A DNA stretch of 64,000 bases from Nitrosomonas sp. Lineage in GTDB: Bacteria > Pseudomonadota > Gammaproteobacteria > Burkholderiales > Nitrosomonadaceae. The position numbers and the translations under genes are program-made. The notes beneath the pieces were generated by a model, which worked only from the letters and a program-made list of their open reading frames with translations, did not search any database and was not told the DNA's origin. Position 1 is the stretch's first letter, and the number at the start of each line of letters is the position of its first letter. The stretch is taken from the NCBI RefSeq assembly GCF_021731985.1, contig NZ_JAKFWH010000043.1:1-64000 (forward strand), given 5' to 3'. Below, one piece after another: positions 1 through 64,000 of this stretch.

Positions 1-1
1 G

Positions 2-73
2 GATCCGTTCTTCCAGATTGACATAGCTAAAAAGCTGTTGTTGCGAGTGTTCTATTCCGCGCATGATTTATGA
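2..73 (+). CDS. possible C-terminal end of an upstream gene (truncated by window edge)
   Basis: This is the only forward frame open from the first bases of the window; it runs 23 codons and ends in TGA at 71-73. The visible tail (DPFFQIDIAKKLLLRVFYSA...) has a coding-like composition but matches no family I recognise. It could equally be chance, because so short an open stretch carries little information. No terminator is visible between it and the lipase gene, which lies in the same frame. Confidence 0.25.
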   Translation, partial: DPFFQIDIAKKLLLRVFYSAHDL

Positions 74-157
74 AATGAGTGGGTTCAATCAAATTTTACC
101 CGACTCGGTGGGTTTTTCAACGGCCTGTTAATCAGAATAATCAGTTTTTCTATTCTG

Positions 158-1345
158 ATGGTTGTTGCGCCAATGGTGCAGGCATTGCCGGATGAGTGTA
201 CGGATTTGACTGCACCGGCCACTTTTCTGGAAGCGAATAGTCTCGTCTGTCTGCAAAAAATCATTGTGACCGATTCATCGGGTGATCAGTTATACAAAGC
301 ATCATTACAATGGCTGGGAGCGGATAGTCCGAACCAGTTTAAATTGTTAACTGTGGAGTTTGACGATGCTTCCGCGGCGGATAGTCCTACCTTCTCATTT
401 CTCAATGGCGTGCTGACTTTACCCAAGGTCGATGTGCCGAAGCTTTATGGTACCGAACGCTATACCGTTAGCCTGGCCTGGGTGACGGATTCCGATGCGG
501 ATACCGATGATGCGGTTTCGGTGTTTGAACTGAAAACTGTTGCGCTGTACAACAATCCCGGGTATGTCCCTAATACCACATGGAAACCTTATGGCATGTT
601 ACTTCCCCAGGAGCGGCGTGCGGTTGATTTGCTGGGGCGGTCTATTTCCTATGCGAAACTTGCTGATGCAATATATGACTTTGATAATGTTACGGTTGAT
701 TCTTGGGAGTTAATAGAATCCAACGGGAAAAGTTCCGGAATGGATGCCGGTGTCTATAAAAACCGCGATACCAATGAATTAGCGCTGGCATTTCGTGGTA
801 CTGAAACTTGCGATTTTCCTTGCTCATTTAAGGAATTGGAAGATACTGCTCGAGATGCGATAGCAGATGCCGCCATAGGAATTGGGACTGTTAGTGATCA
901 ATTTAAAGATGCGTTTAGATTTGCCCAAGGCGTAGTCAGCCGGTATCCCGGCATTAAAATTACTGTGACTGGTCATTCTTTAGGAGGTGGATTGGCGCAG
1001 GCTATTGGCGCAGTTTTGGGACTGGAAACATTTGCATTTAATTCTTCACCTGTTCCGGATCATTTTTTTGATACTTATTCGATTACATTACCAAACGAAG
1101 AGATTCAAGAATTAATTTATGTGATTGCCGATGTTCATGATCCGGTTTCTAATACCGATAATACCGGAAAATTTTATTTAGATTCTCATCATGTAACACC
1201 ACTGATTCAATTTAATTTTAGTACCAAAGAAATTTCGCCTGAACGTAAGGTGGACCTGGAAGATCTAAGAATTGACCGTCATAGCATCACCCGGTTTACC
1301 AATAATGCAACCAATCTGTTGAATACTTACCGGGATGGGTGGTGA
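158..1345 (+). CDS. secreted class 3 lipase (alpha/beta hydrolase)
   Basis: Predicted exported lipase or esterase acting on acyl glycerides or similar esters. The nucleophile elbow is plain in VTGHSLGGGLAQAIG (about residue 270), with the Lipase_3 pattern of a preceding region (AFRGTETCDF) that would form the oxyanion side. An Asp in ADVHDPVS and a His in DSHHVTPL are candidates for the rest of the triad. The first ATG gives only part of a signal peptide. Codons upstream in the same frame (from CTG at 125) add a hydrophobic stretch LLIRIISFSILMVVAP followed by VQA, a good cleavage site, so translation may begin at a non-AUG codon. The roughly 130 residues before the lipase core are unassigned. 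Not in an obvious operon. Family call firm, substrate unknown. Confidence 0.8.
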   Translation: MVVAPMVQALPDECTDLTAPATFLEANSLVCLQKIIVTDSSGDQLYKASLQWLGADSPNQFKLLTVEFDDASAADSPTFSFLNGVLTLPKVDVPKLYGTERYTVSLAWVTDSDADTDDAVSVFELKTVALYNNPGYVPNTTWKPYGMLLPQERRAVDLLGRSISYAKLADAIYDFDNVTVDSWELIESNGKSSGMDAGVYKNRDTNELALAFRGTETCDFPCSFKELEDTARDAIADAAIGIGTVSDQFKDAFRFAQGVVSRYPGIKITVTGHSLGGGLAQAIGAVLGLETFAFNSSPVPDHFFDTYSITLPNEEIQELIYVIADVHDPVSNTDNTGKFYLDSHHVTPLIQFNFSTKEISPERKVDLEDLRIDRHSITRFTNNATNLLNTYRDGW

Positions 1346-1392
1346 CCGGAAGTATTACTTTCATATCATTTAGCCCAACTGCAAAATGATCG

Positions 1393-2157
1393 ATGTGTGA
1401 TTTAATCGATGCAAGAACACTTCGTCCATTTCCTGATCCACAGGACAAACCACGGGATGCGCTATCGCTGGTGTCTAAGTTTGGTGGACGATATTCGAAG
1501 CAACTGGGCATTCAACTGGATGACCTGGATGCAGCGGAAATCTACAAGTGGTTGCTTGCTGCCCTATTATATGGCGCGCCTATTTCAGAAAAGATCGCCA
1601 CGCATACCCTGGCAAGTACTTGATCGTAACGCACCGCTGACGCCGGAGAGTATTGTCCGTACGGGTTGGGATGGATTGGTTATACTCTACTCGATGAAGG
1701 CGGCTATGCGCGTTATGATCACAAAACAGCGACCAAAATGCTTACAGTCAGCCAAGCCTTGCTGGATCGTTATGCCGGGAATTTAAACCATCTGCACGCC
1801 GTCGCTTTGGATTCGGATGATCTCGCGCAACGTGTCATGAACCTTGGCAAAGGGATGGGCCCGGTAACGATACAGATTTTTCTACGAGAATTGCGCGGCC
1901 GCTGGAATAAGGCAAAGCCACCGCTTGCGCAATTGGCTTTTCAAGCAGCTCAGGCGCTGGGATTTCTTCCACATGATTGTCATAATGATGATCAGTTGAC
2001 GTTGATCCTTCTGCAAGATCTATGGGAAAAGCCGGGTATGTCCTTGTTAAACTTTCCAGATTTTGAAGCAGCGTTGGTTCGCTATGGGCTATGCTTGCGT
2101 CATCAGAGCCATGCAATTAAGATTCTAAATAGTGGATGGATTCCATCGGAACGTTGA
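1393..2157 (+). pseudogene. HhH-GPD (endonuclease III-like) protein, broken by two compensating frameshifts
   Basis: The protein can be read only by changing frame twice. Frame 1 runs from ATG 1393 to about 1608 (ISEKIATHT). Frame 2 then continues as WQVLDRNAPLTPESIVRTG to about 1681, and frame 1 resumes at TLLDEGGYARYDHKTATK and runs to the stop at 2155-2157. The pattern fits one extra C in the ACCCTGG run near 1608-1612 and one missing base near 1682. The motif GKGMGPVTIQIFLRELRG is the helix-hairpin-helix signature of DNA-glycosylase/endonuclease III relatives. About 254 codons would remain after repair. Either the gene is decaying or the sequence has two indel errors. It stands alone, just upstream of the Memo gene. 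Confidence 0.65.
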
Positions 2158-2243
2158 ATGTGAATTGACCAGACAGTTGCAATCTTTTTCTTGATTTTGA
2201 GTCTTATACCTATATAAATAAGACTTCTGGAGAAGAAAGGACT

Positions 2244-3026
2244 ATGACTACGATTCGTTCGCCTGCGGTGGCAGGTTTGTTTTACTCCGCTGATGCACGG
2301 CAGCTTGAACAGGATGTTCAGCACTTGCTTGCGAAGGCGGAATTTCATGATTTCAAACCCAAAGCATTGATTGTTCCGCATGCGGGTTACGTGTATTCCG
2401 GTGCAATCGCTGCGACAGCGTATGCCAGCCTGCATTCTGTTGCAGCAGCAATCCGGCGCGTCGTATTGCTCGGCCCTGCGCATCGTGTCGCTGTGCAGGG
2501 TCTGGCTTTGCCGGGAGTGGATGTTTTTGACACGCCGTTGGGCAGCGTGAAATTGGATACCGATTTAATCAACGCGATTGCCCATTTACCCCAAGTGACC
2601 ATCAGTAAGGAAGCGCTTATCCTGGAACATTCCCTGGAGGTGCAATTGCCATTCCTACAAAAGGTTTTGAGCGATTTTACCTTGCTGCCGCTGGCGGTTG
2701 GCATGACATCGGCAGAAGGAGTGGCGGAAGTGCTGGAACAGTTGTGGGGTGGGGAAGAAACCTTGATTGTGATCAGTTCGGATCTTTCGCACTATTTTCC
2801 GTATGCGACGGCACAGCATGTAGACCGTAAAACGGTTCAGTCCATAGTGAAGTTACGGCAGCCGATTGACCATGATCAGGCGTGTGGGAGTACGGCTATT
2901 AACGGCTTGATCCTCGCCGCTCAACAGCATCATCTAACACCACATTTGCTAGATCTGAGAAACTCCGGAGATACTGCAGGTTCACGCGACCAAGTGGTCG
3001 GTTATGCGGCGATTGCATTTAACTAA
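2244..3026 (+). CDS. amrB: AmmeMemoRadiSam system protein B (Memo family)
   Basis: Memo-family protein, structurally related to the class III extradiol dioxygenase fold; its biochemical role in bacteria is not settled. The hallmark segments are near the N terminus (RSPAVAGLFYSADARQLE, then LIVPHAGYVYSGAIAATAY), followed by VLLGPAHRV, ALILEHSLEVQLPFLQ and ISSDLSHYFPY. These conserved His and Glu residues would form the metal-like site. At 260 residues it is full length. ATG 2244 follows an AGAAAGGA ribosome site. The stop overlaps the next reading frame by one base, so it is co-transcribed with the AMMECR1 and radical SAM genes. First gene of the trio. Confidence 0.92.
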   Translation: MTTIRSPAVAGLFYSADARQLEQDVQHLLAKAEFHDFKPKALIVPHAGYVYSGAIAATAYASLHSVAAAIRRVVLLGPAHRVAVQGLALPGVDVFDTPLGSVKLDTDLINAIAHLPQVTISKEALILEHSLEVQLPFLQKVLSDFTLLPLAVGMTSAEGVAEVLEQLWGGEETLIVISSDLSHYFPYATAQHVDRKTVQSIVKLRQPIDHDQACGSTAINGLILAAQQHHLTPHLLDLRNSGDTAGSRDQVVGYAAIAFN

Positions 3027-3040
3027 TGGGAGATAAGCGC

Positions 3041-3634
3041 ATGTTAGTTGAGAAAAATGAGCAAGGAAAAATACTGTTACAAATTGCACGTACGGCCATT
3101 TCCCGTGCTTTACGTGTATCCAGTGCACCTGCAGCAGAAGTTGATGAAAATATGCCGTGGCTATCCGAGCCGGGAGCAACGTTTGTCACCTTGACGCAAT
3201 GGGGTGAATTGCGGGGTTGTATCGGTTCGCTGCAAGCTTGCGATCCATTGATTGAAGATGTGAGCAATAATGCCGTGTCGGCCGCTTTGTACGATCCCCG
3301 TTTTTCGCCTTTGGCGGCGGATGAGTTGGGTACAGTCAGCTTGGAAGTATCACTACTCTCCGAGTTGCAACCGCTAGGTTTTACTAGTGAGGCCGATGCT
3401 TTGGCGCAATTGCGTCCGGATATTGACGGGGTTGTGTTCGAGTATGGGCCTTATCGCAGCACATTCTTACCCCAGGTATGGGAAAGTTTTCCGCAACCGC
3501 GGCAGTTTCTTGCTCGGTTAAAATCCAAGGCCAGATTGTCTGAGGATTTTTGGGCTGAAGATGTTAAGTTATCCCTCTATACCGTGAGTAAATGGCGTGA
3601 GACGGATTATTCCAAGGAATATGCCAATGGATGA
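3041..3634 (+). CDS. amrA: AmmeMemoRadiSam system protein A (AMMECR1 domain)
   Basis: AMMECR1-domain protein of unknown molecular activity, found with Memo and a radical SAM enzyme in many prokaryotes. The diagnostic stretch is GELRGCIGSLQA with DVSNNAVSAALYDPRF shortly after; FEYGPYRSTFLPQVWE is the second conserved block. An in-frame ATG at 3026 overlaps the previous stop. ATG 3041 is preferred because GGGAG lies at 3028-3032, about 8 bases before it, giving 197 residues. The 3' end overlaps the radical SAM gene by 8 bases, consistent with translational coupling. Confidence 0.9.
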   Translation: MLVEKNEQGKILLQIARTAISRALRVSSAPAAEVDENMPWLSEPGATFVTLTQWGELRGCIGSLQACDPLIEDVSNNAVSAALYDPRFSPLAADELGTVSLEVSLLSELQPLGFTSEADALAQLRPDIDGVVFEYGPYRSTFLPQVWESFPQPRQFLARLKSKARLSEDFWAEDVKLSLYTVSKWRETDYSKEYANG

Positions 3635-4724
3635 GCCGATTAGTGCCGCTGAGCGATATCCAGCGAAATATTGGCATCAGCTTGGCGATGGCCGGATCCA
3701 ATGTGATTTGTGTCCGCGCGATTGCAAATTGCATGAAGGGCAGCGTGGCGCTTGTTTTGTCCGGGGGCGCGTCGGCGATGCGATGGTATTGACGACTTAC
3801 GGGCGTTCATCCGGTTTTTGTATCGATCCCATCGAGAAAAAGCCCTTAAACCAGTTTTATCCCGGCAGCAGTGTTTTGTCATTTGGCACTGCGGGTTGTA
3901 ACCTTGCTTGCAAATTTTGCCAGAATTGGGATATTTCCAAATCGCGTAGCTTTGACAAGCTACTGGATCAAGCCAGTCCCGAAGCTGTTGCGCGCAGTGC
4001 GGAAAAACAGGGTTGCAAGAGTGTTGCGTTCACTTACAACGATCCGGTAATTTTTGCCGAGTATGCGATGGACGTGGCGGATGCCTGTCATGCCAGAGAC
4101 ATCAAGACTGTGGCCGTGACGGCGGGTTATATTCACGCGCAACCGCGGCGTGACTTTTTTGCCAAGATGGATGCCGCCAATGTTGATCTCAAGGCATTTA
4201 CCGATGAGTTTTATGTCAAGCAAACCGGATCGCACCTGCAGCCTGTGTTGGATACATTGAAATATCTCAAACATGAAACCGATGTGTGGCTTGAGTTGAC
4301 TACGTTATTGATTCCAGGCCTTAATGATTCGAGTCAGGAAATTAGCGCGATGAGCGATTGGATCGTGAAAGAACTGGGTACCGATGTGCCGCTGCATTTC
4401 AGTGCCTTTCATCCCGATTACAAACTGAATGATATACCGTCTACACCGGCCAAAACATTGATTCAGGCACGTAAGATCGCGCTGGATGCGGGATTGCAGT
4501 ATGTGTACACCGGCAATGTGCATAACCTTGAAGGCGATACGACGTATTGTCCGGCATGCGGAAATGCTGTAATCGTGCGCGACTGGTACGAAATCAAACA
4601 GTATCACCTGACGCAGGATGGACGTTGTGAAAGCTGTAATGCTGCGATTGCAGGTCGTTTTGGACAATTTTCCGGCCAATTCGGCAGGCAGCGTATCCCG
4701 GTCAGGATCGGAGCGACAGTATGA
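3627..4724 (+). CDS. amrS: AmmeMemoRadiSam system radical SAM enzyme
   Basis: Radical SAM protein of the pyruvate formate-lyase-activating type. The iron-sulfur motif CNLACKFC (CxxxCxxC) is followed by QNWDIS. An N-terminal cysteine cluster CDLCPRDC...GACFVRG and a C-terminal CPAC...CESC pair look like additional metal-binding sites. It would cleave S-adenosylmethionine to start a radical reaction on an unknown substrate. An upstream in-frame ATG exists at 3597, but AAGGA at 3614-3618 sits 8 bases from ATG 3627, so that start is preferred. The last bases overlap the next gene's ATG (ATGA), extending the operon to four genes. Confidence 0.92.
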   Translation: MDEPISAAERYPAKYWHQLGDGRIQCDLCPRDCKLHEGQRGACFVRGRVGDAMVLTTYGRSSGFCIDPIEKKPLNQFYPGSSVLSFGTAGCNLACKFCQNWDISKSRSFDKLLDQASPEAVARSAEKQGCKSVAFTYNDPVIFAEYAMDVADACHARDIKTVAVTAGYIHAQPRRDFFAKMDAANVDLKAFTDEFYVKQTGSHLQPVLDTLKYLKHETDVWLELTTLLIPGLNDSSQEISAMSDWIVKELGTDVPLHFSAFHPDYKLNDIPSTPAKTLIQARKIALDAGLQYVYTGNVHNLEGDTTYCPACGNAVIVRDWYEIKQYHLTQDGRCESCNAAIAGRFGQFSGQFGRQRIPVRIGATV

Positions 4725-5350
4725 ATACCGTAAAAATTCCAGCCGGTTCCGTTGAACTCAGTGGCGAACTTATATTGCCGTCCGCTGCATCGGGTGTCGT
4801 ACTGTTTGCTCATGGCAGCGGCAGCAGCCGTTTCAGTCCTCGCAATACTTTTGTTGCCAATGTGCTGCAGCAACAAGGCATCGGTACGCTGTTATTCGAT
4901 CTGCTGACACGCGCCGAAGATCAAGATTATGCGATGCGTTTCGATATCGACTTGCTGACGCGCCGCCTGCTTGCCGCCACAGCTTGGCTGCAGGCTAATC
5001 CGGAAGCAAAGGCTTTGCGTATCGGTTATTTTGGTGCCAGTACCGGTGCAGCCGCTGCATTACAGGCCGCAGCAGAAATGGGGAGCGAGATTGCTGCCGT
5101 GGTATCGCGCGGCGGACGCCCTGATCTGGCTGGAGAAGTCGCGCTGAGCCAAGTGATTGCACCGGTGCTGCTTATCGTGGGTGGTGCGGATTACGGTGTG
5201 ATTGAGCTGAACGAGCAAGCCTATGCTTTGATGAAATGCGAGAAAGAACTAATGCTCGTACCTGGCGCGACACATTTATTTGAAGAACCGGGTACATTAG
5301 AGCAGGCTGCACAGCTTGCAGCCAACTGGTTCTTGAAGTATTTGCGATAA
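4721..5350 (+). CDS. alpha/beta hydrolase, dienelactone hydrolase-like
   Basis: Small cytoplasmic alpha/beta hydrolase of 209 residues. The oxyanion region VVLFAHGSGSSRFSPRN is followed by the nucleophile elbow GYFGASTGAAAAL (Ser about residue 108). An Asp in VGGADYGVIELN and a His in GATHLFEEPG complete a plausible triad. It overlaps the radical SAM gene by four bases, so it is the fourth cistron of the AmmeMemoRadiSam operon; whether it belongs functionally to that system is unknown. The substrate cannot be told from sequence. Confidence 0.85.
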   Translation: MNTVKIPAGSVELSGELILPSAASGVVLFAHGSGSSRFSPRNTFVANVLQQQGIGTLLFDLLTRAEDQDYAMRFDIDLLTRRLLAATAWLQANPEAKALRIGYFGASTGAAAALQAAAEMGSEIAAVVSRGGRPDLAGEVALSQVIAPVLLIVGGADYGVIELNEQAYALMKCEKELMLVPGATHLFEEPGTLEQAAQLAANWFLKYLR

Positions 5351-5391
5351 AGGTGATGTGTTTTTGGGTGCTTTTATAACTGAATAGGACA

Positions 5392-5421
5392 CATCTGCAG
5401 CCTGGTTAAAAGCTGCAGATG
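5392..5421. repeat. 10-bp perfect inverted repeat between convergent genes
   Basis: CATCTGCAGC and GCTGCAGATG are separated by a 10-base loop, between the convergent hydrolase and DUF423 genes. It could form a hairpin that ends transcription from both sides, but no clear T-run follows on either strand, so the terminator role is an inference. Confidence 0.45.
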
Positions 5422-5451
5422 ATAAAGTTGCGCGCTAACAACGAGTCGCTC

Positions 5452-5826
5452 TTATTTTTCTTTCCAGATGGCATAGACAAGCAAAGCCCATGCACTGAGA
5501 AACGAAACGCCACCGAATGGTGTGATCATGCCCAGTGCGCGCATTCCGGTCAGGCTTAATGTGTAAAGGCTGAAACTGAATAAAATAATCCCGGCCATCA
5601 TCAACCAGCCGGATATCGGGATTAAGCGGGACTTGGGAAAATGCAGCAATAACAAGCCAATGATGAGAATCCCGAAAGCATGATAAAAATGATATTGAAT
5701 TCCTGTTTGATACACTGCCAGCATACTTTCTGATAGTGTTTGTTTCAGGCCGTGTGCACCAAAGGCACCCAGTGCGATGCATAAAAAGGCATTTATGGCG
5801 CCCAGAATCAGAAAAGTTTTTGGCAT
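5452..5826 (-). CDS. DUF423 small membrane protein (YgdD-like)
   Basis: Integral membrane protein of unknown function, about 124 residues with four predicted helices: ILGAINAFLCIALGAFGAHG, YHFYHAFGILIIGLLLLHF, GWLMMAGIILFSFSLYTLSL and ITPFGGVSFLSAWALLVYAI. The AFGAHGLK and TGIQYHFYHA segments are typical of the DUF423 family. A TTG codon sits two residues upstream at 5832, but ATG 5826 gives the usual family start. It is followed by xseA in the same direction on the minus strand, with a gap that does not demand an operon. Confidence 0.85.
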   Translation of the reverse strand: MPKTFLILGAINAFLCIALGAFGAHGLKQTLSESMLAVYQTGIQYHFYHAFGILIIGLLLLHFPKSRLIPISGWLMMAGIILFSFSLYTLSLTGMRALGMITPFGGVSFLSAWALLVYAIWKEK

Positions 5827-5884
5827 CGACAATCTATGTCCTTATTAAATAAAGTGGAATTAATATAAGATCCCTGTGCTTTTA

Positions 5885-7231
5885 TCAAGAATCTTTTGTT
5901 TTTCTGACATCAGCTTCACACATTCCGTGCGCGAATTTTACCTGAATTCTATCGCCGGAATGAATTTGTTTGCTGTCACGGATTACGGTGTTTTGCAGGG
6001 TATAGGAGATGCTGTAGCCGCGTTCCAGAACCGATTGCGGATTTAGGTGTGATAACTGTGTTTGTAAATGCTGCAGGTTGACTGACAGTGTTTCGAAATA
6101 GCGGGAAAATGTGTAGCGGAAACGTGCGGCGAATTCTTTTTGCTGCACCTCCAGTCGAACAATACCTGGACTTGCGGCTGCTAGCCGTTGATTGAACTCG
6201 AGTAATTTCCAGTGTTGTTTTTCGATCTGATGTGTCCAAGTCTTGATGAATCGATTCTGCAAATGTTGCAAATGCATGTGTTGCTGTTTGATCCGGTCGC
6301 CTGGATGAACTAAACGATGAGTCAGGATATCCATTTTCTGCATTGCGTATTCAATATGATGCAAAGTGATGCGATACATGCGCTGGTGCAAGGTTTTTAG
6401 GTGGCGGCTTAATTCCTTGTGATCCTTGCTGGACAGTTCAGCAGCTCCGGTCGGCGTGGGCGCGCGGATGTCGGCGACAAAGTCTGCAATGGTGAAGTCT
6501 GTTTCATGGCCGATGCCACTGATGATCGGTATGGAGCTGGCAGCAATCGCAAGCGCTACAATTTCTTCGTTGAATGCCCATAGATCCTCAATGCTGCCAC
6601 CACCCCGGCAGAGTATCAATACATCACATTCCGCTCGCCGGCACGCAATTTTAATGGCATCTGCAATAGTATTGGCGGCTGCCTTTCCCTGCACCAGAGT
6701 GGGGTAGATGATGATCGGCAATGCCGGCATGCGGCGTTGTAATGTCGATAATACGTCACGTAATGCGGCAGTATCCGGCGATGTGATGATGCCGATTTGT
6801 TTGGGGAATGCGGGTAACGGTTTTTTATTTGCGGGGCTGAATAGTCCGGCTTTTTCCAATTTGGATTTAAGTTTTTCAAATGCCTCAAATAACTCACCTG
6901 AGCCGGCACGGCGCATGGTTTCAATGTTCAACTGAAAATCGCCGCGCGGCTCATACAGTGTAACGAGCGCCAGCACTTCGACTTGCATACCATCTTTTGG
7001 TTGCCAATCCATGTATTGATTCTTGTGGCTGAATAGGACGCAGCGTATTTGTGCACTGGCGTCTTTTAGGGAAAAATACCAATGGCCCGACTGATAACAC
7101 TTTAAATTTGAAATTTCACCTTTAACCCACAGTAAAGGTATGTTCTGTTCCAGAAATTGCTTGGTGTTGCTGTTTAATTCGCTTACCGTAAGCACTTTAT
7201 GGAGAAGACTTGAGATTGGAAACAGACTCAT
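5885..7231 (-). CDS. xseA: exodeoxyribonuclease VII large subunit
   Basis: Large subunit of exonuclease VII, which degrades single-stranded DNA into short oligonucleotides in mismatch repair and damage processing. The N-terminal OB-fold (LWVKGEISNLKCYQSGHWYF) is followed by the catalytic region with FPKQIGIITSPDTAALRDV, CRGGGSIEDLWAFNEE and the conserved SGIGHETDFTIADFVAD and RAPTPTGAAEL. A long helical, coiled-coil region and the C-terminal NPQSVLERGYSI motif complete it. At 448 residues it is full length. The small subunit gene xseB is not in the window. Its upstream region carries the inverted DnaA boxes at 7427-7449. Confidence 0.95.
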   Translation of the reverse strand: MSLFPISSLLHKVLTVSELNSNTKQFLEQNIPLLWVKGEISNLKCYQSGHWYFSLKDASAQIRCVLFSHKNQYMDWQPKDGMQVEVLALVTLYEPRGDFQLNIETMRRAGSGELFEAFEKLKSKLEKAGLFSPANKKPLPAFPKQIGIITSPDTAALRDVLSTLQRRMPALPIIIYPTLVQGKAAANTIADAIKIACRRAECDVLILCRGGGSIEDLWAFNEEIVALAIAASSIPIISGIGHETDFTIADFVADIRAPTPTGAAELSSKDHKELSRHLKTLHQRMYRITLHHIEYAMQKMDILTHRLVHPGDRIKQQHMHLQHLQNRFIKTWTHQIEKQHWKLLEFNQRLAAASPGIVRLEVQQKEFAARFRYTFSRYFETLSVNLQHLQTQLSHLNPQSVLERGYSISYTLQNTVIRDSKQIHSGDRIQVKFAHGMCEADVRKTKDS

Positions 7232-7415
7232 TTTGATATTGTGTAATAATCCACATAGTTTGCTGAAACAGCGTGATTAATGTAATTCTAGAGACCGTTT
7301 TGGTCAGGAAGTGTAAATTAAGTTAATGTTTATTAATGTATTTGTTTTAGATTAAAAAACAGTCAATCTGGAAAAGCTGTTTAGGTTTGATAACTTAATT
7401 CTTAAACTTGTTACC

Positions 7416-7449
7416 TATTCACAAACTTATCCACAGAAATTGTGGATAA
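7416..7449. promoter_or_regulatory. inverted pair of perfect DnaA boxes (copy 1 of a 34-bp repeat)
   Basis: TTATCCACA (7427-7435) and TGTGGATAA (7441-7449) are perfect consensus DnaA boxes in opposite orientation, 5 bases apart. The whole 34-base block 7416-7449 recurs exactly at 45168-45201. It lies in the 364-base gap between the divergent xseA and exbB genes, an AT-rich stretch where promoters for both are expected but not individually clear. It is also a hairpin-forming palindrome. No replication genes are nearby. Confidence 0.7.
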
Positions 7450-7595
7450 AAAATCAGCCATTTTTCCTGGCTGAAAATGCACGATCAAGATTCATTCGTG
7501 CCGAATTGGTTACTTAGTTATAAAATAAGCAAATCAGGTAGTATAGTACGCCACAGAATAATACCTGGATCTACAGTGAGTGAGGAGACTATCAC

Positions 7596-8204
7596 GTGTT
7601 ATCTTTAATTCAAGCGGCCGGCTGGCCGATCTGGCCAATCATTTTCGCTTCAGTAGTTGCCTTAGGCATTATTGGGGAACGGATGTGGACATTGCGTTTA
7701 AGTGTTATTTCACCTAAAGAATTATTGCCTAAAGTACTCAGTGAATATAAACGCGGTGGCGTCAATCCGGAGATGCTTGCGCATTTGCAGAAACATTCTC
7801 CATTGGGAAGAATTCTTGCTGCCGGGCTTAAAAATGTGAAAAGCTCGCGTGAAATCATGAAAGAGTCGATTGAAGAATCTGGTCGTGTGGTTGCGCATGA
7901 TCTGAGCCGCTATCTGACTACGTTGGGGACTATTGCTGCGTTGAGTCCTTTGATGGGTTTGTTTGGTACTTTGGTCGGTATGATAGAAATCTTCGGTTCG
8001 AATTCGCCTACCGGAAGCAACCCGGCGCAGCTAGCATATGGAATTTCTGTCGCCTTGTATAACTCAGCATTTGGCATACTCGTGGCGATTCCCAGCATGA
8101 TTTTTTATCGCCATTTTCGTGCAAAAGTCGACGATTTTGTTATTGAAATGGAATTGCAAGCTTTAAAATTAATAGAAATTGTGCATGGAGAGCGAGAAAG
8201 TTGA
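7596..8204 (+). CDS. exbB: MotA/TolQ/ExbB family proton channel subunit
   Basis: Inner-membrane channel protein that uses proton flow to energise an outer-membrane or envelope process, normally with an ExbD/TolR partner. It has 202 residues with an N-terminal helix (WPIWPIIFASVVALGIIGER) and two later helices in the conserved block TTLGTIAALSPLMGLFGTLVGMIEIF and ISVALYNSAFGILVAIPSMI. The start is GTG 7596, with GAGGAG at 7582-7587. No exbD follows; the next 458 bases hold no intact gene. ExbB versus TolQ cannot be separated from sequence alone. Confidence 0.85.
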   Translation: MLSLIQAAGWPIWPIIFASVVALGIIGERMWTLRLSVISPKELLPKVLSEYKRGGVNPEMLAHLQKHSPLGRILAAGLKNVKSSREIMKESIEESGRVVAHDLSRYLTTLGTIAALSPLMGLFGTLVGMIEIFGSNSPTGSNPAQLAYGISVALYNSAFGILVAIPSMIFYRHFRAKVDDFVIEMELQALKLIEIVHGERES

Positions 8205-8382
8205 ATTGTTTGCAGGATAGGTCATTGTGTTAGTCACGTGTTGTGTGCATAGCCTCAAGTCTAAATAATTCTGGATCTGTGGTGATTCATATGTCGCTTA
8301 TAAGAATTCAAAGATTCTGTTATTTGTTGGTTAGTCCATATTAAGGCCATCGGAAAGGTGGCTTTAATCACGTCAAATATGA

Positions 8383-8526
8383 AGGAATCCGGGTTATTTT
8401 GCAGGGATAACGAAGCATCATATTGAAGGAGTAGTGTATACTGCGGCTGAATTAATTTTGACCGGAAATGCACGTAAGAACAGTCTGGTAGAAGCGAGTG
8501 TGGAACAAATATTAAAGTGTTTCTGA
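8383..8526 (+). other. unassigned open stretch in the exbB-mlaA gap, possible gene fossil
   Basis: The gap 8205-8662 has no intact gene. Within it one forward frame, open from 8383 to a TGA at 8524-8526, translates to a coding-like string (HIEGVVYTAAELILTGNARK and on to EQILKCF) but lacks a start codon. I recognise no family. exbD would be expected at this place in many betaproteobacteria, but nothing here resembles its short hydrophobic N terminus. It may be a remnant of a deleted gene or chance. Confidence 0.25.
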
Positions 8527-8662
8527 CTGCCGCTCAAAGGTTATTAAAAATAATGTGCCAGTCTGCTTGGGTGTTCGGACACTTATTGATCAAATGGAAT
8601 GGCTACTGAGTAGCGGGTTGATAATACGACGTCTGCATTGCTGAAGAAAGTTTGAAGGCTGA

Positions 8663-9520
8663 TTGTTTTATAAGCAAATGAGTGAGAAGATCGGAATCTT
8701 GAGAAATATAAGTTCAATAGTAAATCATAACCATCTAATTATTATTGTATTATCTTTGTGCATCACAATTTTCCAAGGTTGTGCAACAACGGCAAAGAAT
8801 AGTGATCAGCATTTAGATCCGGTTGATCCGCTTGAGAATGTGAACAGAGCTTCTTATAATTTTACTGATCGCGTTGATCGTTTGTTGTTTGAGCCTGTTG
8901 TGAATGCCTACATTGACTATGTGCCCAACGACGCCCAGCGGTCTATTGGGAATTTTTACGATAATCTGTCTTATCCTAATGTTGTGCTGAATTCTTTCTT
9001 ACAAGGCAAAGTCAAGCAGGGCGCTGAAGACACACTGCGTTTTTTTGTGAACTCAACGGTCGGAATGTTTGGCTTTTTTGATATGGCCACCCACATGGGG
9101 CTAAAAAAGCATGATGAAGATTTTGGGCAAACATTAGGCGTATGGGGTGTGAATACGGGTTCTTATTTGTTTATTCCGCTTTTAGGTCCCAGTAGTGAGC
9201 GTGATGTAACCAATATTCCGGTGGGTCTTTTGACTAATGTACTTTTTTACGCTGGTCTTGCGGTAGGTACAACATTCGCTGCTCCTTTAACTATCCTGGG
9301 TGCTATCGACAAACGCGCTCGTTTATCCGGTCCAATGCGTATTCGCGATGAAGCCGCGCTGGATCCCTACTTGTTTGTACGTGAAGCATCGCTGCAGCAA
9401 CGTGAATTTCTGATTCATGATGGTAAACTGCCATTAGATCTTTACTATGATCCTTTTCAAGATAATCCGTTTGAAAAAGAATTAGAAAAAACAAAAATAA
9501 AAAAAGAAAAGAAATTATGA
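8663..9520 (+). CDS. mlaA: MlaA (VacJ) family phospholipid-trafficking lipoprotein
   Basis: Outer-membrane lipoprotein that extracts misplaced phospholipid from the outer leaflet and passes it to the Mla pathway. An N-terminal hydrophobic segment ends in FQGCATT, an atypical but usable lipobox Cys. The family core follows: DPLENVNRASYNFTDRVDRL, NFYDNLSYPNVVLNSFLQGK, FGQTLGVWGVNTGSYLFIPLLGPS (each in parts) and DPYLFVREASLQQRE. The first codon at 8663 is TTG with GAAGG four bases upstream; ATG 8678 is the alternative. The C terminus is Lys-rich. It precedes shc in the same direction; mlaA genes often neighbour hopanoid genes. Confidence 0.92.
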   Translation: MFYKQMSEKIGILRNISSIVNHNHLIIIVLSLCITIFQGCATTAKNSDQHLDPVDPLENVNRASYNFTDRVDRLLFEPVVNAYIDYVPNDAQRSIGNFYDNLSYPNVVLNSFLQGKVKQGAEDTLRFFVNSTVGMFGFFDMATHMGLKKHDEDFGQTLGVWGVNTGSYLFIPLLGPSSERDVTNIPVGLLTNVLFYAGLAVGTTFAAPLTILGAIDKRARLSGPMRIRDEAALDPYLFVREASLQQREFLIHDGKLPLDLYYDPFQDNPFEKELEKTKIKKEKKL

Positions 9521-9671
9521 TTAATGAGGCTTGATAGCCAGGTGATTTAAACGAGTTTGTTAGATATTTACAGGAAGAAATCTTATGTGAAAAATCCATT
9601 TCAGCCAAGCAGAATTGATAATAGGCATTAAATCTATTGGGATATTTGTAACAGACAGGGCGCTTAGGAAT

Positions 9672-11681
9672 ATGGACGGGTTTCAAAGAATATCTAATAT
9701 ATCGCAGCAACAAGGTGATTCTACTCTTGAAGATGAGACAGCTTTTTCGAAGACAGCATCAAACCTGAATCAGGAAGCAATCAATACCAGTGAGCTGGAA
9801 ATTAAATTTTCCCAAGCTCGCGCGGCCATGTTGTCTTTACAAAATGCGGATGGGCATTGGTGTTTCCCGTTGGAAGCGGATTGCACGATCCCTGCAGAGT
9901 ATATTTTGATGATGCATTTCATGGATGAAGTGGATGTTTTATTAGAAACCAGAATAGCGCGTTTCATCCGTGATAAGCAGGATCTTAGCCATGGTGGCTG
10001 GCCGCTGTATTATGGCGGGGCTTTTGATATCAGTTGCACCATTAAAGCGTATTATGCCCTGAAACTGGTGGGCGATTCTCCCGATGCAGCGCATATGGTG
10101 CGCGCACGGGAAGCTATTTTGGAACGCGGCGGCGCAGCCAAAGCGAATGTTTTTACCCGTTTGTTGCTGGCAATGTATGACCAGATTCCTTGGCGTGGTG
10201 TACCCGTTGTTCCGGCAGAACTTGTTCTGTTGCCGCGCTGGTTTCCTTTTCATCTGAGTAAAGTTTCTTACTGGTCACGGACCGTGATGGTGCCTTTGTC
10301 CATTCTGTGTACGATGAAGGCGCGTGCTGTTAATCCGCGACAAGTGCACATTCGTGAGCTGTTTATCATTCCACCGGAAGAAGAAAAGAATTATTTCCCA
10401 AAGGCGGGAACGCTGCTAAAACGCTTTTTTATGTTGACTGAGCGCGTATTGTCGCGCGTGGAACCCAGACTTCCCCAATCAATACGTCAATACGCCATAC
10501 GCCGTGCAGAAAATTGGACCCTTGAACGTTTGAACGGAGAATGTGGCATCGGTGCAATTTTTCCAGCTATGGTCAATGCGCATGAATCATTGGCATTACT
10601 GGGCTATGCGTATGATCATCCCAATCGCGTGCAGTGCCGCAATGCATTGCGCGGATTGCTGGTCGATGAAGGGGAACGCGTTTGGTGCCAGCCTTGTACC
10701 TCGCCGGTCTGGGACACCGTGTTAACAAGTCTGGCGTTGCAGGAAGATCCAACGACGGATCAGAAACCGGTGCTGCAGGCGCTGGATTGGCTGGTGGAAC
10801 AACAGATTCTGGATGAGCCGGGTGACTGGCGCGATAATTGTCCGGATTTGCCAGGCGGCGGTTGGGCTTTTCAATATGCGAATCCGCATTATCCTGACCT
10901 TGATGATACCGCTGCGGTTGCCTGGGCAATGGACCAGGGCGATGCAGAGCGTTATCAGAAGCCTTTGGAACGCGCAGCCAACTGGCTGTGTGGCATGCAG
11001 TCGCGCAATGGCGGTTTTGCAGCCTTTAACATCGACAATACTTACCACTATCTGAATGAGATTCCTTTTGCCGATCACGGCGCGTTGATCGATCCGCCGA
11101 CCAGCGATGTGACAGCGCGTTGTGTTGGTTTTCTTGGAAAATATGGTAAATCGCATCACCAACATGCTGTGCTGCGCGGTATCAGCTATTTGTTGCGGGA
11201 ACAGGAGTCCAACGGTGCTTGGTTCGGGCGCTGGGGTACTAATTATATTTATGGTACATGGTCTGTTCTGGAAGCATTCCGTTTGGTTCAGTTTGATATG
11301 CAACATAAATCGGTGCGCCGTGCCGTGCAGTGGTTAGAATCCGTACAAAGAGCGGATGGCGGTTGGGGTGAAACCAACGACTCTTATCTGGATACCCAGC
11401 TTGCTGGTAAGTTTCCAGAAACCAGTACCGCGTTTCAAACCGCTTGGGCTGTGCTGGGTTTGATGGCGGCCGGTGAGGTAAACAGCGAATCGGTACGCAG
11501 AGGCATTAATTACTTGTTGCGCAATCAATCGAGTGATCATTTGTGGGAAGAACCTTGGTTCACGGCGCCCGGCTTTCCGCGCGTTTTCTATCTACGCTAT
11601 CACGGATATTCAAAATTCTTCCCATTATGGGCACTGGCACGTTACCGTGCGTTGACCAGAACAGTGGCTGCGTGCCTATAA
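9672..11681 (+). CDS. shc: squalene-hopene cyclase
   Basis: Cyclises squalene to hopene/hopanol, the first committed step of hopanoid membrane lipid synthesis, as a monotopic inner-membrane enzyme. The catalytic DxDD motif is DLDD, starting at about residue 409 (YPDLDDTAAVAW). QW-type repeats recur, including QNADGHWCF, QSRNGGFAAF, QESNGAWFGRWG and QRADGGWGETNDSY. The C terminus LRYHGYSKFFPLWALARY is typical. A TTG at 9615 would add 19 residues; ATG 9672 is preferred although its ribosome site (AGGA, 2 bases away) is close. It overlaps hpnG at its 3' end, tying cyclisation to side-chain formation. Confidence 0.95.
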   Translation: MDGFQRISNISQQQGDSTLEDETAFSKTASNLNQEAINTSELEIKFSQARAAMLSLQNADGHWCFPLEADCTIPAEYILMMHFMDEVDVLLETRIARFIRDKQDLSHGGWPLYYGGAFDISCTIKAYYALKLVGDSPDAAHMVRAREAILERGGAAKANVFTRLLLAMYDQIPWRGVPVVPAELVLLPRWFPFHLSKVSYWSRTVMVPLSILCTMKARAVNPRQVHIRELFIIPPEEEKNYFPKAGTLLKRFFMLTERVLSRVEPRLPQSIRQYAIRRAENWTLERLNGECGIGAIFPAMVNAHESLALLGYAYDHPNRVQCRNALRGLLVDEGERVWCQPCTSPVWDTVLTSLALQEDPTTDQKPVLQALDWLVEQQILDEPGDWRDNCPDLPGGGWAFQYANPHYPDLDDTAAVAWAMDQGDAERYQKPLERAANWLCGMQSRNGGFAAFNIDNTYHYLNEIPFADHGALIDPPTSDVTARCVGFLGKYGKSHHQHAVLRGISYLLREQESNGAWFGRWGTNYIYGTWSVLEAFRLVQFDMQHKSVRRAVQWLESVQRADGGWGETNDSYLDTQLAGKFPETSTAFQTAWAVLGLMAAGEVNSESVRRGINYLLRNQSSDHLWEEPWFTAPGFPRVFYLRYHGYSKFFPLWALARYRALTRTVAACL

Positions 11682-12394
11682 CCGGGCTGGTGACAGCCTT
11701 ACGGGCTGAGGCCAGTTGCGTGTCTTCCGCGCGTGTTCCGTTCAATACAATCATGCCGGTTGATGACCTGGCAGTTTTGTGGCTCAGCGGTATGGGTGCT
11801 CAGGCCGCTCGGATAGCGGCTGAAGGATTGCATCAGCATGGCGTATCGGCATTGGTGAGTTTCGGTGTTGCCGGAGCATTGAGTCCCGATTTGAAGCCGG
11901 GCGATTTGGTTTTGCCGGATGCGATACATATGGATGCTCAGTTGCCTGTAAACATAGCCTGGCGTGACCGATTACAAAATCTGCTCCCGGCAGAGATTAC
12001 TGTACAGAATGGTATCTTAGCGAACAGTGATGTGCCATTGACAGGTACCAAAGCAAAACTGGATTTGGCGCAAGCAACGGGTGCCTGTGCGGTGGATATG
12101 GAAAGCGCTGCGATTGCAGCAGTAGCGGCGGCGGCTGGCATTCCGTTTATCGCAGTACGCGCCATCATCGATCCGCTTCAATTCTCACCCCCGGAAGCAC
12201 TTTTCGGCGCCGTCTATCCGGATGGCGCGGTAAATCCCATTCGTCTGACGGCATTGATACTAAAACGCTCTGTCCATTTAACTACACTTATGCAAATGGG
12301 GACGGGGATGCGCGCCGCACGCAATACATTATCACGCGTGATTCAATCGGCAGGTGCCGGGCTTAACCACCAAGTAACCGACCAATCAGCGTAA
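11672..12394 (+). CDS. hpnG: hopanoid-associated phosphorylase HpnG
   Basis: Nucleoside phosphorylase-like enzyme that removes adenine from adenosylhopane to give phosphoribosylhopane in extended hopanoid synthesis. The purine nucleoside phosphorylase/MTA nucleosidase fold shows in LWLSGMGAQAARIAAEGL, VSFGVAGALSPDLKPGDLVLP and AVDMESAAIAAVAAAAGIPF (in parts); the last holds the nucleobase/ribose-binding Met-Glu. The reading frame is open far upstream inside shc, but homologues begin at PITGLVTAL, so GTG 11672, overlapping the shc stop by 10 bases, is the likely start. It ends 6 bases from the convergent ABC exporter. hpnH is not seen nearby. Confidence 0.85.
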   Translation: MPITGLVTALRAEASCVSSARVPFNTIMPVDDLAVLWLSGMGAQAARIAAEGLHQHGVSALVSFGVAGALSPDLKPGDLVLPDAIHMDAQLPVNIAWRDRLQNLLPAEITVQNGILANSDVPLTGTKAKLDLAQATGACAVDMESAAIAAVAAAAGIPFIAVRAIIDPLQFSPPEALFGAVYPDGAVNPIRLTALILKRSVHLTTLMQMGTGMRAARNTLSRVIQSAGAGLNHQVTDQSA

Positions 12395-12400
12395 GGGTGC

Positions 12401-14164
12401 TTATTGCGGTTGTAATTGCAGTGCAGCCAGCCGTGCATACAACTCGCTTGATTGCAACAATTCGGTATGCGTCCCCAATGCGTCCAGTCGGCCATGATCG
12501 AGCACGGCAATCCGATCGGCGGATTGCACGGTTGCCAAACGATGAGCAATAACCAGTGTAGTGCGGTTGCGCATCAATCGTTGCAGCGCTTGCTGCACCC
12601 AAAACTCACTTTGCGCATCCAGCGCGCTGGTGGCTTCATCTAATAAAAGTATCGGTGCGTCAGCCAATATGGCGCGTGCAATGGCCAGCCGTTGCTTTTG
12701 CCCGCCCGACAGTCCCAATCCGGAATCTCCCAACTGTGTTTGATAGCCTTGCGGCAATTTGCTGATAAAATCGTGCGCGTAGGCTGCATCGGCCGCAGCT
12801 TCCACTTCCGCATCACTGGCATCGGGTCGGGCATAGCGCAGATTGTCGCTGATGGTGCCATAAAATAAAGCCGGGTTTTGTGCGACCAGTGCAAAGCACC
12901 GGCGTAAGACAAAAATATCCAGGTTCCGGATATCAATACCTTCCAATTTGATACTGCCGGATTGATTGTCAAAGAAGCGCAGCAACAAATCAAACAACGT
13001 AGATTTTCCCGCACCCGAAGGGCCTACCAAGGCCAGCGTTTCTCCCGCCCGGATAGTCAGCGTCAAATGATCGATAGCAAGCACATCGGGACGCGAAGGG
13101 TAGGCAAAGCACAATTGCTCGATGTCGATATTTCCAGATACTTTCGGCAATGGACTGGGTTTATCAGGCGATTGAATCAGATTCGGCGCTTGTAATAATT
13201 CTATCGTCCGCTCGGCAGCTCCGGCGGCACGTTGTAACTCACCAATCACTTCCGAAATAGAGGCAACGGCCGAACCAACGATGACGCTATAGAATACAAA
13301 AGCAGCCAATTCGCCTGCACTGATACGGCCTTCGATCACATCAATGCCGCCCACCCATAGCATGAATCCCACGGCACCCAGCACCAGCAGGATGACGATG
13401 GCGATCAGTAAAGCGCGTTGCGTGGCGCGCTGTTTTGCGACGGCAAAGGCTTCTTCTACTTGGTCATAAAATTTGCGTTGATCAATGGATTGATGATTGT
13501 AGGCTTGAACTGTTTTGATCTGGCCAAGCACTTCACCGACATAAGCGCCGACCGCAGCGATTTTATCCTGGCTTTGGCGCGACAAATGCCGCACGCGGCG
13601 GCCATAAATCAATATCGGCACCACCACCAGCGGCACGCAAATTGTGACCAGTGCGGCCAGTTTCGCATTGGTGATAAATAACCAGATAATGCCGCCTATC
13701 ATCATGATCAGATTACGTAACGCGAACGATACGGATGACCCGATCACGGTTTGCAGTAACGTCATATCGGCGGTCAGGCGCGATTGGATTTCGAGGCTGC
13801 GGTTTTCCTCAAAAAACCCCGGGTGCAGATGAATCAGATGATTGAATACTTTGCTGCGAATATCGGCAATCACCCGCTCGCCCAGCCAGGTGACCCAGTA
13901 GTAACGGGTAAAAGTACCCACAGCCAGGGCTATCACCAGCAGTAAAAAGATCACCACATATTGACTCAACAGTTCTTTGGATTGTGTCGCAAATCCTTGA
14001 TCAATGAGCAAGCGGATACCTTGTCCGATGGATAACGTAATCGTCGCAGTAAATAACAGAGCCAGTAAGCTGTAGGCGACCTGGCGCTGGTAAGGGGCGA
14101 TAAATTGCGCTGCTTTTTTGATGCTCTGCCAGCGGGTTTGCGTGTTCTTAGGGAAATCTGTCAT
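12401..14164 (-). CDS. ABC exporter, fused membrane and ATPase domains (MsbA-like)
   Basis: Half-transporter of 587 residues working as a homodimer in the inner membrane. The N-terminal domain has about six helices, for example [20 protein letters not shown] and ALLIAIVILLVLGAVGFMLW. The ATPase domain has Walker A GPSGAGKST, signature LSGGQKQRLAIARAIL and Walker B ILLLDEATSALD with IAHRLATVQSADRI after it. The sequence resembles MsbA-type lipid or drug exporters; the cargo is unknown. The next gene upstream on the minus strand, separated by about 50 bases, is the broken mutase. The C terminus is Gln/Leu-rich. Confidence 0.88.
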   Translation of the reverse strand: MTDFPKNTQTRWQSIKKAAQFIAPYQRQVAYSLLALLFTATITLSIGQGIRLLIDQGFATQSKELLSQYVVIFLLLVIALAVGTFTRYYWVTWLGERVIADIRSKVFNHLIHLHPGFFEENRSLEIQSRLTADMTLLQTVIGSSVSFALRNLIMMIGGIIWLFITNAKLAALVTICVPLVVVPILIYGRRVRHLSRQSQDKIAAVGAYVGEVLGQIKTVQAYNHQSIDQRKFYDQVEEAFAVAKQRATQRALLIAIVILLVLGAVGFMLWVGGIDVIEGRISAGELAAFVFYSVIVGSAVASISEVIGELQRAAGAAERTIELLQAPNLIQSPDKPSPLPKVSGNIDIEQLCFAYPSRPDVLAIDHLTLTIRAGETLALVGPSGAGKSTLFDLLLRFFDNQSGSIKLEGIDIRNLDIFVLRRCFALVAQNPALFYGTISDNLRYARPDASDAEVEAAADAAYAHDFISKLPQGYQTQLGDSGLGLSGGQKQRLAIARAILADAPILLLDEATSALDAQSEFWVQQALQRLMRNRTTLVIAHRLATVQSADRIAVLDHGRLDALGTHTELLQSSELYARLAALQLQPQ

Positions 14165-14218
14165 TAATGAATCCCGCCGGATAGCGGGCGCTGCTGTGAT
14201 TGCTATAAACTGGATGGA

Positions 14219-14670
14219 TTAATCTTGAGAATCGGGTTTCTTCACAAATCTGGCAATGAGCAGTATCCAGGCGACGATTAGCCCGATAATGGCCGGGATA
14301 TGCGTCAGTTTTACAAACTGCTCCTGCCACGCAGCAGCGCCGCTTGCACCGGTCTGCTGCGCCGCGATTGCCAGCGATTCCGCAGTACCCCACCAGGCAT
14401 TGGCGATTTCGGAAACGACGGTGAGCCACGTCAAGCAAGCGGCAATCAGAGCATGACTAAAGCCGAGCGCGCGCTGACCTTATGCGGCAGCGTAAGAAGC
14501 AGCACCGCCATCAACGTGAACAGCATACCGTTCAGCACAGCTTGAATGTGCGCGCTCAGTGCCAGCCGAGGGAAGGGCGTATGCGGCATCACCAGTCCCC
14601 AGATGATGCCGACTAATACTAAAGCCAGGCCGTGGATCAGGATTTGTCTTGCTCGGTTTTGTGTTTGCAT
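14219..14670 (-). pseudogene. hydroxylaminobenzene mutase/styrene-oxide isomerase-like membrane protein, frameshifted at a (GC)4 run
   Basis: Two abutting minus-strand frames make one protein. The first, from ATG 14670, reads RARQILIHGLALVLVGIIWG, then LALSAHIQAVLNGMLF and PHKVSAR. The second continues as ALGFSHALIAACLTWLTVVS and on to VAWILLIARFVKKPDSQD. They join if one GC unit is removed from the GCGCGCGC tract at 14467-14474. The LSAHxxxVxNG signature and four-helix layout match the hydroxylaminobenzene mutase/styrene-oxide isomerase group of haem-binding membrane isomerases. As written the first frame stops at 14446. It may be a mutation, a sequencing slip or a switchable tract. Confidence 0.65.
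14467..14474. repeat. (GC)4 dinucleotide run at the frameshift point
   Basis: Four GC units lie exactly where the two halves of the membrane isomerase-like gene change frame. Three units would restore a continuous reading frame. Short dinucleotide runs can slip during replication. Confidence 0.5.
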
Positions 14671-14774
14671 TTTTTCAATGATTCGAGACTGATAAATAAA
14701 TTGGATTGACAGAAGTGGTTGGTTTTTAGAAGAGAAATTGACCAATTAAAATGAGAAAGTATTTCAAACAAAAT

Positions 14775-15275
14775 TTATCTGGAATGTGAATCAGCCCATA
14801 AATCTTTATGAATAATTTCGTGCTCTTTAGTAGCAAAGTCTATTACGAAAGTGTTCGTATCCTTATCAATTAATACAGAGCAATCTTTAACATATTCAAT
14901 TCCTGCTTGCGTAAATAGTTCTATTAGCCTCTTATCATTAAGGCCTTTTTCTTCGGAAACTGCATCAATTTTCTTCATTTTATAAGCTAGATCAAGATGG
15001 AACCGGTCCGATATATCTTTATTACAGGAATCTATTATTTTCTTCTGATTGCACTGAATTGTTCCAAAGAATTCTGGTACATATTTCTTGATATTTTCAT
15101 TTTTTGCTGCTATTTCATGAGCATCAACTTCATATTGAAATACTTTCTCAATATCTTCCCGAGATATATCTTTCTTTTTAAAAAATATTTTTGTTGCGAA
15201 TCCGGAATTATCAAAAAACACGCAAGCAAAAGCCCCGTTGCTGTATTCACCGTTAATCATTTCGTATATCAGCAT
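14775..15275 (-). CDS. hypothetical AT-rich protein, possible kinase-like fold
   Basis: 166 residues with no family I recognise with confidence. The order of motifs is loosely like a small protein kinase or phosphotransferase: a glycine-rich start (NGEYSNGAFACVFF), a Lys-bearing strand (FATKIFFKKK), an acidic helix (VFQYEVDAHEIAAK), YVPEFFG, and near the end CSVLIDKDTNTFVIDFATKE, where IDFA would sit at the metal-binding position. A clear HRD loop is missing, so activity is doubtful. The gene is more AT-rich than its neighbours and stands alone between a broken gene and ppiC, which suggests later acquisition. Confidence 0.5.
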   Translation of the reverse strand: MLIYEMINGEYSNGAFACVFFDNSGFATKIFFKKKDISREDIEKVFQYEVDAHEIAAKNENIKKYVPEFFGTIQCNQKKIIDSCNKDISDRFHLDLAYKMKKIDAVSEEKGLNDKRLIELFTQAGIEYVKDCSVLIDKDTNTFVIDFATKEHEIIHKDLWADSHSR

Positions 15276-15353
15276 TTTTGTTTTAAATTATCGAAAGAAA
15301 GCAAAATTGTGATTCAATTCAGTAAAGTATCCTACGGTCAGAGCACTAGATGA

Positions 15354-15635
15354 TCATTCGCTCCGCTTAGTCACTTCCAGCAAATGATACCCAAACTGCG
15401 TTTTAACCGGTCCTTGCACTTCACCCACTGGTGCACTGAAAACGACCGTATCAAATTCTTTAACCATTTGTCCGCGGCCAAATTCGCCCAAGTCGCCGCC
15501 TTGTTTGCCGGATGGGCATAACGAGTGTTGTTGTGCCAATTGACCGAATTCTGCGCCATTTTCAATTTCTGCTTTCAGGTTGTTACATTGTTCTTCGGTT
15601 TTTACCAAAATGTGACGTGCACTGGCTTTTGCCAT
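15354..15635 (-). CDS. ppiC: parvulin-type peptidyl-prolyl cis-trans isomerase
   Basis: A single parvulin domain of 93 residues, catalysing cis-trans isomerisation of prolyl bonds; no signal peptide, so cytoplasmic. The family blocks are complete: [55 protein letters not shown] and [15 protein letters not shown]. The length and the HSLCPSG segment match stand-alone PpiC (Par10-type) proteins. A GGAGAAATATT ribosome site precedes the start on the minus strand. Not part of an obvious operon. Confidence 0.92.
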
Positions 15636-15802
15636 AATATTTCTCCTGTATTTTTACAAGTGCTTAAAATTAATTTTTGTTACGTGGTACATTTAAGCAT
15701 AAATCGGCGTGTTTGTTAAAGTACGGTTTTATTTTTTCTACAGTTTATCCGGGTCATAGAGGTATGTTTCCATGAATTTAGAAAGTAGTCCCACATCCAG
15801 CG

Positions 15803-16480
15803 GTGTCAGTGCAGATGCTTGAACTAATTAATGTGAATAAGGCCTACGCCGAAGGGCGGAAGGTGTTGACCCATTTAACGTATACCCTGAAAGCAGGTGA
15901 GTATGTGGCCATCATGGGCGATTCGGGTGTGGGCAAATCGACGCTGTTGAATCTGATTGCCGGGCTGGATACGCCGGATTCGGGCGAGATCCGCATTAAT
16001 GGCATGGCGATTTCATCGTTGGATGATGATGCCGCTACACAATTGCGGCGCGAGCAGTTTGGTTTCATCTTTCAAGCATTCCATGTATTGCCGCATCTGA
16101 CCTTATCGCAGAATATTGCTTTGCCTTTATTGTTGAATGGCGTGCCAACGGATCGTGTGGAACAGATGCTGGCTGATGTGGGGTTGCGCGATCGCGGGCA
16201 TCATTTTCCGCGTCAGTTATCCGGCGGTGAGTTGCAGCGTGTTGCGATTGCGCGGGCACTGATACACCGGCCTAAATTGGTGCTGGCGGACGAGCCGACG
16301 GGTAATCTCGACCCGGATACGGCGCACGAGATTCTCCAGTTGATGCGCACGGAAATAAAAACCAATGGCGCTACGGGTATTCTCGTGACGCATTCGCATG
16401 CAGCGGCCGCAACGGCGGACTTTGTGTTGAATTTAACCAAGGATGGCTTGCATCCGGTGAAATCAGAGCACAGCGAATGA
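15803..16480 (+). CDS. ABC transporter ATP-binding protein, LolD/MacB type
   Basis: Cytoplasmic ATPase of 225 residues that drives an FtsX-type membrane partner. Walker A is GDSGVGKST, the signature is LSGGELQRVAIARAL and Walker B is VLADEPTGNLD; the EPTGNLD form and FGFIFQAFHVLPHLT are typical of the LolD/MacB/FtsE class. The start could be GTG 15803 or ATG 15815; neither has a strong ribosome site. It overlaps the permease gene by four bases (ATGA), so the two are coupled. The secreted AttH-like third gene suggests an envelope role rather than plain import. Confidence 0.9.
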   Translation: MSVQMLELINVNKAYAEGRKVLTHLTYTLKAGEYVAIMGDSGVGKSTLLNLIAGLDTPDSGEIRINGMAISSLDDDAATQLRREQFGFIFQAFHVLPHLTLSQNIALPLLLNGVPTDRVEQMLADVGLRDRGHHFPRQLSGGELQRVAIARALIHRPKLVLADEPTGNLDPDTAHEILQLMRTEIKTNGATGILVTHSHAAAATADFVLNLTKDGLHPVKSEHSE

Positions 16481-19026
16481 ATTCGGCATCGTTATCCCGC
16501 TGGCTGCTATTCGGTGAATGGCGTGCGCATTTTGTGCAAATGATCGTGGCACTCGTTGCCATTGCCATTGGTGTCGCTATGGCGTTTTCAATCCATTTGA
16601 TCAATACGGCGGCGTTCAATGAATTTTCTGCGGCGAGCAAGAGCCTTTCCGGACAATCGGATTTACAGGTATATGGCCGGAAAGCGTTTTTTGATGAGTC
16701 GCTTTATCCGTTGTTGGCCAACACCGAAGGTGTGGCGTTAGCGAATCCGGTTTTGGAATTGGATGTGGTGGTGCCGGGTAAACTGCAAAACAGAAACGAT
16801 CACAAACTGAAAATCATCGGGATTGATATGTTTCGGGCGGTGCAGATTTCGCCGGATTTACTGGGATTGACTGAGGAAGGAAAAACGCTGGATCGGCTAG
16901 CAAGCGATGCTATTTTTCTGTCGCCAGCCGCGATGGAATGGTTGCAAGTTGAACAAGGCGATTCGCTATCCCTGCATGTGGGCTTGCAAACCATTACCTT
17001 GCGCGTGGCAGGCGGTTTGGTGCGGGCGCGGGCAGGGCAACGCATTGCGGTGATGGATATTGGTGTGGCGCAGTGGCGCTTCCAGCAGCTCGGTTTATTG
17101 TCACGGATCGAGTTGAAGCTAAAGAATGTTGTCAATCATGCAGCGTTTAAAGTCAAGTTGGCTGAGCAACTGGGCGAATCGTATCGGGTGACTGAGGCAA
17201 TCGATCAGGAAAAGCGGATTGCCAATATGTCGCGTGCATACCGGGTCAACTTGAACATGCTGGCGCTGGTGGCGCTGTTTACCGGCACGTTTCTGGTGTT
17301 TTCCACGCAGGTACTCTCAGTCATTCGGAGGCGCCAGCAATTTGCGCTGTTGCGCGTCCTGGGTTTTACACGGCAACAGCTATTGCGGCAAATTATCACC
17401 GAAGGGGCGATCCTCGGGGTGATCGGCTCGCTGCTGGGATTGGGCCTAGGGTATGCCATTGCAGCCACAGCGATTCAGTTGCTGGGCGGAGATTTGGGTA
17501 CTAACTTTTTTCCGGGTGTTAAGCCCAGCATTTATTTTGATCCAATGGCTGCATTGATATTCTTTCTGGTTGGGCTCATTGTGACAATGCTAGGAAGTAT
17601 CGCACCGGCATTAGAGGCAGCGCGTGCTAAGCCGGCGCTGGCTTTGCGGTCCGGCAGTGAGGATGTGGCCATGGCAAAATTCTCACCGCCTTGGTTTGCT
17701 GTGATTTGTTTACTGGTTGCCCTGCTGTTCACACAGCTACCGCCCATTTTTGGGCTGCCGGTTTTCGGCTATCTGGCCATTGCACTACTGTTGATCGGTG
17801 GTATTGCGTTGATGCCGCGTTTTGCGGCATGGGTTTTTTCGAGGCTATTGAGCCAATTGCAGCGTTACCGGTTAAGCGCTGTTTTTACACTGGTGCTGGC
17901 GCGCCTGGCAAATGCGCCTAACCAGGCTGCTATCGCGCTGGGGGGGATACTGGCCAGTTTTAGTCTGATGGTGGCAATGGCGATTATGGTGACGAGTTTC
18001 CGCGTATCGATCGATGACTGGCTGGGGCATGTGTTACCGGCCGATTTATATGTGCGCGCTGCGGCAAGCGGTGATCAAGGCGGTTTCCAACTCGACACGC
18101 AAAAGGCGATAGCCGAGCTACCCGGTTTTGATCGTGTGGATTTTTTCCGTACGCAGCAACTATCACTCGACGCGAACCGGCCGGAAATCACCTTGTTTGC
18201 TAGGCCTGTCGATAGAACCGATGCGCGGAATACACTGCCGCTGACGGATGATAGGATTGCGCCGGGAGCGCTGCCCGGAAATGTAATGCCGGTCTGGGTG
18301 TCGGAAGCGATGGTTGATTTATATGGTTACCGGGTAGGAGAAAAAGTGACATTGCCGATCGGCGCAACATTCAGTGAGTTTCTGGTTGCCGGTGTGTGGC
18401 GTGATTATGGCCGTCAATTTGGCGCGGTACAGATGCAACTGGCGGATTATCAGAGATTAACTGGGGATTTGAGTGTTAATACGGTCGCTTTGTGGTTACA
18501 GACTGGGATGACGCCGGATGCAGCTATTGCAAATTTGCGGCAATTGCCATTCGGTGCAGCACTGGAGATCTCCCGGTCGAGTGATATGCGCGCATTAAGC
18601 TTGGAAATATTTGATCGCAGTTTTGCGGTGACTTATATATTGGAAATGGTGGCAGTCGTGATCGGATTATTGGGCGTGGCGGCCAGTTTCTCGGCGCAAA
18701 CATTGGCGCGTGCGAAAGAATTCGGTATGTTGCGCCATATTGGTGTCATGCGGCGGCAAATTTTTGCGATGCTGGCTGCGGAAGGTGGTTTGTTAACGCT
18801 GCTTGGAATTGTGTTGGGTTTTGTATTGGGGTGGGGTATCAGTCTAATTCTGGTTTTTATTGTCAATCCGCAATCCTTCCATTGGACCATGCAATTGCAT
18901 CTGCCATGGGGTTGGTTGACGATGATCGCCGGGATTATGTTGGTTTCAGCGGCGCTGACGGCACTGCTGGCCGGGAGGCAGGTCGTATCCGGTAATGTGA
19001 TACGTGCGGTGCGGGAGGATTGGTGA
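16477..19026 (+). CDS. FtsX-family ABC permease, two-domain
   Basis: Inner-membrane permease of 849 residues with two FtsX units, as in fused LolC/E-like or MacB-like permeases. An N-terminal helix (IVALVAIAIGVAMAFSIHLI) is followed by a large periplasmic domain, then three helices with the conserved RRRQQFALLRVLGFTRQQLL. A second periplasmic region follows, then three closing helices beginning ILEMVAVVIGLLGVAASFSA with KEFGMLRHIGVMRRQIF. Such permeases move lipoproteins or transmit mechanical force rather than importing small solutes. It lies between its ATPase and an AttH-like gene, overlapping both. Confidence 0.88.
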   Translation: MNSASLSRWLLFGEWRAHFVQMIVALVAIAIGVAMAFSIHLINTAAFNEFSAASKSLSGQSDLQVYGRKAFFDESLYPLLANTEGVALANPVLELDVVVPGKLQNRNDHKLKIIGIDMFRAVQISPDLLGLTEEGKTLDRLASDAIFLSPAAMEWLQVEQGDSLSLHVGLQTITLRVAGGLVRARAGQRIAVMDIGVAQWRFQQLGLLSRIELKLKNVVNHAAFKVKLAEQLGESYRVTEAIDQEKRIANMSRAYRVNLNMLALVALFTGTFLVFSTQVLSVIRRRQQFALLRVLGFTRQQLLRQIITEGAILGVIGSLLGLGLGYAIAATAIQLLGGDLGTNFFPGVKPSIYFDPMAALIFFLVGLIVTMLGSIAPALEAARAKPALALRSGSEDVAMAKFSPPWFAVICLLVALLFTQLPPIFGLPVFGYLAIALLLIGGIALMPRFAAWVFSRLLSQLQRYRLSAVFTLVLARLANAPNQAAIALGGILASFSLMVAMAIMVTSFRVSIDDWLGHVLPADLYVRAAASGDQGGFQLDTQKAIAELPGFDRVDFFRTQQLSLDANRPEITLFARPVDRTDARNTLPLTDDRIAPGALPGNVMPVWVSEAMVDLYGYRVGEKVTLPIGATFSEFLVAGVWRDYGRQFGAVQMQLADYQRLTGDLSVNTVALWLQTGMTPDAAIANLRQLPFGAALEISRSSDMRALSLEIFDRSFAVTYILEMVAVVIGLLGVAASFSAQTLARAKEFGMLRHIGVMRRQIFAMLAAEGGLLTLLGIVLGFVLGWGISLILVFIVNPQSFHWTMQLHLPWGWLTMIAGIMLVSAALTALLAGRQVVSGNVIRAVREDW

Positions 19027-20135
19027 TGGCGGAGAGTAAAAATACCGGTAGGCGTTATTTCTTGCGTTTTGTCAGCATGATTATGCTGATTCTAAGCTTG
19101 GTTGCTGCGGAGACGATCGCTGAATCTTCCCGGTTGTTGCCGGTCGTGCCCGACTATAAGCTAACTTTTCCACATGATTACGGTGCGCATCAGGATTTTC
19201 GAATTGAATGGTGGTATATCACCGGCTGGTTGGAGACGGCAGATAAGAAACCACTGGGCTTTCAGGTTACCTTTTTTCGTTATGCGACTGACCAGAATCA
19301 GGACAATCCAAGCCGCTTTGCAGCGAAATATTTAATTATCGCGCATCTGGCATTATCCGATCCTGCCGCGGGCAAGCTGATGCATACTGAGAAATCTGCG
19401 CGTGAAGGTTTTGATCTGGCTTATGCCAGACCAGGCAATACCGATGTGAAGCTGGATGATTGGACCCTGGTGCGTGAGGAGGATGGACGTTATCAGGTGG
19501 ATATGCGAACCGGTGATTTTGGTTTGCAATTATCCTTGACTCCGACACAAATGCTGATGCTGCAAGATCAAAACGGTTTTTCCCGCAAAGGACCGAAGCC
19601 AGAGCAAGCAAGTTATTACTATAGCGAACCGCATTTAAGTGTAACCGGCACGGTTTTTCGTCAAAATAAGCCGGTTACTGTCAACGGCCGTGCTTGGCTT
19701 GATCACGAATGGTCGACTGCTTATCTGGATCCGGAGGCTGACGGTTGGGATTGGGTCGGTGCCAATCTGGATGACGGGTCATCCTTGATGGTTTTTCAAA
19801 TACGTAAAAAGAATGGTGGTAAAGTTTGGGCCTATGCCGCATTGCGCGATGTATCAGGCGAGGTTAAATTTTTTAATCCGGAACAAGTGGAATTTACACC
19901 TACGCGCACCTGGAAGTCGCCGCATACCGATGCGGTTTATCCTGTCGAGATGCATATTCGTACCGGTGAGATTGAATGGCAGCTTACGCCATTGCTGGAT
20001 GATCAGGAACTCGATTCACGCCAATCTACCGGAGCGGTTTACTGGGAAGGGGCAGTGACACTGATTAGAGACAATCAGCCTGCTGGGCGTGGCTATCTGG
20101 AACTAACGGGCTACGTGAAGTCTTTAGCATTATGA
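19026..20135 (+). CDS. AttH/CrtC-like secreted lipocalin-type protein
   Basis: Exported protein of about 369 residues with two lipocalin-like barrels, of the AttH/carotenoid 1,2-hydratase N-domain group. An N-terminal signal (FLRFVSMIMLILSLVAAETI) precedes the conserved YKLTFPHDYGAHQDFRIEWW, ITGWLET and LGFQVTFFR. The second half has VNGRAWLDHEWSTAYL and GWDWVGANLDDGSSLMVFQI, the usual second hallmark. ATG 19026 overlaps the permease stop and has GGGAGGA at 19013-19019, so it is chosen over the TTG at 19020. Genes of this type commonly follow a LolD/FtsX pair; the ligand is unknown. Confidence 0.85.
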   Translation: MAESKNTGRRYFLRFVSMIMLILSLVAAETIAESSRLLPVVPDYKLTFPHDYGAHQDFRIEWWYITGWLETADKKPLGFQVTFFRYATDQNQDNPSRFAAKYLIIAHLALSDPAAGKLMHTEKSAREGFDLAYARPGNTDVKLDDWTLVREEDGRYQVDMRTGDFGLQLSLTPTQMLMLQDQNGFSRKGPKPEQASYYYSEPHLSVTGTVFRQNKPVTVNGRAWLDHEWSTAYLDPEADGWDWVGANLDDGSSLMVFQIRKKNGGKVWAYAALRDVSGEVKFFNPEQVEFTPTRTWKSPHTDAVYPVEMHIRTGEIEWQLTPLLDDQELDSRQSTGAVYWEGAVTLIRDNQPAGRGYLELTGYVKSLAL

Positions 20136-20429
20136 GTGTAATTTGAATCCATTAGAATTCTAAAATCAATGGATGGATATGACTTTGAAAAGGCCATAAG
20201 TAAGGCAGGCTGGGGGTTTGTTTGAAAAAATGCTGCCGGATTGAGTGGATTTTTACAATAAATAGGGGAGATGCTTAATTTCAATACTTTCATTGTTGTT
20301 AAATGTGAGTTAGAATTTGTCACTGCAGTAATCAAGCGATGCGAGATGATTGCGAATGAAGTACTCGGTTCCATCAATCAAGGATCACTGTAATAGTGAA
20401 TCTTAGGAGCGGAGATAAAGTTTCATGAC

Positions 20430-20444
20430 CACAAAAATTTTGTG
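20430..20444. promoter_or_regulatory. small perfect inverted repeat upstream of the 35-residue gene
   Basis: CACAAAA and TTTTGTG surround a single A, about 80 bases before the small gene at 20525. It is operator-like in size and place but matches no site I can name. The rest of the gap 20136-20524 is AT-rich and shows no gene; a G run lies at about 20457-20464. Confidence 0.35.
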
Positions 20445-20524
20445 ATCGTGTAAGCAGGGGGGGGTCGATTATTTGTCGACTTTAATTCTTAATCAAAGAA
20501 ATACCTTAAACAAGGAGATTAGTT

Positions 20525-20632
20525 ATGGGCGAAATCAATAGAAGAGAAACAGATGCACAAGTTCTAAGATTGTTCTTCATTTCAACAGCTGCTTTTATCG
20601 TTATTGGAGCAGTTATTTACGGCGTTTTCTAG
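20525..20632 (+). CDS. 35-residue single-helix membrane peptide
   Basis: A short open frame with an excellent ribosome site: AAGGAG at 20512-20517, seven bases before the ATG. The peptide begins MGEINRRETDAQVLRL, a polar stretch, and continues as FFISTAAFIVIGAVIYGVF, one membrane helix, ending in TAG. The layout (charged N terminus, one helix to the last residue) resembles small accessory subunits of membrane complexes, but I recognise no family. It stands between the AttH operon and the copper genes, with a strong terminator 145 bases downstream. The ribosome site and the terminator argue that it is real. Confidence 0.6.
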   Translation: MGEINRRETDAQVLRLFFISTAAFIVIGAVIYGVF

Positions 20633-20777
20633 ACTGAAAAAATTTTATTGATGTCCTTAGTGGTTTAAGTTTTGCTGGCAATTGGTTTTTTAGCGCTATC
20701 AGAACTTTTCCAATCACTGCAAGTGCAAGTGGTAGACAGGGCAGAGTCAGTCAAATGTTTCCAAAAACAAAAACCAT

Positions 20778-20826
20778 AAACGCCCATCTAGCGGATATTC
20801 CTTATCCGCTAGATGGGCGTTTTTCA
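20778..20826 (+). terminator. strong rho-independent terminator, 20-bp perfect stem
   Basis: A perfect 20-base stem (20778-20797 with 20803-20822) closes a five-base loop, with the lower stem and tail giving a T-run. The core arm reads CGCCCATCTAGCGGATA. The stem is symmetrical, so it may end transcripts from both sides: the small gene on the plus strand and anything passing copZ on the minus strand. The rest of the gap 20633-21042 holds no gene I can see. Confidence 0.85.
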
Positions 20827-21042
20827 TCTAAAGGCACATCACAGAATATTGATGTGCAATTCTCACTCAAACATCATTGCGTTCTACAATAAAGCTCATA
20901 CAATTTAGCCTTTCTGTTCAAAACGAGCATAAAGAGTGTCAACTTGTTGTGGAATCTCTTGTGTCGATTATGTTTTTCTCCTTGCAGCGATGATTCTGAA
21001 TAGAACTAATCGGGATGACATGGAATGCTGAATAGTATTTTT

Positions 21043-21252
21043 CTAATCAATCACTTCGAACCCTGCATCAAGAATAGATTCTTTAAGTAGGGAAATACTG
21101 GTATTAGTGGGGTCGTACTGAACAATCGCTTGGGCGGGGTCGAGAGTAACTTCCGTTTGGATTACACCGGGCAGATTCTTTAGGACGGTTTTGATGCTAT
21201 TGACGCAACCCATGCAGGTCATGCCCTTTATTTTGATGGTGGTGGTTTGCAT
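21043..21252 (-). CDS. copZ: copper chaperone, heavy-metal-associated domain
   Basis: A 69-residue single HMA domain that would carry Cu(I) to the CopA pump in the cytoplasm. The metal site is GMTCMGC near residue 10, followed by the usual beta-alpha-beta pattern (NLPGVIQTEVTLDPAQAIVQ). The frame is open to 21300, overlapping copA. ATG 21252 has AAAGGA upstream and begins right before the domain, so it is chosen; the gap to copA is then 29 bases. It is transcribed just after copA, which supports the copper assignment. Confidence 0.88.
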   Translation of the reverse strand: MQTTTIKIKGMTCMGCVNSIKTVLKNLPGVIQTEVTLDPAQAIVQYDPTNTSISLLKESILDAGFEVID

Positions 21253-21281
21253 GATAATGGCTATTTCCTTTAAATAATTTT

Positions 21282-23675
21282 CTAATGATTCGTTTTCCAA
21301 CGTTTCAATAGCAGTGAATTGCTAACAACCGATACTGAACTCATGGCCATAGCCGCGCCGGCAATCACTGGGTTGAGCATGCCGATAGCGGCCAATGGAA
21401 TACCGAGCGTATTATAGACAAAGGCAAAGAATAAATTCTGACGTATTTTTCGGAGTGTGGCGCGCGAGAGAGAAATGGCATCGGCAACACTCATTAGATC
21501 GTTGCGTATCAAGGTGATATCAGCGGCTTCAATGGCGACATCAGAACCGGCGCCAATAGCAAAACTGACATCTGCTGCTGCCAAGGCTGGTGCGTCATTG
21601 ATGCCATCACCGACCATGGCGGTAAACTTGCCATCAGCTTTCAGCTTCATGACTTCTGCGGCTTTATCTTGTGGTAAAACTTCAGCGCGATATTGCGTAA
21701 TGCCGGTACGTTTGGCAATGGCAGCAGCGGTTACGGCATTGTCGCCAGTTAGCATTACCACTTCAATGCCCATCGATTGCAAGCGTTCAATGGCTCTCAG
21801 AGAAGTGTCTCGTAAGCGGTCTGCAATGGCCAGATAACCAAGGATTTGAGAAACGTTATTAGCAGTGGAGGCAATGCCGATGACCGTTTTCCCTTCTGCC
21901 TGCAGAGCGGTGATTTGCTTTTCATCCACGGTGGCGCCTTGTTGCCTGAGAAATTTGGGTGAGCCAAGCAGGTATTGGGTACCATTTATGCGAGCCGTGA
22001 TGCCACTGCCGGTGATAGCTGAGAAATTATTAATGGATTGAAGGGGTAATTGCATTTTCTGTGCACTGTCCAGAACCGCCCGGGCCAGCGGGTGTTCCGA
22101 TCCTTGTTCCAGGGAAGCTGCGATTTGCAAAAAGTCCTGCGTGTTGATCGATGCAATTGGGACAATGTCGGTGACTTCCGGTCTGCCTTCGGTGAGGGTG
22201 CCAGTCTTGTCGACAACGATGGTTTGAATCTTCTCGGCATTTTCCAGTGCCGCCGCATTCTTGACCAGTACACCAACCTGCGCACCGCGTCCTGTGCCAA
22301 CCATAATTGCGGTAGGTGTGGCGAGTCCCAGTGCGCAAGGGCAAGCGATGACCAGCACGGCGACAGCATTGATCAGCGCGGAAACAAAGTCATGGGTGAG
22401 CCACCAGTTAATTCCCAGGGTCAGGACGCTGATCGCCACGACAATGGGGACGAATATTCCAGAAATTGTATCCGCCAGGCGTTGGATGGGTGCCTTGGAA
22501 CCTTGTGCTTCTTCGACTAAATGAATGATGGCAGCCAGTTGGGTGTGTGCTCCGACACTGGTTGCACGGCATTTGAGCAGACCTTGTTGATTCAGCGTGG
22601 CGGCAAAGACTTTTGCACCCGCTTGTTTGCTGACGGGCAAGCTTTCGCCGGTTAGCATGGATTCGTTAATGCTGGATGATCCTTCCATGACAACGCCATC
22701 AACAGGCAGATTTTCACCCGGACGTACGATGAAAATATCGTTGACTTGCAGGCTGCTTGCTGGTACCTCGAGAATTTCTCCATTACGTTCGATACGGGCT
22801 GTTTTAGGTTGCAATCTGATCAGCGCTTCAATGGCCTCAGAAGTTTTTCCTTTGGCGCGCGCCTCCATCAATTTGCCCAGCAAAACGAGGGTAATAATCG
22901 CTGCACTGGCTTCAAAATAGACATGCTGATTCAATGCAAATGCTGTAACTATGACGCTGAAGAAATAGGCCATGCTGGTGCCTAATGCAACGAGTACATC
23001 CATATTGGCTCCGCCGCCACGCAGGGAGTGCCAGCCGCCAATATAGAAACGCCACCCAATCCAGAATTGCACCGGGGTTGCCAATAGCCATTGCAACCAT
23101 CGCGGTAGCATGTCCATATCATGTCCTGAGAACATGGCGCCCATTTGCAACACCAGCGGCAAAGTGAGAGCAGAGGAAATCCAGAACAAACGTAATTCCG
23201 CCTGATAGGCTGCCAGGCGCCGTGCTTTTTCTTCGGTGTGGCTGGATTCACTGATCTCGCTAGCATCATACCCTGCATTAATCACGGCATTGATCAAGTT
23301 GTCGACCGTTACCAAACCTGGTATGAAATTCACTTTGGCTGTTTCGGTTGCAACATTCACAGTGGCTGTGACACCGGGCAATTTATTCAGCGCTTTCTCG
23401 ATATGTCCGGCACAGGCCGCGCAAGTCATTTTGTGCAATTGCAGTTGCACAGATTGCGGAGCAATATGAAAACCGGATTTTTCTATGGCACTAATCAACG
23501 CATCCATTTTAATTTGGCTTTCATCATAATTGACATGCGCTTTTTCATTGGCGAAGTTGACAACCGCATGCACACCGGCGAGCTTGTTTAGATTCTTTTC
23601 GATACGTGCCGCGCAGGCAGCACATGTCATCCCTTCAATCGGAAGTTCAATTTTCTTGAGGATTGAAGAATTCAA
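21282..23675 (-). CDS. copA: copper-translocating P1B-type ATPase
   Basis: Exports Cu(I) across the inner membrane using ATP. It has 797 residues: two N-terminal HMA domains (GMTCAAC near residue 15; KMTCAAC near residue 83), then eight predicted helices with the ion-binding CPC in [18 protein letters not shown]. Also present are the TGES actuator motif, the phosphorylated Asp in [10 protein letters not shown], the HP pair in GSEHPLARA, and [10 protein letters not shown]. The CPC motif and HMA sequence favour copper or silver over zinc. copZ follows directly. No CueR-type regulator is seen nearby. Confidence 0.95.
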
Positions 23676-23778
23676 TTGTGTTTTTCAATGAATGAAGCAT
23701 TTGCAAATGGCGGCATCATGGGCTGTGCAGGGTGAAGTTTATAAAACATACAGGCAGTTCTCTGGATGATAACCTTCA

Positions 23779-24393
23779 TTAGCGATCAAGGACCAGCACG
23801 CCATCGATCAGCTTAACTCTATCGCCTTGCTGGAAGCTGGCCGCATCAGGCAGTGCGATGATTGCTTGCCTGCCATCGCTCATAGTGATGCCGATTTGAT
23901 ACGGATTGCCTGAATTAGCCATATTGCCGCCGTGATTGCCAGGCGCGCCGCCCGTCGTGTCTGGTTGATTGGTGCCATGTGGGCGGATGATTTCCCTGGC
24001 GACTGTTCCAGCGACGATGCCGCTTGCGATTGCATTCAGGTTATTCCCTTGCCCCATTTTATTAACGAAATCAACAATGCCGCAATTGATGCATCCTGAT
24101 GTAGGCGGTTGCCTGGGGATAGTTCCAGCATCTGTGCTCTTAATACTGATGCTGTTTCGCGGCGTGCTAATGGCGGTGCCAACGCGATGAATGGATCTTG
24201 GCGGTCTGCCGAGATCCGGCGGGCTTTCGGGTGCGGGCTGAGGAGTCAGGTTCTGTGAATTTGAAGGTGGCTGATTACGATGATCTGCATTCGGCGATTG
24301 TGCGAACGCGATATCGACAGCAAACAGACTGAAAATACTGGCAGATACAACAGCTAATTTTGTTAAATCAATAACATGAAGGCTATTTGACAT
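23779..24393 (-). CDS. hypothetical secreted Pro/Asn-rich protein with glycine-rich helix
   Basis: 204 residues; not a family I can name with certainty. An N-terminal signal (LAVVSASIFSLFAVDIAFAQ) is followed by a long Pro/Ser/Asn-rich linker. Next comes a CINCG pair and a small-residue helix (NLNAIASGIVAGTVAREII) like glycine-zipper surface proteins. The C terminus (YQIGITMSDGRQAIIALP and QGDRVKLIDGVLVL) matches the small beta domain found at the end of SlyB-like/17-kDa antigen proteins. No lipobox Cys is seen. Probably periplasmic or envelope-associated. It is alone between copA and tatC. Confidence 0.6.
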   Translation of the reverse strand: MSNSLHVIDLTKLAVVSASIFSLFAVDIAFAQSPNADHRNQPPSNSQNLTPQPAPESPPDLGRPPRSIHRVGTAISTPRNSISIKSTDAGTIPRQPPTSGCINCGIVDFVNKMGQGNNLNAIASGIVAGTVAREIIRPHGTNQPDTTGGAPGNHGGNMANSGNPYQIGITMSDGRQAIIALPDAASFQQGDRVKLIDGVLVLDR

Positions 24394-24512
24394 CGCTGAT
24401 CTCCTCGAAGATAGACATCCATAAATGGGTTGTTTTTTAGAGTAAGAAGGATCGGGTTGGTTGCATTATAACGATTTCTATCTATCCTTGTTGGGGACAG
24501 GTATCAAATCGG

Positions 24513-25307
24513 TCAGTCTGTTTTTGTAGGAATATCTTTCTGTTCTGAAGGATCTGTTTGGGTAGGTGTTGACGCATCAGATTGAGTTTCTTGATCCTGT
24601 TTCTTTATCATAAAAGCAGCGATGAATATACCCAACTCATAAAGCAGGCACAAAGGTACTGCCAGCATAAATTGCGAAACGACATCGGGTGGTGTAATGA
24701 TGGCAGCAATGACGAATGCGCCGACAATTACATAGGGGCGGATTTCCTTTAGCTTCTCAATAGTGATTACGCCTGTTCTGACTAATATGATAACAAATAC
24801 CGGTACTTCAAAAGTGATACCAAATGCGAGGAACATGGATAAAACAAAGCTCAGGTATTTGCTGATGTCTGTCATTACAGCGACGCCTTCCGGCGCAAAA
24901 TAAGTAATGAACTCAAATACCAATGGCAACGCTGCAAAGTAGGCAAATGCCATACCGCAAAAGAACAGAAAGCTGCTGCCAATGACCAAAGGCAGCGCCA
25001 TACGTTTTTCATGAGAATAGAGTCCTGGTGCGACAAAAGCCCACATTTGATAAAAAGTGTGCGGTAATGTAATGACGAAAGCCATCATCATGGCGACTTG
25101 CATCGGTACAAAGAAAGGTGTCGCGACATCCGTGGCGATCATCTGGCCGCCTTGCGGTAGTTTCTCCAGCAGCGGTTGCGCCAACAAGGTGTAGAGTTCT
25201 CGCGCGAAAAAGGCACAGGGAAGAAAGCCCAGCATGAGTCCGCCCAGAATACGTATCATTCTGGTACGTAGTTCTACCAAGTGTGATAGGAATGAGCCTT
25301 CAAGCAT
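24513..25307 (-). CDS. tatC: Sec-independent protein translocase TatC
   Basis: Core receptor of the twin-arginine translocase, which binds signal peptides of folded proteins. 264 residues with six helices. The conserved N-terminal SFLSHLVELRTRMIR and the Glu-containing YFAPEGVAVMTDISKYLSFV (in parts) are diagnostic, as is FEVPVFVIILVRTGVIT. A charged C-terminal tail rich in Gln, Thr and Asp follows the last helix. It is the last gene of the long his-hinT-tat run on the minus strand. Confidence 0.95.
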   Translation of the reverse strand: MLEGSFLSHLVELRTRMIRILGGLMLGFLPCAFFARELYTLLAQPLLEKLPQGGQMIATDVATPFFVPMQVAMMMAFVITLPHTFYQMWAFVAPGLYSHEKRMALPLVIGSSFLFFCGMAFAYFAALPLVFEFITYFAPEGVAVMTDISKYLSFVLSMFLAFGITFEVPVFVIILVRTGVITIEKLKEIRPYVIVGAFVIAAIITPPDVVSQFMLAVPLCLLYELGIFIAAFMIKKQDQETQSDASTPTQTDPSEQKDIPTKTD

Positions 25308-25372
25308 GGTGATTGCTGTGGGACGGGTACGCTAAATGAGCATCAATAGACATCATATAGACAGCCGGACTA

Positions 25373-25765
25373 CTATTTTTTTTCGTTATCAAGGGAGTTG
25401 TTGGAAGATTCATTGCTACCTGAGACCGGTTGCCCGGATTCTTCATGAGATTGTGATGTGGACAGGTTTACAGGCGAATTATCTTCAGTTTTGACATCAG
25501 CAACGGTTGTTTTTAACTGATCAACGCCTTGTTGCACGGAATCTTCAATGGATTGAACCGTTTCCTGCACCGAAGATTGCATGTTCTTCAGTTCTTCCAT
25601 ACGCATTTCATTATGGATGTCGGTTCTAACGCTATACACGAAGTTCCGGCAGCGTCCGTATAAATTTCCCAATGTACGCGCTACAGTGGGTAGCCGTTCG
25701 GGTCCAATCACGATCAATGCAACCATAGAAATGACCAGTAGTTCCATAAAACTGATGTCAAACAT
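25373..25765 (-). CDS. tatB: Sec-independent protein translocase TatB
   Basis: Single-helix subunit that pairs with TatC to form the signal peptide receptor. The N terminus MFDISFMELLVISMVALIVI leads into GPERLPTVARTLG, the exact TatB hinge; an amphipathic helix and a long Ser/Asn-rich disordered tail follow. At 130 residues it is ordinary for TatB. It lies between tatA and tatC, about 65 bases before tatC. Confidence 0.93.
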   Translation of the reverse strand: MFDISFMELLVISMVALIVIGPERLPTVARTLGNLYGRCRNFVYSVRTDIHNEMRMEELKNMQSSVQETVQSIEDSVQQGVDQLKTTVADVKTEDNSPVNLSTSQSHEESGQPVSGSNESSNNSLDNEKK

Positions 25766-25849
25766 GTTGTTTTGCTGATTGAGACTGGATTAATGAAATC
25801 ATCGGTCAGACCTAATTATGCCTAGAAATTTCGCAGATTAATGGAATAT

Positions 25850-26188
25850 CTACGTTCTAGTTTGCGTTTTTTCCTTGATTTCTGCGTCTGTTATCTGGTT
25901 ATTTACGCTGGTTGACTGTGGTGCGCTGTTTCTGGTTTCAGTTGCTGATTTGCTGTCTTTGAAGGTGTTCACGGAAGCTTCCTTGCTTGCCGTGACTTCT
26001 ATCACTGATTCATTCATAGAGGTTGATTGCGATAGAGTATTTTCAGTATCTGATTCTTTCATGCCTTCTTTGAATCCTTTTAAGGCGCTTCCCAGATCAT
26101 TACCCAGATTGCGTAATTTCTTTGTACCGAATACCAGAACAACAATGACCAATACGATAATCCAATGCCAAATGCTGAATGTGCCCAT
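25850..26188 (-). CDS. tatA: Sec-independent protein translocase TatA
   Basis: Pore-forming subunit of the twin-arginine system. The helix is [20 protein letters not shown] followed by [18 protein letters not shown], the standard TatA hinge and amphipathic helix. The remaining 65 residues are Ser/Thr/Asn-rich and longer than in most TatA proteins. At 112 residues it is above the usual 70-90; the tail is probably unstructured. First of the three tat genes, just after hinT. Confidence 0.93.
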
Positions 26189-26220
26189 TACTTTCTCCTT
26201 TTAAATGGAACAGTACTGGC

Positions 26221-26571
26221 CTAGCCATGATGAATCATTCCGGGCAGGCGTTCCCGGCCACCGATGATATGGAAATGCAAATGCAATACTTCCTGGCCAC
26301 CTACACGGCCGGTATTGATAATGGTGCGGAAGCCATCTTCGCAGCCTTGTTCTTTTGCCAATTTCTGTGCCAATAATAGCATTTTACCTAATAAAATCTG
26401 ATGATTATCTTGAACATCGGCGAGTGAATCAATATGCAGCTTAGGAATCAGCAAGAAATGAACAGGTGCAACGGGGTTGATGTCATTAAAGGCAATAATT
26501 TCTTCATCTTCATAGATTTTATTAGAAGGAATTTCTCTTCTTGCAATTTTGCAAAAAATACAGTTATCCAT
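26221..26571 (-). CDS. hinT: HIT family nucleotide hydrolase (HinT)
   Basis: Small purine nucleoside phosphoramidase of the histidine-triad family. The N terminus DNCIFCKIARREIPSNKIYE and the catalytic triad in EVLHLHFHIIGG (HxHxH) are both present. 116 residues, full length. It sits between hisE and tatA, a common betaproteobacterial arrangement; no mechanistic link to histidine synthesis is known. Confidence 0.95.
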   Translation of the reverse strand: MDNCIFCKIARREIPSNKIYEDEEIIAFNDINPVAPVHFLLIPKLHIDSLADVQDNHQILLGKMLLLAQKLAKEQGCEDGFRTIINTGRVGGQEVLHLHFHIIGGRERLPGMIHHG

Positions 26572-26574
26572 TTT

Positions 26575-26901
26575 TTAATCCGTTGTTCGTGATGCTTTTT
26601 CCTGAATACCCGATACACCTTCGCGTCTTTCCAGCTCTTTCAAAACATCATCCGGCGTAAGTCCATGGTAGGCGAGTAATACTAGGCAATGAAACCACAA
26701 ATCTGCTGTTTCATAAATAACCTGTTCTGCATTACCATCTTTCGAAGCCATCAATGTCTCAGCAGATTCTTCCGCTATTTTCTTGAGTATTTTATCTTGC
26801 CCGCCATGAAGCAGCTTGGCTACGTATGAGCTGTTTGCATCGGCTGATTTACGTGATTCAATGGTTTCTGCCAGGCGGCGAAGAATAGTTATGTCACTCA
26901 T
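26575..26901 (-). CDS. hisE: phosphoribosyl-ATP pyrophosphatase
   Basis: Second step of histidine synthesis: removes pyrophosphate from phosphoribosyl-ATP. 108 residues of all-helical MazG-like fold. Conserved segments are [32 protein letters not shown] and [18 protein letters not shown]; the Glu/Asp residues there bind magnesium. It overlaps the hisI stop by four bases, so the two consecutive steps are translationally coupled as separate proteins rather than fused. Confidence 0.95.
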
Positions 26902-27287
26902 TTATTGTAGATTTCTTCCGGATCTTTAATAACGGGAGCTGCGATGATCCACTCATTACCTTCCAGTCTCTGAAAGAAACAATTGTGTCTGCCGGTATGG
27001 CAGGCAATTCCTCCAATTTGTTCCACGATGAGAAGCAGTACATCTTCATCACAATCCAAATAGATATCTTTTATTTTTTGAATGTGACCAGATTCTTCAC
27101 CTTTATGCCAAAGTTTTTTGCGCGAACGTGACCAGTATACTGCTTCACGTTTTTCTACCGTCAGCTTAAGTGCATCCCGGTTCATCCACGCAACCATAAG
27201 AATTTTACCACTATCCGCTTCCTGAGCGATCACTGGTATCAGTCCATCTTCAGACCAGTTGATTTTGCTAAGCCAGGTATCAGGCAT
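26898..27287 (-). CDS. hisI: phosphoribosyl-AMP cyclohydrolase
   Basis: Third step of histidine synthesis: opens the adenine ring of phosphoribosyl-AMP. The catalytic Cys pair is in [10 protein letters not shown], with zinc and magnesium residues in [11 protein letters not shown]. The core begins [20 protein letters not shown] and VAWMNRDAL. The frame is open upstream to 27410, inside hisF, but homologues start near [11 protein letters not shown], so ATG 27287 is chosen, giving 129 residues. Confidence 0.93.
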
Positions 27288-27342
27288 AAATAAATTAGGA
27301 CTTTTTAGAGTTATGTTACAAATTCCGCCAACAATTCTAACA

Positions 27343-28116
27343 CTATAACCGTACTTCAATACCATGCTGTGCCATATACTGTTTGGCTTGCTGCACGGTA
27401 AATTCGCCATAGTGAAAGATACTAGCTGCTAATACAGCATCTGCATGTCCTTGCAGAATGCCTGCAACCAAATGATCCAGATTGCCAACGCCGCCGCTGG
27501 CAATAACCGGTATATCAACCGCATCTGAAACAGCGCGGGTCAAGGCGATATCAAAACCGTTACGTGTGCCATCTCTATCCATGCTGGTGAGTAAAATTTC
27601 ACCGGCTCCCAGGGATTGCATTTTTTTTGCCCACTCAATGGCATCAATACCGGTTACTTTGCGTCCGCCATGGGTAAAAACCTCCCAGCGTGGCGACTCT
27701 CCGGCTGAGCTAACTTGCTTGGCATCAATCGCCACAACGATGCATTGAGAACCGTAATGATCTGAGGCATCGGCAACCAGTTGCGGATTCAGTACTGCCG
27801 ATGTGTTGATGCTAACTTTATCAGCGCCGGCATTGAGTAACCGGCGAACATCAGCAACCTGACGCACACCGCCGCCAACGGTTAACGGAATAAATACCTG
27901 CGCAGCGACTTCCTCAATGATATGCAGAATTAGATCGCGATTATCAGAGCTGGCTGTGATGTCCAGAAAAGTCAGTTCATCAGCGCCTTGTTCATCATAG
28001 CGGCGTGAGATTTCTACCGGATCACCTGCGTCACGTAATTCAACAAAGTTAACACCTTTAACAACACGTCCATTGGTTACATCCAGACATGGAATAATAC
28101 GTTTAGCGAGGCTCAT
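27343..28116 (-). CDS. hisF: imidazole glycerol phosphate synthase, cyclase subunit
   Basis: Uses ammonia supplied by HisH to make imidazole glycerol phosphate and AICAR. A beta/alpha barrel of 257 residues with catalytic Asp in [15 protein letters not shown] and in [15 protein letters not shown]; phosphate sites are TVGGGVR and IASGGVGNL. The open frame extends to 28176 but family members start at [12 protein letters not shown], matching ATG 28116. hisA lies upstream in the same operon. Confidence 0.96.
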
Positions 28117-28185
28117 CAGTTTTAAAAACCGGTTGTGAGAATAAGGGGGATGAATTGTAATAATCTTCAGTTGCAAGGGCTTATT

Positions 28186-28941
28186 TTATGAGATACCGGT
28201 ACTCTTACTCAGTTTGTCAGCCAAAATCTGGGCTTCCTTGAAATCCAGCGAACCTTCATAGATAGCGCGGCCGGTAATTGCACCTATAATACCCTCTGAT
28301 TCAATTTCGCACAGTATGTGCACATCATCAATATTGGTAATCCCGCCGCTGGCAATGATTGGTATGGTTAATTCTCTGGCCAATTCAACTGTGGCCTTGG
28401 CATTGATGCCGCTGAGCATGCCATCTCTGCCGATATCGGTGTAAATAACCGCTTCTACGCCGTAGCCTTCAAATTTTCTTGCCAGATCGACTACGTCATG
28501 CCCGGTTATTTTAGACCAGCCATCAACAGCAACCTTGCCATCTTTTGCATCCAATCCAACCATAATCTGGCCCGGGAAGGCATTGCAAGCATCTTGCAAG
28601 AAACCGGGAATTTTAATCGCTGCAGTACCAATAATGATGTAGGTGATACCATTGTCCAGATAACGTTCGATTGTATCGAGATCACGAATGCCGCCGCCCA
28701 GTTGAATTGGAATCTGGTTATTAATGGCTCGCACAATTTCACATATTGCTGCTTCATTTCTTGGTTTGCCGGCAAATGCACCGTTTAAATCGACAAGATG
28801 AAGTCTCCTCGCACCTTGGCTTAACCAATGTGTTGCCATTTCACTGGGTTCTTTGGAAAATACGGTCGCATCTTCCATAACGCCTTGTTTGAGACGAACA
28901 CAGTGTCCATCTTTGAGATCTATTGCAGGAATAATCAGCAT
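28186..28941 (-). CDS. hisA: ProFAR isomerase
   Basis: Fourth step of histidine synthesis, an Amadori rearrangement of the ProFAR ribose. A beta/alpha barrel of 251 residues related to HisF. The catalytic Asp residues are in [18 protein letters not shown] and [13 protein letters not shown]; phosphate sites are QLGGGIRD and IASGGITN. Full length and in frame with the his operon, 69 bases from hisF. Confidence 0.96.
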
Positions 28942-28989
28942 GGCTTAATCAGAGTTAATAGTTGATTAATAGAGTCAATTTATTACTTT

Positions 28990-29640
28990 CTAGTTTTGGA
29001 AATGGGGTGTCCATTTGGCAAAATTACTTAATAAGGTTAATCCTGCCAATTGGCTTTTTTCTGGATGGAACTGTACAGCGAAAATATTATCTTTTGTAAC
29101 AGCACAAGTAAATGGGAAAGGATAATTGCTTCGTGCTGCGATTGATGCGGAATCAGTGGTCTCGACATAATAACTGTGCACGAAATAAAAACGCGCATCT
29201 TCTGCGATACCTTCCCATAAAGGGTGTTCGATAGCCTGATAAACTTGATTCCAGCCCATATGCGGTACTTTAAGTTTTTGTCCGTCTGCTGTCGTCATGG
29301 CCGTGGCAGGAAAGTGCACGACCTTGCCAGGCAGGATATTTAAACCTTTCACATGTCCTTCCTCACTTTCTTCAAACAACATTTGTAAGCCGATACAGAT
29401 GCCAAGAAACGGTTTGTGAACAGCTGCTTCCATGACGGCTTCACGTAATCCACGAATTTCCAGCTCATGCATGCAATTGCGCATGGCGCCTTGTCCTGGT
29501 ACGACGACACGTTTGGCTTTCCGCACGATATCCGGATCGCTGGTGACTGCAATCGAGGCAGCCGGTGCAACATGTTCAAACGCTTTCTGTACGGAACGTA
29601 AATTTCCCATTCCATAATCAACAATTACGATATCAGTCAT
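28990..29640 (-). CDS. hisH: imidazole glycerol phosphate synthase, glutaminase subunit
   Basis: Class I glutamine amidotransferase that feeds ammonia to HisF. The nucleophile Cys is in FLGICIGLQMLFEESEEG; the His and Glu of the triad are in FAVQFHPEKSQLAGL. The N terminus IVDYGMGNLRSVQKAFEH and VVPGQGAM are typical. 216 residues, full length. Located between hisB and hisA. Confidence 0.96.
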   Translation of the reverse strand: MTDIVIVDYGMGNLRSVQKAFEHVAPAASIAVTSDPDIVRKAKRVVVPGQGAMRNCMHELEIRGLREAVMEAAVHKPFLGICIGLQMLFEESEEGHVKGLNILPGKVVHFPATAMTTADGQKLKVPHMGWNQVYQAIEHPLWEGIAEDARFYFVHSYYVETTDSASIAARSNYPFPFTCAVTKDNIFAVQFHPEKSQLAGLTLLSNFAKWTPHFQN

Positions 29641-29666
29641 ACAATGATGTGGTTAAACAAGGTTAC

Positions 29667-30254
29667 TTATAAAGTGCCTTTGGTGGATGGAATAATCCCG
29701 CTTGCCGCTGAATCATGTTCTATAGCCATGCGCAACGCACGCCCAAACGCTTTAAACACGGTTTCAGCCTGATGGTGCGCATTCGTTCCGGAGATATTGT
29801 CGATATGCAGCGTTATCAAGCCATGATTAGTGAATCCCTGAAAAAATTCATGGATGAGATCGACATCAAAATCACCAATACGCGCCCGGACAAAATCAAC
29901 ATTGAATACCAAACCGGGACGCCCGGATAGGTCTATGACTACACGTGACAACGCTTCGTCAAGCGGTACGTAGGCATGCCCATAGCGGCGCAATCCTTTT
30001 TTGTCCCCTACTGTTTTGATAAAGGCTTGGCCAAAAGTAATGCCAATATCTTCCACCGTGTGATGTGCATCGATATGCAAGTCACCTTTGGCAATAATTT
30101 CAAGATCTATCATGCCATGGCGAGCAATCTGGTCGAGCATATGATCCAGAAAAGGCACGCCTGTTTCCAGAACAGATTTGCCTGTTCCATCCAAGTTCAG
30201 ATTGATGCTGATCTGAGTTTCCAGCGTATTTCGTGTAACTTGTGCCCGGCGCAT
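29667..30254 (-). CDS. hisB: imidazoleglycerol-phosphate dehydratase
   Basis: Dehydrates imidazole glycerol phosphate to imidazole acetol phosphate. 195 residues, the monofunctional form without the phosphatase domain. Two manganese-binding repeats are seen: [16 protein letters not shown] and [18 protein letters not shown]. The N terminus [14 protein letters not shown] and [13 protein letters not shown] are typical. Follows hisC. Confidence 0.96.
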
Positions 30255-30295
30255 AGAATAAAATCTTTGATTAATACAAGGAATTTGAGTGGATT

Positions 30296-31381
30296 TTAAA
30301 CTGATTCACTCAGTATGGTGTGTAATGTTGTGCAAAATTGAGAGTTTTCATCGGGTGTACCTACCGTTACACGCAAACAATTTTCTAATAATGGATGTGT
30401 GCCATCAAGATTCTTGATGAGTATCTTGCGTTGCTTAAGTGCCTGAAAGATTTGGCTGGCTGCATGGATACGAAACAAAATAAAATTAGCGTCCGAAGGA
30501 TATACCTCAATATTTGCTATTGTACCAAGAAATGTTCTCATTTTTGTGCGTTCCGACTTGATCGCTTCCGCTTGCTCTGATAATACTGCGGTATGGTGCA
30601 ATACCTTCTCAGCAATTAATTGCGTCATTATGCCAATATTATAAGGCAAACGCACCTTTTCCAGTTGCACTAACCATTCAGACCGGCCGATTAATAGCCC
30701 CAGTCTTAGGCCGGCCAATCCTGACTTGGACAGTGTCCGCATTAACAATAGATTGGGGTGCTGGGCTAGTTTATCCATAAAGCTTGCATCAGCAAATGCA
30801 TGGTAAGCTTCATCGACAACAACAATGCCAGAAGTTGCCTGAATAATGCTTAAAATAGCTGCGGGGTCAAATAAATTTCCGGTTGGATTGTTAGGATAGG
30901 CCAGGAAAATGACGGCAGGTTTATGTTCTGCAATTGCGGCTAACATGGTTCCCAAATCGAGCGAGAAATCTTTTTGTAAAGGTATTCCAACATATTGAAT
31001 GTTTGCGAATGCGGCGATCATTTTGAACATGACAAATGCAGGCTCAACACTCATTAATACTGCACCAGGCCGAGCTAGTGCCATGGCAATGATCTGGATG
31101 ATTTCATCCGATCCATTACCTAGCAGGATATCCATGTCATCGGAAATAGCCAAAGCCTGACGTAATGTTGCTTTAAGTTGAGCGGCACTTGCATCGGGAT
31201 AGCGGTTTACCGGCGCATTTGCCGTTAATTGTGCAATTTCGTCACGTATTACGAGTGGTAACGGGTATGGGTTCTCCATCGCGTCCAGCTTGATCATGCC
31301 TGTTGCAGGCGGTACATGATAAGCGGAAAGCGCGAGAATTTCCGGACGGATAATTTGATCGGGATGATAAAAATTAGGCAT
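30296..31381 (-). CDS. hisC: histidinol-phosphate aminotransferase
   Basis: Pyridoxal phosphate enzyme transferring an amino group to imidazole acetol phosphate. 361 residues, fold type I. The cofactor Lys is in [27 protein letters not shown] and [12 protein letters not shown] are the other hallmark blocks. It is the first gene of the his run in the window; no hisD or hisG is present here, so those lie elsewhere. Confidence 0.94.
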
Positions 31382-31481
31382 AAATGCCTAGTTTAACTCA
31401 ATACAGGTTGAAAAGTTAAAATTGTCATTGGGAGTCGATTACACTGACGACGGTAGATCGCACTGTTGATCCTTGATCCTT

Positions 31482-32366
31482 CTAAGCTACCAACTCTTGG
31501 GCCAGTGTGAGAAATTCGCTTTGACACCCATGGACTTTCTCATGCGCCGCGTTAGCTTCCAATTCATTGATTCCTAGGCTTCCCATGAGTATTGTCGTGT
31601 CGACATAGGGGCAGCCATCAGTCAACATAGGATTTTGTAGTAACCGATTGGCAACGGCGATCAGCTTGACGTAAGACGCATGTTTCCCAGAGTAATCCGG
31701 GAAGTGTTGTTCAGCTACGGTGATTGCAATCTCTTCCGGTAAATTCCATGATTTGATCAGATACATGCCAATTGTATCATGTGTGATACCGAAAACCTGT
31801 AACTGGAGTGAGCGCGCATCCTGCCCCGGATAGCGAGTAACCAAATCATTTAGATAAGAGAATTCTTTAGGGTAGAGATGCCCAAATAATAGATATCCAA
31901 AATTGTGGAATAACCCGCTGAGATAAATAAGCTCACAGTTTATAAGGTTTTTCTTTGTCATGATATGACAGAGTTCGCGGCATAATGCGGCGCATTCCAA
32001 TGTTTGGCTCCAGATACGAACACGGCCCAGTGCGCCATGATTGGGTAGCTTGAGACAACCCGACGAGGCAATACTCATCGTAAGATTGAGTGCAGTATTA
32101 AAACCTAATACCAAAGATATGGCATGATGGACAGAAGTAATCCGGTTGCCGTAGCCAAAAATAGACATGCGGGCATACTTTAGAATAAAAGCTGCCAAAC
32201 TGGGGTCTTTTTCAATTAAGCCGGTGAGTTGTTCTAGATTCGCATCGGGATTATTACGTAGCTTCAAAAGTTCGCGAGCAGTCTCTGGAAATGGAGGAAT
32301 TTGCCCAGCTTGCTCTAGGATACTGCGGAAGTTCTGGCTGAATTCCAGCTTGTTAAAAATCAACAT
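31482..32366 (-). CDS. HDOD domain protein
   Basis: A 294-residue protein made of one HDOD domain, a catalytically dead relative of the HD phosphohydrolases used in signalling. The N-terminal QIPPFPETARELLKLRNNPD and DPSLAAFILKYARMSIFG are diagnostic, as are SVHHAISLVLGFNTALNL and LSGLFHNFGYLLFG; FHNFG stands where a metal-binding HD would be. No output domain is attached. It faces the same way as hisC but is separated from it by about 100 bases. Confidence 0.88.
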   Translation of the reverse strand: MLIFNKLEFSQNFRSILEQAGQIPPFPETARELLKLRNNPDANLEQLTGLIEKDPSLAAFILKYARMSIFGYGNRITSVHHAISLVLGFNTALNLTMSIASSGCLKLPNHGALGRVRIWSQTLECAALCRELCHIMTKKNLINCELIYLSGLFHNFGYLLFGHLYPKEFSYLNDLVTRYPGQDARSLQLQVFGITHDTIGMYLIKSWNLPEEIAITVAEQHFPDYSGKHASYVKLIAVANRLLQNPMLTDGCPYVDTTILMGSLGINELEANAAHEKVHGCQSEFLTLAQELVA

Positions 32367-32529
32367 TAATCCGATCTCAAGATTTTAGTTTAGGGTGTAG
32401 TGCTTACTCAACTCTGCTTTTTGCGAGCTTTTGCACTACAAGAAATTTCGTTGAAAAGCGATGGCTAAAACTATGAGAAAATTTGCCGAATTTGATATCG
32501 GCATTATTTTCGTTTTCTTTACTAAAAAT

Positions 32530-33717
32530 TTATAATAAACGACTCATATCACCAGCACTAAACCCGATAAGGGATTCAGAAAAGTTTTTTCCAAAAGCAA
32601 TGACCTTAAACAATTCACCCATTTCAGCAGGGCTGATCAGTTTTTGCAGTTGACTGGATTGTGGCAAAAAGCTGTTCGTATCTTCTGCGGGTGTTTGTGC
32701 AAGGATTCCGGTAATGCCGCAATTAATCAAAAAATAAGCTTGGGTGGTATAACCTAAAAGTGGTAATCCGCTATCTTCCGCAGCCTGAGTGATTGCACTA
32801 AAATCAACATGGCTGGTGATATCTTGCAGGCCAGGCAGGTAAAACGGATCATCATGTGCATAATGCCGGTAGTGGCACATCAGTGTGCCTTGATTGCGCT
32901 GGGGATGATAGTACTCGCTACGGCCAAAACCATAGTCAATCAATAGAATGACGCCTTGTTGTAAGATGCTTGTCAGGCTACGCATAAAGTGGCCAGCGGT
33001 AAGATTAATTTCGCTTACATAGGAATAGGCTAAGCGATTGTCCGGATTGATCTGAGGCAGTAACTGTCTGGCACTGTGACTGAGTTCTGCATGATTAATA
33101 GGGCGATCTTGCCAGGCAAACTGATTGTTTTGCCAAGTAACACCGCGTTCAAACAACTCATTATTATGCCACGTCACAATATGGACGGGCATTGCATCCA
33201 GCACTTCATTGGCGAGAATGGTGCCAGTAAATTGAGCGGGTAATTGCTCTAACCATTCGATTACCTGCACAAGGTGCGGCGCTTTATTGGTGAACAGTGC
33301 TTGTTGCCGCTGCCGGAGTTCGGCACTGACTTCCAGAATAAAATATTTTCCAGGTAAAGCATTGGATTTTTCCAATTCGAGCAGTATATCCAGTGCCAAT
33401 CTTCCGGATCCGGCACCAAATTCGAGAATATCAGCGTGTTTAATTTGTTGGGAAATCTGTAAAACCTGTAATGCCAATGTGCGGCCAAACAACGAAGAAA
33501 TTTCCGGTGCCGTGACAAAATCACCCGCGCTGCCCAGTTTGGTTGCTCCGCTACTGTAATAACCCATTCCCGGTGCATACAACGCCAGATTCATAAACTG
33601 CTCAAATGAAATCCAACCGCCCGCTGCATGAATTTTATCGCGAATTAACGTTTGTACAGCGTGACTGTGAGCCAGTGCGATTTCACTGGCAGGCGGCAAG
33701 GTGGCATGTAAAGACAT
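32530..33717 (-). CDS. class I SAM-dependent methyltransferase, MidA/DUF185 family
   Basis: Member of the family that includes mitochondrial NDUFAF7, which methylates an arginine of complex I; the bacterial substrate is not established. Conserved parts are FMNLALYAPGMGYYSSGATK, GDFVTAPEISSLFGRTLA, ILEFGAGSGRLALDIL (SAM site) and ILANEVLDAMPVH. The frame is open to 33900, but MSLHATLPPASE (ATG 33717) fits the family start, giving 395 residues and leaving about 85 bases before the divergent pteridine reductase. Confidence 0.88.
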   Translation of the reverse strand: MSLHATLPPASEIALAHSHAVQTLIRDKIHAAGGWISFEQFMNLALYAPGMGYYSSGATKLGSAGDFVTAPEISSLFGRTLALQVLQISQQIKHADILEFGAGSGRLALDILLELEKSNALPGKYFILEVSAELRQRQQALFTNKAPHLVQVIEWLEQLPAQFTGTILANEVLDAMPVHIVTWHNNELFERGVTWQNNQFAWQDRPINHAELSHSARQLLPQINPDNRLAYSYVSEINLTAGHFMRSLTSILQQGVILLIDYGFGRSEYYHPQRNQGTLMCHYRHYAHDDPFYLPGLQDITSHVDFSAITQAAEDSGLPLLGYTTQAYFLINCGITGILAQTPAEDTNSFLPQSSQLQKLISPAEMGELFKVIAFGKNFSESLIGFSAGDMSRLL

Positions 33718-33801
33718 AAGCAGGAATATTTCTTTGTGGTAAATTGCAAAAGTTGTCAATGAAACGAGCCATAGTTTAGCAGCACTTTGAAGGAGGCGTA
33801 T

Positions 33802-34542
33802 GTGCAAGGGAAAGTGATATTGGTTACTGGTGGCGCAAAGCGGGTGGGTGCCGCCATCTGCCGCAGGTTGCATGCACAAGGTGCCAGATTGGTTGTGCAT
33901 TACCGGTCTTCACTCGATGAAGCCAAGGTATTGTACGATGAATTAACTCAAAAGCGTCCCGATTCAGTGGCTTTGGTGCAGGCAGATCTGCTCGACACAG
34001 AATTATTGCCCGAATTGATCGAAAAGGCAGCCAATCGGTTCGGGCAACTGGATGTATTGATTAACAACGCCTCGAGTTTTTTCCCGACACTACTTCAGCA
34101 CTGTACGCTGGAAGATTGGGACGATCTGGTTGGCAGCAATCTTAGGGCGCCACTGTTTTTATCCCAAGCGGCAGCTCCATTTCTGAAAGTGCAACGTGGC
34201 TGCATCGTGAATATCGTCGACATCCATACCGAACGGCCATTAAAGAATTACGTAATCTACAATGCTGCCAAAGGCGGGCTATTATCACTGACCAAGTCGC
34301 TGGCCGTGGAAATGGCGCCCGACGTGCGTGTCAATGGTGTTTCGCCAGGGCCTATTTTATGGCCGGAAGATGGGGAGTGGGCCGACGAAGCGGCGCGCCA
34401 ACATATTATCGCCAGTACACTGCTCAAACGCTGCGGCGAACCGGATGATATTGCCAAAACAGTGCAGTTTCTGATTGTCGATGCCCCTTATATCACCGGG
34501 CAGATTATTGCTGTGGATGGCGGGCGCAGTATTCATTTGTAA
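33802..34542 (+). CDS. pteridine reductase, short-chain dehydrogenase family
   Basis: NADPH-dependent reductase of the SDR family, close in form to FolM/pteridine reductases that reduce dihydrobiopterin or dihydrofolate. The cofactor motif is VTGGAKRVGAAICRRL, with Arg as expected for NADPH preference; the active site has YNAAKGG (YxxxK) and the family segment NNASSFFPT. AAGGAGG at 33790-33796 sits five bases before GTG 33802, so that start is chosen over the TTG at 33787. 246 residues. It faces away from the MidA gene. Confidence 0.88.
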   Translation: MQGKVILVTGGAKRVGAAICRRLHAQGARLVVHYRSSLDEAKVLYDELTQKRPDSVALVQADLLDTELLPELIEKAANRFGQLDVLINNASSFFPTLLQHCTLEDWDDLVGSNLRAPLFLSQAAAPFLKVQRGCIVNIVDIHTERPLKNYVIYNAAKGGLLSLTKSLAVEMAPDVRVNGVSPGPILWPEDGEWADEAARQHIIASTLLKRCGEPDDIAKTVQFLIVDAPYITGQIIAVDGGRSIHL

Positions 34543-34644
34543 AAACTAGACAACTACCTGTTCTGATCAGTAGTTATTTAATTGTGATCAGTAATGATAA
34601 TTAGTCTATTCTTTAGAAGTTTTGCATAGATTTTAGATATAAAA

Positions 34645-35688
34645 TCACAAGCCTAAATTTGATTTAATCGAGAAAATAGGAATAGATTCTGTCGTAGTTT
34701 TAGACTGTGATTCAGCTGAAGTTGCCTGCTCTTCAGGATTCCTTAAGGATTTTACAAAACAATACCCGGGGGAGGAATTAAGTGGATAAAGCGTATTTCG
34801 TCTGCGGATGAGTTCATGAAGAGACTGATTACGAATGTTTCCGATGCGTCCAAATCCCTCTCGCGCATCTGGGCAGACATAAATTTCACCAGTATTCTCA
34901 ACTGTAATCCCAAATCTGTAAATGCCACATTGCCCTGCTTCAGTTGCAGAAGTGAAATTTCGATCAGCATATTTGCGTCCTATAGCTCGCAATTTATCGG
35001 CTTGCTTTTCTACCAAAAAATTCCAAGTTAGATCGGCTTCACCAACCTTAACTGGTGAACGACAAGTATAAAATATCTGACGATCAGCACACCATTCATC
35101 TATCTCTGGTATAGAAGCCGCAGATTGAACGGAGACAACCGAATTAATTCCAACTCGAGAAATGATTCTGTTGTTATCAATCAGTGGCTCGTGGAAGTGC
35201 TCGACGAGTAAATCAAGGTTTCTTCGAATGCGAGCGAATACACCCTTCTTACCAACCATTGTTTCATAAATCTTTTCATCAAAGGAATCCACTTTGAGAT
35301 AAAGCGAAATATCCGCCTGTTTAAGGCGAATAATCTTTTCACGATCCAAGAAATGACCATTAGTATAAACTACTACCCAGAGACCAGATCGATTTGCTTC
35401 TTCGAGGATGCTCCAGAAATCTGGATCGGCTAATGGTTCACCTCGACCTGGCATAACTACAACCTTGGCACCGCAGTTCGCTGCTTGATTTATCAAGCGT
35501 TTCTTTTCGTCAACATTAAGCTCATTTGGTGAGGGTCTAAGGTTCTTCAATCCCACGAAACAATAAGGGCAACGGTAATTACATGCCGATGTCATGTTGA
35601 GGGCAAGATAAAAAATACCTTCTGGAGATGTTGTCTCCAATTCCCCTTGTGACCAATGATAACCTCGTAATGCAATAGTTAATGTCAT
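34645..35688 (-). CDS. radical SAM protein with short SPASM/twitch-like tail
   Basis: 347 residues. The iron-sulfur motif is CNYRCPYC (CxxxCxxC), followed by the SAM-binding MPGRGEPLADPDF and VVVYTNGHFL. The C-terminal part has CGIYRF, IYVCPDAREGFGRIGNI and SSPGYCFVKS, enough Cys for one extra cluster of the SPASM/twitch kind. Such enzymes usually modify peptides or small molecules. It is the last of five genes in one direction and overlaps its neighbour by four bases. Like the rest of that operon, it looks more AT-rich than the his genes. The substrate is unknown. Confidence 0.82.
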   Translation of the reverse strand: MTLTIALRGYHWSQGELETTSPEGIFYLALNMTSACNYRCPYCFVGLKNLRPSPNELNVDEKKRLINQAANCGAKVVVMPGRGEPLADPDFWSILEEANRSGLWVVVYTNGHFLDREKIIRLKQADISLYLKVDSFDEKIYETMVGKKGVFARIRRNLDLLVEHFHEPLIDNNRIISRVGINSVVSVQSAASIPEIDEWCADRQIFYTCRSPVKVGEADLTWNFLVEKQADKLRAIGRKYADRNFTSATEAGQCGIYRFGITVENTGEIYVCPDAREGFGRIGNIRNQSLHELIRRRNTLYPLNSSPGYCFVKSLRNPEEQATSAESQSKTTTESIPIFSIKSNLGL

Positions 35689-36719
35689 AGTTTAGTGTCA
35701 ATACTCCCAGTAGTATGAAGCAGAGTGGCATGGGGCTTCAATTCCTTGCCATCGCCAGAAACTCCATGAGCAATTGCAGACCAAGAAAAACCATTAGTAA
35801 TACAAATCTCTAAAAAACTTGTTAATTGCTGATCACTCAAGAGTTTTGTTTGATCAAATAACTGGTTCATGAATCGAACAACAGCCGGGTTAGTAAATTC
35901 ATAAGACTGTAGATTCTCAGCAAGATTTCTGGTTCCATTAAGATCTTGAGTTGTTTTATTACTCTTGTGTTCATGAAGCAAAGTGCGGTCATTTGCAAAT
36001 GCCACAATACCTCTACTATTTTTTTCCTCTTCAACATCGAATAATGCAAGGTAAAAAGGAATTTTCATGACGCGATGCACATCTAATTTACACAGTGTTT
36101 CGCCTGCTTTCTCATCATTTCTCAGTACTTCATCAATAAAGAAGTTGAGTGATTCGCTATATTCAGCATAAGGTACACTAGGATTCAATTCTTGAAGGAG
36201 ATTTTTAATTGATCTTTCATCGAGAAATATTAATTCAACCTCAAGTCGTTCCTGATATGTGTTTCTATGTTTAATAAGAATTTTCCTAAATTCCTCACAG
36301 AAATCGTTTGGCCAGTAGTCAGAGTAATTTTGATTTAAAGATTTCCGACTATATGTTCTCCATGGATGAGCTTTTAATGAGTATATTAGCGGAGTTGAAA
36401 GACAAAGCTTGACGCTTTTATTAGCAGTGCTCATTCTTTGGCAAATACGATCTTCAAACGATTTTAATCCTACAGTTATGGGTACAAAACCCAATTTCTT
36501 TTGTTGTGTGTTTTCGTCTTCATTTAACTTTCGGTTAGCTTCATCCAAACGAGCTGTTATTTTTTCTAATTCCGCCTTTTGTTCTATTTCCTCAGGTCTT
36601 TTTATGACAAACCAAAAAATAAAAGCAATAAAAGCGCCAATAAGAGCGCTAATTGCAGCCCAAAATAGTTCATTTACGCAAGTGGATTGCTCAAGAAGCT
36701 TGAGGTTTAAATGAAGCAT
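35685..36719 (-). CDS. membrane-anchored protein of unknown function
   Basis: 344 residues, family not recognised. An N-terminal helix (LFWAAISALIGAFIAFIFWF) is followed by a short coiled coil (EIEQKAELEKITARLDEANR) and a cytoplasmic domain of about 250 residues. The middle part loosely recalls phospholipase D-like sensor domains (NKSVKLCLSTPLIYSL, LEVELIFLDERS, RGIVAFANDRTLLHEH) but no HKD motif is present, so no such catalysis is claimed. The C-terminal tail is Gly/His/Thr-rich. One base overlaps the binding-protein gene and four bases the radical SAM gene, so it is an integral part of this operon. Confidence 0.7.
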   Translation of the reverse strand: MLHLNLKLLEQSTCVNELFWAAISALIGAFIAFIFWFVIKRPEEIEQKAELEKITARLDEANRKLNEDENTQQKKLGFVPITVGLKSFEDRICQRMSTANKSVKLCLSTPLIYSLKAHPWRTYSRKSLNQNYSDYWPNDFCEEFRKILIKHRNTYQERLEVELIFLDERSIKNLLQELNPSVPYAEYSESLNFFIDEVLRNDEKAGETLCKLDVHRVMKIPFYLALFDVEEEKNSRGIVAFANDRTLLHEHKSNKTTQDLNGTRNLAENLQSYEFTNPAVVRFMNQLFDQTKLLSDQQLTSFLEICITNGFSWSAIAHGVSGDGKELKPHATLLHTTGSIDTKL

Positions 36720-37768
36720 TATTCATTATTATTTGTTGATATGTTTTTTTTAATTATAGAGTCAGATTGCGATTTTTCGACAAAGTAGTTAGTAAAAAAT
36801 TTTTCTCGATTTAGAATGGTATTTTTATTGGCAAGAGTCCCTGATGTCATCATAGAATGATACACATTTTCTACTCCTTTGGGATTAATGATTCCGTCCA
36901 AACTATAAAATTCCTTCAGCTTATCAAGCGTTTTCGCATATCTAATCTTATCTGACCCAACAATTTTTCCTGGTAAAGCATCAGTGATTTCCTGTGGAGT
37001 ATGTTCTCTAATCCAGCTGAGTGCACGGATATGAATATTAACTACTTTCTGCACTAGATCAGGGCGATTGTCGATAACATCCTGTCGCGTTAAGACACCC
37101 GCTTGGTTGTATACTCCACCTAAATAACGTTCTGTATCTCTTAAAGTGTTCAAATCAGCAAGAATGAAAGCTTTTCCTTGCTCAACTAGGGTAGATGCAA
37201 AGGGCTCTAAGGCGATTCCTCCTACAATTTGCTGATTTTTCAGCGCTGGAGGAAAAGTTGAAGATCCAACATCAAAAATAGTTACATCAGCAGGGTTTAT
37301 GTTAGCATTGCTAAGCAACGATGCCAAAACCATGTGTGTAGCAGAGCCTTTAGAAGTGACGCCAAGAGATTTTCCTTTCAAATCAGATATATCTTTAATA
37401 TCGTTGCGCAATCTTGAATCTACAACTAATGTCATACCAGGAAGCTTATTGAGCAATACTACCATCCGCAAATTATCTTTTCTTTGAATTGCTGCTTTAA
37501 ATGCGTGATCTATGCTATTGAGACTAAAGTCTACTTGATTTGCCAAAAGTGCTTGGGCAGTAGCAGTTCCACCTTGTAAGAAAATGATTTCTGGATCCAA
37601 GCCTTCATCAATAAAAAAACCCTTCGCAACAGCAAGATCGAAAGGCATAAAGTGTACTAAGTGTCCGCCACTTGCAATTTTTATCTTTTCAAGATGAGGT
37701 TGCTGGCACAAGACATTACTTGATATTAATAAAAAGAATAAAGATATGATGAATGATAAGTTTTTCAT
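36719..37768 (-). CDS. ABC substrate-binding protein, NMT1/SsuA/TauA type
   Basis: Periplasmic solute-binding protein, 349 residues. A signal peptide (FIISLFFLLISSNVLC) precedes HLVHFMPFDLAVAKGFFIDE and GLDPEIIFLQGGTATAQALL, which place it with the NMT1/THI5-like binding proteins for sulfonates, nitrate or thiamine precursors. Further on are LKGKSLGVTSKGSATHMVLA and YLGGVYNQAGVLTRQDVIDN. The ligand is not evident. It overlaps the permease by four bases. Confidence 0.85.
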   Translation of the reverse strand: MKNLSFIISLFFLLISSNVLCQQPHLEKIKIASGGHLVHFMPFDLAVAKGFFIDEGLDPEIIFLQGGTATAQALLANQVDFSLNSIDHAFKAAIQRKDNLRMVVLLNKLPGMTLVVDSRLRNDIKDISDLKGKSLGVTSKGSATHMVLASLLSNANINPADVTIFDVGSSTFPPALKNQQIVGGIALEPFASTLVEQGKAFILADLNTLRDTERYLGGVYNQAGVLTRQDVIDNRPDLVQKVVNIHIRALSWIREHTPQEITDALPGKIVGSDKIRYAKTLDKLKEFYSLDGIINPKGVENVYHSMMTSGTLANKNTILNREKFFTNYFVEKSQSDSIIKKNISTNNNE

Positions 37769-38544
37769 ATTTTACTTTCCTCCGATTGGTCAACAACCTG
37801 CCACTTAGTGAAATGTGATTCAATGCGTTTAAGAAGAACATCGAGGATAGCAACAACAATTGTCAAAAGAGCCAATCCTGTCATGACACCAGTAGCATCG
37901 AAATTTGATTGAGCATTGTTAATGAGAAAACCAATGCCAGCACTGGAACCAATATACTCACCTAGAATTGCCGCGATAATGGCAAAGCCAACACTGACAC
38001 GAAGACTGGCGAATGTCCAAGACACAGTGGCAGGAAGATAAATGTGCCTTAGAATTTGGTAGCGAGTAGCTCCTAATACAGCTGCATTCTTAAGTAATAT
38101 CGGATTGATTTCCTTGAAACCACGGTAGGTATTGAAGAAAACTACAAAAAAGACAAGGGAGATCACAATAACAACTTTAGAGAGAAACCCAAACCCAAAC
38201 CAAAGAATTATTAATGGTGCAAAAGCAATACGGGGCATTGCATTCATTATCGTAATAAAGGGTTGTAAAATGGCATCAATTCTCGGATTAGCGGCAAATA
38301 AGAAGCCTAATGTAATTCCCAATATCAACCCCGATATGAAACCAACTCCTGCTTCTGATAATGTCACACTCAAATGCTTGAAAATTAGATCTTCTTCTAA
38401 CCAAAATTGGAAGTTTCTGAATATGAGGCTGGGCGAACTAAAATAATAGACATCTATTGCTCCATATTTAATAGAAAACTCCCAGATTGTTATAAGCAGA
38501 ATAATTAAGCTCCAGCGCAAAACCTGTAAATGCCATGATGTCAT
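37765..38544 (-). CDS. ABC transporter permease, SsuC/TauC type
   Basis: Inner-membrane permease of 259 residues with about six helices. The EAA loop is visible as YRGFKEINPILLKNAAVLG followed by ATRYQILRHIYLPATVSW. Other parts (EAGVGFISGLILGITLGFLF, AFAPLIILWFGFG) are typical of sulfonate/nitrate/taurine importers. It pairs with the binding protein and ATPase on either side. The cargo is unknown. Confidence 0.88.
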   Translation of the reverse strand: MTSWHLQVLRWSLIILLITIWEFSIKYGAIDVYYFSSPSLIFRNFQFWLEEDLIFKHLSVTLSEAGVGFISGLILGITLGFLFAANPRIDAILQPFITIMNAMPRIAFAPLIILWFGFGFLSKVVIVISLVFFVVFFNTYRGFKEINPILLKNAAVLGATRYQILRHIYLPATVSWTFASLRVSVGFAIIAAILGEYIGSSAGIGFLINNAQSNFDATGVMTGLALLTIVVAILDVLLKRIESHFTKWQVVDQSEESKI

Positions 38545-38548
38545 TTAG

Positions 38549-39322
38549 TTAATCCTGTTGTGTTAATTCCACCCATAGTTCTCTAACAAGATTATGAAAA
38601 TCTATATTTCCGTAGAGTGCATCTAAATTACGCGGACGTGGTAAAGGATTTTCACGTATTGATTTAATTTTTGCCGGTCTTTGAGTCAAAATTACGATTC
38701 TATCAGAGAGAGCTATCGCTTCTTGGACATCATGAGTAACCAGGATAATGGTAGTATCTAATTGCTCCCACAAGCGTACAACTTCCTTCTCTATCTGTAA
38801 TTTGGAATAAACATCAAGTGCACCAAAAGGTTCATCCATCAGCAGTAAATGTGGATGAGTAGAAAGTGCAGCTGCTAAAGCTACTCGTTTGCGCATCCCT
38901 TGTGAAAGCTGCGAGGGATAGTAGTCTTCAAATCCTTTGAGTCCTACAGCATGCAACCATTTGATTGATACTTCTTCACGACACTTATCAGGAATTTGAG
39001 TTGCAATAAGAGAGAACTCGATATTGCCATACGCAGTTTTCCATGGTATTAAGGACTCTTCCTGCCACACAACAGCAATTCGATTTCGATCATTTAAATT
39101 CTTTGTTGGTTTGTCAGGATACGAAATAGAACCATCATCTAGACTGTTCTGGCCAGCCAAAATATTCAGCAAAGTTGATTTTCCACATCCTGATGGCCCT
39201 AGAATGGCTAGGAATTCTCCTGTATACATATCTAGGCTAATGTCATTCAAGACAGGTAAGCTATTCCCTTCTTTTGTAAAAGATTTATTTGCATTCCTGA
39301 TTTTTAGGAATTGTTCTGCCAT
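38549..39322 (-). CDS. ABC transporter ATP-binding protein, SsuB/TauB type
   Basis: First gene of the five-gene operon. Walker A is LGPSGCGKST, the signature is LSQGMRKRVALAAAL and Walker B is LLLMDEPFGALD, with VTHDVQEAIALSDR for the switch His. These are the usual SsuB/TauB/NrtD features. The signature begins LSQGM, a common variant of LSGGQ. An open frame reaches 39361, but MAEQFLKIRNA (ATG 39322) is the natural start. About 257 residues. A short AT-rich gap separates it from yraN. Confidence 0.88.
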   Translation of the reverse strand: MAEQFLKIRNANKSFTKEGNSLPVLNDISLDMYTGEFLAILGPSGCGKSTLLNILAGQNSLDDGSISYPDKPTKNLNDRNRIAVVWQEESLIPWKTAYGNIEFSLIATQIPDKCREEVSIKWLHAVGLKGFEDYYPSQLSQGMRKRVALAAALSTHPHLLLMDEPFGALDVYSKLQIEKEVVRLWEQLDTTIILVTHDVQEAIALSDRIVILTQRPAKIKSIRENPLPRPRNLDALYGNIDFHNLVRELWVELTQQD

Positions 39323-39418
39323 AGCATTCTTTTTATGATTATTTTGAAACCAGTATTTCAAATATCATAACAGAAAGAATGAAGAACAAAGTGGTATAGA
39401 CCTGAAATGACGAGTAGA

Positions 39419-39757
39419 TCATTCACCAAACGCATTTTTGATCCATTCAATTTCCTGGCCATTTACACCTGATAGCAGTAGCGCATCAAAACGGCAGGAT
39501 GGTTCGTTGTTTAATCCAGATAAATAATGCCGTGCGGTGCGCAGTAGTTTGGCCTGTTTTGCCGGTGTGATACTGGCTGCAGCGCCGCCGAATATTTCGT
39601 TGGCTCGCATGCGGACCTCGATAAAAACCAAAGTGGTGCCGTCACGCATAATCAGGTCAATTTCTCCAAAACGGCAGCGGTAGTTCTGTGCGATCAGCAC
39701 TAAATGTTGCCGTTGCAAATACGATACGGCTATTTGCTCGGCATCACTGCCCTTCAT
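39419..39757 (-). CDS. yraN: YraN family predicted endonuclease-like protein (UPF0102)
   Basis: 112 residues with the restriction endonuclease-like core: GSDAEQIAVSYLQRQ, NYRCRFGEIDLIMRDG and LVFIEVRMRANEIFGGAAAS. The E-ID-ExR pattern matches the family, whose function is still unclear. The longer open frame runs back into lpoA; ATG 39757 is chosen because MKGSDAEQ is the usual start. It overlaps the lpoA stop by 14 bases. The yraN-lpoA pair divergent from rsmI is a classic arrangement. Confidence 0.9.
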   Translation of the reverse strand: MKGSDAEQIAVSYLQRQHLVLIAQNYRCRFGEIDLIMRDGTTLVFIEVRMRANEIFGGAAASITPAKQAKLLRTARHYLSGLNNEPSCRFDALLLSGVNGQEIEWIKNAFGE

Positions 39758-40862
39758 TTTCTGTGGTATTTTTTTGTATATCCAGAAGCCGTACTTTACC
39801 TTGCTCAAATTGAGCAGCAACGGCTTCACGGATAAATTGATTGGGTGGTGCAAAATGAATATACCCGGTTACACCGTCAAAAGAAATTTCTTCAACGGAT
39901 TGTGGTTGCAGTAGGTAGGTCATCAAACGGAACGCATCAATACCCAAGGCATAAAGCCGTTCCATGTCGGGACTCTGGGCTTTGTCGGTGTGGCGGTAGG
40001 CCATGACAGCAGGATGATCGGGTTGTATTAACCAAGGCATATCGAGAAACTGGATGCCATTCAGGTCATTATTGAGCAGGAAGTTGTTGGCGCCGGTAAA
40101 AATCTGCGATGTGGCATACACTGGCACATCCGGGTCAAGGTATGTCCGCAGCACTCGTGATTTGGCGGAATCCAGAGCTAGGAAAACCAGATGATTGCTG
40201 CCTACTGTCAAATTGCGAAATTGCTGCAGTCTGGCTGGATCCTCGGAATAGCGGAATGATTCAGCGGTTTTGCCTTCCTCACTTTGCCATCGTTGTATGA
40301 AAGCATTTTGCAAGCGTTTGGATAACGGGCCGTCATCGCCGATGACGATGGCATGGCTCCTGCCGCTATTCTGCGCCAATTTTGCGATTTGACCGGCCTC
40401 TGTTTCCATTTGCAAGCCAAACAAATAAAATTTGGGTGGCAATGTCGCAGTATTATCCACTGTATTCAATGCTAAAGTATGTACTTTTAACAGGTTGCTG
40501 GAAGCCATGGCCGAAACACCATCGCGGGTAAGTGGCCCCACAACGAATACAGCGCCAGCAGTTACTGCTTCATAATAAGTAACGAGAATATCGAGTGGAT
40601 CGTCCGTGGTGGAATATATCCGGATGATCAATGGTAGTGGTTGTCCGCGCATTGCGGCGGTTACAAAACCGTCTTTTACGATGTTGGCCGCCGCTCCAAA
40701 TGACGGCGACTCTAGCGGTAATAGCAGCGCAATATGTGGCACTAGGGGCGGTTCGGACGCGCTGTACGGTTCAGAATGTTCTTCCGGATGAGTGGCCATT
40801 GCCATCTGGCTGCCGTATAGTGCAAAGATTAGCGCCAGAACAATTGTCAGAAAACGTTGCAT
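39744..40862 (-). CDS. lpoA: LpoA-like penicillin-binding protein activator
   Basis: Periplasmic protein with a Venus-flytrap (Peripla_BP-like) fold, the family that activates penicillin-binding protein 1A in enterobacteria. The 372-residue protein has a signal (FLTIVLALIFALYGSQMAMA) but no lipobox Cys and no N-terminal TPR domain, unlike E. coli LpoA. Conserved parts are PHIALLLPLESPSFGAAANI, VGPLTRDGVSAMA, and FDGVTGYIHFAPPNQFIREA near the end. ATG 40862 is chosen over far upstream starts because the signal peptide begins there. Confidence 0.8.
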   Translation of the reverse strand: MQRFLTIVLALIFALYGSQMAMATHPEEHSEPYSASEPPLVPHIALLLPLESPSFGAAANIVKDGFVTAAMRGQPLPLIIRIYSTTDDPLDILVTYYEAVTAGAVFVVGPLTRDGVSAMASSNLLKVHTLALNTVDNTATLPPKFYLFGLQMETEAGQIAKLAQNSGRSHAIVIGDDGPLSKRLQNAFIQRWQSEEGKTAESFRYSEDPARLQQFRNLTVGSNHLVFLALDSAKSRVLRTYLDPDVPVYATSQIFTGANNFLLNNDLNGIQFLDMPWLIQPDHPAVMAYRHTDKAQSPDMERLYALGIDAFRLMTYLLQPQSVEEISFDGVTGYIHFAPPNQFIREAVAAQFEQGKVRLLDIQKNTTENEGQ

Positions 40863-40872
40863 AGTGAGGATT

Positions 40873-41730
40873 ATGCTGGAAAAAATTGCATTATATGTGG
40901 TTGCCACACCAATAGGAAATTTAAGCGATATCAGCTTGCGTGCGTTGGATGTACTGACGAAAGTGGATGTGGTTGCGGCTGAGCACATACAAAATTCCAG
41001 ACATTTATTAGCAGCGCATTCCATCACGGCAAAGCTGGTCAGCTTGCACCAACACAATGAGGCGGCGGTTACAAACAAAATATTGGCGCTATTGAATTCC
41101 GGGAAAAGTGTTGCCTTGGTGACTGACGCAGGTACGCCGGGTATTTCTGATCCCGGCGCAATTCTGGTTAAATGCGTGCGTGAACAAGGTTATCCGGTTA
41201 TTCCGGTTCCAGGTGCTAATGCCGCTGTTTGCGCAATGTCAGCAGCCGGTATTGCGAATCCTCATTTTCTGTTTTATGGTTTTTTGCCTGCTAAAACCGG
41301 GTTGCGCAAACGTGAGTTGACCGCGTTAAAATCGCAGCAGTGTACGTTGATATTTTATGAAGCGCCTCATCGTATCCTGGAATGTGTGGCTGATATGATG
41401 GATACCTTTGGGGCACAACGCCAATTGACCATCGCCCGGGAATTAACCAAGTTATTTGAAACGATCCATACGGGTACACTGGAAGAAACACTTGCCTGGC
41501 TCCAGGCAGATACCAATCAGCAAAAAGGCGAGTTTGTTTTGTTGCTATCCGGTGCAGAAATCCTGGATAAATCCGAGACCAGCGAACAGGCTCGGCATAC
41601 ATTAGAATGTTTGCTCGCTGAATTGCCATTAAAGCAGGCAGTTAAACTGGCTACAGCGATTACTGGCGAAAACAAAAATACACTTTATCAGTTGGCGCTA
41701 GACTTGAAGGCAACAGGATATCCCGAATAG
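40873..41730 (+). CDS. rsmI: 16S rRNA 2'-O-methyltransferase RsmI
   Basis: Methylates the ribose of C1402 in 16S rRNA. 285 residues of the SAM-dependent tetrapyrrole-methylase fold: LYVVATPIGNLSDISLRAL, VALVTDAGTPGISDPGA, PVPGANAAVCAMSAAG and YEAPHRILECVADM are diagnostic. The frame is open from 40792, but ATG 40873 begins right before the domain with GAGGA just upstream, leaving a 10-base gap to the divergent lpoA start. Confidence 0.95.
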   Translation: MLEKIALYVVATPIGNLSDISLRALDVLTKVDVVAAEHIQNSRHLLAAHSITAKLVSLHQHNEAAVTNKILALLNSGKSVALVTDAGTPGISDPGAILVKCVREQGYPVIPVPGANAAVCAMSAAGIANPHFLFYGFLPAKTGLRKRELTALKSQQCTLIFYEAPHRILECVADMMDTFGAQRQLTIARELTKLFETIHTGTLEETLAWLQADTNQQKGEFVLLLSGAEILDKSETSEQARHTLECLLAELPLKQAVKLATAITGENKNTLYQLALDLKATGYPE

Positions 41731-41781
41731 CCGAAATGGCTGCGCTATAATGCAACCAATCAAAATAACACCTGGTAAAAC

Positions 41782-42819
41782 GTGACCAGCATAACCATTA
41801 CTCGCCCTGATGATTGGCATCTGCATTTGCGCGACGGCGAGCAGCTGCGCGCCGTGCTACCCCATACAGCAAAACAATTTGCGCGTGCCATTATTATGCC
41901 GAACCTTAAACCGCCGGTTGTAACCACTGATATGGCACTGGCGTATCGCGCACGAATACGGGCAGCATTGCCGACAATGCTGCAATCCGGTTTTGAGCCA
42001 TTGATGACGCTCTATCTGACGGATAATACGCCGCCAGCAGAAATTATCCGGGCAAAAGAGAGCGGGGTAGTGCAGGGTGTGAAATTGTACCCGGCGGGCG
42101 CAACGACGAATTCAGATGCCGGGGTGACCGATATTGCCAAAAGCTATGCTGCCCTGGAGGCAATGGAAAAGAATAATCTGCCATTGTTGGTGCACGGTGA
42201 AGTGACGGATCCCGATGTGGATGTTTTTGACAGAGAGAAAATTTTTATCGACCGGATACTTGCGCCGCTGACGCAGCGCTTTCCGAATTTGCGCATTGTG
42301 TTTGAGCATGTCACCACCCGTGATGCCGTGGCATTTGTAACAGAAGCATCCCGGCAGGTTGCGGCTACCATTACCGCACATCATCTATTGTTGAATCGGA
42401 ACGCAATCTTCCAAGGCGGCATCCGTCCCCACTACTTTTGTCTACCTGTGTTGAAACGTGAGATTCATCGGCAGGCTTTGCTGGAAGCAGCTACCAGTGG
42501 TAATCCGAAATTTTTTCTTGGCACGGACAGTGCGCCCCATTCGCAGATCAATAAAGAAAATGCCTGTGGTTGTGCAGGGATTTTTACAGCCCATGCAGCC
42601 ATTGAGTTATATGCGACAGCATTTGAGCAAGCCGGTGCGCTGGATAAGCTGGAAGCATTCGCCAGCTTTTATGGCGCAGATTTCTATCAATTGCCGCGCA
42701 ACACCGGCTATATCACACTCAAAAAAGAAAAATGGACTGTTCCGGAACAATTTGCGTTTGCAGGAGAGAAATTGATACCACTCTACGCCGTGGCCAGTTT
42801 GGACTGGAAAATGGCGTAG
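41782..42819 (+). CDS. pyrC: dihydroorotase, class II
   Basis: Third step of pyrimidine synthesis: reversible ring closure of carbamoyl aspartate. 345 residues, GTG start. Zinc ligands and substrate residues are in [16 protein letters not shown], the carbamylated Lys in [16 protein letters not shown], and further ligands in [28 protein letters not shown] and [10 protein letters not shown]. The length and motifs match the class II enzymes of E. coli type. It follows rsmI by about 50 bases. Confidence 0.95.
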
Positions 42820-42861
42820 TGTAATGTCGATATTCTTGAAAAACAGGGTTAAGAAGGGGCT

Positions 42862-43230
42862 CTACCAGTGCTTTAATGCCCGATTCCAGCGGTAAAGCAG
42901 CCAGGCAAAGCCGTTATAGGCCAGTCGTGCGAGTGACCGGATGACGGGCAATTGAAACAATCTGGCTAACCAGCGCTGATTCGGTGTTTGCTGCCAAAGC
43001 TGGATAAATGCATCAATACCAATATTAAGCTGGCCCTTGTCATCTTTGACATACAATCGTTCGCGCACTTGCTCTAGCGAACTTCCCACTTCTGAAACCG
43101 CATCCGGGTTGTTATGCACATCGACCCATTCAATATTGTTAACCCCACAGTCCTGCATGCGTTTGCGCTGATCTTTGATTCCTGCATTGCAAACGGGGCA
43201 AGCGCTGTTGTAATACACTTTACTGGGCAT
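42862..43230 (-). CDS. DUF393 thiol-disulfide oxidoreductase-like protein
   Basis: 122 residues of the DCC/DUF393 family. The N-terminal active pair is YYNSACPVCNAGI, a thioredoxin-like CxxC. A Trp/Arg-rich helical C terminus (LARLAYNGFAWLLYRWNRAL) is typical. The family name rests on the usual Asp-Cys-Cys form; here the motif reads SACPVC. Redox role inferred, partner unknown. Convergent with pyrC. Confidence 0.85.
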   Translation of the reverse strand: MPSKVYYNSACPVCNAGIKDQRKRMQDCGVNNIEWVDVHNNPDAVSEVGSSLEQVRERLYVKDDKGQLNIGIDAFIQLWQQTPNQRWLARLFQLPVIRSLARLAYNGFAWLLYRWNRALKHW

Positions 43231-43303
43231 TTTGAAGTTTATTTTCCAGAAAATAAACCAGGAGTATAAACTTCCTTAGACTCAATTTTAAAATGCTTTT
43301 AGA

Positions 43304-43675
43304 TCATGAAATATTCGATACATTTTTGGCGTGTAGTTTTGGGTGTTGGCTGGTAGTTATTTGCATGTCTTTCTGCTTATCCGCACATTTTCCATATCCC
43401 AATAATTTGTAGGACCAATAGGCACCTAAGCCAAATGCGATAATTGCTAAGAGAACCGGAGAAGGTGTGGATATCTCCAGATTCCAGAGCCACCACTCCA
43501 AACCTGCAAGGGCAATAAAAATAACGGGTGCAATAACTAAGGGTAATGCATCGTTATCCAAAATTGTGTCGAATTTCTCTTGTATTAGACGGCCAGAGTT
43601 GCGAAGAGAATTACTGGTATGAGACGGGCGATTCTTTGCTCTTTGTTTAATGATCTTTAAGCGTAATTTAGGCAT
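43304..43675 (-). CDS. hypothetical two-helix membrane protein
   Basis: 123 residues, not recognised. A basic N terminus of about 40 residues (MPKLRLKIIKQRAKNRPS) is followed by two hydrophobic segments, LVIAPVIFIALAGLEWWLW and VLLAIIAFGLGAYWSYKLLG, then a Lys/His-rich tail. No ribosome site is obvious. The composition is plausible for a real small membrane protein, but context gives no help. Single-gene unit after the DUF393 gene. Confidence 0.5.
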   Translation of the reverse strand: MPKLRLKIIKQRAKNRPSHTSNSLRNSGRLIQEKFDTILDNDALPLVIAPVIFIALAGLEWWLWNLEISTPSPVLLAIIAFGLGAYWSYKLLGYGKCADKQKDMQITTSQHPKLHAKNVSNIS

Positions 43676-44062
43676 TTATTTAATTATGACGAGTAGAGTT
43701 TTAATAAATTTTTTGAATGAATCGGATCAAAATATTGATTCGAAGTTTTTATTGTTTATCGGTAAGCAGCCAGAAAAGTTTATAGCTTCAACAAGATTGG
43801 ATCTGATGTGGACTACAATGAAGGCGGGAATGCGAAAGCTCTAGTCAATCTATCTGCTGGTCGGTTTACAGTATCAATGTCCTGATAAAAAATGACAGAT
43901 CAACTATATTTGCTAGGTTGCTATTGTGATTAAATGGAAAGAGGGTAATTATTTGATCGAATCAACAATGGGATTGATCATCAAAAAGCGCGAGAAGTAT
44001 CAAAGTTTTTGCCGCATTAATTGTTTTTTATGTGAGTTTTATACAAGAATGGAGATGGAAAA

Positions 44063-44701
44063 ATGAAAACTAAGTTATTTGCAAAAATATCGGTGCTGGC
44101 CTTTCTCAGTGCTGCGGGCAGTGCATATGCCGGTCTCACTCCTGACAGCTACAACATGCTGAACGGTAACACTGGTTCCTATAATTACTGGGATGAGATC
44201 TACAGCGGTGCTGGTTGTGTGACGTGCGACAACGCAGCCTTAACAGGTGGCCGCGGCGATCTGACCGATGGCATTATCGCTACCGATAATTGGAATATCA
44301 CCGAAGCACCTTCCGGTAATGGACCTTATGTAGGCTGGACCTTAGATCCGACGATCACTTTTCACTGGAACTCGCCGGTCAACATCAGTTCGGCAACTTT
44401 TTATTTCGATGATGCCGACGGCTATGGTGGTGTCAGCGCACCGGCAAGCGTCACTGTCGATGGCATCAACTTCCCGATTGCCGATCCAATTGGCTCATCT
44501 CCATTCTCTTTCGTTGCTAACGGTTTATCGTTCACCGGTAACGATCTTGTGGTTACTATCCAGAGGAATAACTCATGGGTTTTTCTCAGCGAAGTGGAAT
44601 TCAATGCCGCGCCTATTCCAGAACCAGAAACTTACGCCATGCTATTGGCCGGATTGGGATTGCTGGGTTTCGTGGCAAGACGCAGGCAACAAAACGTGTA
44701 A
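44063..44701 (+). CDS. PEP-CTERM sorted surface protein (first of two)
   Basis: Exported protein anchored or sorted by an exosortase. The 212-residue chain has a signal peptide (ISVLAFLSAAGSAYAG), a beta-rich body with a Cys pair (GAGCVTCDN), and the C-terminal sorting signal PEPETYAMLLAGLGLLGFVA followed by RRRQQ. GGAG at 44051-44054 supports ATG 44063. The body shows a discoidin-like pattern (SSATFYFDDADGYGG, NNSWVFLSEVEF), suggesting a carbohydrate-binding fold, though that is an inference. A terminator follows. No exosortase gene is in the window. Confidence 0.88.
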   Translation: MKTKLFAKISVLAFLSAAGSAYAGLTPDSYNMLNGNTGSYNYWDEIYSGAGCVTCDNAALTGGRGDLTDGIIATDNWNITEAPSGNGPYVGWTLDPTITFHWNSPVNISSATFYFDDADGYGGVSAPASVTVDGINFPIADPIGSSPFSFVANGLSFTGNDLVVTIQRNNSWVFLSEVEFNAAPIPEPETYAMLLAGLGLLGFVARRRQQNV

Positions 44702-44727
44702 CCAGATTTAGCTGTTGCGTTTCAATC

Positions 44728-44756
44728 AACCCCGTCCCAGTGACGGGGTTTGTTTT
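44728..44756 (+). terminator. rho-independent terminator of the first PEP-CTERM gene
   Basis: AACCCCGTC (44728-44736) pairs with GACGGGGTT (44742-44750) around a five-base loop, followed by TGTTTTT. It lies 26 bases after the stop codon. Confidence 0.88.
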
Positions 44757-45167
44757 TCTGGTGAGCGAAAGTTTGGTGTGACATGGTGCAACTTATGTCG
44801 ATAGAACTGATGTGTAGTTTTGCGGTTCATGCTTGAGAGAATCTTTTATTGCAGTTCAAGATTCATACTTTTTCTCTCCATGTTAGCGCGGGCGGAATTT
44901 AATGCGAAGTAATTGTCGGTATTATATAAATACTATGCGTTAACATTTGTATACATTTTTTTGCAATTAAATTCATATTCTATGCCTTGACAATTCAAAT
45001 GATCCACAGGTTGAAGAAGTTATAGAGATTACTTTAGGTAGTTCCATGTTCAGATGGCAAACATCTCATAAGTATATGATAAGTTTTATATAATTAAAGT
45101 GTTAAATAATTAATCAATCTAAGGAAACCCTTGGAAATTTATCAGTTAATCGCTCAAGCCACGTAGT

Positions 45168-45201
45168 TATTCACAAACTTATCCACAGAAATTGTGGATA
45201 A
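45168..45201. promoter_or_regulatory. inverted pair of perfect DnaA boxes (copy 2 of the 34-bp repeat)
   Basis: TTATCCACA at 45179-45187 and TGTGGATAA at 45193-45201 repeat, with the flanking bases, the block at 7416-7449 without a mismatch over 34 bases. It lies inside the 1.1-kb gene-poor stretch 44757-45811 between the two PEP-CTERM genes. Outside the repeat, the flanks of the two copies differ. The rest of that stretch is AT-rich, with no gene I can see. Confidence 0.7.
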
Positions 45202-45704
45202 TCAATGAAACCCTATGACAAATAAGACGATAGCTCGAAAAATGATAGTTAATTCTTGGAAAGAAGTGGGTTCTATTTCAAAAACGTAAAGTAGAGTGAA
45301 CGGCCAAATAAGGCATCACTCAGATTTTTTTAAGGGCCAAAAGTGATATTACTTTCAGTGCAATAATTTTCTTGTTTATTGGCATCTAAATAAACTGCCT
45401 TATTTCATTATGTGTTGCCAATTCTTGGCATATGCAGACACATAATAGCTTCAGCATGCAACCAGAAATATTCTTAATTTCCTGCTTTGTTAATGAATTT
45501 CAGTATTCATTCAGGACAAATGTACTGGAAATAAAGGATTAATTGTCTATAGTATTGAATTTATTTAAAGCTTAAAATTAAAGCGTTGGGTTTCTAACAT
45601 AAAAACTCGATGAGGTGGCAGCACTTACAATACGTTGAAGATGATTTGTGTTTTAAATGTGAATAAGTGTGAAAGTTTTTAAGAATTAACTTAAATTAAC
45701 TTAA

Positions 45705-45770
45705 CTAAAACTAAAACTAAAACTAAAACTAAAACTAAAACTAAAACTAAAACTAAAACTAAAACTAAAA
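45705..45770 (+). repeat. eleven tandem CTAAAA hexamers upstream of the second PEP-CTERM gene
   Basis: CTAAAA is repeated eleven times without interruption over 66 bases, ending 41 bases before the ATG at 45812. A TTATAT sequence at 45781-45786 could be a -10 box, which would place the -35 region at the downstream edge of the repeat. A change in copy number could then alter promoter strength, as in known phase-variable promoters. The promoter placement is an inference; the repeat itself is plain. Confidence 0.9.
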
Positions 45771-45811
45771 TTTTCCTGATTTATATTTTTAAGATAAAAA
45801 GGAGTAAAAAA

Positions 45812-46387
45812 ATGATTCTAAGAAAATTAGCAATATCAATTATTGCAACGGGTGCGCTCGTTTTTGGAAGTGGTATTCAAGCAGCAACTTATTCATTTGG
45901 TTCATTATTGTCTGGTGGTGGGCCTACGAGTGTCCATTTGGCAGATTTGGATATAAATGATCTTGGCAGTGGTCATTGGTCATTCTCTCTGTACAATATT
46001 GACTTAAGTGTATTTGGCTCTAGCGCATTTATTGGATCGATGGCTGTAAATGGCACAACACCAAGTTCTGTAACAACTGTTGCTGGCGGAGGGGTAAGCG
46101 ATGTTGACACGAATCCTGGTGGCGGGCCTGGCGGAAGTTTTGATTTTAGATATGTTTTCGGCGGGGGAAGTGATAAGCTCAAAACAGCTGAAGCGATCTC
46201 TTGGGATGCTTTTGGATTAGGTAGTTCACTCCCTATCAATGGAGATCTAGCTTTACATGTCCAAGGTACAAGCTTCTCACCTGATTCTGCGTGGTACGTC
46301 TCACCAGTTCCAGAACCAGAAACCTATGCGATGATGCTGGTTGGATTAGGTTTAATCGGGTTTTCATTACGTAATCAAAAAAAATAA
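45812..46387 (+). CDS. PEP-CTERM sorted surface protein (second of two)
   Basis: 191-residue exported protein. A signal peptide (LAISIIATGALVFGSGIQAA) is followed by a Gly/Ser-rich beta body. The C-terminal sorting signal VPEPETYAMMLVGLGLIGFS ends in a basic tail RNQKK. AAGGAG at about 45799-45804 supports ATG 45812. The body differs from the first PEP-CTERM protein; only the tail is shared. Expression may be governed by the hexamer repeat just upstream. A strong terminator follows. Confidence 0.88.
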   Translation: MILRKLAISIIATGALVFGSGIQAATYSFGSLLSGGGPTSVHLADLDINDLGSGHWSFSLYNIDLSVFGSSAFIGSMAVNGTTPSSVTTVAGGGVSDVDTNPGGGPGGSFDFRYVFGGGSDKLKTAEAISWDAFGLGSSLPINGDLALHVQGTSFSPDSAWYVSPVPEPETYAMMLVGLGLIGFSLRNQKK

Positions 46388-46432
46388 CAAAACCAAGCTT
46401 TTCTTCTTAGCATCTGCTAAAGGGAGACGTTT

Positions 46433-46478
46433 AAAGAGAGATCAATTCATTTTGGAATTTGATCTCTCTTTTTTTTCA
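46433..46478 (+). terminator. rho-independent terminator of the second PEP-CTERM gene
   Basis: AAAGAGAGATCAA (46433-46445) pairs with TTGATCTCTCTTT (46459-46471), 13 perfect bases with a 13-base loop, followed by a run of T. The remaining gap 46479-46679 shows no gene. Confidence 0.88.
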
Positions 46479-46679
46479 CAAATTGTTGTCCAGAATAAAG
46501 AATTATCACTTCATAAAAATCGGTTTTATTCGACAGGCTTAAACGCAGTCTTTTACATTTACAAAATATCTGCGATTAACTTTTCAGACTACTTCTGTAA
46601 TTCCTCTCCGTAGCTTAATTTTGCATCGCAATGAACAATCCAGCAAAATAGCGCGGGGAGACACTATTGAAATTAACCA

Positions 46680-47573
46680 ATGCGTATCGGTATTGATTTA
46701 GGTGGTACAAAAATAGAAGGTGTGGTGCTGGATAATAACAGCCATGAATTGCTGAGAAAGCGCGTGAGCACGCGGCAGTCTGACGGTTATCAGGCTATTT
46801 TGCACACAATTAAACAACTCGTTGGGCATCTTGAAGCCGAGATTGGCAAGAAATGTTCGATTGGAATCGGTACCCCTGGCGCTATTTCGGCGGTAACGGG
46901 CACCATGAAGAATTCTAATACCGTCTGCTTGAATGGGCGGCCATTGCTTGAGGATTTGCAAACACTGCTGCATCGGCCGCTACGCATTGCCAATGATGCC
47001 AATTGCTTTACTTTGAGCGAAGCGCTGGATGGCGCGGGGAAAGGCCATGGCGTAGTGTTCGGCGTGATCATGGGTACCGGCGTGGGTGGAGGCATCGTAT
47101 TCAACGGGCAATTGCATCAAGGCCATCAACATCTCGGCGGTGAGTGGGGCCATAATATCCTGGAGCTGGATGGACCGGATTGCTATTGTGGCCACAAAGG
47201 CTGTGTTGAAACGCTGATTTCCGGTCCTGGACTGGCCGCTGATTTTCAACGTCACGGCGGGGACAGTGCATTGCTAGCCAGAGATATCGTGGCGCTGGCA
47301 ACACGAGGCGATGCTTTAGCAGAGGCTGCACTACAACGTTTTTTTGATCGTTTTGGCCGTGCTATGGCCATGGTGGTTAATATCCTCGATCCGGATGCCA
47401 TTATACTGGGGGGCGGACTTTCCAACGTGGAGAGACTCTATTCAGAAGGACGTGCGCGAGTAGCGCATTATGTTTTTAACGATGAATTTATTACCCCGAT
47501 TTTGAAAAATGTTCACGGCGACAGTTCCGGCGTGCGGGGGGCAGCGCAATTATGGCGTAGTGATGAAGTCTAG
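46680..47573 (+). CDS. ROK family sugar kinase (fructokinase-like)
   Basis: ATP-dependent hexose kinase of the ROK group, 297 residues. The phosphate-binding start is RIGIDLGGTKIEGVVLD, the sugar-binding and catalytic Asp region is RIANDANCFTLSEA, then GVIMGTGVGGGIVFNG and the zinc-binding signature CYCGHKGCVETLISGPGL. The C-terminal DAIILGGGLSN is typical. Mak/fructokinase is the nearest match, but ROK kinases vary in substrate. It stands alone, facing the secreted protein gene. Confidence 0.9.
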   Translation: MRIGIDLGGTKIEGVVLDNNSHELLRKRVSTRQSDGYQAILHTIKQLVGHLEAEIGKKCSIGIGTPGAISAVTGTMKNSNTVCLNGRPLLEDLQTLLHRPLRIANDANCFTLSEALDGAGKGHGVVFGVIMGTGVGGGIVFNGQLHQGHQHLGGEWGHNILELDGPDCYCGHKGCVETLISGPGLAADFQRHGGDSALLARDIVALATRGDALAEAALQRFFDRFGRAMAMVVNILDPDAIILGGGLSNVERLYSEGRARVAHYVFNDEFITPILKNVHGDSSGVRGAAQLWRSDEV

Positions 47574-47602
47574 TTTGGTTTTAATCATTTAACCGGAAAC
47601 CA

Positions 47603-48256
47603 TTAATTTGGGGCGGGAATTTTCATCAAAGAGGAAGGTAGGATGTTGTCACTCTTTAATTCAAATGTTCCGGTGTGTGTGCCATTGATAACATATTCAT
47701 AGGTTCCTGCAACCAAACCATAGACTTGTAATGGATGGACAATAAAAGATAAGTTATCTTTAACCGTGCAAGGTGTTTCATCCGCAGAACGATCATCGAA
47801 GGCCACGGCCACTTCGAATTTCTCGTTAGTTGGTCCGCTACCAGGCTCTGCAGTTCGTCTCTCGCTAATACTGTAACGATGACCGCGACATGAAAAAGAA
47901 AATTCGCCGCTCATTTGAAGGTAGACTTGAGCTGGTAAAGATTCTGTGACAATCACTTCAACTTGCTTAATGCGGTCTTCAATTATCGGAACAGTAGCTA
48001 CCCTTTCCAATCGCCATGCGTCAATAGTCGGGTCGAACTGTAACCATGCAGACTGGTATAAACCCGGCTGATTATGAGTGTCGATGCGAGGTATATGAAG
48101 GCTACCTGAAGAATAAAAAGGGTGTTGCTCTCCTACTAAAACAATAGGGCGCTCTTCCGCAAATAATTGCGTTGTTGGAATCAGTAAGAGACTGAGGGTT
48201 GAAATTAAATATAAATTTCTTCTTGCTAGTTTATTGATCATTGGACTGACCCCCAT
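47603..48256 (-). CDS. hypothetical secreted beta-rich protein
   Basis: 217 residues, not recognised. An N-terminal signal (LYLISTLSLLLIPTTQLFA) is followed by a chain predicted mainly as beta strands, with one likely disulfide pair (SFSCRGHRYS and TPCTVKD). The family may resemble small exported proteins with immunoglobulin-like folds, but I cannot place it. ATG 48241 (MINKLARRN) is an alternative start with GGGGG upstream. Alone between the kinase and nnr genes. Confidence 0.6.
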   Translation of the reverse strand: MGVSPMINKLARRNLYLISTLSLLLIPTTQLFAEERPIVLVGEQHPFYSSGSLHIPRIDTHNQPGLYQSAWLQFDPTIDAWRLERVATVPIIEDRIKQVEVIVTESLPAQVYLQMSGEFSFSCRGHRYSISERRTAEPGSGPTNEKFEVAVAFDDRSADETPCTVKDNLSFIVHPLQVYGLVAGTYEYVINGTHTGTFELKSDNILPSSLMKIPAPN

Positions 48257-48319
48257 CTTAAATTTGGTTGTAAGTATACATTTCGCTACCTATTTGTCTA
48301 GGAAATAGTTATTTCACGG

Positions 48320-49846
48320 TTACGACGGTTTGATCTTCTGATAAACCCAATCATTGAGCAAAGTACGCGCAGCAGTGATAATTTCCGATGCAGTCATTCC
48401 CAGTGGACCATGATTACGTTGCAGTAGGCTATCTGCCGCCGCACCATGCAGGTAGACCGCTAGCAACAAGGCGTGACCCGGATTCAAGCCTTGCGCGAGC
48501 AGCGCGCCGATCATTCCCGCTAACACATCGCCGGTACCCGCGGTGCTGAGTCCGGGATTGCCGCTGGTGTTCAGGTAACGCTTCCCATCCGGGAAACAAC
48601 AAATGCTGCCAGCGCCTTTCAATACTGCGTAACAATTGAACTGTTGCGTGATTTGGTGGACGGCATTCATGCGGTTGCTTTGCACAGCGGCGGTATCGGT
48701 ATTCAAAAGGCGGGCGGCTTCGGCGGGGTGCGGTGTCAAAATGGTGTGAGCGTTGCGCTGGCTGAGTGTTATGCCCAAGTGAGGGTGTTGCGCGATCAGG
48801 TTGAGCGCATCGGCATCGAGAACCAGCGTCACGTCACTATTCAGTGCACTCTCCAGCCAGGATAACGCTTCCGCTGTATTGCCGAGACCGGGGCCAACCA
48901 CCAGACAATTCAAGGGTTTTAACGTGAACAGCTCGGACGGGGAGCGCAGCATGAGTTCCGGTTGCGAGAAATCGACCGGCGGTGCAGCCTGTGCCAGTAA
49001 GCCCAAATAGACGCGCCCTGCGCCCAGATGCAAGGCTGCTTTCCCTGCCAGCAGCGCAGCGCCGACCATGCCGGTGGAACCGCCGAGGATTGCAACGCTG
49101 CCGAAAGAACCTTTATGACTATTGGCGGAGCGGGGCAGCGGCAGTAGCGATTGCGTGAGTTTTTGATTGAGCAGCCAGGTGTGCGGTGCGGGTGGTGAAT
49201 TGAGTTGAATATCCAGCTCGCGCAGCAGAACAGTGCCGCAATATTCTGGCCCGAAATTGGTGAATAAACCCGGTTTGAGTCCAATAAATGTCACGGTAGT
49301 GGTGGCGCGGATTGCTGTGCCATAAATGCAGCCGTCGTCGCTGCCCAGACCGGATGGAATATCCAGCGCCACGATGGGCACATTCAGTTGATTGACGGTA
49401 TCCACCCATTTCCCGTATGTGCCCGCGATTGGCCGGTTCTGGGATTGATCCAGACCAATGCCAAACAGCCCGTCGATCACTGCACCCCAGTTTTGATCGC
49501 CGTCGGGAATGCCGGTAGAAATTTCACCGCCGATATCAAACCAGGCTTGGATTGCTTGTTTGGCATCTGGCGGGACACGATTAGGGTCCCCGTCGAATAC
49601 TACGGTGACTGCATTTCCCCATTCTTTTAGATAACGTGCCACAACAAAGGCATCGCCGCCGTTATTTCCCGGGCCAGCGAGCACTAAGACGTGATGGTTT
49701 GGGTTCTTGTGCAATTGGTCACGGACGATTTGCGCTGCGGCCAAGCCTGCTTTTTCCATCAAGCGGGGCGGTTTCGGCAGCATGGCGGCCTGATGTTCAA
49801 TGTCGCGTATTTCGGCGGTTAAAAATACCGGATCGGCAATGGTCAT
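48320..49846 (-). CDS. nnr: bifunctional NAD(P)H-hydrate epimerase/ADP-dependent dehydratase
   Basis: Repairs hydrated NAD(P)H. The N-terminal epimerase (YjeF-N) domain has LVLAGPGNNGGDAFVVARYL and ALDIPSGLGSDDG; the C-terminal kinase-like dehydratase has VAILGGSTGMVGAALLAGKA, VVGPGLGN and the key Asp in NPGLSTAGTGDVLAGMIGAL. About 508 residues from ATG 49846; a GTG at 49873 is possible but less likely. Divergent from purL. Confidence 0.93.
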   Translation of the reverse strand: MTIADPVFLTAEIRDIEHQAAMLPKPPRLMEKAGLAAAQIVRDQLHKNPNHHVLVLAGPGNNGGDAFVVARYLKEWGNAVTVVFDGDPNRVPPDAKQAIQAWFDIGGEISTGIPDGDQNWGAVIDGLFGIGLDQSQNRPIAGTYGKWVDTVNQLNVPIVALDIPSGLGSDDGCIYGTAIRATTTVTFIGLKPGLFTNFGPEYCGTVLLRELDIQLNSPPAPHTWLLNQKLTQSLLPLPRSANSHKGSFGSVAILGGSTGMVGAALLAGKAALHLGAGRVYLGLLAQAAPPVDFSQPELMLRSPSELFTLKPLNCLVVGPGLGNTAEALSWLESALNSDVTLVLDADALNLIAQHPHLGITLSQRNAHTILTPHPAEAARLLNTDTAAVQSNRMNAVHQITQQFNCYAVLKGAGSICCFPDGKRYLNTSGNPGLSTAGTGDVLAGMIGALLAQGLNPGHALLLAVYLHGAAADSLLQRNHGPLGMTASEIITAARTLLNDWVYQKIKPS

Positions 49847-49931
49847 AATTTTCAGTATCGCTGGATGATCCACGATAAGTACATCTTCTCGTGTAAAATT
49901 GCAATCTTTAAATAATCGCTTATTTCCTCTG

Positions 49932-52900
49932 ATGCTTCAATTTTGTGGTGGACGTGCGCTTTCTCCGTTTCGTCTGGAAAAATTACTCAAAGAAATTAAT
50001 ACACTGAACCTGCAAGTATCCGCGGTCCATACGGAATACTGGCATTTTTGTTCGGTAACACGAAACCTGCAGCATGGTGAGCTGGGTGCGCTGAGAAAGT
50101 TACTCAACAATGATCCGGCGCAGGAGAATAGTCCGTATCCCGGCGAGTTCTTTTTAGTATTGCCACGCCCGGGGACCATTTCTCCCTGGTCGAGTAAAGC
50201 GACGGATATTGCGCGCCACTGCGGATTAACAGCCATTGAACGCATTGAACGGGGTATCGCGTTTTATATTCAAAGTCATACAAAACTTTCTGCAGAGGAT
50301 AAGGCACGTCTCGCGCCACTCATTCATGACCGGATGACGGAAGCCGTGTTTGGTTCATTCGATGATGCGGCCAAGTTGTTTCAGCATTTTGCACCGAAGC
50401 CCCTTAACACCATTGACGTGATGAACGGCGGTATCGAAGCGCTGCGGCAGGCGAACCAAGCCATGGGGTTGGCGCTATCGGCGGATGAAATTGAGTATCT
50501 GGCCTATCATTTCACGCAAGCTGCGCGCAATCCGACCGATGTGGAATTGATGATGTTTGCCCAGGCGAACTCCGAGCATTGCCGCCATAAAATATTTAAT
50601 GCGGATTGGATTGTGGATGGCAAACCCCAAGACAAATCGCTGTTTGCGATGATCCGCAACACGCATCAAACGCATCCGCAAGGCACGATTGTGGCGTATG
50701 CCGATAATTCCAGCGTCATTGAAGGGGCGGAGATAACGCGCTTTTATCCGGGTAACCAGCAGGTTTATGGTTACGCCCAAGAAAAAACACACCTATTAAT
50801 GAAAGTCGAAACGCATAACCACCCAACCGCTATTTCACCTTTTCCCGGTGCTGCAACCGGTGTCGGCGGAGAAATTCGCGATGAAGGTGCAACCGGCCGT
50901 GGCGCCAAACCGAAAGCCGGCTTGTCCGGTTTCTCGGTGTCCAATTTGAATATTCCCGGTTATGCGCAACCGTGGGAATACGATCGTTCTAATCCCGATG
51001 GCCAGTCAACGTATGGCAAACCCGGCCGCATTGCTTCTGCGCTGCAAATCATGCTGGAAGGACCGATTGGTGGCGCGGCGTTTAATAATGAATTCGGACG
51101 GCCTAATCTGGCGGGCTATTTCCGTACGTTCGAAGAGCGCGTTGCTGGCGAGATGCGCGGTTATCACAAACCAATCATGCTGGCCGGCGGTATCGGGCAG
51201 ATTTCGGACCGGCATGTGCGCAAAGAAAAATTTCCGCCCGGTACCTTGCTGATTCAATTGGGCGGGCCGGGTATGCTGATTGGATTGGGCGGTGGCGCGG
51301 CTTCCAGCATGGATACCGGTACCAATCGGGAAGCACTGGATTTTGACTCGGTGCAACGCGGCAATCCGGAAATGGAACGGCGCGCCCAGGAAGTGATTGA
51401 CCGTTGCTGGCAGTTGGAAAGAACCGGTGCAGGCAATCCGATTTTATTCATCCATGATGTCGGCGCGGGTGGTTTATCCAATGCATTTCCGGAATTGGTG
51501 CATGACTCCGGCAGAGGCGGGCGTTTTAAATTGCGGGATATTCCCTCCGAGGAATCCAGCATGTCACCGATGCAGATCTGGAGTAACGAAGCGCAAGAGC
51601 GCTACGTATTAGCCATCAAACCGGAATCGCTCCCGCTGTTTCAAAGCATCTGCGCGCGCGAGCGTTGCCCATTCTCAGTCGTGGGTGAGGCAACCGCTGA
51701 TGAACAATTGCTGGTGATTGATCAAGAATCAGCAATACCGCCTGTCGATATGGCGTTGTCGGTATTGCTGGGAAAACCGCCCAAAATGACTCGCACTGCT
51801 GTTCACGGCGACAGAATACATCCGGCACTCGATTGGTCTGGTACGGATTTGACCGAAGCCGCCTACCGGGTTTTGCATCTGCCTGCGGTGGCCGATAAAA
51901 CTTTTCTAATCACGATTGGTGATCGCAGTGTCGGCGGCATGACGGCTCGCGATCAAATGGTGGGCCCGTGGCAGATTCCGGTCGCCGACGTCGCGGTGAC
52001 CAGCATGGGGTATCAGACTGATCTCGGCGAGGCATTTGCCATCGGCGAGCGCACGCCGTTGGCGCTGATCGATCCGGCAGCGGCAGCGCGGATGGCGGTC
52101 GGCGAAGCGATCACCAATATCGCTGCCGCGGCGATTACTGATATCGGCAATATCAAGCTTTCGGCCAATTGGATGGCGGCAACCGGTCATCCGGGCGAAG
52201 ATGCCGGGTTATACGATGCGGTTTATACCGTCGGCATGGAACTGTGCCCGCAACTGGGTATCAGCATCCCGGTGGGGAAAGATTCGATGTCGATGAAGAC
52301 CGCCTGGGAAGAAACCGATCAAAAGACGCATGCGAAGATTCGCAAAGAAGTGACTGCACCCTTATCACTCATTATTTCCGCGTTCTCCAGTGTCACCGAT
52401 GTGCGCAAAACTTTGACGCCGCAAATACGCACCGATTGCGGTGACAGCGAATTGATTCTGATTGATCTGGGGCACGGGCAGAGTCGTCTGGGCGGTTCAG
52501 CGCTGGCGCAAGTGTATAAACAAGTCGGCAATGCCGCGCCGAATATCGACGGTGAAGCCGGTGCCGCCAAACTCAAGGCGCTGTTTGCCGCGATCCAACA
52601 GCTTAATCTGGAACACAAGCTATTGGCTTACCATGACCGTTCCGACGGCGGTCTGTTTGTGACGTTGTGCGAAATGGCGTTTGCCGGGCATACCGGAGTG
52701 ACGGTGAATCTGGATCAGTTGTGTTTTGACGCGCAGTGTAGTGATATCGACGGATCTGAATTGCGGCCCGAGCAATTGGGCGGTCGCTTCCTGGAACGTT
52801 TGTTTGCTGTGCTGTTCAATGAGGAATTGGGCGTTGTTTTGCAGATTAAAACCGCGCAGCGTCAGGAAGTCATGCAGGTGCTGACCGAAGCAGGGTTACG

Positions 52901-53942
52901 CGATGCCAGTTTTGTCATCGGACAACTGAACGCAACCGATGAAATCCGCCTGATGCGCAATAACAAACCCGTGCTGGCAGAGAAACGGATCGATTTGCAG
53001 CGCGCCTGGTCGGAAACCACGTATCAGATGCAAAAACTGCGCGACAATCCGGTTTGTGCGCAACAGGAATATGACCGCATTCTGGATGCCGCTGATCCCG
53101 GTCTGCAGGTTGCACTGCGTTTTGATGCGAATGAAGATATCGCTGCGCCGTATATCCAAACCGGAGCGCATCCCCGCATGGCGATCTTGCGAGAACAAGG
53201 TGTGAATGGCCATGTGGAAATGGCAGCGGCGTTTGACCGGGCAGGTTTTACTGCGATCGATGTGCATATGAGCGATATCATCGCGGGGCGTGTGTCGTTA
53301 AAAGATTTCAAAGGATTCGTCGCGTGCGGCGGATTCTCCTATGGCGATGTACTCGGTGCGGGCGAAGGCTGGGCTAAGTCGATTTTATTCAATTCCCGCG
53401 CGCGGTCTGAATTTGAGGCGTTTTTCCAGCGTGCCGATACGTTTGCGCTGGGGGTTTGCAATGGCTGTCAGATGATGAGCAATTTGCATGAAATCATTCC
53501 CGGTGCTGAAGCTTGGCCGCGCTTTAAACGCAATGTGTCGGAGCAATTTGAGGCGCGCTTTGTGATGGTGGAAATACAGCCAAGCCCGTCGCTATTTTTT
53601 GACGGCATGGCGGGCAGCCGGATGCCGATTACCGTGGCGCACGGTGAAGGCAGGGTTGAGTTTTCTTCCGCGCAACCGGAGAATGCCACTGCATTGGTGA
53701 CGATGCGTTTTGTGGATAATTACGGGCAAGTTACCGAGAATTATCCCTATAACCCGAATGGATCGCTTCAGGGAATAACCGGGTTAACCACGCCCGATGG
53801 ACGTTTTAATGTGTTGATGCCGCATCCGGAGCGGGTGTTCCGGGTATCGCAACATTCCTGGTACCCCAACGCGCGATCTGGCTCGACTGAAGATGGCCCG
53901 TGGATGCGCCTGTTCAGAAATGCGCGTAAGTGGGTTGGATGA
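49932..53942 (+). CDS. purL: phosphoribosylformylglycinamidine synthase
   Basis: Large single-chain FGAM synthase (1336 residues) of purine synthesis, using glutamine and ATP. Domains in order: N-terminal PurS-like part, linker, synthetase halves with the conserved [20 protein letters not shown] and [14 protein letters not shown], a second repeat with [17 protein letters not shown], and the C-terminal glutaminase with nucleophile Cys in [14 protein letters not shown] and His/Glu in [11 protein letters not shown]. Upstream TTG 49899 is in frame, but ATG 49932 ([14 protein letters not shown]) matches the family start. Confidence 0.96.
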
Positions 53943-54057
53943 CAACAAGCTCAGAGCGAACGGTAATGTGTTCATTCCGTCGTGGTAGGTTTGTCAAACC
54001 AGGGATGGAATCAACGGTGTTTTCTTAGGAATTGATCTATTAACAGGATGATCAGAA

Positions 54058-55287
54058 ATGACGAATTTTAGTATAAGCCGACGCAACAGAATTTTGAGCT
54101 TGACCGCATTGTTATTGAGTTTGTGCTGGAGTAATAGTTGGGCTGCCATTACACCGGCAAAAAAGCCCGTGCCAAAGGATTGTGTGCCATTGGGGAATTG
54201 GGTGATTCCAGGCTCTGGCCAGACCACGCAGCAGGATGTGATCTCGCGTGCGGCGAAAGCCTCGGTGGTGCTGCTGGGTGAAACGCACGTCAATGCCGAT
54301 CATCACCGCTGGCAATTGCAAACGCTGGTTGCCTTGCACGCGGTGCGTCCGAACATGGTGATCGGGTTCGAAATGTTTCCGCGCCGGGTGCAGGCAGTGC
54401 TGGATAAATGGGTAGCCGGTGAGTTAACGGAAAAAGAATTTCTGCGGGCGTCAGAATGGGACCGGGTCTGGAATACCGATGCCAATCTGTATCTGCCCTT
54501 ATTTCATTTTGCGCGCATGAACCATATCCCCATGCGCGCTTTGAATATTGAAGCCAGTTTGCGGCGTCTGGTGTCGGAAAAGGGTTTTTATGGTGTCTCA
54601 ATAGAACAACGTGAAGGATTGACGCGACCTGCCGAACCAAGCCAGGCTTATTTGGATTATTTATTTCCGATTTATAAGCAGCATGATCGCAAAGATAAAC
54701 AGAAAGGGGAAATGAATCAGGATGATCCGGATTTCAGGCGCTTTATTTCCGGGCAGCAATTATGGGATCGCGCCATGGCGCAGGTCCTCCACCGCGCTTT
54801 AGCGGAATCTACCGGTTCGGAAAAACCATTGGTTGTCGGTGTGATGGGTGCAGGCCATGTGCTGCATGGTTTTGGTGTTACCCATCAGTTGCATGACTTG
54901 GGCGTTCAGAATGTTGCTGCGTTGTTGCCGTGGGACAGCGATAAGTCCTGTAAAAATCTCGTGAAAGGTGTGGCGGATGCAGTGTTTGGCGTTCTGCCCA
55001 ATGTTTCCGAATCTTTTCAGCCGCAATTCCAGCGGCTGGGTATCCGCTTTGAAATGGGCAGAGGCGGAGCCGTGGTGCTGCAAGTTGAGAAAAATAGCAT
55101 CGCCGAAGCTGCCAAATTGCAGGATTCCGATGTGATTCTTGAAATGGCCGGCTTGCCGCTTAAAAATACCGAGGATGTTGTCACCATCGTGAAACGTCAG
55201 GCGCCGGGAACCTGGATGCCACTCAAAATAAAAAGAGATGATCAAGAAATGCAAATCATCGCCAAGTTTCCATTACTCAAACATTAG
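54058..55287 (+). CDS. ChaN-family haem-binding protein with C-terminal PDZ domain
   Basis: 409-residue exported protein. After the signal peptide (ILSLTALLLSLCWSNSWA) comes a ChaN/Tiki-like domain with VVLLGETHVNADHHRWQL, VIGFEMFPRRVQAVLD and VVGVMGAGHVLHGFG. The last 90 residues form a PDZ domain (GGAVVLQVEKNSIAEAAKLQ, LPLKNTEDVVTIVKRQ). ChaN proteins bind haem; the fused PDZ suggests peptide binding or substrate docking. No lipobox is evident. The M1 peptidase gene follows 31 bases later, so the two may act together in the periplasm. Confidence 0.85.
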   Translation: MTNFSISRRNRILSLTALLLSLCWSNSWAAITPAKKPVPKDCVPLGNWVIPGSGQTTQQDVISRAAKASVVLLGETHVNADHHRWQLQTLVALHAVRPNMVIGFEMFPRRVQAVLDKWVAGELTEKEFLRASEWDRVWNTDANLYLPLFHFARMNHIPMRALNIEASLRRLVSEKGFYGVSIEQREGLTRPAEPSQAYLDYLFPIYKQHDRKDKQKGEMNQDDPDFRRFISGQQLWDRAMAQVLHRALAESTGSEKPLVVGVMGAGHVLHGFGVTHQLHDLGVQNVAALLPWDSDKSCKNLVKGVADAVFGVLPNVSESFQPQFQRLGIRFEMGRGGAVVLQVEKNSIAEAAKLQDSDVILEMAGLPLKNTEDVVTIVKRQAPGTWMPLKIKRDDQEMQIIAKFPLLKH

Positions 55288-55318
55288 AGATGCCCATTAA
55301 TCGATACTTTATTTACTT

Positions 55319-57352
55319 ATGACAGGCCACACATTCATCAGAAATTTTCTCATTTTTTTATTCATCGGCAGCGTTGCACAGCCTGCTTTTGCGGCCCCCG
55401 TCAAATATAACGAGATTGATTACGATATAACGGTACGGATCGATCCCATCGCCCGCACCATCGAAGGCAAAAGCATCATCACAGTTAAAAATCCCAGGGA
55501 AATTAACCTGGTGCTGGGGCAGGCATTTGAAGTCACCGAAGCGCTATTTAATGGCGGCTTACTGGGCATCGGCCGTGAACAGGCCAATCAGCCGCATCTT
55601 TGGAAGATTCCTTTCAATCTCAGTCAACAGCATCAGTTTGAGATTCATTGGCGGGGGAAATTGGCGCAACTGGACGATTCACTCGATCATCAGCAGACTT
55701 TGGGTAGACCGGTTGCAGCCAGCGGGGAAACCGGTACCTTCTTACCCGATGCATCCGGCTGGTATCCACGCGTTACGGACGGATTGGCGCGCTATAAAGT
55801 CACACTGGAATTACCTGCCGGGCAGCGTGGCCTAGTGGCAGGGCGGTTAATTGAAGAGAGCGAATCCGCACAAGGCTACCGCGCCGCTTTTGAATTTCCG
55901 CATCCGGCCGAAGGAATTGATTTGATGGCCGGGCCGTATGGAATTGAAACGCAGACGTACCCAAATATCAACAACCGGCCGATTCAACTGCGCACCTACT
56001 TCCATCCGCAAATCAGCAATCTTTCGGGCGACTATCTGGATGCCGTCAAACGCTATCTGTCTCTATATGAAAAATGGATAGGCGAGTATCCGTATAGCGA
56101 GTTCAGCATTGTCTCCAGCCCCACGCCAACCGGTTTTGGCATGCCGACATTGACCTATCTCGGCATCAATGTGCTGCAACTGCCGTTTATCCGCGATACT
56201 TCGCTCGGCCACGAAGTGCTGCACAACTGGTGGGGCAATGGGGTTTATCCGGATTACCGAAGCGGCAATTGGTCGGAAGGATTGACCACGTTCATGGCCG
56301 ATTACGCGTATAAGGAACAGGAAAGCAGCGAAGCCGCACGTGAAATGCGCCTGGGCTGGTTGCGAGATTTTGCCGTGTTGCAACCGGGGCAGGATGCCCC
56401 GCTGACTGCATTTACCTCGCGCACGCATAGCGCATCGAAGATTGTCGGATATAACAAAGCGGCGATGTTTTTCTTCATGCTACGAGATGAATTGGGTGAA
56501 ACGGTCTTTAATCTCGGCATCCAAGGATTGTGGGCCGTGCAGCGCTTCAAAGTCACCTCCTGGCAACATCTGCAGAAAATGTTTGAAATGATTTCAGGGA
56601 AAAATCTGCAACCGTTCTTTACGCAATGGCTGGAACGCACTGGCGCACCGGAAATCACCATCAGCGAAGCAAAAAGCGCTCCGGCGGATTCAGGCTATGG
56701 GTTATCGATCACACTGAGCCAATCCGAACCGGCGTATCAACTACGGGTTCCGGTTGCGATCCAGAGTCAGGAAAAAACAGAAATTCAATGGCTCGATTTG
56801 CACCAAGAGCAGCAAACATTCACGCTGACATTGCCGGATAAACCGTTATCCGTCTCACTCGATCCGGATTTGCGCTTGTTTCGCCAACTGGCGCCTAATG
56901 AAGCACCGCCCATCCTGCGCGAAGTGATGGTCAATCCCACCACCGAAACCATCGTTTTAACCGACAAAGGCGAAGTCCGCAAAATCGCCGAGACCCTCGC
57001 CAGCAAACTGCAACAGCGCGCACCCAAGCTCATCGCAGCCAATCAGCAACTCTCTGCAGCGCCCACCCTGATCATTGGTCTGCAACCTGCAATCGATGCG
57101 TGGCTTGCCGCGAAACAACTGCCAGCCAGACCGGAGGAAATCAACAAAAAAGGCACCGCACAAGCCTGGACACTGGCTCGTGCCGATGGCGCCTCACTGG
57201 CCATCGTGTCCGCAAAAGATGCCGCATCACTCGAAGCGCTGATACGCCCGCTACCGCATTATGGGCGGCAGAGTTATATTGTATTTGATGGCCGGGAAGC
57301 GATTGAGAAAGGGATTTGGCCGATGCAGGTGCAGCAGGTGGTGGTTGAGTGA
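55319..57352 (+). CDS. secreted M1-family metallopeptidase-like protein
   Basis: 677 residues with a signal peptide (FLIFLFIGSVAQPAFAA). The N-terminal beta domain is followed by the gluzincin core: zinc-binding LGHEVLHNWWGNGV (HEVLH) and the third ligand Glu in WSEGLTTFMADYAYKEQE. A GxMEN-like loop is replaced by TPTGFGMPTLTYLG, a common change in this subgroup. A further domain of about 200 residues closes the chain. Predicted periplasmic aminopeptidase or a non-peptidase relative; the downstream neighbour is VapC on the other strand. Confidence 0.88.
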   Translation: MTGHTFIRNFLIFLFIGSVAQPAFAAPVKYNEIDYDITVRIDPIARTIEGKSIITVKNPREINLVLGQAFEVTEALFNGGLLGIGREQANQPHLWKIPFNLSQQHQFEIHWRGKLAQLDDSLDHQQTLGRPVAASGETGTFLPDASGWYPRVTDGLARYKVTLELPAGQRGLVAGRLIEESESAQGYRAAFEFPHPAEGIDLMAGPYGIETQTYPNINNRPIQLRTYFHPQISNLSGDYLDAVKRYLSLYEKWIGEYPYSEFSIVSSPTPTGFGMPTLTYLGINVLQLPFIRDTSLGHEVLHNWWGNGVYPDYRSGNWSEGLTTFMADYAYKEQESSEAAREMRLGWLRDFAVLQPGQDAPLTAFTSRTHSASKIVGYNKAAMFFFMLRDELGETVFNLGIQGLWAVQRFKVTSWQHLQKMFEMISGKNLQPFFTQWLERTGAPEITISEAKSAPADSGYGLSITLSQSEPAYQLRVPVAIQSQEKTEIQWLDLHQEQQTFTLTLPDKPLSVSLDPDLRLFRQLAPNEAPPILREVMVNPTTETIVLTDKGEVRKIAETLASKLQQRAPKLIAANQQLSAAPTLIIGLQPAIDAWLAAKQLPARPEEINKKGTAQAWTLARADGASLAIVSAKDAASLEALIRPLPHYGRQSYIVFDGREAIEKGIWPMQVQQVVVE

Positions 57353-57475
57353 TGGCTGAGTGTCTGATTGTGAGGGGATTTTTGTTTTGGGTGACTCGCG
57401 ATGATTCGGTACCTAGCCCCTGACCCCACTGAATACGCGTCAGAGAATCGAATCCCCAAAGTTTAGAGGTGCCCT

Positions 57476-57877
57476 TTAGATGTTGTTATTCTTTTGCTCG
57501 GTATATAGTTTGACTTTAATAACTTGGCCCAACATTTGGAAATGTTTGTCGAGCGAAAATATTGCACAGTGGTTTTCCTTTGCATTTTGAGCAATGATGA
57601 GATCGGGAATGCCAATCCCATTGGATCCGGATTTTAAGCATTTTAATTGCGTATCCATAATATCGTCCCAATCAATTTGCAGCGGTAGTCGATTTATTTC
57701 GCTCAGCAATTTAACTACTTCTGCTTGGCGCTTCAGCTTTAAGAAGGGGATTAATTCGGCCAAAATCAAATCGTTGGTAACGATAACGTTTTCGTCGATG
57801 AGATCATCCAGTTCGGCTGATTGATTACCGGTTCGAAAATAATCGATCCAGACAGACGTGTCGACCAATACCGCCAT
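57476..57877 (-). CDS. vapC: VapC-type PIN domain toxin
   Basis: Predicted ribonuclease toxin, 133 residues. The four acidic residues of the PIN site are visible: Asp in MAVLVDTSVWIDYF, Glu in LILAELIPFL, Asp in GIPDLIIAQNA and Asp in IFSLDKHF. The start overlaps the stop of vapB by one base. VapC toxins usually cut tRNA or rRNA; the target here is unknown. Pairs with the antitoxin at 57877-58071. Confidence 0.92.
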   Translation of the reverse strand: MAVLVDTSVWIDYFRTGNQSAELDDLIDENVIVTNDLILAELIPFLKLKRQAEVVKLLSEINRLPLQIDWDDIMDTQLKCLKSGSNGIGIPDLIIAQNAKENHCAIFSLDKHFQMLGQVIKVKLYTEQKNNNI

Positions 57878-58071
57878 TACTGGCGCACTCGAATTTCATC
57901 AAGATTAATATCCAATTCGATTTTCCCCTTGAATTTCTTAAGATCCGAAATTTTTGATTTCCGGATTAACTCCTCTAGTGCCAATACGATAACAGCGGTT
58001 TTGGTTTCGGCGTGGGTTACTCGCATTGCTTCGTTTAACAAATTTTCGGGTAAATCTAGAGTGGTTCTCAT
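57877..58071 (-). CDS. vapB: VapB-type antitoxin (ribbon-helix-helix)
   Basis: 64 residues. The N-terminal MRTTLDLPENLLNEAM is a ribbon-helix-helix DNA-binding segment, followed by VIVLALEELIRKSKI and a charged C-terminal tail that would wrap the VapC active site. AAGGAGG lies just upstream on the minus strand. It should repress its own operon; paired palindromes lie ahead of it. Confidence 0.92.
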   Translation of the reverse strand: MRTTLDLPENLLNEAMRVTHAETKTAVIVLALEELIRKSKISDLKKFKGKIELDINLDEIRVRQ

Positions 58072-58088
58072 GATACCTCCTTATGTAA

Positions 58089-58117
58089 TGCATGCAAGTG
58101 TAGGCAATTATGCATAA
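58089..58117 (-). promoter_or_regulatory. operator-like paired palindromes upstream of vapBC
   Basis: TGCATGCA (58089-58096) and TTATGCATAA (58108-58117) are perfect palindromes whose centres are 20 bases apart, about two helical turns. This is the layout expected for binding of two VapB dimers on one DNA face. The positions suit autoregulation of the minus-strand vapBC operon; binding is an inference. Confidence 0.55.
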
Positions 58118-58286
58118 AGGATCAAGGTTGGTGTTTGAATTAAACGGCCTGCACGAGATACTGCATGTTTACTCCCTTTGTAAATTCCGAATGGGTTTTT
58201 TGCCGTTTTTTGAAGTGTACGTGCATTTTTAATTTATCGAGACACCTAATGCCGCAAGAACAATTATTCTTGGTTGTAGACGTGGC

Positions 58287-58373
58287 CCCTTGATGCGTGG
58301 CTATCAATTGCATCCAACGACAATTGGGGTTATGCTTCGCGAGCATAAAGAACAGGAATTCTTGATTCTAGAC
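58287..58373 (+). repeat. 87-bp direct repeat, copy 1: remnant 3' end of a RAYT element
   Basis: The repeat encodes YQLHPTTIGVMLREHK, the C-terminal end of the same transposase family found intact at 61691-62539 (YQLHPTTVGVIVRKNK). It continues into TTCTTGATTCTAGACCTGAC, the element end. No catalytic part survives, so it is dead. The second copy starts 195 bases downstream. Confidence 0.7.
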
Positions 58374-58472
58374 CTGACACCGTTTTTGAAGAACATCGGA
58401 AAGCCGTATGCGGGAAAACCGCACGTACGGTTTGATGAGGGAGGATTGGCGAGAGCCTGTCTTCTACTCTAC
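58374..58472 (+). mobile_element. 3' end of a group II intron (domains V and VI)
   Basis: The hairpin at 58402-58433 reads AGCCGTATGCGG on one side and CCGCACGTACGGTT on the other, around a short A-rich loop. This is the near-invariant domain V of bacterial group II introns, including the catalytic AGC. The following GGATTGGCGAGAGCC and a TCTACTCTAC end resemble domain VI and the 3' splice end. No reverse transcriptase gene or 5' domains precede it, so only the last 100 bases or so remain. Confidence 0.7.
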
Positions 58473-58481
58473 CTTGATGGG

Positions 58482-58568
58482 CCCTTGATGCGTGGCTATC
58501 AATTGCATCCAACGACAATTGAGGTTATGCTTCACGAGCATTAAGAACAGGGTTTCTTGATTCTAGAC
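58482..58568 (+). repeat. 87-bp direct repeat, copy 2: remnant 3' end of a RAYT element
   Basis: Almost the same as 58287-58373, with about five base changes, one of which brings a stop codon after YQLHPTTIEVMLHEH. The two copies flank the group II intron end, so intron movement or recombination between elements probably produced the duplication. Confidence 0.7.
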
Positions 58569-58643
58569 ACCGTTTTTTAGCTTGATTTTTAGATTCTACA
58601 AGTTCTTCATATGACAACATTTTCTATTTAGGATAAAGAAGCT

Positions 58644-61598
58644 TTGGTAACAGAGATTGAGTTCAGAGAGTTATCGAAAAGCGATGAGTCTCCAATACTA
58701 GAATACAAGAAAGAGTGGTATTGGAATGACTCAACCCCTAGTAAAGATATGGCTAACAAATGGGGCGAATTACTAAAAGATGTTATATCTCTATCTAATG
58801 GCTACTTGAACTATGTCGGTCAATCTAGATACTTGGTGTTTGGCTACTCTGAGTCAGATCAAACTCTACATGATATAAATCTAAGTAATATAAAACGACT
58901 AAGTAATATAAAGTTGTTTAAGAAACATCTATTAGAAAAATTAGAAAGATACACTTCTCCGGCACTTCTAAACTTAGATATTTTTATTCTGACTATTGAT
59001 GGAAAGGATATGTTGATTCTTAAAATACCATCTCCTTTTCATTTAACAGAATTAAGAAACGAATTAAAAACGAAGACCAGAACGTTGGATACTGGAACAG
59101 TGCTTGTCCGAAAAGGGCAATGCTCTGATGAAGTTAGGATAGCATCACCGTCAGAAATACGTGAACTACAAACCGAGTTTGCTAGATATAAATCTAGTCA
59201 TCAAATCAACAAAGAAACAAGTGAAGATAAAATCGATAAATTTGCGAGGAGCATAGAAAAAACTGTTCAGCTTTACATTAATAAGAATTCCGGGTTCTCA
59301 TTAGAGATCAACTATCCCATCAAGGTAAAAAATTGGAAGGAAGGCGTTGTATTTGAAGTATTTAAATTGACTGATGCCTTCGGTTCTTTTCGTGAATTTA
59401 TTTACCTGCATAGCGACTCTAATCAAAGTAAGACTCTGGGTTACATTAAGCAAAATAATCTTATAGAAATACTTAACAAGTCAATAATACTAACAGACAA
59501 GCCTAAAATTAAGGATGTAGAGAAGAGAAAAGAGAATATTAAATCCATATTTGGGACCAGTTTTGTATATTTTATTGATGAATTTGGTTATGAGTTTTTA
59601 TATAAAGATTGCATTCTTGACTACCATGAATACAACCTACCAATATATATCGATAGTCTCTATGACGAAGATGAACGTAAAGATTTATCGGCATTTAACA
59701 AATTAAAGGAATGGTTTTATTCAGATTCTCAGCCATTATTTGTCATTAAAGGCCACGGAGGAATTGGAAAGACAACGCTTGCAAAACAGTTCTTGGACTG
59801 TATTTTTAAGGAGAATAAAAATTCTGGAATATTATTTATTGATTCCAAGGAAATTATAGATGAATTAGCAAGAAATGCTGGTCCAAATAAAAAGATCGAA
59901 GATGTATATGATTTCTATGAGGCCCAAGTAGCTGTTGGTAACGAAGAAAACTCTAAATTTAGCAAAGAACTGCTGAAGCTCTCAATGGATAATGGAAGCA
60001 TAATTATAGTATTGGATGGTATAGATGAAGTTATAGCAAAATTAGGAAGTAGGTTTGATGTTGATTCTTTTATTTCCTCAGTTTCCACTGAATACACATC
60101 AGATTTAAATCGAACCAAAATATTAATAACATGCCGCGATCATTTTTGGAATGATATTGGAAAAAATATTCTTGTTCCAGAAATAACATTAAAAGCTTTT
60201 AATGAGACCTTGGCTGAAGAGTTTTTTGTCAAGTCATTAAATAGTGATGATAAAAAAATACGAAAAGCCCTAGAGATAGGAAGAAATCTGGCTATTGAAG
60301 ATCCTGAGAATGAAGGCGTGTCCTCAGAACTAGTTTTCATACCTTTTTTGCTTGATATGATCTCGTATCTTATCAAGACAAAACATGAAGATTTTTCATC
60401 TCATACTTCACTTGATAGCAATATTCTTTCACAGAAAAATCATACTGACTTCTTAGTTGCTAGCGTATGTAATCGAGAAGTTACAAAGCTTGAAACCCTA
60501 GACATAAATAAGCAAGTTAAGCTTTTTATGGAAATTTCAGCGAGAAAAGAAAACGGGATTAGCCTCTATGATATAAAGTCAGTACTCAATTCGATTACAG
60601 ATTCAATTGTGGATGATCAATTGATCGAGAAAATAAAAGGGCATCCTCTTCTTATATGCTCAGAAAACACTTTATCCTTTAGATACGATGTTTTTAACAT
60701 ATATTTCAAGACACTGTTCTTAGTGAGTTTTTTCAAGAACATGGATGTAAACAAGCTAGATGAAAGAACTGCAAGTATAATAAAAGGCTATATTAAATAT
60801 GATAGTAGCTTCACTGAGGAATTGTGTAAAAGAATTCAATTTGATGATGATTTGGTCATTTTCTGTATAACCATAATTGAATTTCTTTCAGAATCAGCAG
60901 AACAAAAAAAAGAAACGATTGTATCCGCAGTATTAGTATTCTTGCTATGCGCACTTCAAAAAACAGAAGGATATAAATTAAATACTGAGAAACGAACAGA
61001 TTTAATTGAGAAGTTGTTTTCTGACGGCACACAAATCACTGGATTATGTTTAATAGATATTTTTGGAGAAGGTAATGATAGGCCTATATTCGATTTTAGA
61101 GGAAAACAGCTAACTAATTGCAGCTTTGATAATTTCGAGTATTTCTGGGAGTGTCTCATGGATGAAAAAACACGATTCAGGTATTCGTTTTTCAGAACTT
61201 TAGAGCCTAGAGATGGAATTAAAATCAAAACCTGGAGTAATCTTTTTTCTGAAGGCTGCGATATTTCCTCAATTCAACATTTGATAAGTAAGAAAGAAAG
61301 TGAAATTAGATCTAATACTAAAATAGTTCGCGATGATTTAATTAAGATTTTTAGGTTATTTTACGAGAGAGGAAATTTTTATCCAAGAAAGCAAGGACAC
61401 ATAAGATCTAAGGTTTTTACATCAAAACTATTACCAATACTTTTAGCGAAGAAAGTAATAAAGGAATTTCGTGACCCAAAGAAACCAACTATGGAACAAT
61501 ATGTTGTTAGTGATGAGTATAAATCTGTCATAAGCTATATTGAGCAAGGAAGTCATTGTGTTGAGCTATTTAAGCTTGCGGATGAGCTTTCAACCTAA
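58644..61598 (+). CDS. AlbA_2/Schlafen-NACHT STAND NTPase, probable antiphage defence protein
   Basis: A 984-residue AT-rich gene with a TTG start (AGGA about 10 bases upstream). The N terminus is an AlbA_2/Schlafen-like domain: DESPILEYKKEWYW, WGELLKDVISLSNGYL and RYLVFGYSES. After a linker comes a NACHT/STAND ATPase with Walker A GHGGIGKTTLAKQF at about residue 370, Walker B IIIVLDGIDEVI and sensor KILITCRDHFW. The C-terminal half is helical, with a short pentapeptide-like stretch (FDFRGKQLTNCSFDNF). NACHT proteins of bacteria are known phage sensors, and AlbA_2 would be the effector or nucleic acid-binding part. It lies beside a toxin-antitoxin pair and transposase remains, typical of defence islands. 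Phage target and activity unknown. Confidence 0.82.
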   Translation: MVTEIEFRELSKSDESPILEYKKEWYWNDSTPSKDMANKWGELLKDVISLSNGYLNYVGQSRYLVFGYSESDQTLHDINLSNIKRLSNIKLFKKHLLEKLERYTSPALLNLDIFILTIDGKDMLILKIPSPFHLTELRNELKTKTRTLDTGTVLVRKGQCSDEVRIASPSEIRELQTEFARYKSSHQINKETSEDKIDKFARSIEKTVQLYINKNSGFSLEINYPIKVKNWKEGVVFEVFKLTDAFGSFREFIYLHSDSNQSKTLGYIKQNNLIEILNKSIILTDKPKIKDVEKRKENIKSIFGTSFVYFIDEFGYEFLYKDCILDYHEYNLPIYIDSLYDEDERKDLSAFNKLKEWFYSDSQPLFVIKGHGGIGKTTLAKQFLDCIFKENKNSGILFIDSKEIIDELARNAGPNKKIEDVYDFYEAQVAVGNEENSKFSKELLKLSMDNGSIIIVLDGIDEVIAKLGSRFDVDSFISSVSTEYTSDLNRTKILITCRDHFWNDIGKNILVPEITLKAFNETLAEEFFVKSLNSDDKKIRKALEIGRNLAIEDPENEGVSSELVFIPFLLDMISYLIKTKHEDFSSHTSLDSNILSQKNHTDFLVASVCNREVTKLETLDINKQVKLFMEISARKENGISLYDIKSVLNSITDSIVDDQLIEKIKGHPLLICSENTLSFRYDVFNIYFKTLFLVSFFKNMDVNKLDERTASIIKGYIKYDSSFTEELCKRIQFDDDLVIFCITIIEFLSESAEQKKETIVSAVLVFLLCALQKTEGYKLNTEKRTDLIEKLFSDGTQITGLCLIDIFGEGNDRPIFDFRGKQLTNCSFDNFEYFWECLMDEKTRFRYSFFRTLEPRDGIKIKTWSNLFSEGCDISSIQHLISKKESEIRSNTKIVRDDLIKIFRLFYERGNFYPRKQGHIRSKVFTSKLLPILLAKKVIKEFRDPKKPTMEQYVVSDEYKSVISYIEQGSHCVELFKLADELST

Positions 61599-61645
61599 TA
61601 TCGAACAAAGAGAAACCCTCATTCTACCATTGAACCCGAACAATA

Positions 61646-62542
61646 GGGGTCAGGTCGCGAATCAAGAAAAATAAGTGTATACTGCAAACTATGTCAAGAC
61701 CACTCCGTTTAGAATTCCCGAATGCGCTTTACCACGTCACTTCGCGTGGAGATCGCCGCGAAGCCATTTATGAAGATGATGATGACCGGGTAAGGTTTTT
61801 AGAAATTCTTGGAACGGTTGTGGCTGATTTTAACTGGTTGTGTCATGGCTACTGTTTGATGGATAACCATTATCATCTCATCATTGAAACGCTTGACGGC
61901 AATTTGTCAAAAGGTATGCGCCAGCTCAATGGCGTTTATACCCAGGCGTCAAATCGCCGGCATGGACGTGGCGGTCATCTTTTTCAAGGACGTTACAAGG
62001 CAATCCTGGTGGATAAGGATCGTTATTTGCTGGAGCTTTCCCGCTATGTTGTTTTGAATCCGCTAAGAGCCAAAGGCATGGTCAAGCGACTTGAAGACTG
62101 GCCGTGGAGTAGCTATCAAGCAATGGCGGGAGATGCTGCAAAACCCAAATGGCTGGCAACGGACTGGATATTATCTTTATTTGGAAAGCAAAGGAGAATT
62201 GCAATGGAGCGATATCGGCAATTTGTCCTGGAAGGCGTGCAACATCAACCTGAGATATGGTCGAATCTGAAGGGACAAATTTATTTAGGGGATATCGCTT
62301 TCGTCACTGAAATGCAGAAAAGAATCGGCGAGGAAAAAGACGATTTAAATATACCCCAGCAGCAAAAGCGGCCGATTGCAAAGCCTCTGTCTGAGATTGC
62401 AGCGCAACACAAAGACCGCAAAGCAGCGATCATTGCCGCCTACAAAACCGGTGCATACAGCCAACGAGAAATCGGGGAGTTCTATCAATTGCATCCAACG
62501 ACAGTTGGGGTTATTGTTCGCAAGAACAAGGATTCTTGATTC
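61646..62542 (+). mobile_element. REP-associated tyrosine transposase (RAYT) element with inverted ends
   Basis: The left end GGGGTCAGGTCGCGAATCAA (61646-61665, continuing GAA) is matched in inverse by the right end TTCTTGATTC (62533-62542), inside which the transposase stop lies. The remnant at 58359-58382 shows a longer right end, TTCTTGATTCTAGACCTGAC, which mirrors the left end further. The element holds one gene. Confidence 0.65.
61691..62539 (+). CDS. Y1_Tnp transposase of the RAYT family
   Basis: HUH-type tyrosine transposase of 282 residues. The metal-binding HxH is in LMDNHYHLIIETLDG and the nucleophile Tyr is in LELSRYVVLNPLRA. SRPLRLEFPNALYHVTSRGD at the start is diagnostic. The C-terminal SQREIGEFYQLHPTTVG is a helix-turn-helix; its tail is the piece found in the two upstream remnants. 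Full length and likely active. RAYTs move or maintain REP-type palindromes. Confidence 0.92.
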   Translation: MSRPLRLEFPNALYHVTSRGDRREAIYEDDDDRVRFLEILGTVVADFNWLCHGYCLMDNHYHLIIETLDGNLSKGMRQLNGVYTQASNRRHGRGGHLFQGRYKAILVDKDRYLLELSRYVVLNPLRAKGMVKRLEDWPWSSYQAMAGDAAKPKWLATDWILSLFGKQRRIAMERYRQFVLEGVQHQPEIWSNLKGQIYLGDIAFVTEMQKRIGEEKDDLNIPQQQKRPIAKPLSEIAAQHKDRKAAIIAAYKTGAYSQREIGEFYQLHPTTVGVIVRKNKDS

Positions 62543-62704
62543 TGGAACCATTTTTACCAGTAATTTACCCAAGACTATTGCTGCGAAAAGTCAGATAATT
62601 CCCCAATAAAGATCAACCCGCCGACTGGCAGCCGCTGGAAACCTCAAGTAGAAAAAGGTTTAAAACGCTTTCGCGTTGCGGCGCACGACTCCGGAAACTA
62701 TTCA

Positions 62705-64000
62705 ATGGAAATCAAAGTTAATTTTCTCGACAATCTCAGACTTGAAGCTAAGTTTGATGATTTCACTGTCATTACTGATCAGCCTATTCGCTACAAAGGT
62801 GATGGCTCAGCACCCAGTCCTTTTGATTACTTCTTGGCTTCATCGGCCCTTTGTGCGGGTTATTTTGTGCGGGTGTATTGTTTGTCCCGTAACATCCCTA
62901 CTGAAAACATCAGATTATCGCAGAACAATATTGTTGATCCTGAAAACCGCTATAACCAAATCTTTCAAATTCAAGTGGAGCTGCCAGAAAGTATTTCTGA
63001 TAAAGATCGCCAAGGTATCTTAAGATCGATTGACCGCTGTACAGTGAAAAAAGTAGTGGAAACTGGCCCTGAGTTTAAAATCGAGCCGATTAAGAACCTC
63101 GACGAAGACACACAAATCATGCTGATGGGTCAATCAGAAGGCGATTCCAGCACTTACATCTTAGGGAAAGACCTGTCACTTGAACAAACCATCTCGAACA
63201 TGACGGGTATTTTGGCCGGCCTTGGCATGAAGATCGAGATTGCCTCTTGGCGCAATATCGTGCCCAATGTGTGGTCGCTGCATTTACGCGATGCCGCGTC
63301 GCCTGCGTGTTTTACCAACGGGAAAGGCTCAACCAAAGAGAGCGCGCTTTGCTCGGCGCTAGGTGAGTTTATCGAGCGCCTTAACTGCAATTTCTTTTAC
63401 AACGATCAGTACTTTGGCGAAGAAATTGCCAACCACGACTTTGTACATTATCCCAATGAAAAATGGTTTAAGCCGGGGCCAAATGACGAGCTGCCAGCAG
63501 GCATTTTGGATGAATATTGTTTAGATATCTACAATCAAGACGGTGAACTGCGCGGCTCAAATCTGATTGACACCAACTCGGGTTTGGTTGAGCGTGGCAT
63601 ATGCGCTATCCCCTTTGTGCGTCAGTCCGATGGAGAAACCGTGTATTTCCCATCTAATTTGATTGAGAATTTATTCTTAAGTAACGGTATGAGTGCGGGC
63701 AATAACCTGCATGAAGCGCAAGTGCAGTGTCTATCGGAAATCTTCGAACGTGCGGTAAAAAAACAAATTATTGAAGAAGAGATTGCCTTGCCAGACGTGC
63801 CGCAACACGTGCTTGAAAAGTACCCAAGCATCTTAGAAGGCATTAACGCTCTGGAACAGAATGGTTTCCCCGTGGTGATTAAAGATGCTTCATTAGGCGG
63901 CCAATTTCCAGTGATGTGTGTGACGCTAATGAACCCTAAGACGGGTGGTGTATTTGCATCATTCGGCGCCCACCCAAGCTTTGAAGTGGCGCTGGAGCGC
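62705..64000 (+). CDS. OsmC-YcaO fusion protein (3' end beyond the window)
   Basis: Open from ATG 62705 to the last base, 432 codons without a stop. The first 140 residues form an OsmC-like domain (EIKVNFLDNLRLEAKFDDFT, APSPFDYFLASSALCAGYFV with its redox Cys). The YcaO domain follows: IEIASWRNIVPNVWSLHLRD, then CFTNGKGSTKESALCSALGE and FIERLNCNFFY, the ATP-binding Glu segments. YcaO proteins activate amide backbones with ATP; E. coli YcaO supports RimO-dependent ribosomal methylthiolation. This fusion is familiar from marine gammaproteobacteria, so the gene may be a recent import next to the transposase. No ribosome site is clear. Confidence 0.85.
   Translation, partial: MEIKVNFLDNLRLEAKFDDFTVITDQPIRYKGDGSAPSPFDYFLASSALCAGYFVRVYCLSRNIPTENIRLSQNNIVDPENRYNQIFQIQVELPESISDKDRQGILRSIDRCTVKKVVETGPEFKIEPIKNLDEDTQIMLMGQSEGDSSTYILGKDLSLEQTISNMTGILAGLGMKIEIASWRNIVPNVWSLHLRDAASPACFTNGKGSTKESALCSALGEFIERLNCNFFYNDQYFGEEIANHDFVHYPNEKWFKPGPNDELPAGILDEYCLDIYNQDGELRGSNLIDTNSGLVERGICAIPFVRQSDGETVYFPSNLIENLFLSNGMSAGNNLHEAQVQCLSEIFERAVKKQIIEEEIALPDVPQHVLEKYPSILEGINALEQNGFPVVIKDASLGGQFPVMCVTLMNPKTGGVFASFGAHPSFEVALER

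Follow-up and report, generated by a model that had tools for sequence, protein, structure and literature searches.

An inserted five-gene operon in Nitrosomonas encoding an NMT1-type ABC importer, a 344-residue membrane protein, and a radical SAM enzyme

The window (the whole 64-kb stretch of Nitrosomonas sp. DNA analyzed here) contains a 4.88-kb insertion of foreign composition that holds five closely joined genes, all on one strand. They encode an ABC importer, a 344-aa membrane protein, and a radical SAM enzyme. A sequence-only reading had inferred that an imported molecule is modified or sensed. We put at about even the chance that the segment is a horizontally acquired metabolic operon whose radical SAM enzyme converts the molecule that its importer brings in. 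A literature search covering titles and the beginnings of abstracts, with most subscription journals outside its scope, returned no work on this gene set among the matches listed.

An insertion between convergent genes

An ORF check of the window found all five minus-strand ORFs open at the coordinates below.

34543..39418, no strand: inserted segment, 4876 nt separating the SDR and yraN stop codons (exact ends approximate)
38549..39322, minus strand: ABC importer ATPase, 257 aa, first gene, ATG start at 39322 (ABC_tran 2.4e-31)
37765..38544, minus strand: ABC importer permease, 259 aa (BPD_transp_1 7.7e-29), after a 4-nt gap from the ATPase
36719..37768, minus strand: NMT1/THI5-family substrate-binding protein, 349 aa (NMT1 8.2e-22), overlapping the permease by 4 nt
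35685..36719, minus strand: 344-aa protein with one TM-like helix (hydropathy; helix 2-74 in the model) and no credible family or relative
34645..35688, minus strand: radical SAM enzyme, 347 aa (Radical_SAM 2.6e-20; cysteine motifs; subfamily profile)

Gene order, short junctions, and a common composition agree with the earlier description of one tight operon. The genes had been said to overlap by 1 to 4 bases, which is correct for the last three junctions (4, 1, and 4 nt in gene order) but not for the first, where the ATPase and permease are separated by a 4-nt gap. A TTG at 39361 is a possible alternative start for the ATPase.

The flanking SDR and yraN genes are convergent. In 7 of the 12 congener loci retrieved, their stop codons are separated by 7 to 43 nt; the 4876-nt interval between the same two stops here is therefore taken as an insertion. 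Of 85 Nitrosomonas genomes searched, this was the one in which the radical SAM gene was found; the other 84 gave none. No target-site duplication was recognized at the junctions or among repeats, and no integrase was recognized on reading through the listed window ORFs of at least 80 aa. At the same junction, another congener carries what we read as an IS3-like element.

The block had also been described as more AT-rich than its flanks, and both GC content and codon use bore this out. The island genes have GC of 0.355-0.413 and GC3 of 0.27-0.35, compared to GC of 0.513 and 0.479 for the neighboring SDR and LppC genes. Their codon-usage distance was 0.402-0.465, versus 0.204-0.403 for the 25 other window ORFs of at least 259 aa, on a yardstick built from the non-island ORFs themselves, which favors the contrast. 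Some shorter window ORFs reached 0.478. As for the flanks that had been named, yraN (UPF0102) was recovered, while the his region was represented by a single gene seen at 30296-31381, for a class I/II aminotransferase. No riboswitch was found between 33500 and 40500; the four Rfam matches there (E up to 5) were all to non-riboswitch families and below the gathering score.

The radical SAM enzyme and its relatives

The enzyme scored 73.7 bits against Pfam Radical_SAM (cut-off, 29.5) and carries CX3CX2C as C36-C40-C43, in keeping with its original identification. Other motifs are GRGEP at 81, C200, C254-x12-G-x4-C272, and C310. Seven cysteines (the SAM-cluster triad, C200, C254, C272, and C310) are invariant across five aligned subfamily members, and a leave-one-out subfamily profile gave the enzyme 144.8 bits versus 66.2 for the best nonmember. 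The Twitch domain, a shortened form of SPASM, binds a single auxiliary cluster. The label "SPASM-like" first given to the enzyme fits as an incomplete, three-cysteine version and not as full SPASM: the Pfam SPASM score was 18.5 bits, under the 21.5 cut-off, and of the seven-cysteine rule CX9-15GX4C-gap-CX2CX5CX3C-gap-C, as given in PMC6231123, only C254-x12-G-x4-C272 and C310 are present. In the Twitch-type enzyme MoaA, three cysteines hold the auxiliary cluster (PMC9012708), which has an open iron site (PMC9012708, PMC6231123). Like MoaA, the enzyme has CX3CX2C and three conserved C-terminal cysteines; it differs in scoring 52.2 bits on the MoaA model, far below the cut-off of 284.05, and in that its first two C-terminal cysteines match the start of the SPASM motif (CX9-15GX4C). 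Judging from the conserved residues, the three C-terminal cysteines are probably the ligands of one auxiliary Fe-S cluster, which by analogy with MoaA may perhaps offer a free iron site to the substrate.

An incomplete SPASM/Twitch signature would also fit a maturase that modifies a ribosomal peptide, with the importer taking up peptides or precursors, and the best NCBIfam core match was indeed the sactipeptide maturase StsB. That match (83.3 bits) fell far under its 625-bit cut-off, however, and no further Pfam domain, such as a leader-binding domain, was found in the enzyme. There is no room for a precursor gene within the operon, and the complete ORFs at both edges are 27 aa or shorter. Moreover, the known substrates of NMT1-type importers are small molecules. 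We regard peptide maturation as very improbable; the lack of a leader-binding domain, of a gap for a precursor gene, and of edge ORFs longer than 27 aa argues instead for a small molecule as the substrate.

Among 398 genomes, 6 others matched the enzyme at E 1e-14 or better, and only two (G809 and G568) had the subfamily signature. The other four were set aside as lacking it; we read these as MoaA-, NirJ-, and HpnH-like. Pattern scans of genome contigs and viral contigs found no close relatives of the enzyme, and a viral-contig scan using the G568 protein as the query found none; scanning viral contigs with alignment A1 gave at least 44 loci, with no signature among their ORFs listed at E 1e-5. 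Matches to the enzyme on plasmids came from 165 records, 30 of which were listed; loci of eight hits from this and one further search were inspected. Because the matches listed were 30 of 165, additional subfamily members on plasmids are possible. Among the matches listed, the Cereibacter, Rhizobium, Treponema, and Paraclostridium loci and one unannotated locus (L079) were without the signature.

The cysteine signature is common to loci of Sinorhizobium (L016, L077, L078), Azospirillum (L017), and G809 (L070), and the L070, L016, L017, and L078 enzymes are 27.6-29.0% identical to the window enzyme over most of its length. These loci share the enzyme subfamily with the operon but have an agmatinase-family partner gene and neither an ABC importer nor the 344-aa protein; the Azospirillum and G809 loci have a DMT transporter as well. 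A DMT-type transporter lies just upstream of two subfamily members, in one case by our reading.

The one other subfamily locus found with an ABC importer beside the enzyme is L071 of G568, a genome from another class of the phylum, in which a subfamily member lies directly behind a complete importer (ABC_sub_bind, 1.9e-53; BPD_transp_2, 7.6e-21; ABC_tran, 7.3e-26). At its N terminus, the enzyme there is fused to a region that contains hydrophobic stretches and probably spans the membrane, giving a protein of 938 aa. Like the operon, L071 has a complete ABC importer, followed by a probable membrane part and a subfamily radical SAM enzyme. It differs in importer family, in the fusion of membrane part and enzyme, and in an N-terminal part not detectably homologous to the 344-aa protein (alignment score of 57 versus a shuffled mean of 46.2, equaled or exceeded by 32 of 500 shuffles; not significant). 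In the tree, the window enzyme was not the sister of the L071 enzyme, and the subfamily was not firmly one group. The recurrence expected of a single system was therefore seen only in part: the 344-aa protein recurs nowhere searched, and among the other subfamily members found, the radical SAM gene stands beside an ABC importer, a different one, at L071 only.

The importer and its possible coupling to the enzyme

With NMT1 at 78.6 bits (cut-off, 20.5), BPD_transp_1 at 101.2 (26.4), and ABC_tran at 109.6 (25), the importer genes, like the radical SAM gene, are above their Pfam cut-offs, and all four identities originally proposed hold. Binding protein, permease, and ATPase within one operon make up an NMT1-class ABC importer, as had been claimed. 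The binding protein has a signal-like hydrophobic stretch at residues 3-21 by hydropathy, and its nearest solved chain is 3qsl (1.8e-34). The more specific description "SsuABC-like" holds at the superfamily level, the same three protein families being those of SsuABC-TauABC-NitT importers, but fails at the subfamily level. The binding protein scored 89.0 bits for SsuA_fam TIGR01728 (cut-off, 163.5) and 23.6 for TauA (304.25), and the NCBIfam models SaoX, SaoP, and SaoA gave 42.8, 117.7, and 192.5 bits (cut-offs, 300, 295, and 360), respectively, SaoA being the best NCBIfam model for the ATPase. None of nine binding-protein relatives from the same order (L007-L015) had an adjoining radical SAM match within ~1.5 kb on each side.

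This last result suits another account, in which the island carries a nutrient importer of an ordinary kind along with two genes unrelated to it, all cotranscribed as passengers without a common pathway. So does the fact that a second copy of the exact gene set was not found and that other subfamily genes accompany an agmatinase-family gene instead. Against it are the overlap of 1 or 4 nt at each junction after the first, the codon use common to all five genes, and the second locus, L071, where a radical SAM enzyme again accompanies an importer and a membrane part. We consider this account fairly unlikely; were it correct, the island would still be a clean case of gene gain at a convergent-gene junction.

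In the reading that we prefer, coupled import and conversion, the binding protein would pick up a small organic compound from the periplasm, which the permease and ATPase would carry inside for the radical SAM enzyme to convert through 5'-deoxyadenosyl radical chemistry in the cytosol. The purpose would likely be salvage or detoxification of a compound and not modification of a self-made peptide. Tight gene order, one compositional signature, the near-empty congener site, families above cut-offs, and the subfamily cysteines argue for this reading, as do the pairing of an ABC importer with a fused subfamily enzyme at L071 and the DMT-type transporter upstream of two members. Arguing against it are the Sinorhizobium, Azospirillum, and G809 loci without an ABC importer, the nine binding-protein relatives without a radical SAM gene, the lack of significant similarity between the 344-aa protein and the L071 membrane part, and the separation of the two enzymes in the tree. 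If importer and enzyme do cooperate, the importer's ligand would name the substrate of an uncharacterized radical SAM subfamily; finding the substrate is usually what is difficult.

The 344-aa membrane protein

Hydropathy shows one strongly hydrophobic stretch in the 344-aa protein, at residues 21-39. Two single-sequence structure models had mean pLDDT values of 41.0 and 33.9; they were informative for a long N-terminal helix (residues 2-74) of moderate confidence (block pLDDT of 58-89 to residue 70), which continues as a charged helix to about residue 74, and were unreliable for the remainder. Because the hydrophobic stretch falls inside the modeled helix, the membrane anchor of the sequence-only reading is supported; its coiled coil is plausible.

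That reading had also called the protein unrecognized, and the collections searched yielded neither a credible family nor a credible relative for it. At E 1e-3, only its own genome matched among 61 genomes. Beyond that genome, matches at E 0.01 numbered 3 in a class sample (369 genomes) and 4 in a phylum sample (398), with 14.4-20.7 bits, and are taken as chance. One of them, L063, lies inside a large ORF that looks unrelated to us; in a crude control that scored 1025 ORFs against the 344-aa protein, L063 came highest and L061 second, both having been preselected from the 398 genomes by their match. Pattern scans of genome and viral contigs and tblastn of plasmids and phages found no relatives.

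The N-terminal helix probably serves as a membrane anchor and leaves the remainder of the protein in the cytosol, where it would probably tether or regulate the radical SAM enzyme at the importer. More broadly, and doubtfully, interchangeable ABC importers may supply a radical SAM enzyme that is tethered to the membrane and belongs to a subfamily with its own cysteine signature, coupling uptake and chemistry at the membrane, with separate genes here and a fusion with another importer in G568. If true, an importer-fed, membrane-tethered radical SAM enzyme would be unusual, and a new membrane partner could be approached through the 344-aa protein.

A membrane protein without relatives would also suit a sensing or conflict module. 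Here the importer proteins would supply or measure a ligand, the membrane protein would act as sensor or effector, and the radical SAM enzyme would respond by producing a signal or a toxic nucleotide, much as viperins produce ddh-nucleotides. The finding of the radical SAM gene in a single genome among 85 from the genus, the spot of insertion, at which we read an IS3-like element in another congener, and PADLOC cross-hits (enzyme to pVip, 4.8e-16; ATPase to mad3, 1.3e-28, and to weaker models) are in line with this. However, the pVip matches span only part of the core (residues 30-186), the viperin NCBIfam score was 51.8 versus a cut-off of 180 bits, and the ATPase matches fit, in our reading, generic ABC ATPase similarity. 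PADLOC gave no match for the 344-aa protein, binding protein, or permease, and the operon has a complete nutrient importer, which to our knowledge is not typical of known defense systems. We think such a module unlikely. By eye, the 344-aa protein gave an impression of a possible phospholipase-D-like fold; it has no HxK....D motif, and no PLD family stands among its Pfam hits.

Operon layout and importer type

All five genes that the sequence-only reading had assigned to one operon were present as described and on the minus strand. In transcription order, they are as follows.

38549-39322, minus strand: ABC importer ATPase, first gene (Pfam ABC_tran above cut-off)
37765-38544, minus strand: ABC importer permease, second gene (Pfam BPD_transp_1 above cut-off)
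36719-37768, minus strand: substrate-binding protein, third gene (Pfam NMT1 above cut-off)
35685-36719, minus strand: 344-aa protein, fourth gene
34645-35688, minus strand: radical SAM enzyme, fifth gene (Pfam Radical_SAM above, SPASM below cut-off)

The 1- to 4-base overlaps reported between neighbors held at the three later junctions (4, 1, and 4 nt), but the ATPase and permease genes are separated by a 4-nt gap. Promoter-like sites were not above chance (12 observed versus 15.1 expected), and terminator-like sites (8 versus 3.4 expected) lay inside genes. NCBIfam comparison placed the importer genes near Ssu, Tau, Nit, and Sao proteins; no operon protein reached an NCBIfam cut-off, among the best 25 of 68 models for the radical SAM enzyme and the best 25 of 203 for the ATPase. 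The closest solved chain to the binding protein was 3qsl (1.8e-34), with SsuA, THI5, and nitrate-binding chains far weaker. None of nine binding-protein relatives from the same taxonomic order (L007 to L015, about 1.5 kb on each side) had a radical SAM match beside it. The operon parts belong to known superfamilies, and no description of the combination was found in the searchable literature.

A proposed radical SAM subfamily and its neighborhoods

At E 1e-12, the radical SAM enzyme was not found in 84 other congener genomes, and a search of 369 genomes of the class at E 1e-18 returned only its own gene. When 398 genomes of the phylum were sampled, six besides its own gave matches of E 1e-14 or better, and two of these (G809 and G568) carried a cysteine signature also present in the examined plasmid genes of Azospirillum (L017) and Sinorhizobium (L016, L077, and L078). 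Aligning the window enzyme with those of G568 (locus L071), G809 (locus L070), L017, and L078 gave C36, C40, C43, a GxGEP motif, C200, C254, G267, C272, and C310 as invariant; the signature pattern was composed after viewing this alignment, and its outside tests were L016 and L077 only, both close to L078. Leave-one-out profiles scored the omitted window enzyme at 144.8 bits (66.2 for the best non-member) and the omitted L071 protein at 162.6 (82.7). In the tree, the L071 protein grouped with the rhizobial-type members (support 97/95), and the window enzyme lay beside that group (94/94), jointly with an unresolved Cereibacter enzyme. Of 200 bootstrap trees, only 14% united the seven members, so the main basis for the proposed subfamily is the cysteine signature together with the profile scores.

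The enzyme had been called SPASM-like. The SPASM rule begins CX9-15GX4C (PMC6231123), and C254-x12-G-x4-C272 fits that start; the later cysteine cluster is missing, leaving only C310. MoaA has three ligands and an open iron site (PMC9012708), and the window enzyme might possibly have the same.

In G568, genes for a permease, an ATPase, and an ABC_sub_bind binding protein are followed after 24 nt, on the same strand, by a fusion gene.

L071 7405-10221, minus strand: 938-aa fusion protein (N-terminal hydrophobic stretches plus radical SAM enzyme)

This locus shares its plan with the window operon but differs in importer family. The co-occurrence that the sequence-only reading had proposed as a check was seen in part: a subfamily enzyme stands behind a different ABC importer, but the 344-aa protein was not found elsewhere in the collections searched. 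The arrangement comes from one genome, 78% complete; a G568-type match was absent from 7 other genomes of its family (E 1e-20) and from the 47 other class genomes searched (E 1e-40), which include those 7. The long middle part of the fusion had no Pfam match and one weak PADLOC match (GajB, E 0.0027), and the radical SAM enzyme begins at about residue 600. Two parts of the middle region resembled each other (score 66 versus a shuffled mean of 43.5, reached by 5 of 500), perhaps reflecting a duplicated domain.

In Azospirillum, an upstream DMT transporter gene overlaps the radical SAM gene and an agmatinase-family gene lies downstream; by our reading of ORFs, G809 looks the same. The Sinorhizobium loci combine the radical SAM gene with agmatinase-family and ATP-grasp genes. 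The pair of an uncharacterized radical SAM enzyme and an agmatinase-family protein was seen in L016, L017, L077, and L078 and, by our reading, in L070, partly with a DMT transporter or ATP-grasp gene.

The 344-aa protein and a proposed function

Hydropathy gave the 344-aa protein a single strongly hydrophobic stretch (residues 21 to 39), which structure prediction placed within a long helix reaching about residue 74; beyond that point no usable model was obtained. The best 19-residue hydrophobic mean was 2.56, versus 1.85 at the N terminus of the L071 fusion, and relatedness between the two membrane parts was not detectable. Searches yielded no credible Pfam family (three weak matches, E 0.11 to 0.19), nothing in NCBIfam or PADLOC, two weak PHROGs matches (E 0.16 and 0.33), and one weak PDB match (E 0.024). 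There were no relatives among 61 genomes besides its own and only 14.4- to 20.7-bit matches in the samples of 369 and 398 genomes; tblastn against plasmids and phages was negative, as were pattern scans of genome and viral contigs, which are sensitive to close relatives only.

In the simplest account, a small molecule would be taken up by the importer and then modified by radical chemistry. In its favor, the operon is tight, no precursor peptide was seen, and in the window, G568, G809, and Azospirillum alike, transporter genes lie directly upstream of the enzyme. By analogy with the G568 fusion, the membrane protein would most simply act as a tether or regulator. The main rivals are a sensing or conflict role for the operon and a passenger island. 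The gene observation of the sequence-only reading is confirmed, and its interpretation, import followed by modification or sensing, is partly supported.

Insertion between the SDR gene and yraN

The AT-rich operon block is an insertion between convergent genes. The LppC gene, which adjoins yraN, was found in 49 of 61 sampled genus genomes, the source genome included, and we fetched 12 of the 48 other loci. The SDR and yraN stop codons were 7 to 43 nt apart in seven of these (L049, L051, L052, L053, L054, L056, and L058), versus 4876 nt in the window; in four (L048, L055, L057, and L059), no SDR match was found within the fetched stretch. At the same junction, L050 (genome G020) has a 1.46-kb segment (6918-8381) whose ORFs read as an IS3-like transposase, which indicates that this convergent intergenic spot tolerates insertions. 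Because the L049 flanks are 92 to 93% identical to those of the window, the gain was probably recent; L048 is slightly closer at yraN-LppC, yet has other genes at the junction. We saw neither an integrase or riboswitch nor any clear target duplication at the insertion.

As the sequence-only reading had noted, the block is more AT-rich than its flanks, with GC3 low (0.27 to 0.35) across all five genes. Codon-usage distances were 0.402 to 0.465 for the operon genes versus 0.204 to 0.403 for 25 other window ORFs of at least 259 aa, on a yardstick built from non-island ORFs by which several shorter ORFs were also high (up to 0.478).

AMO genes were found in 18 of 31 sampled congeners, though not in the source draft genome, which points to a genus of ammonia oxidizers, probably Nitrosomonas. 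Elsewhere in the window, an AT-rich gene (58644-61598, plus strand; GC 0.32) is a possible defense gene, its 984-aa product carrying a NACHT-type NTPase domain. Just upstream, two small minus-strand ORFs (57476-57877 and 57877-58071) read as a VapC/VapB-like toxin-antitoxin pair.
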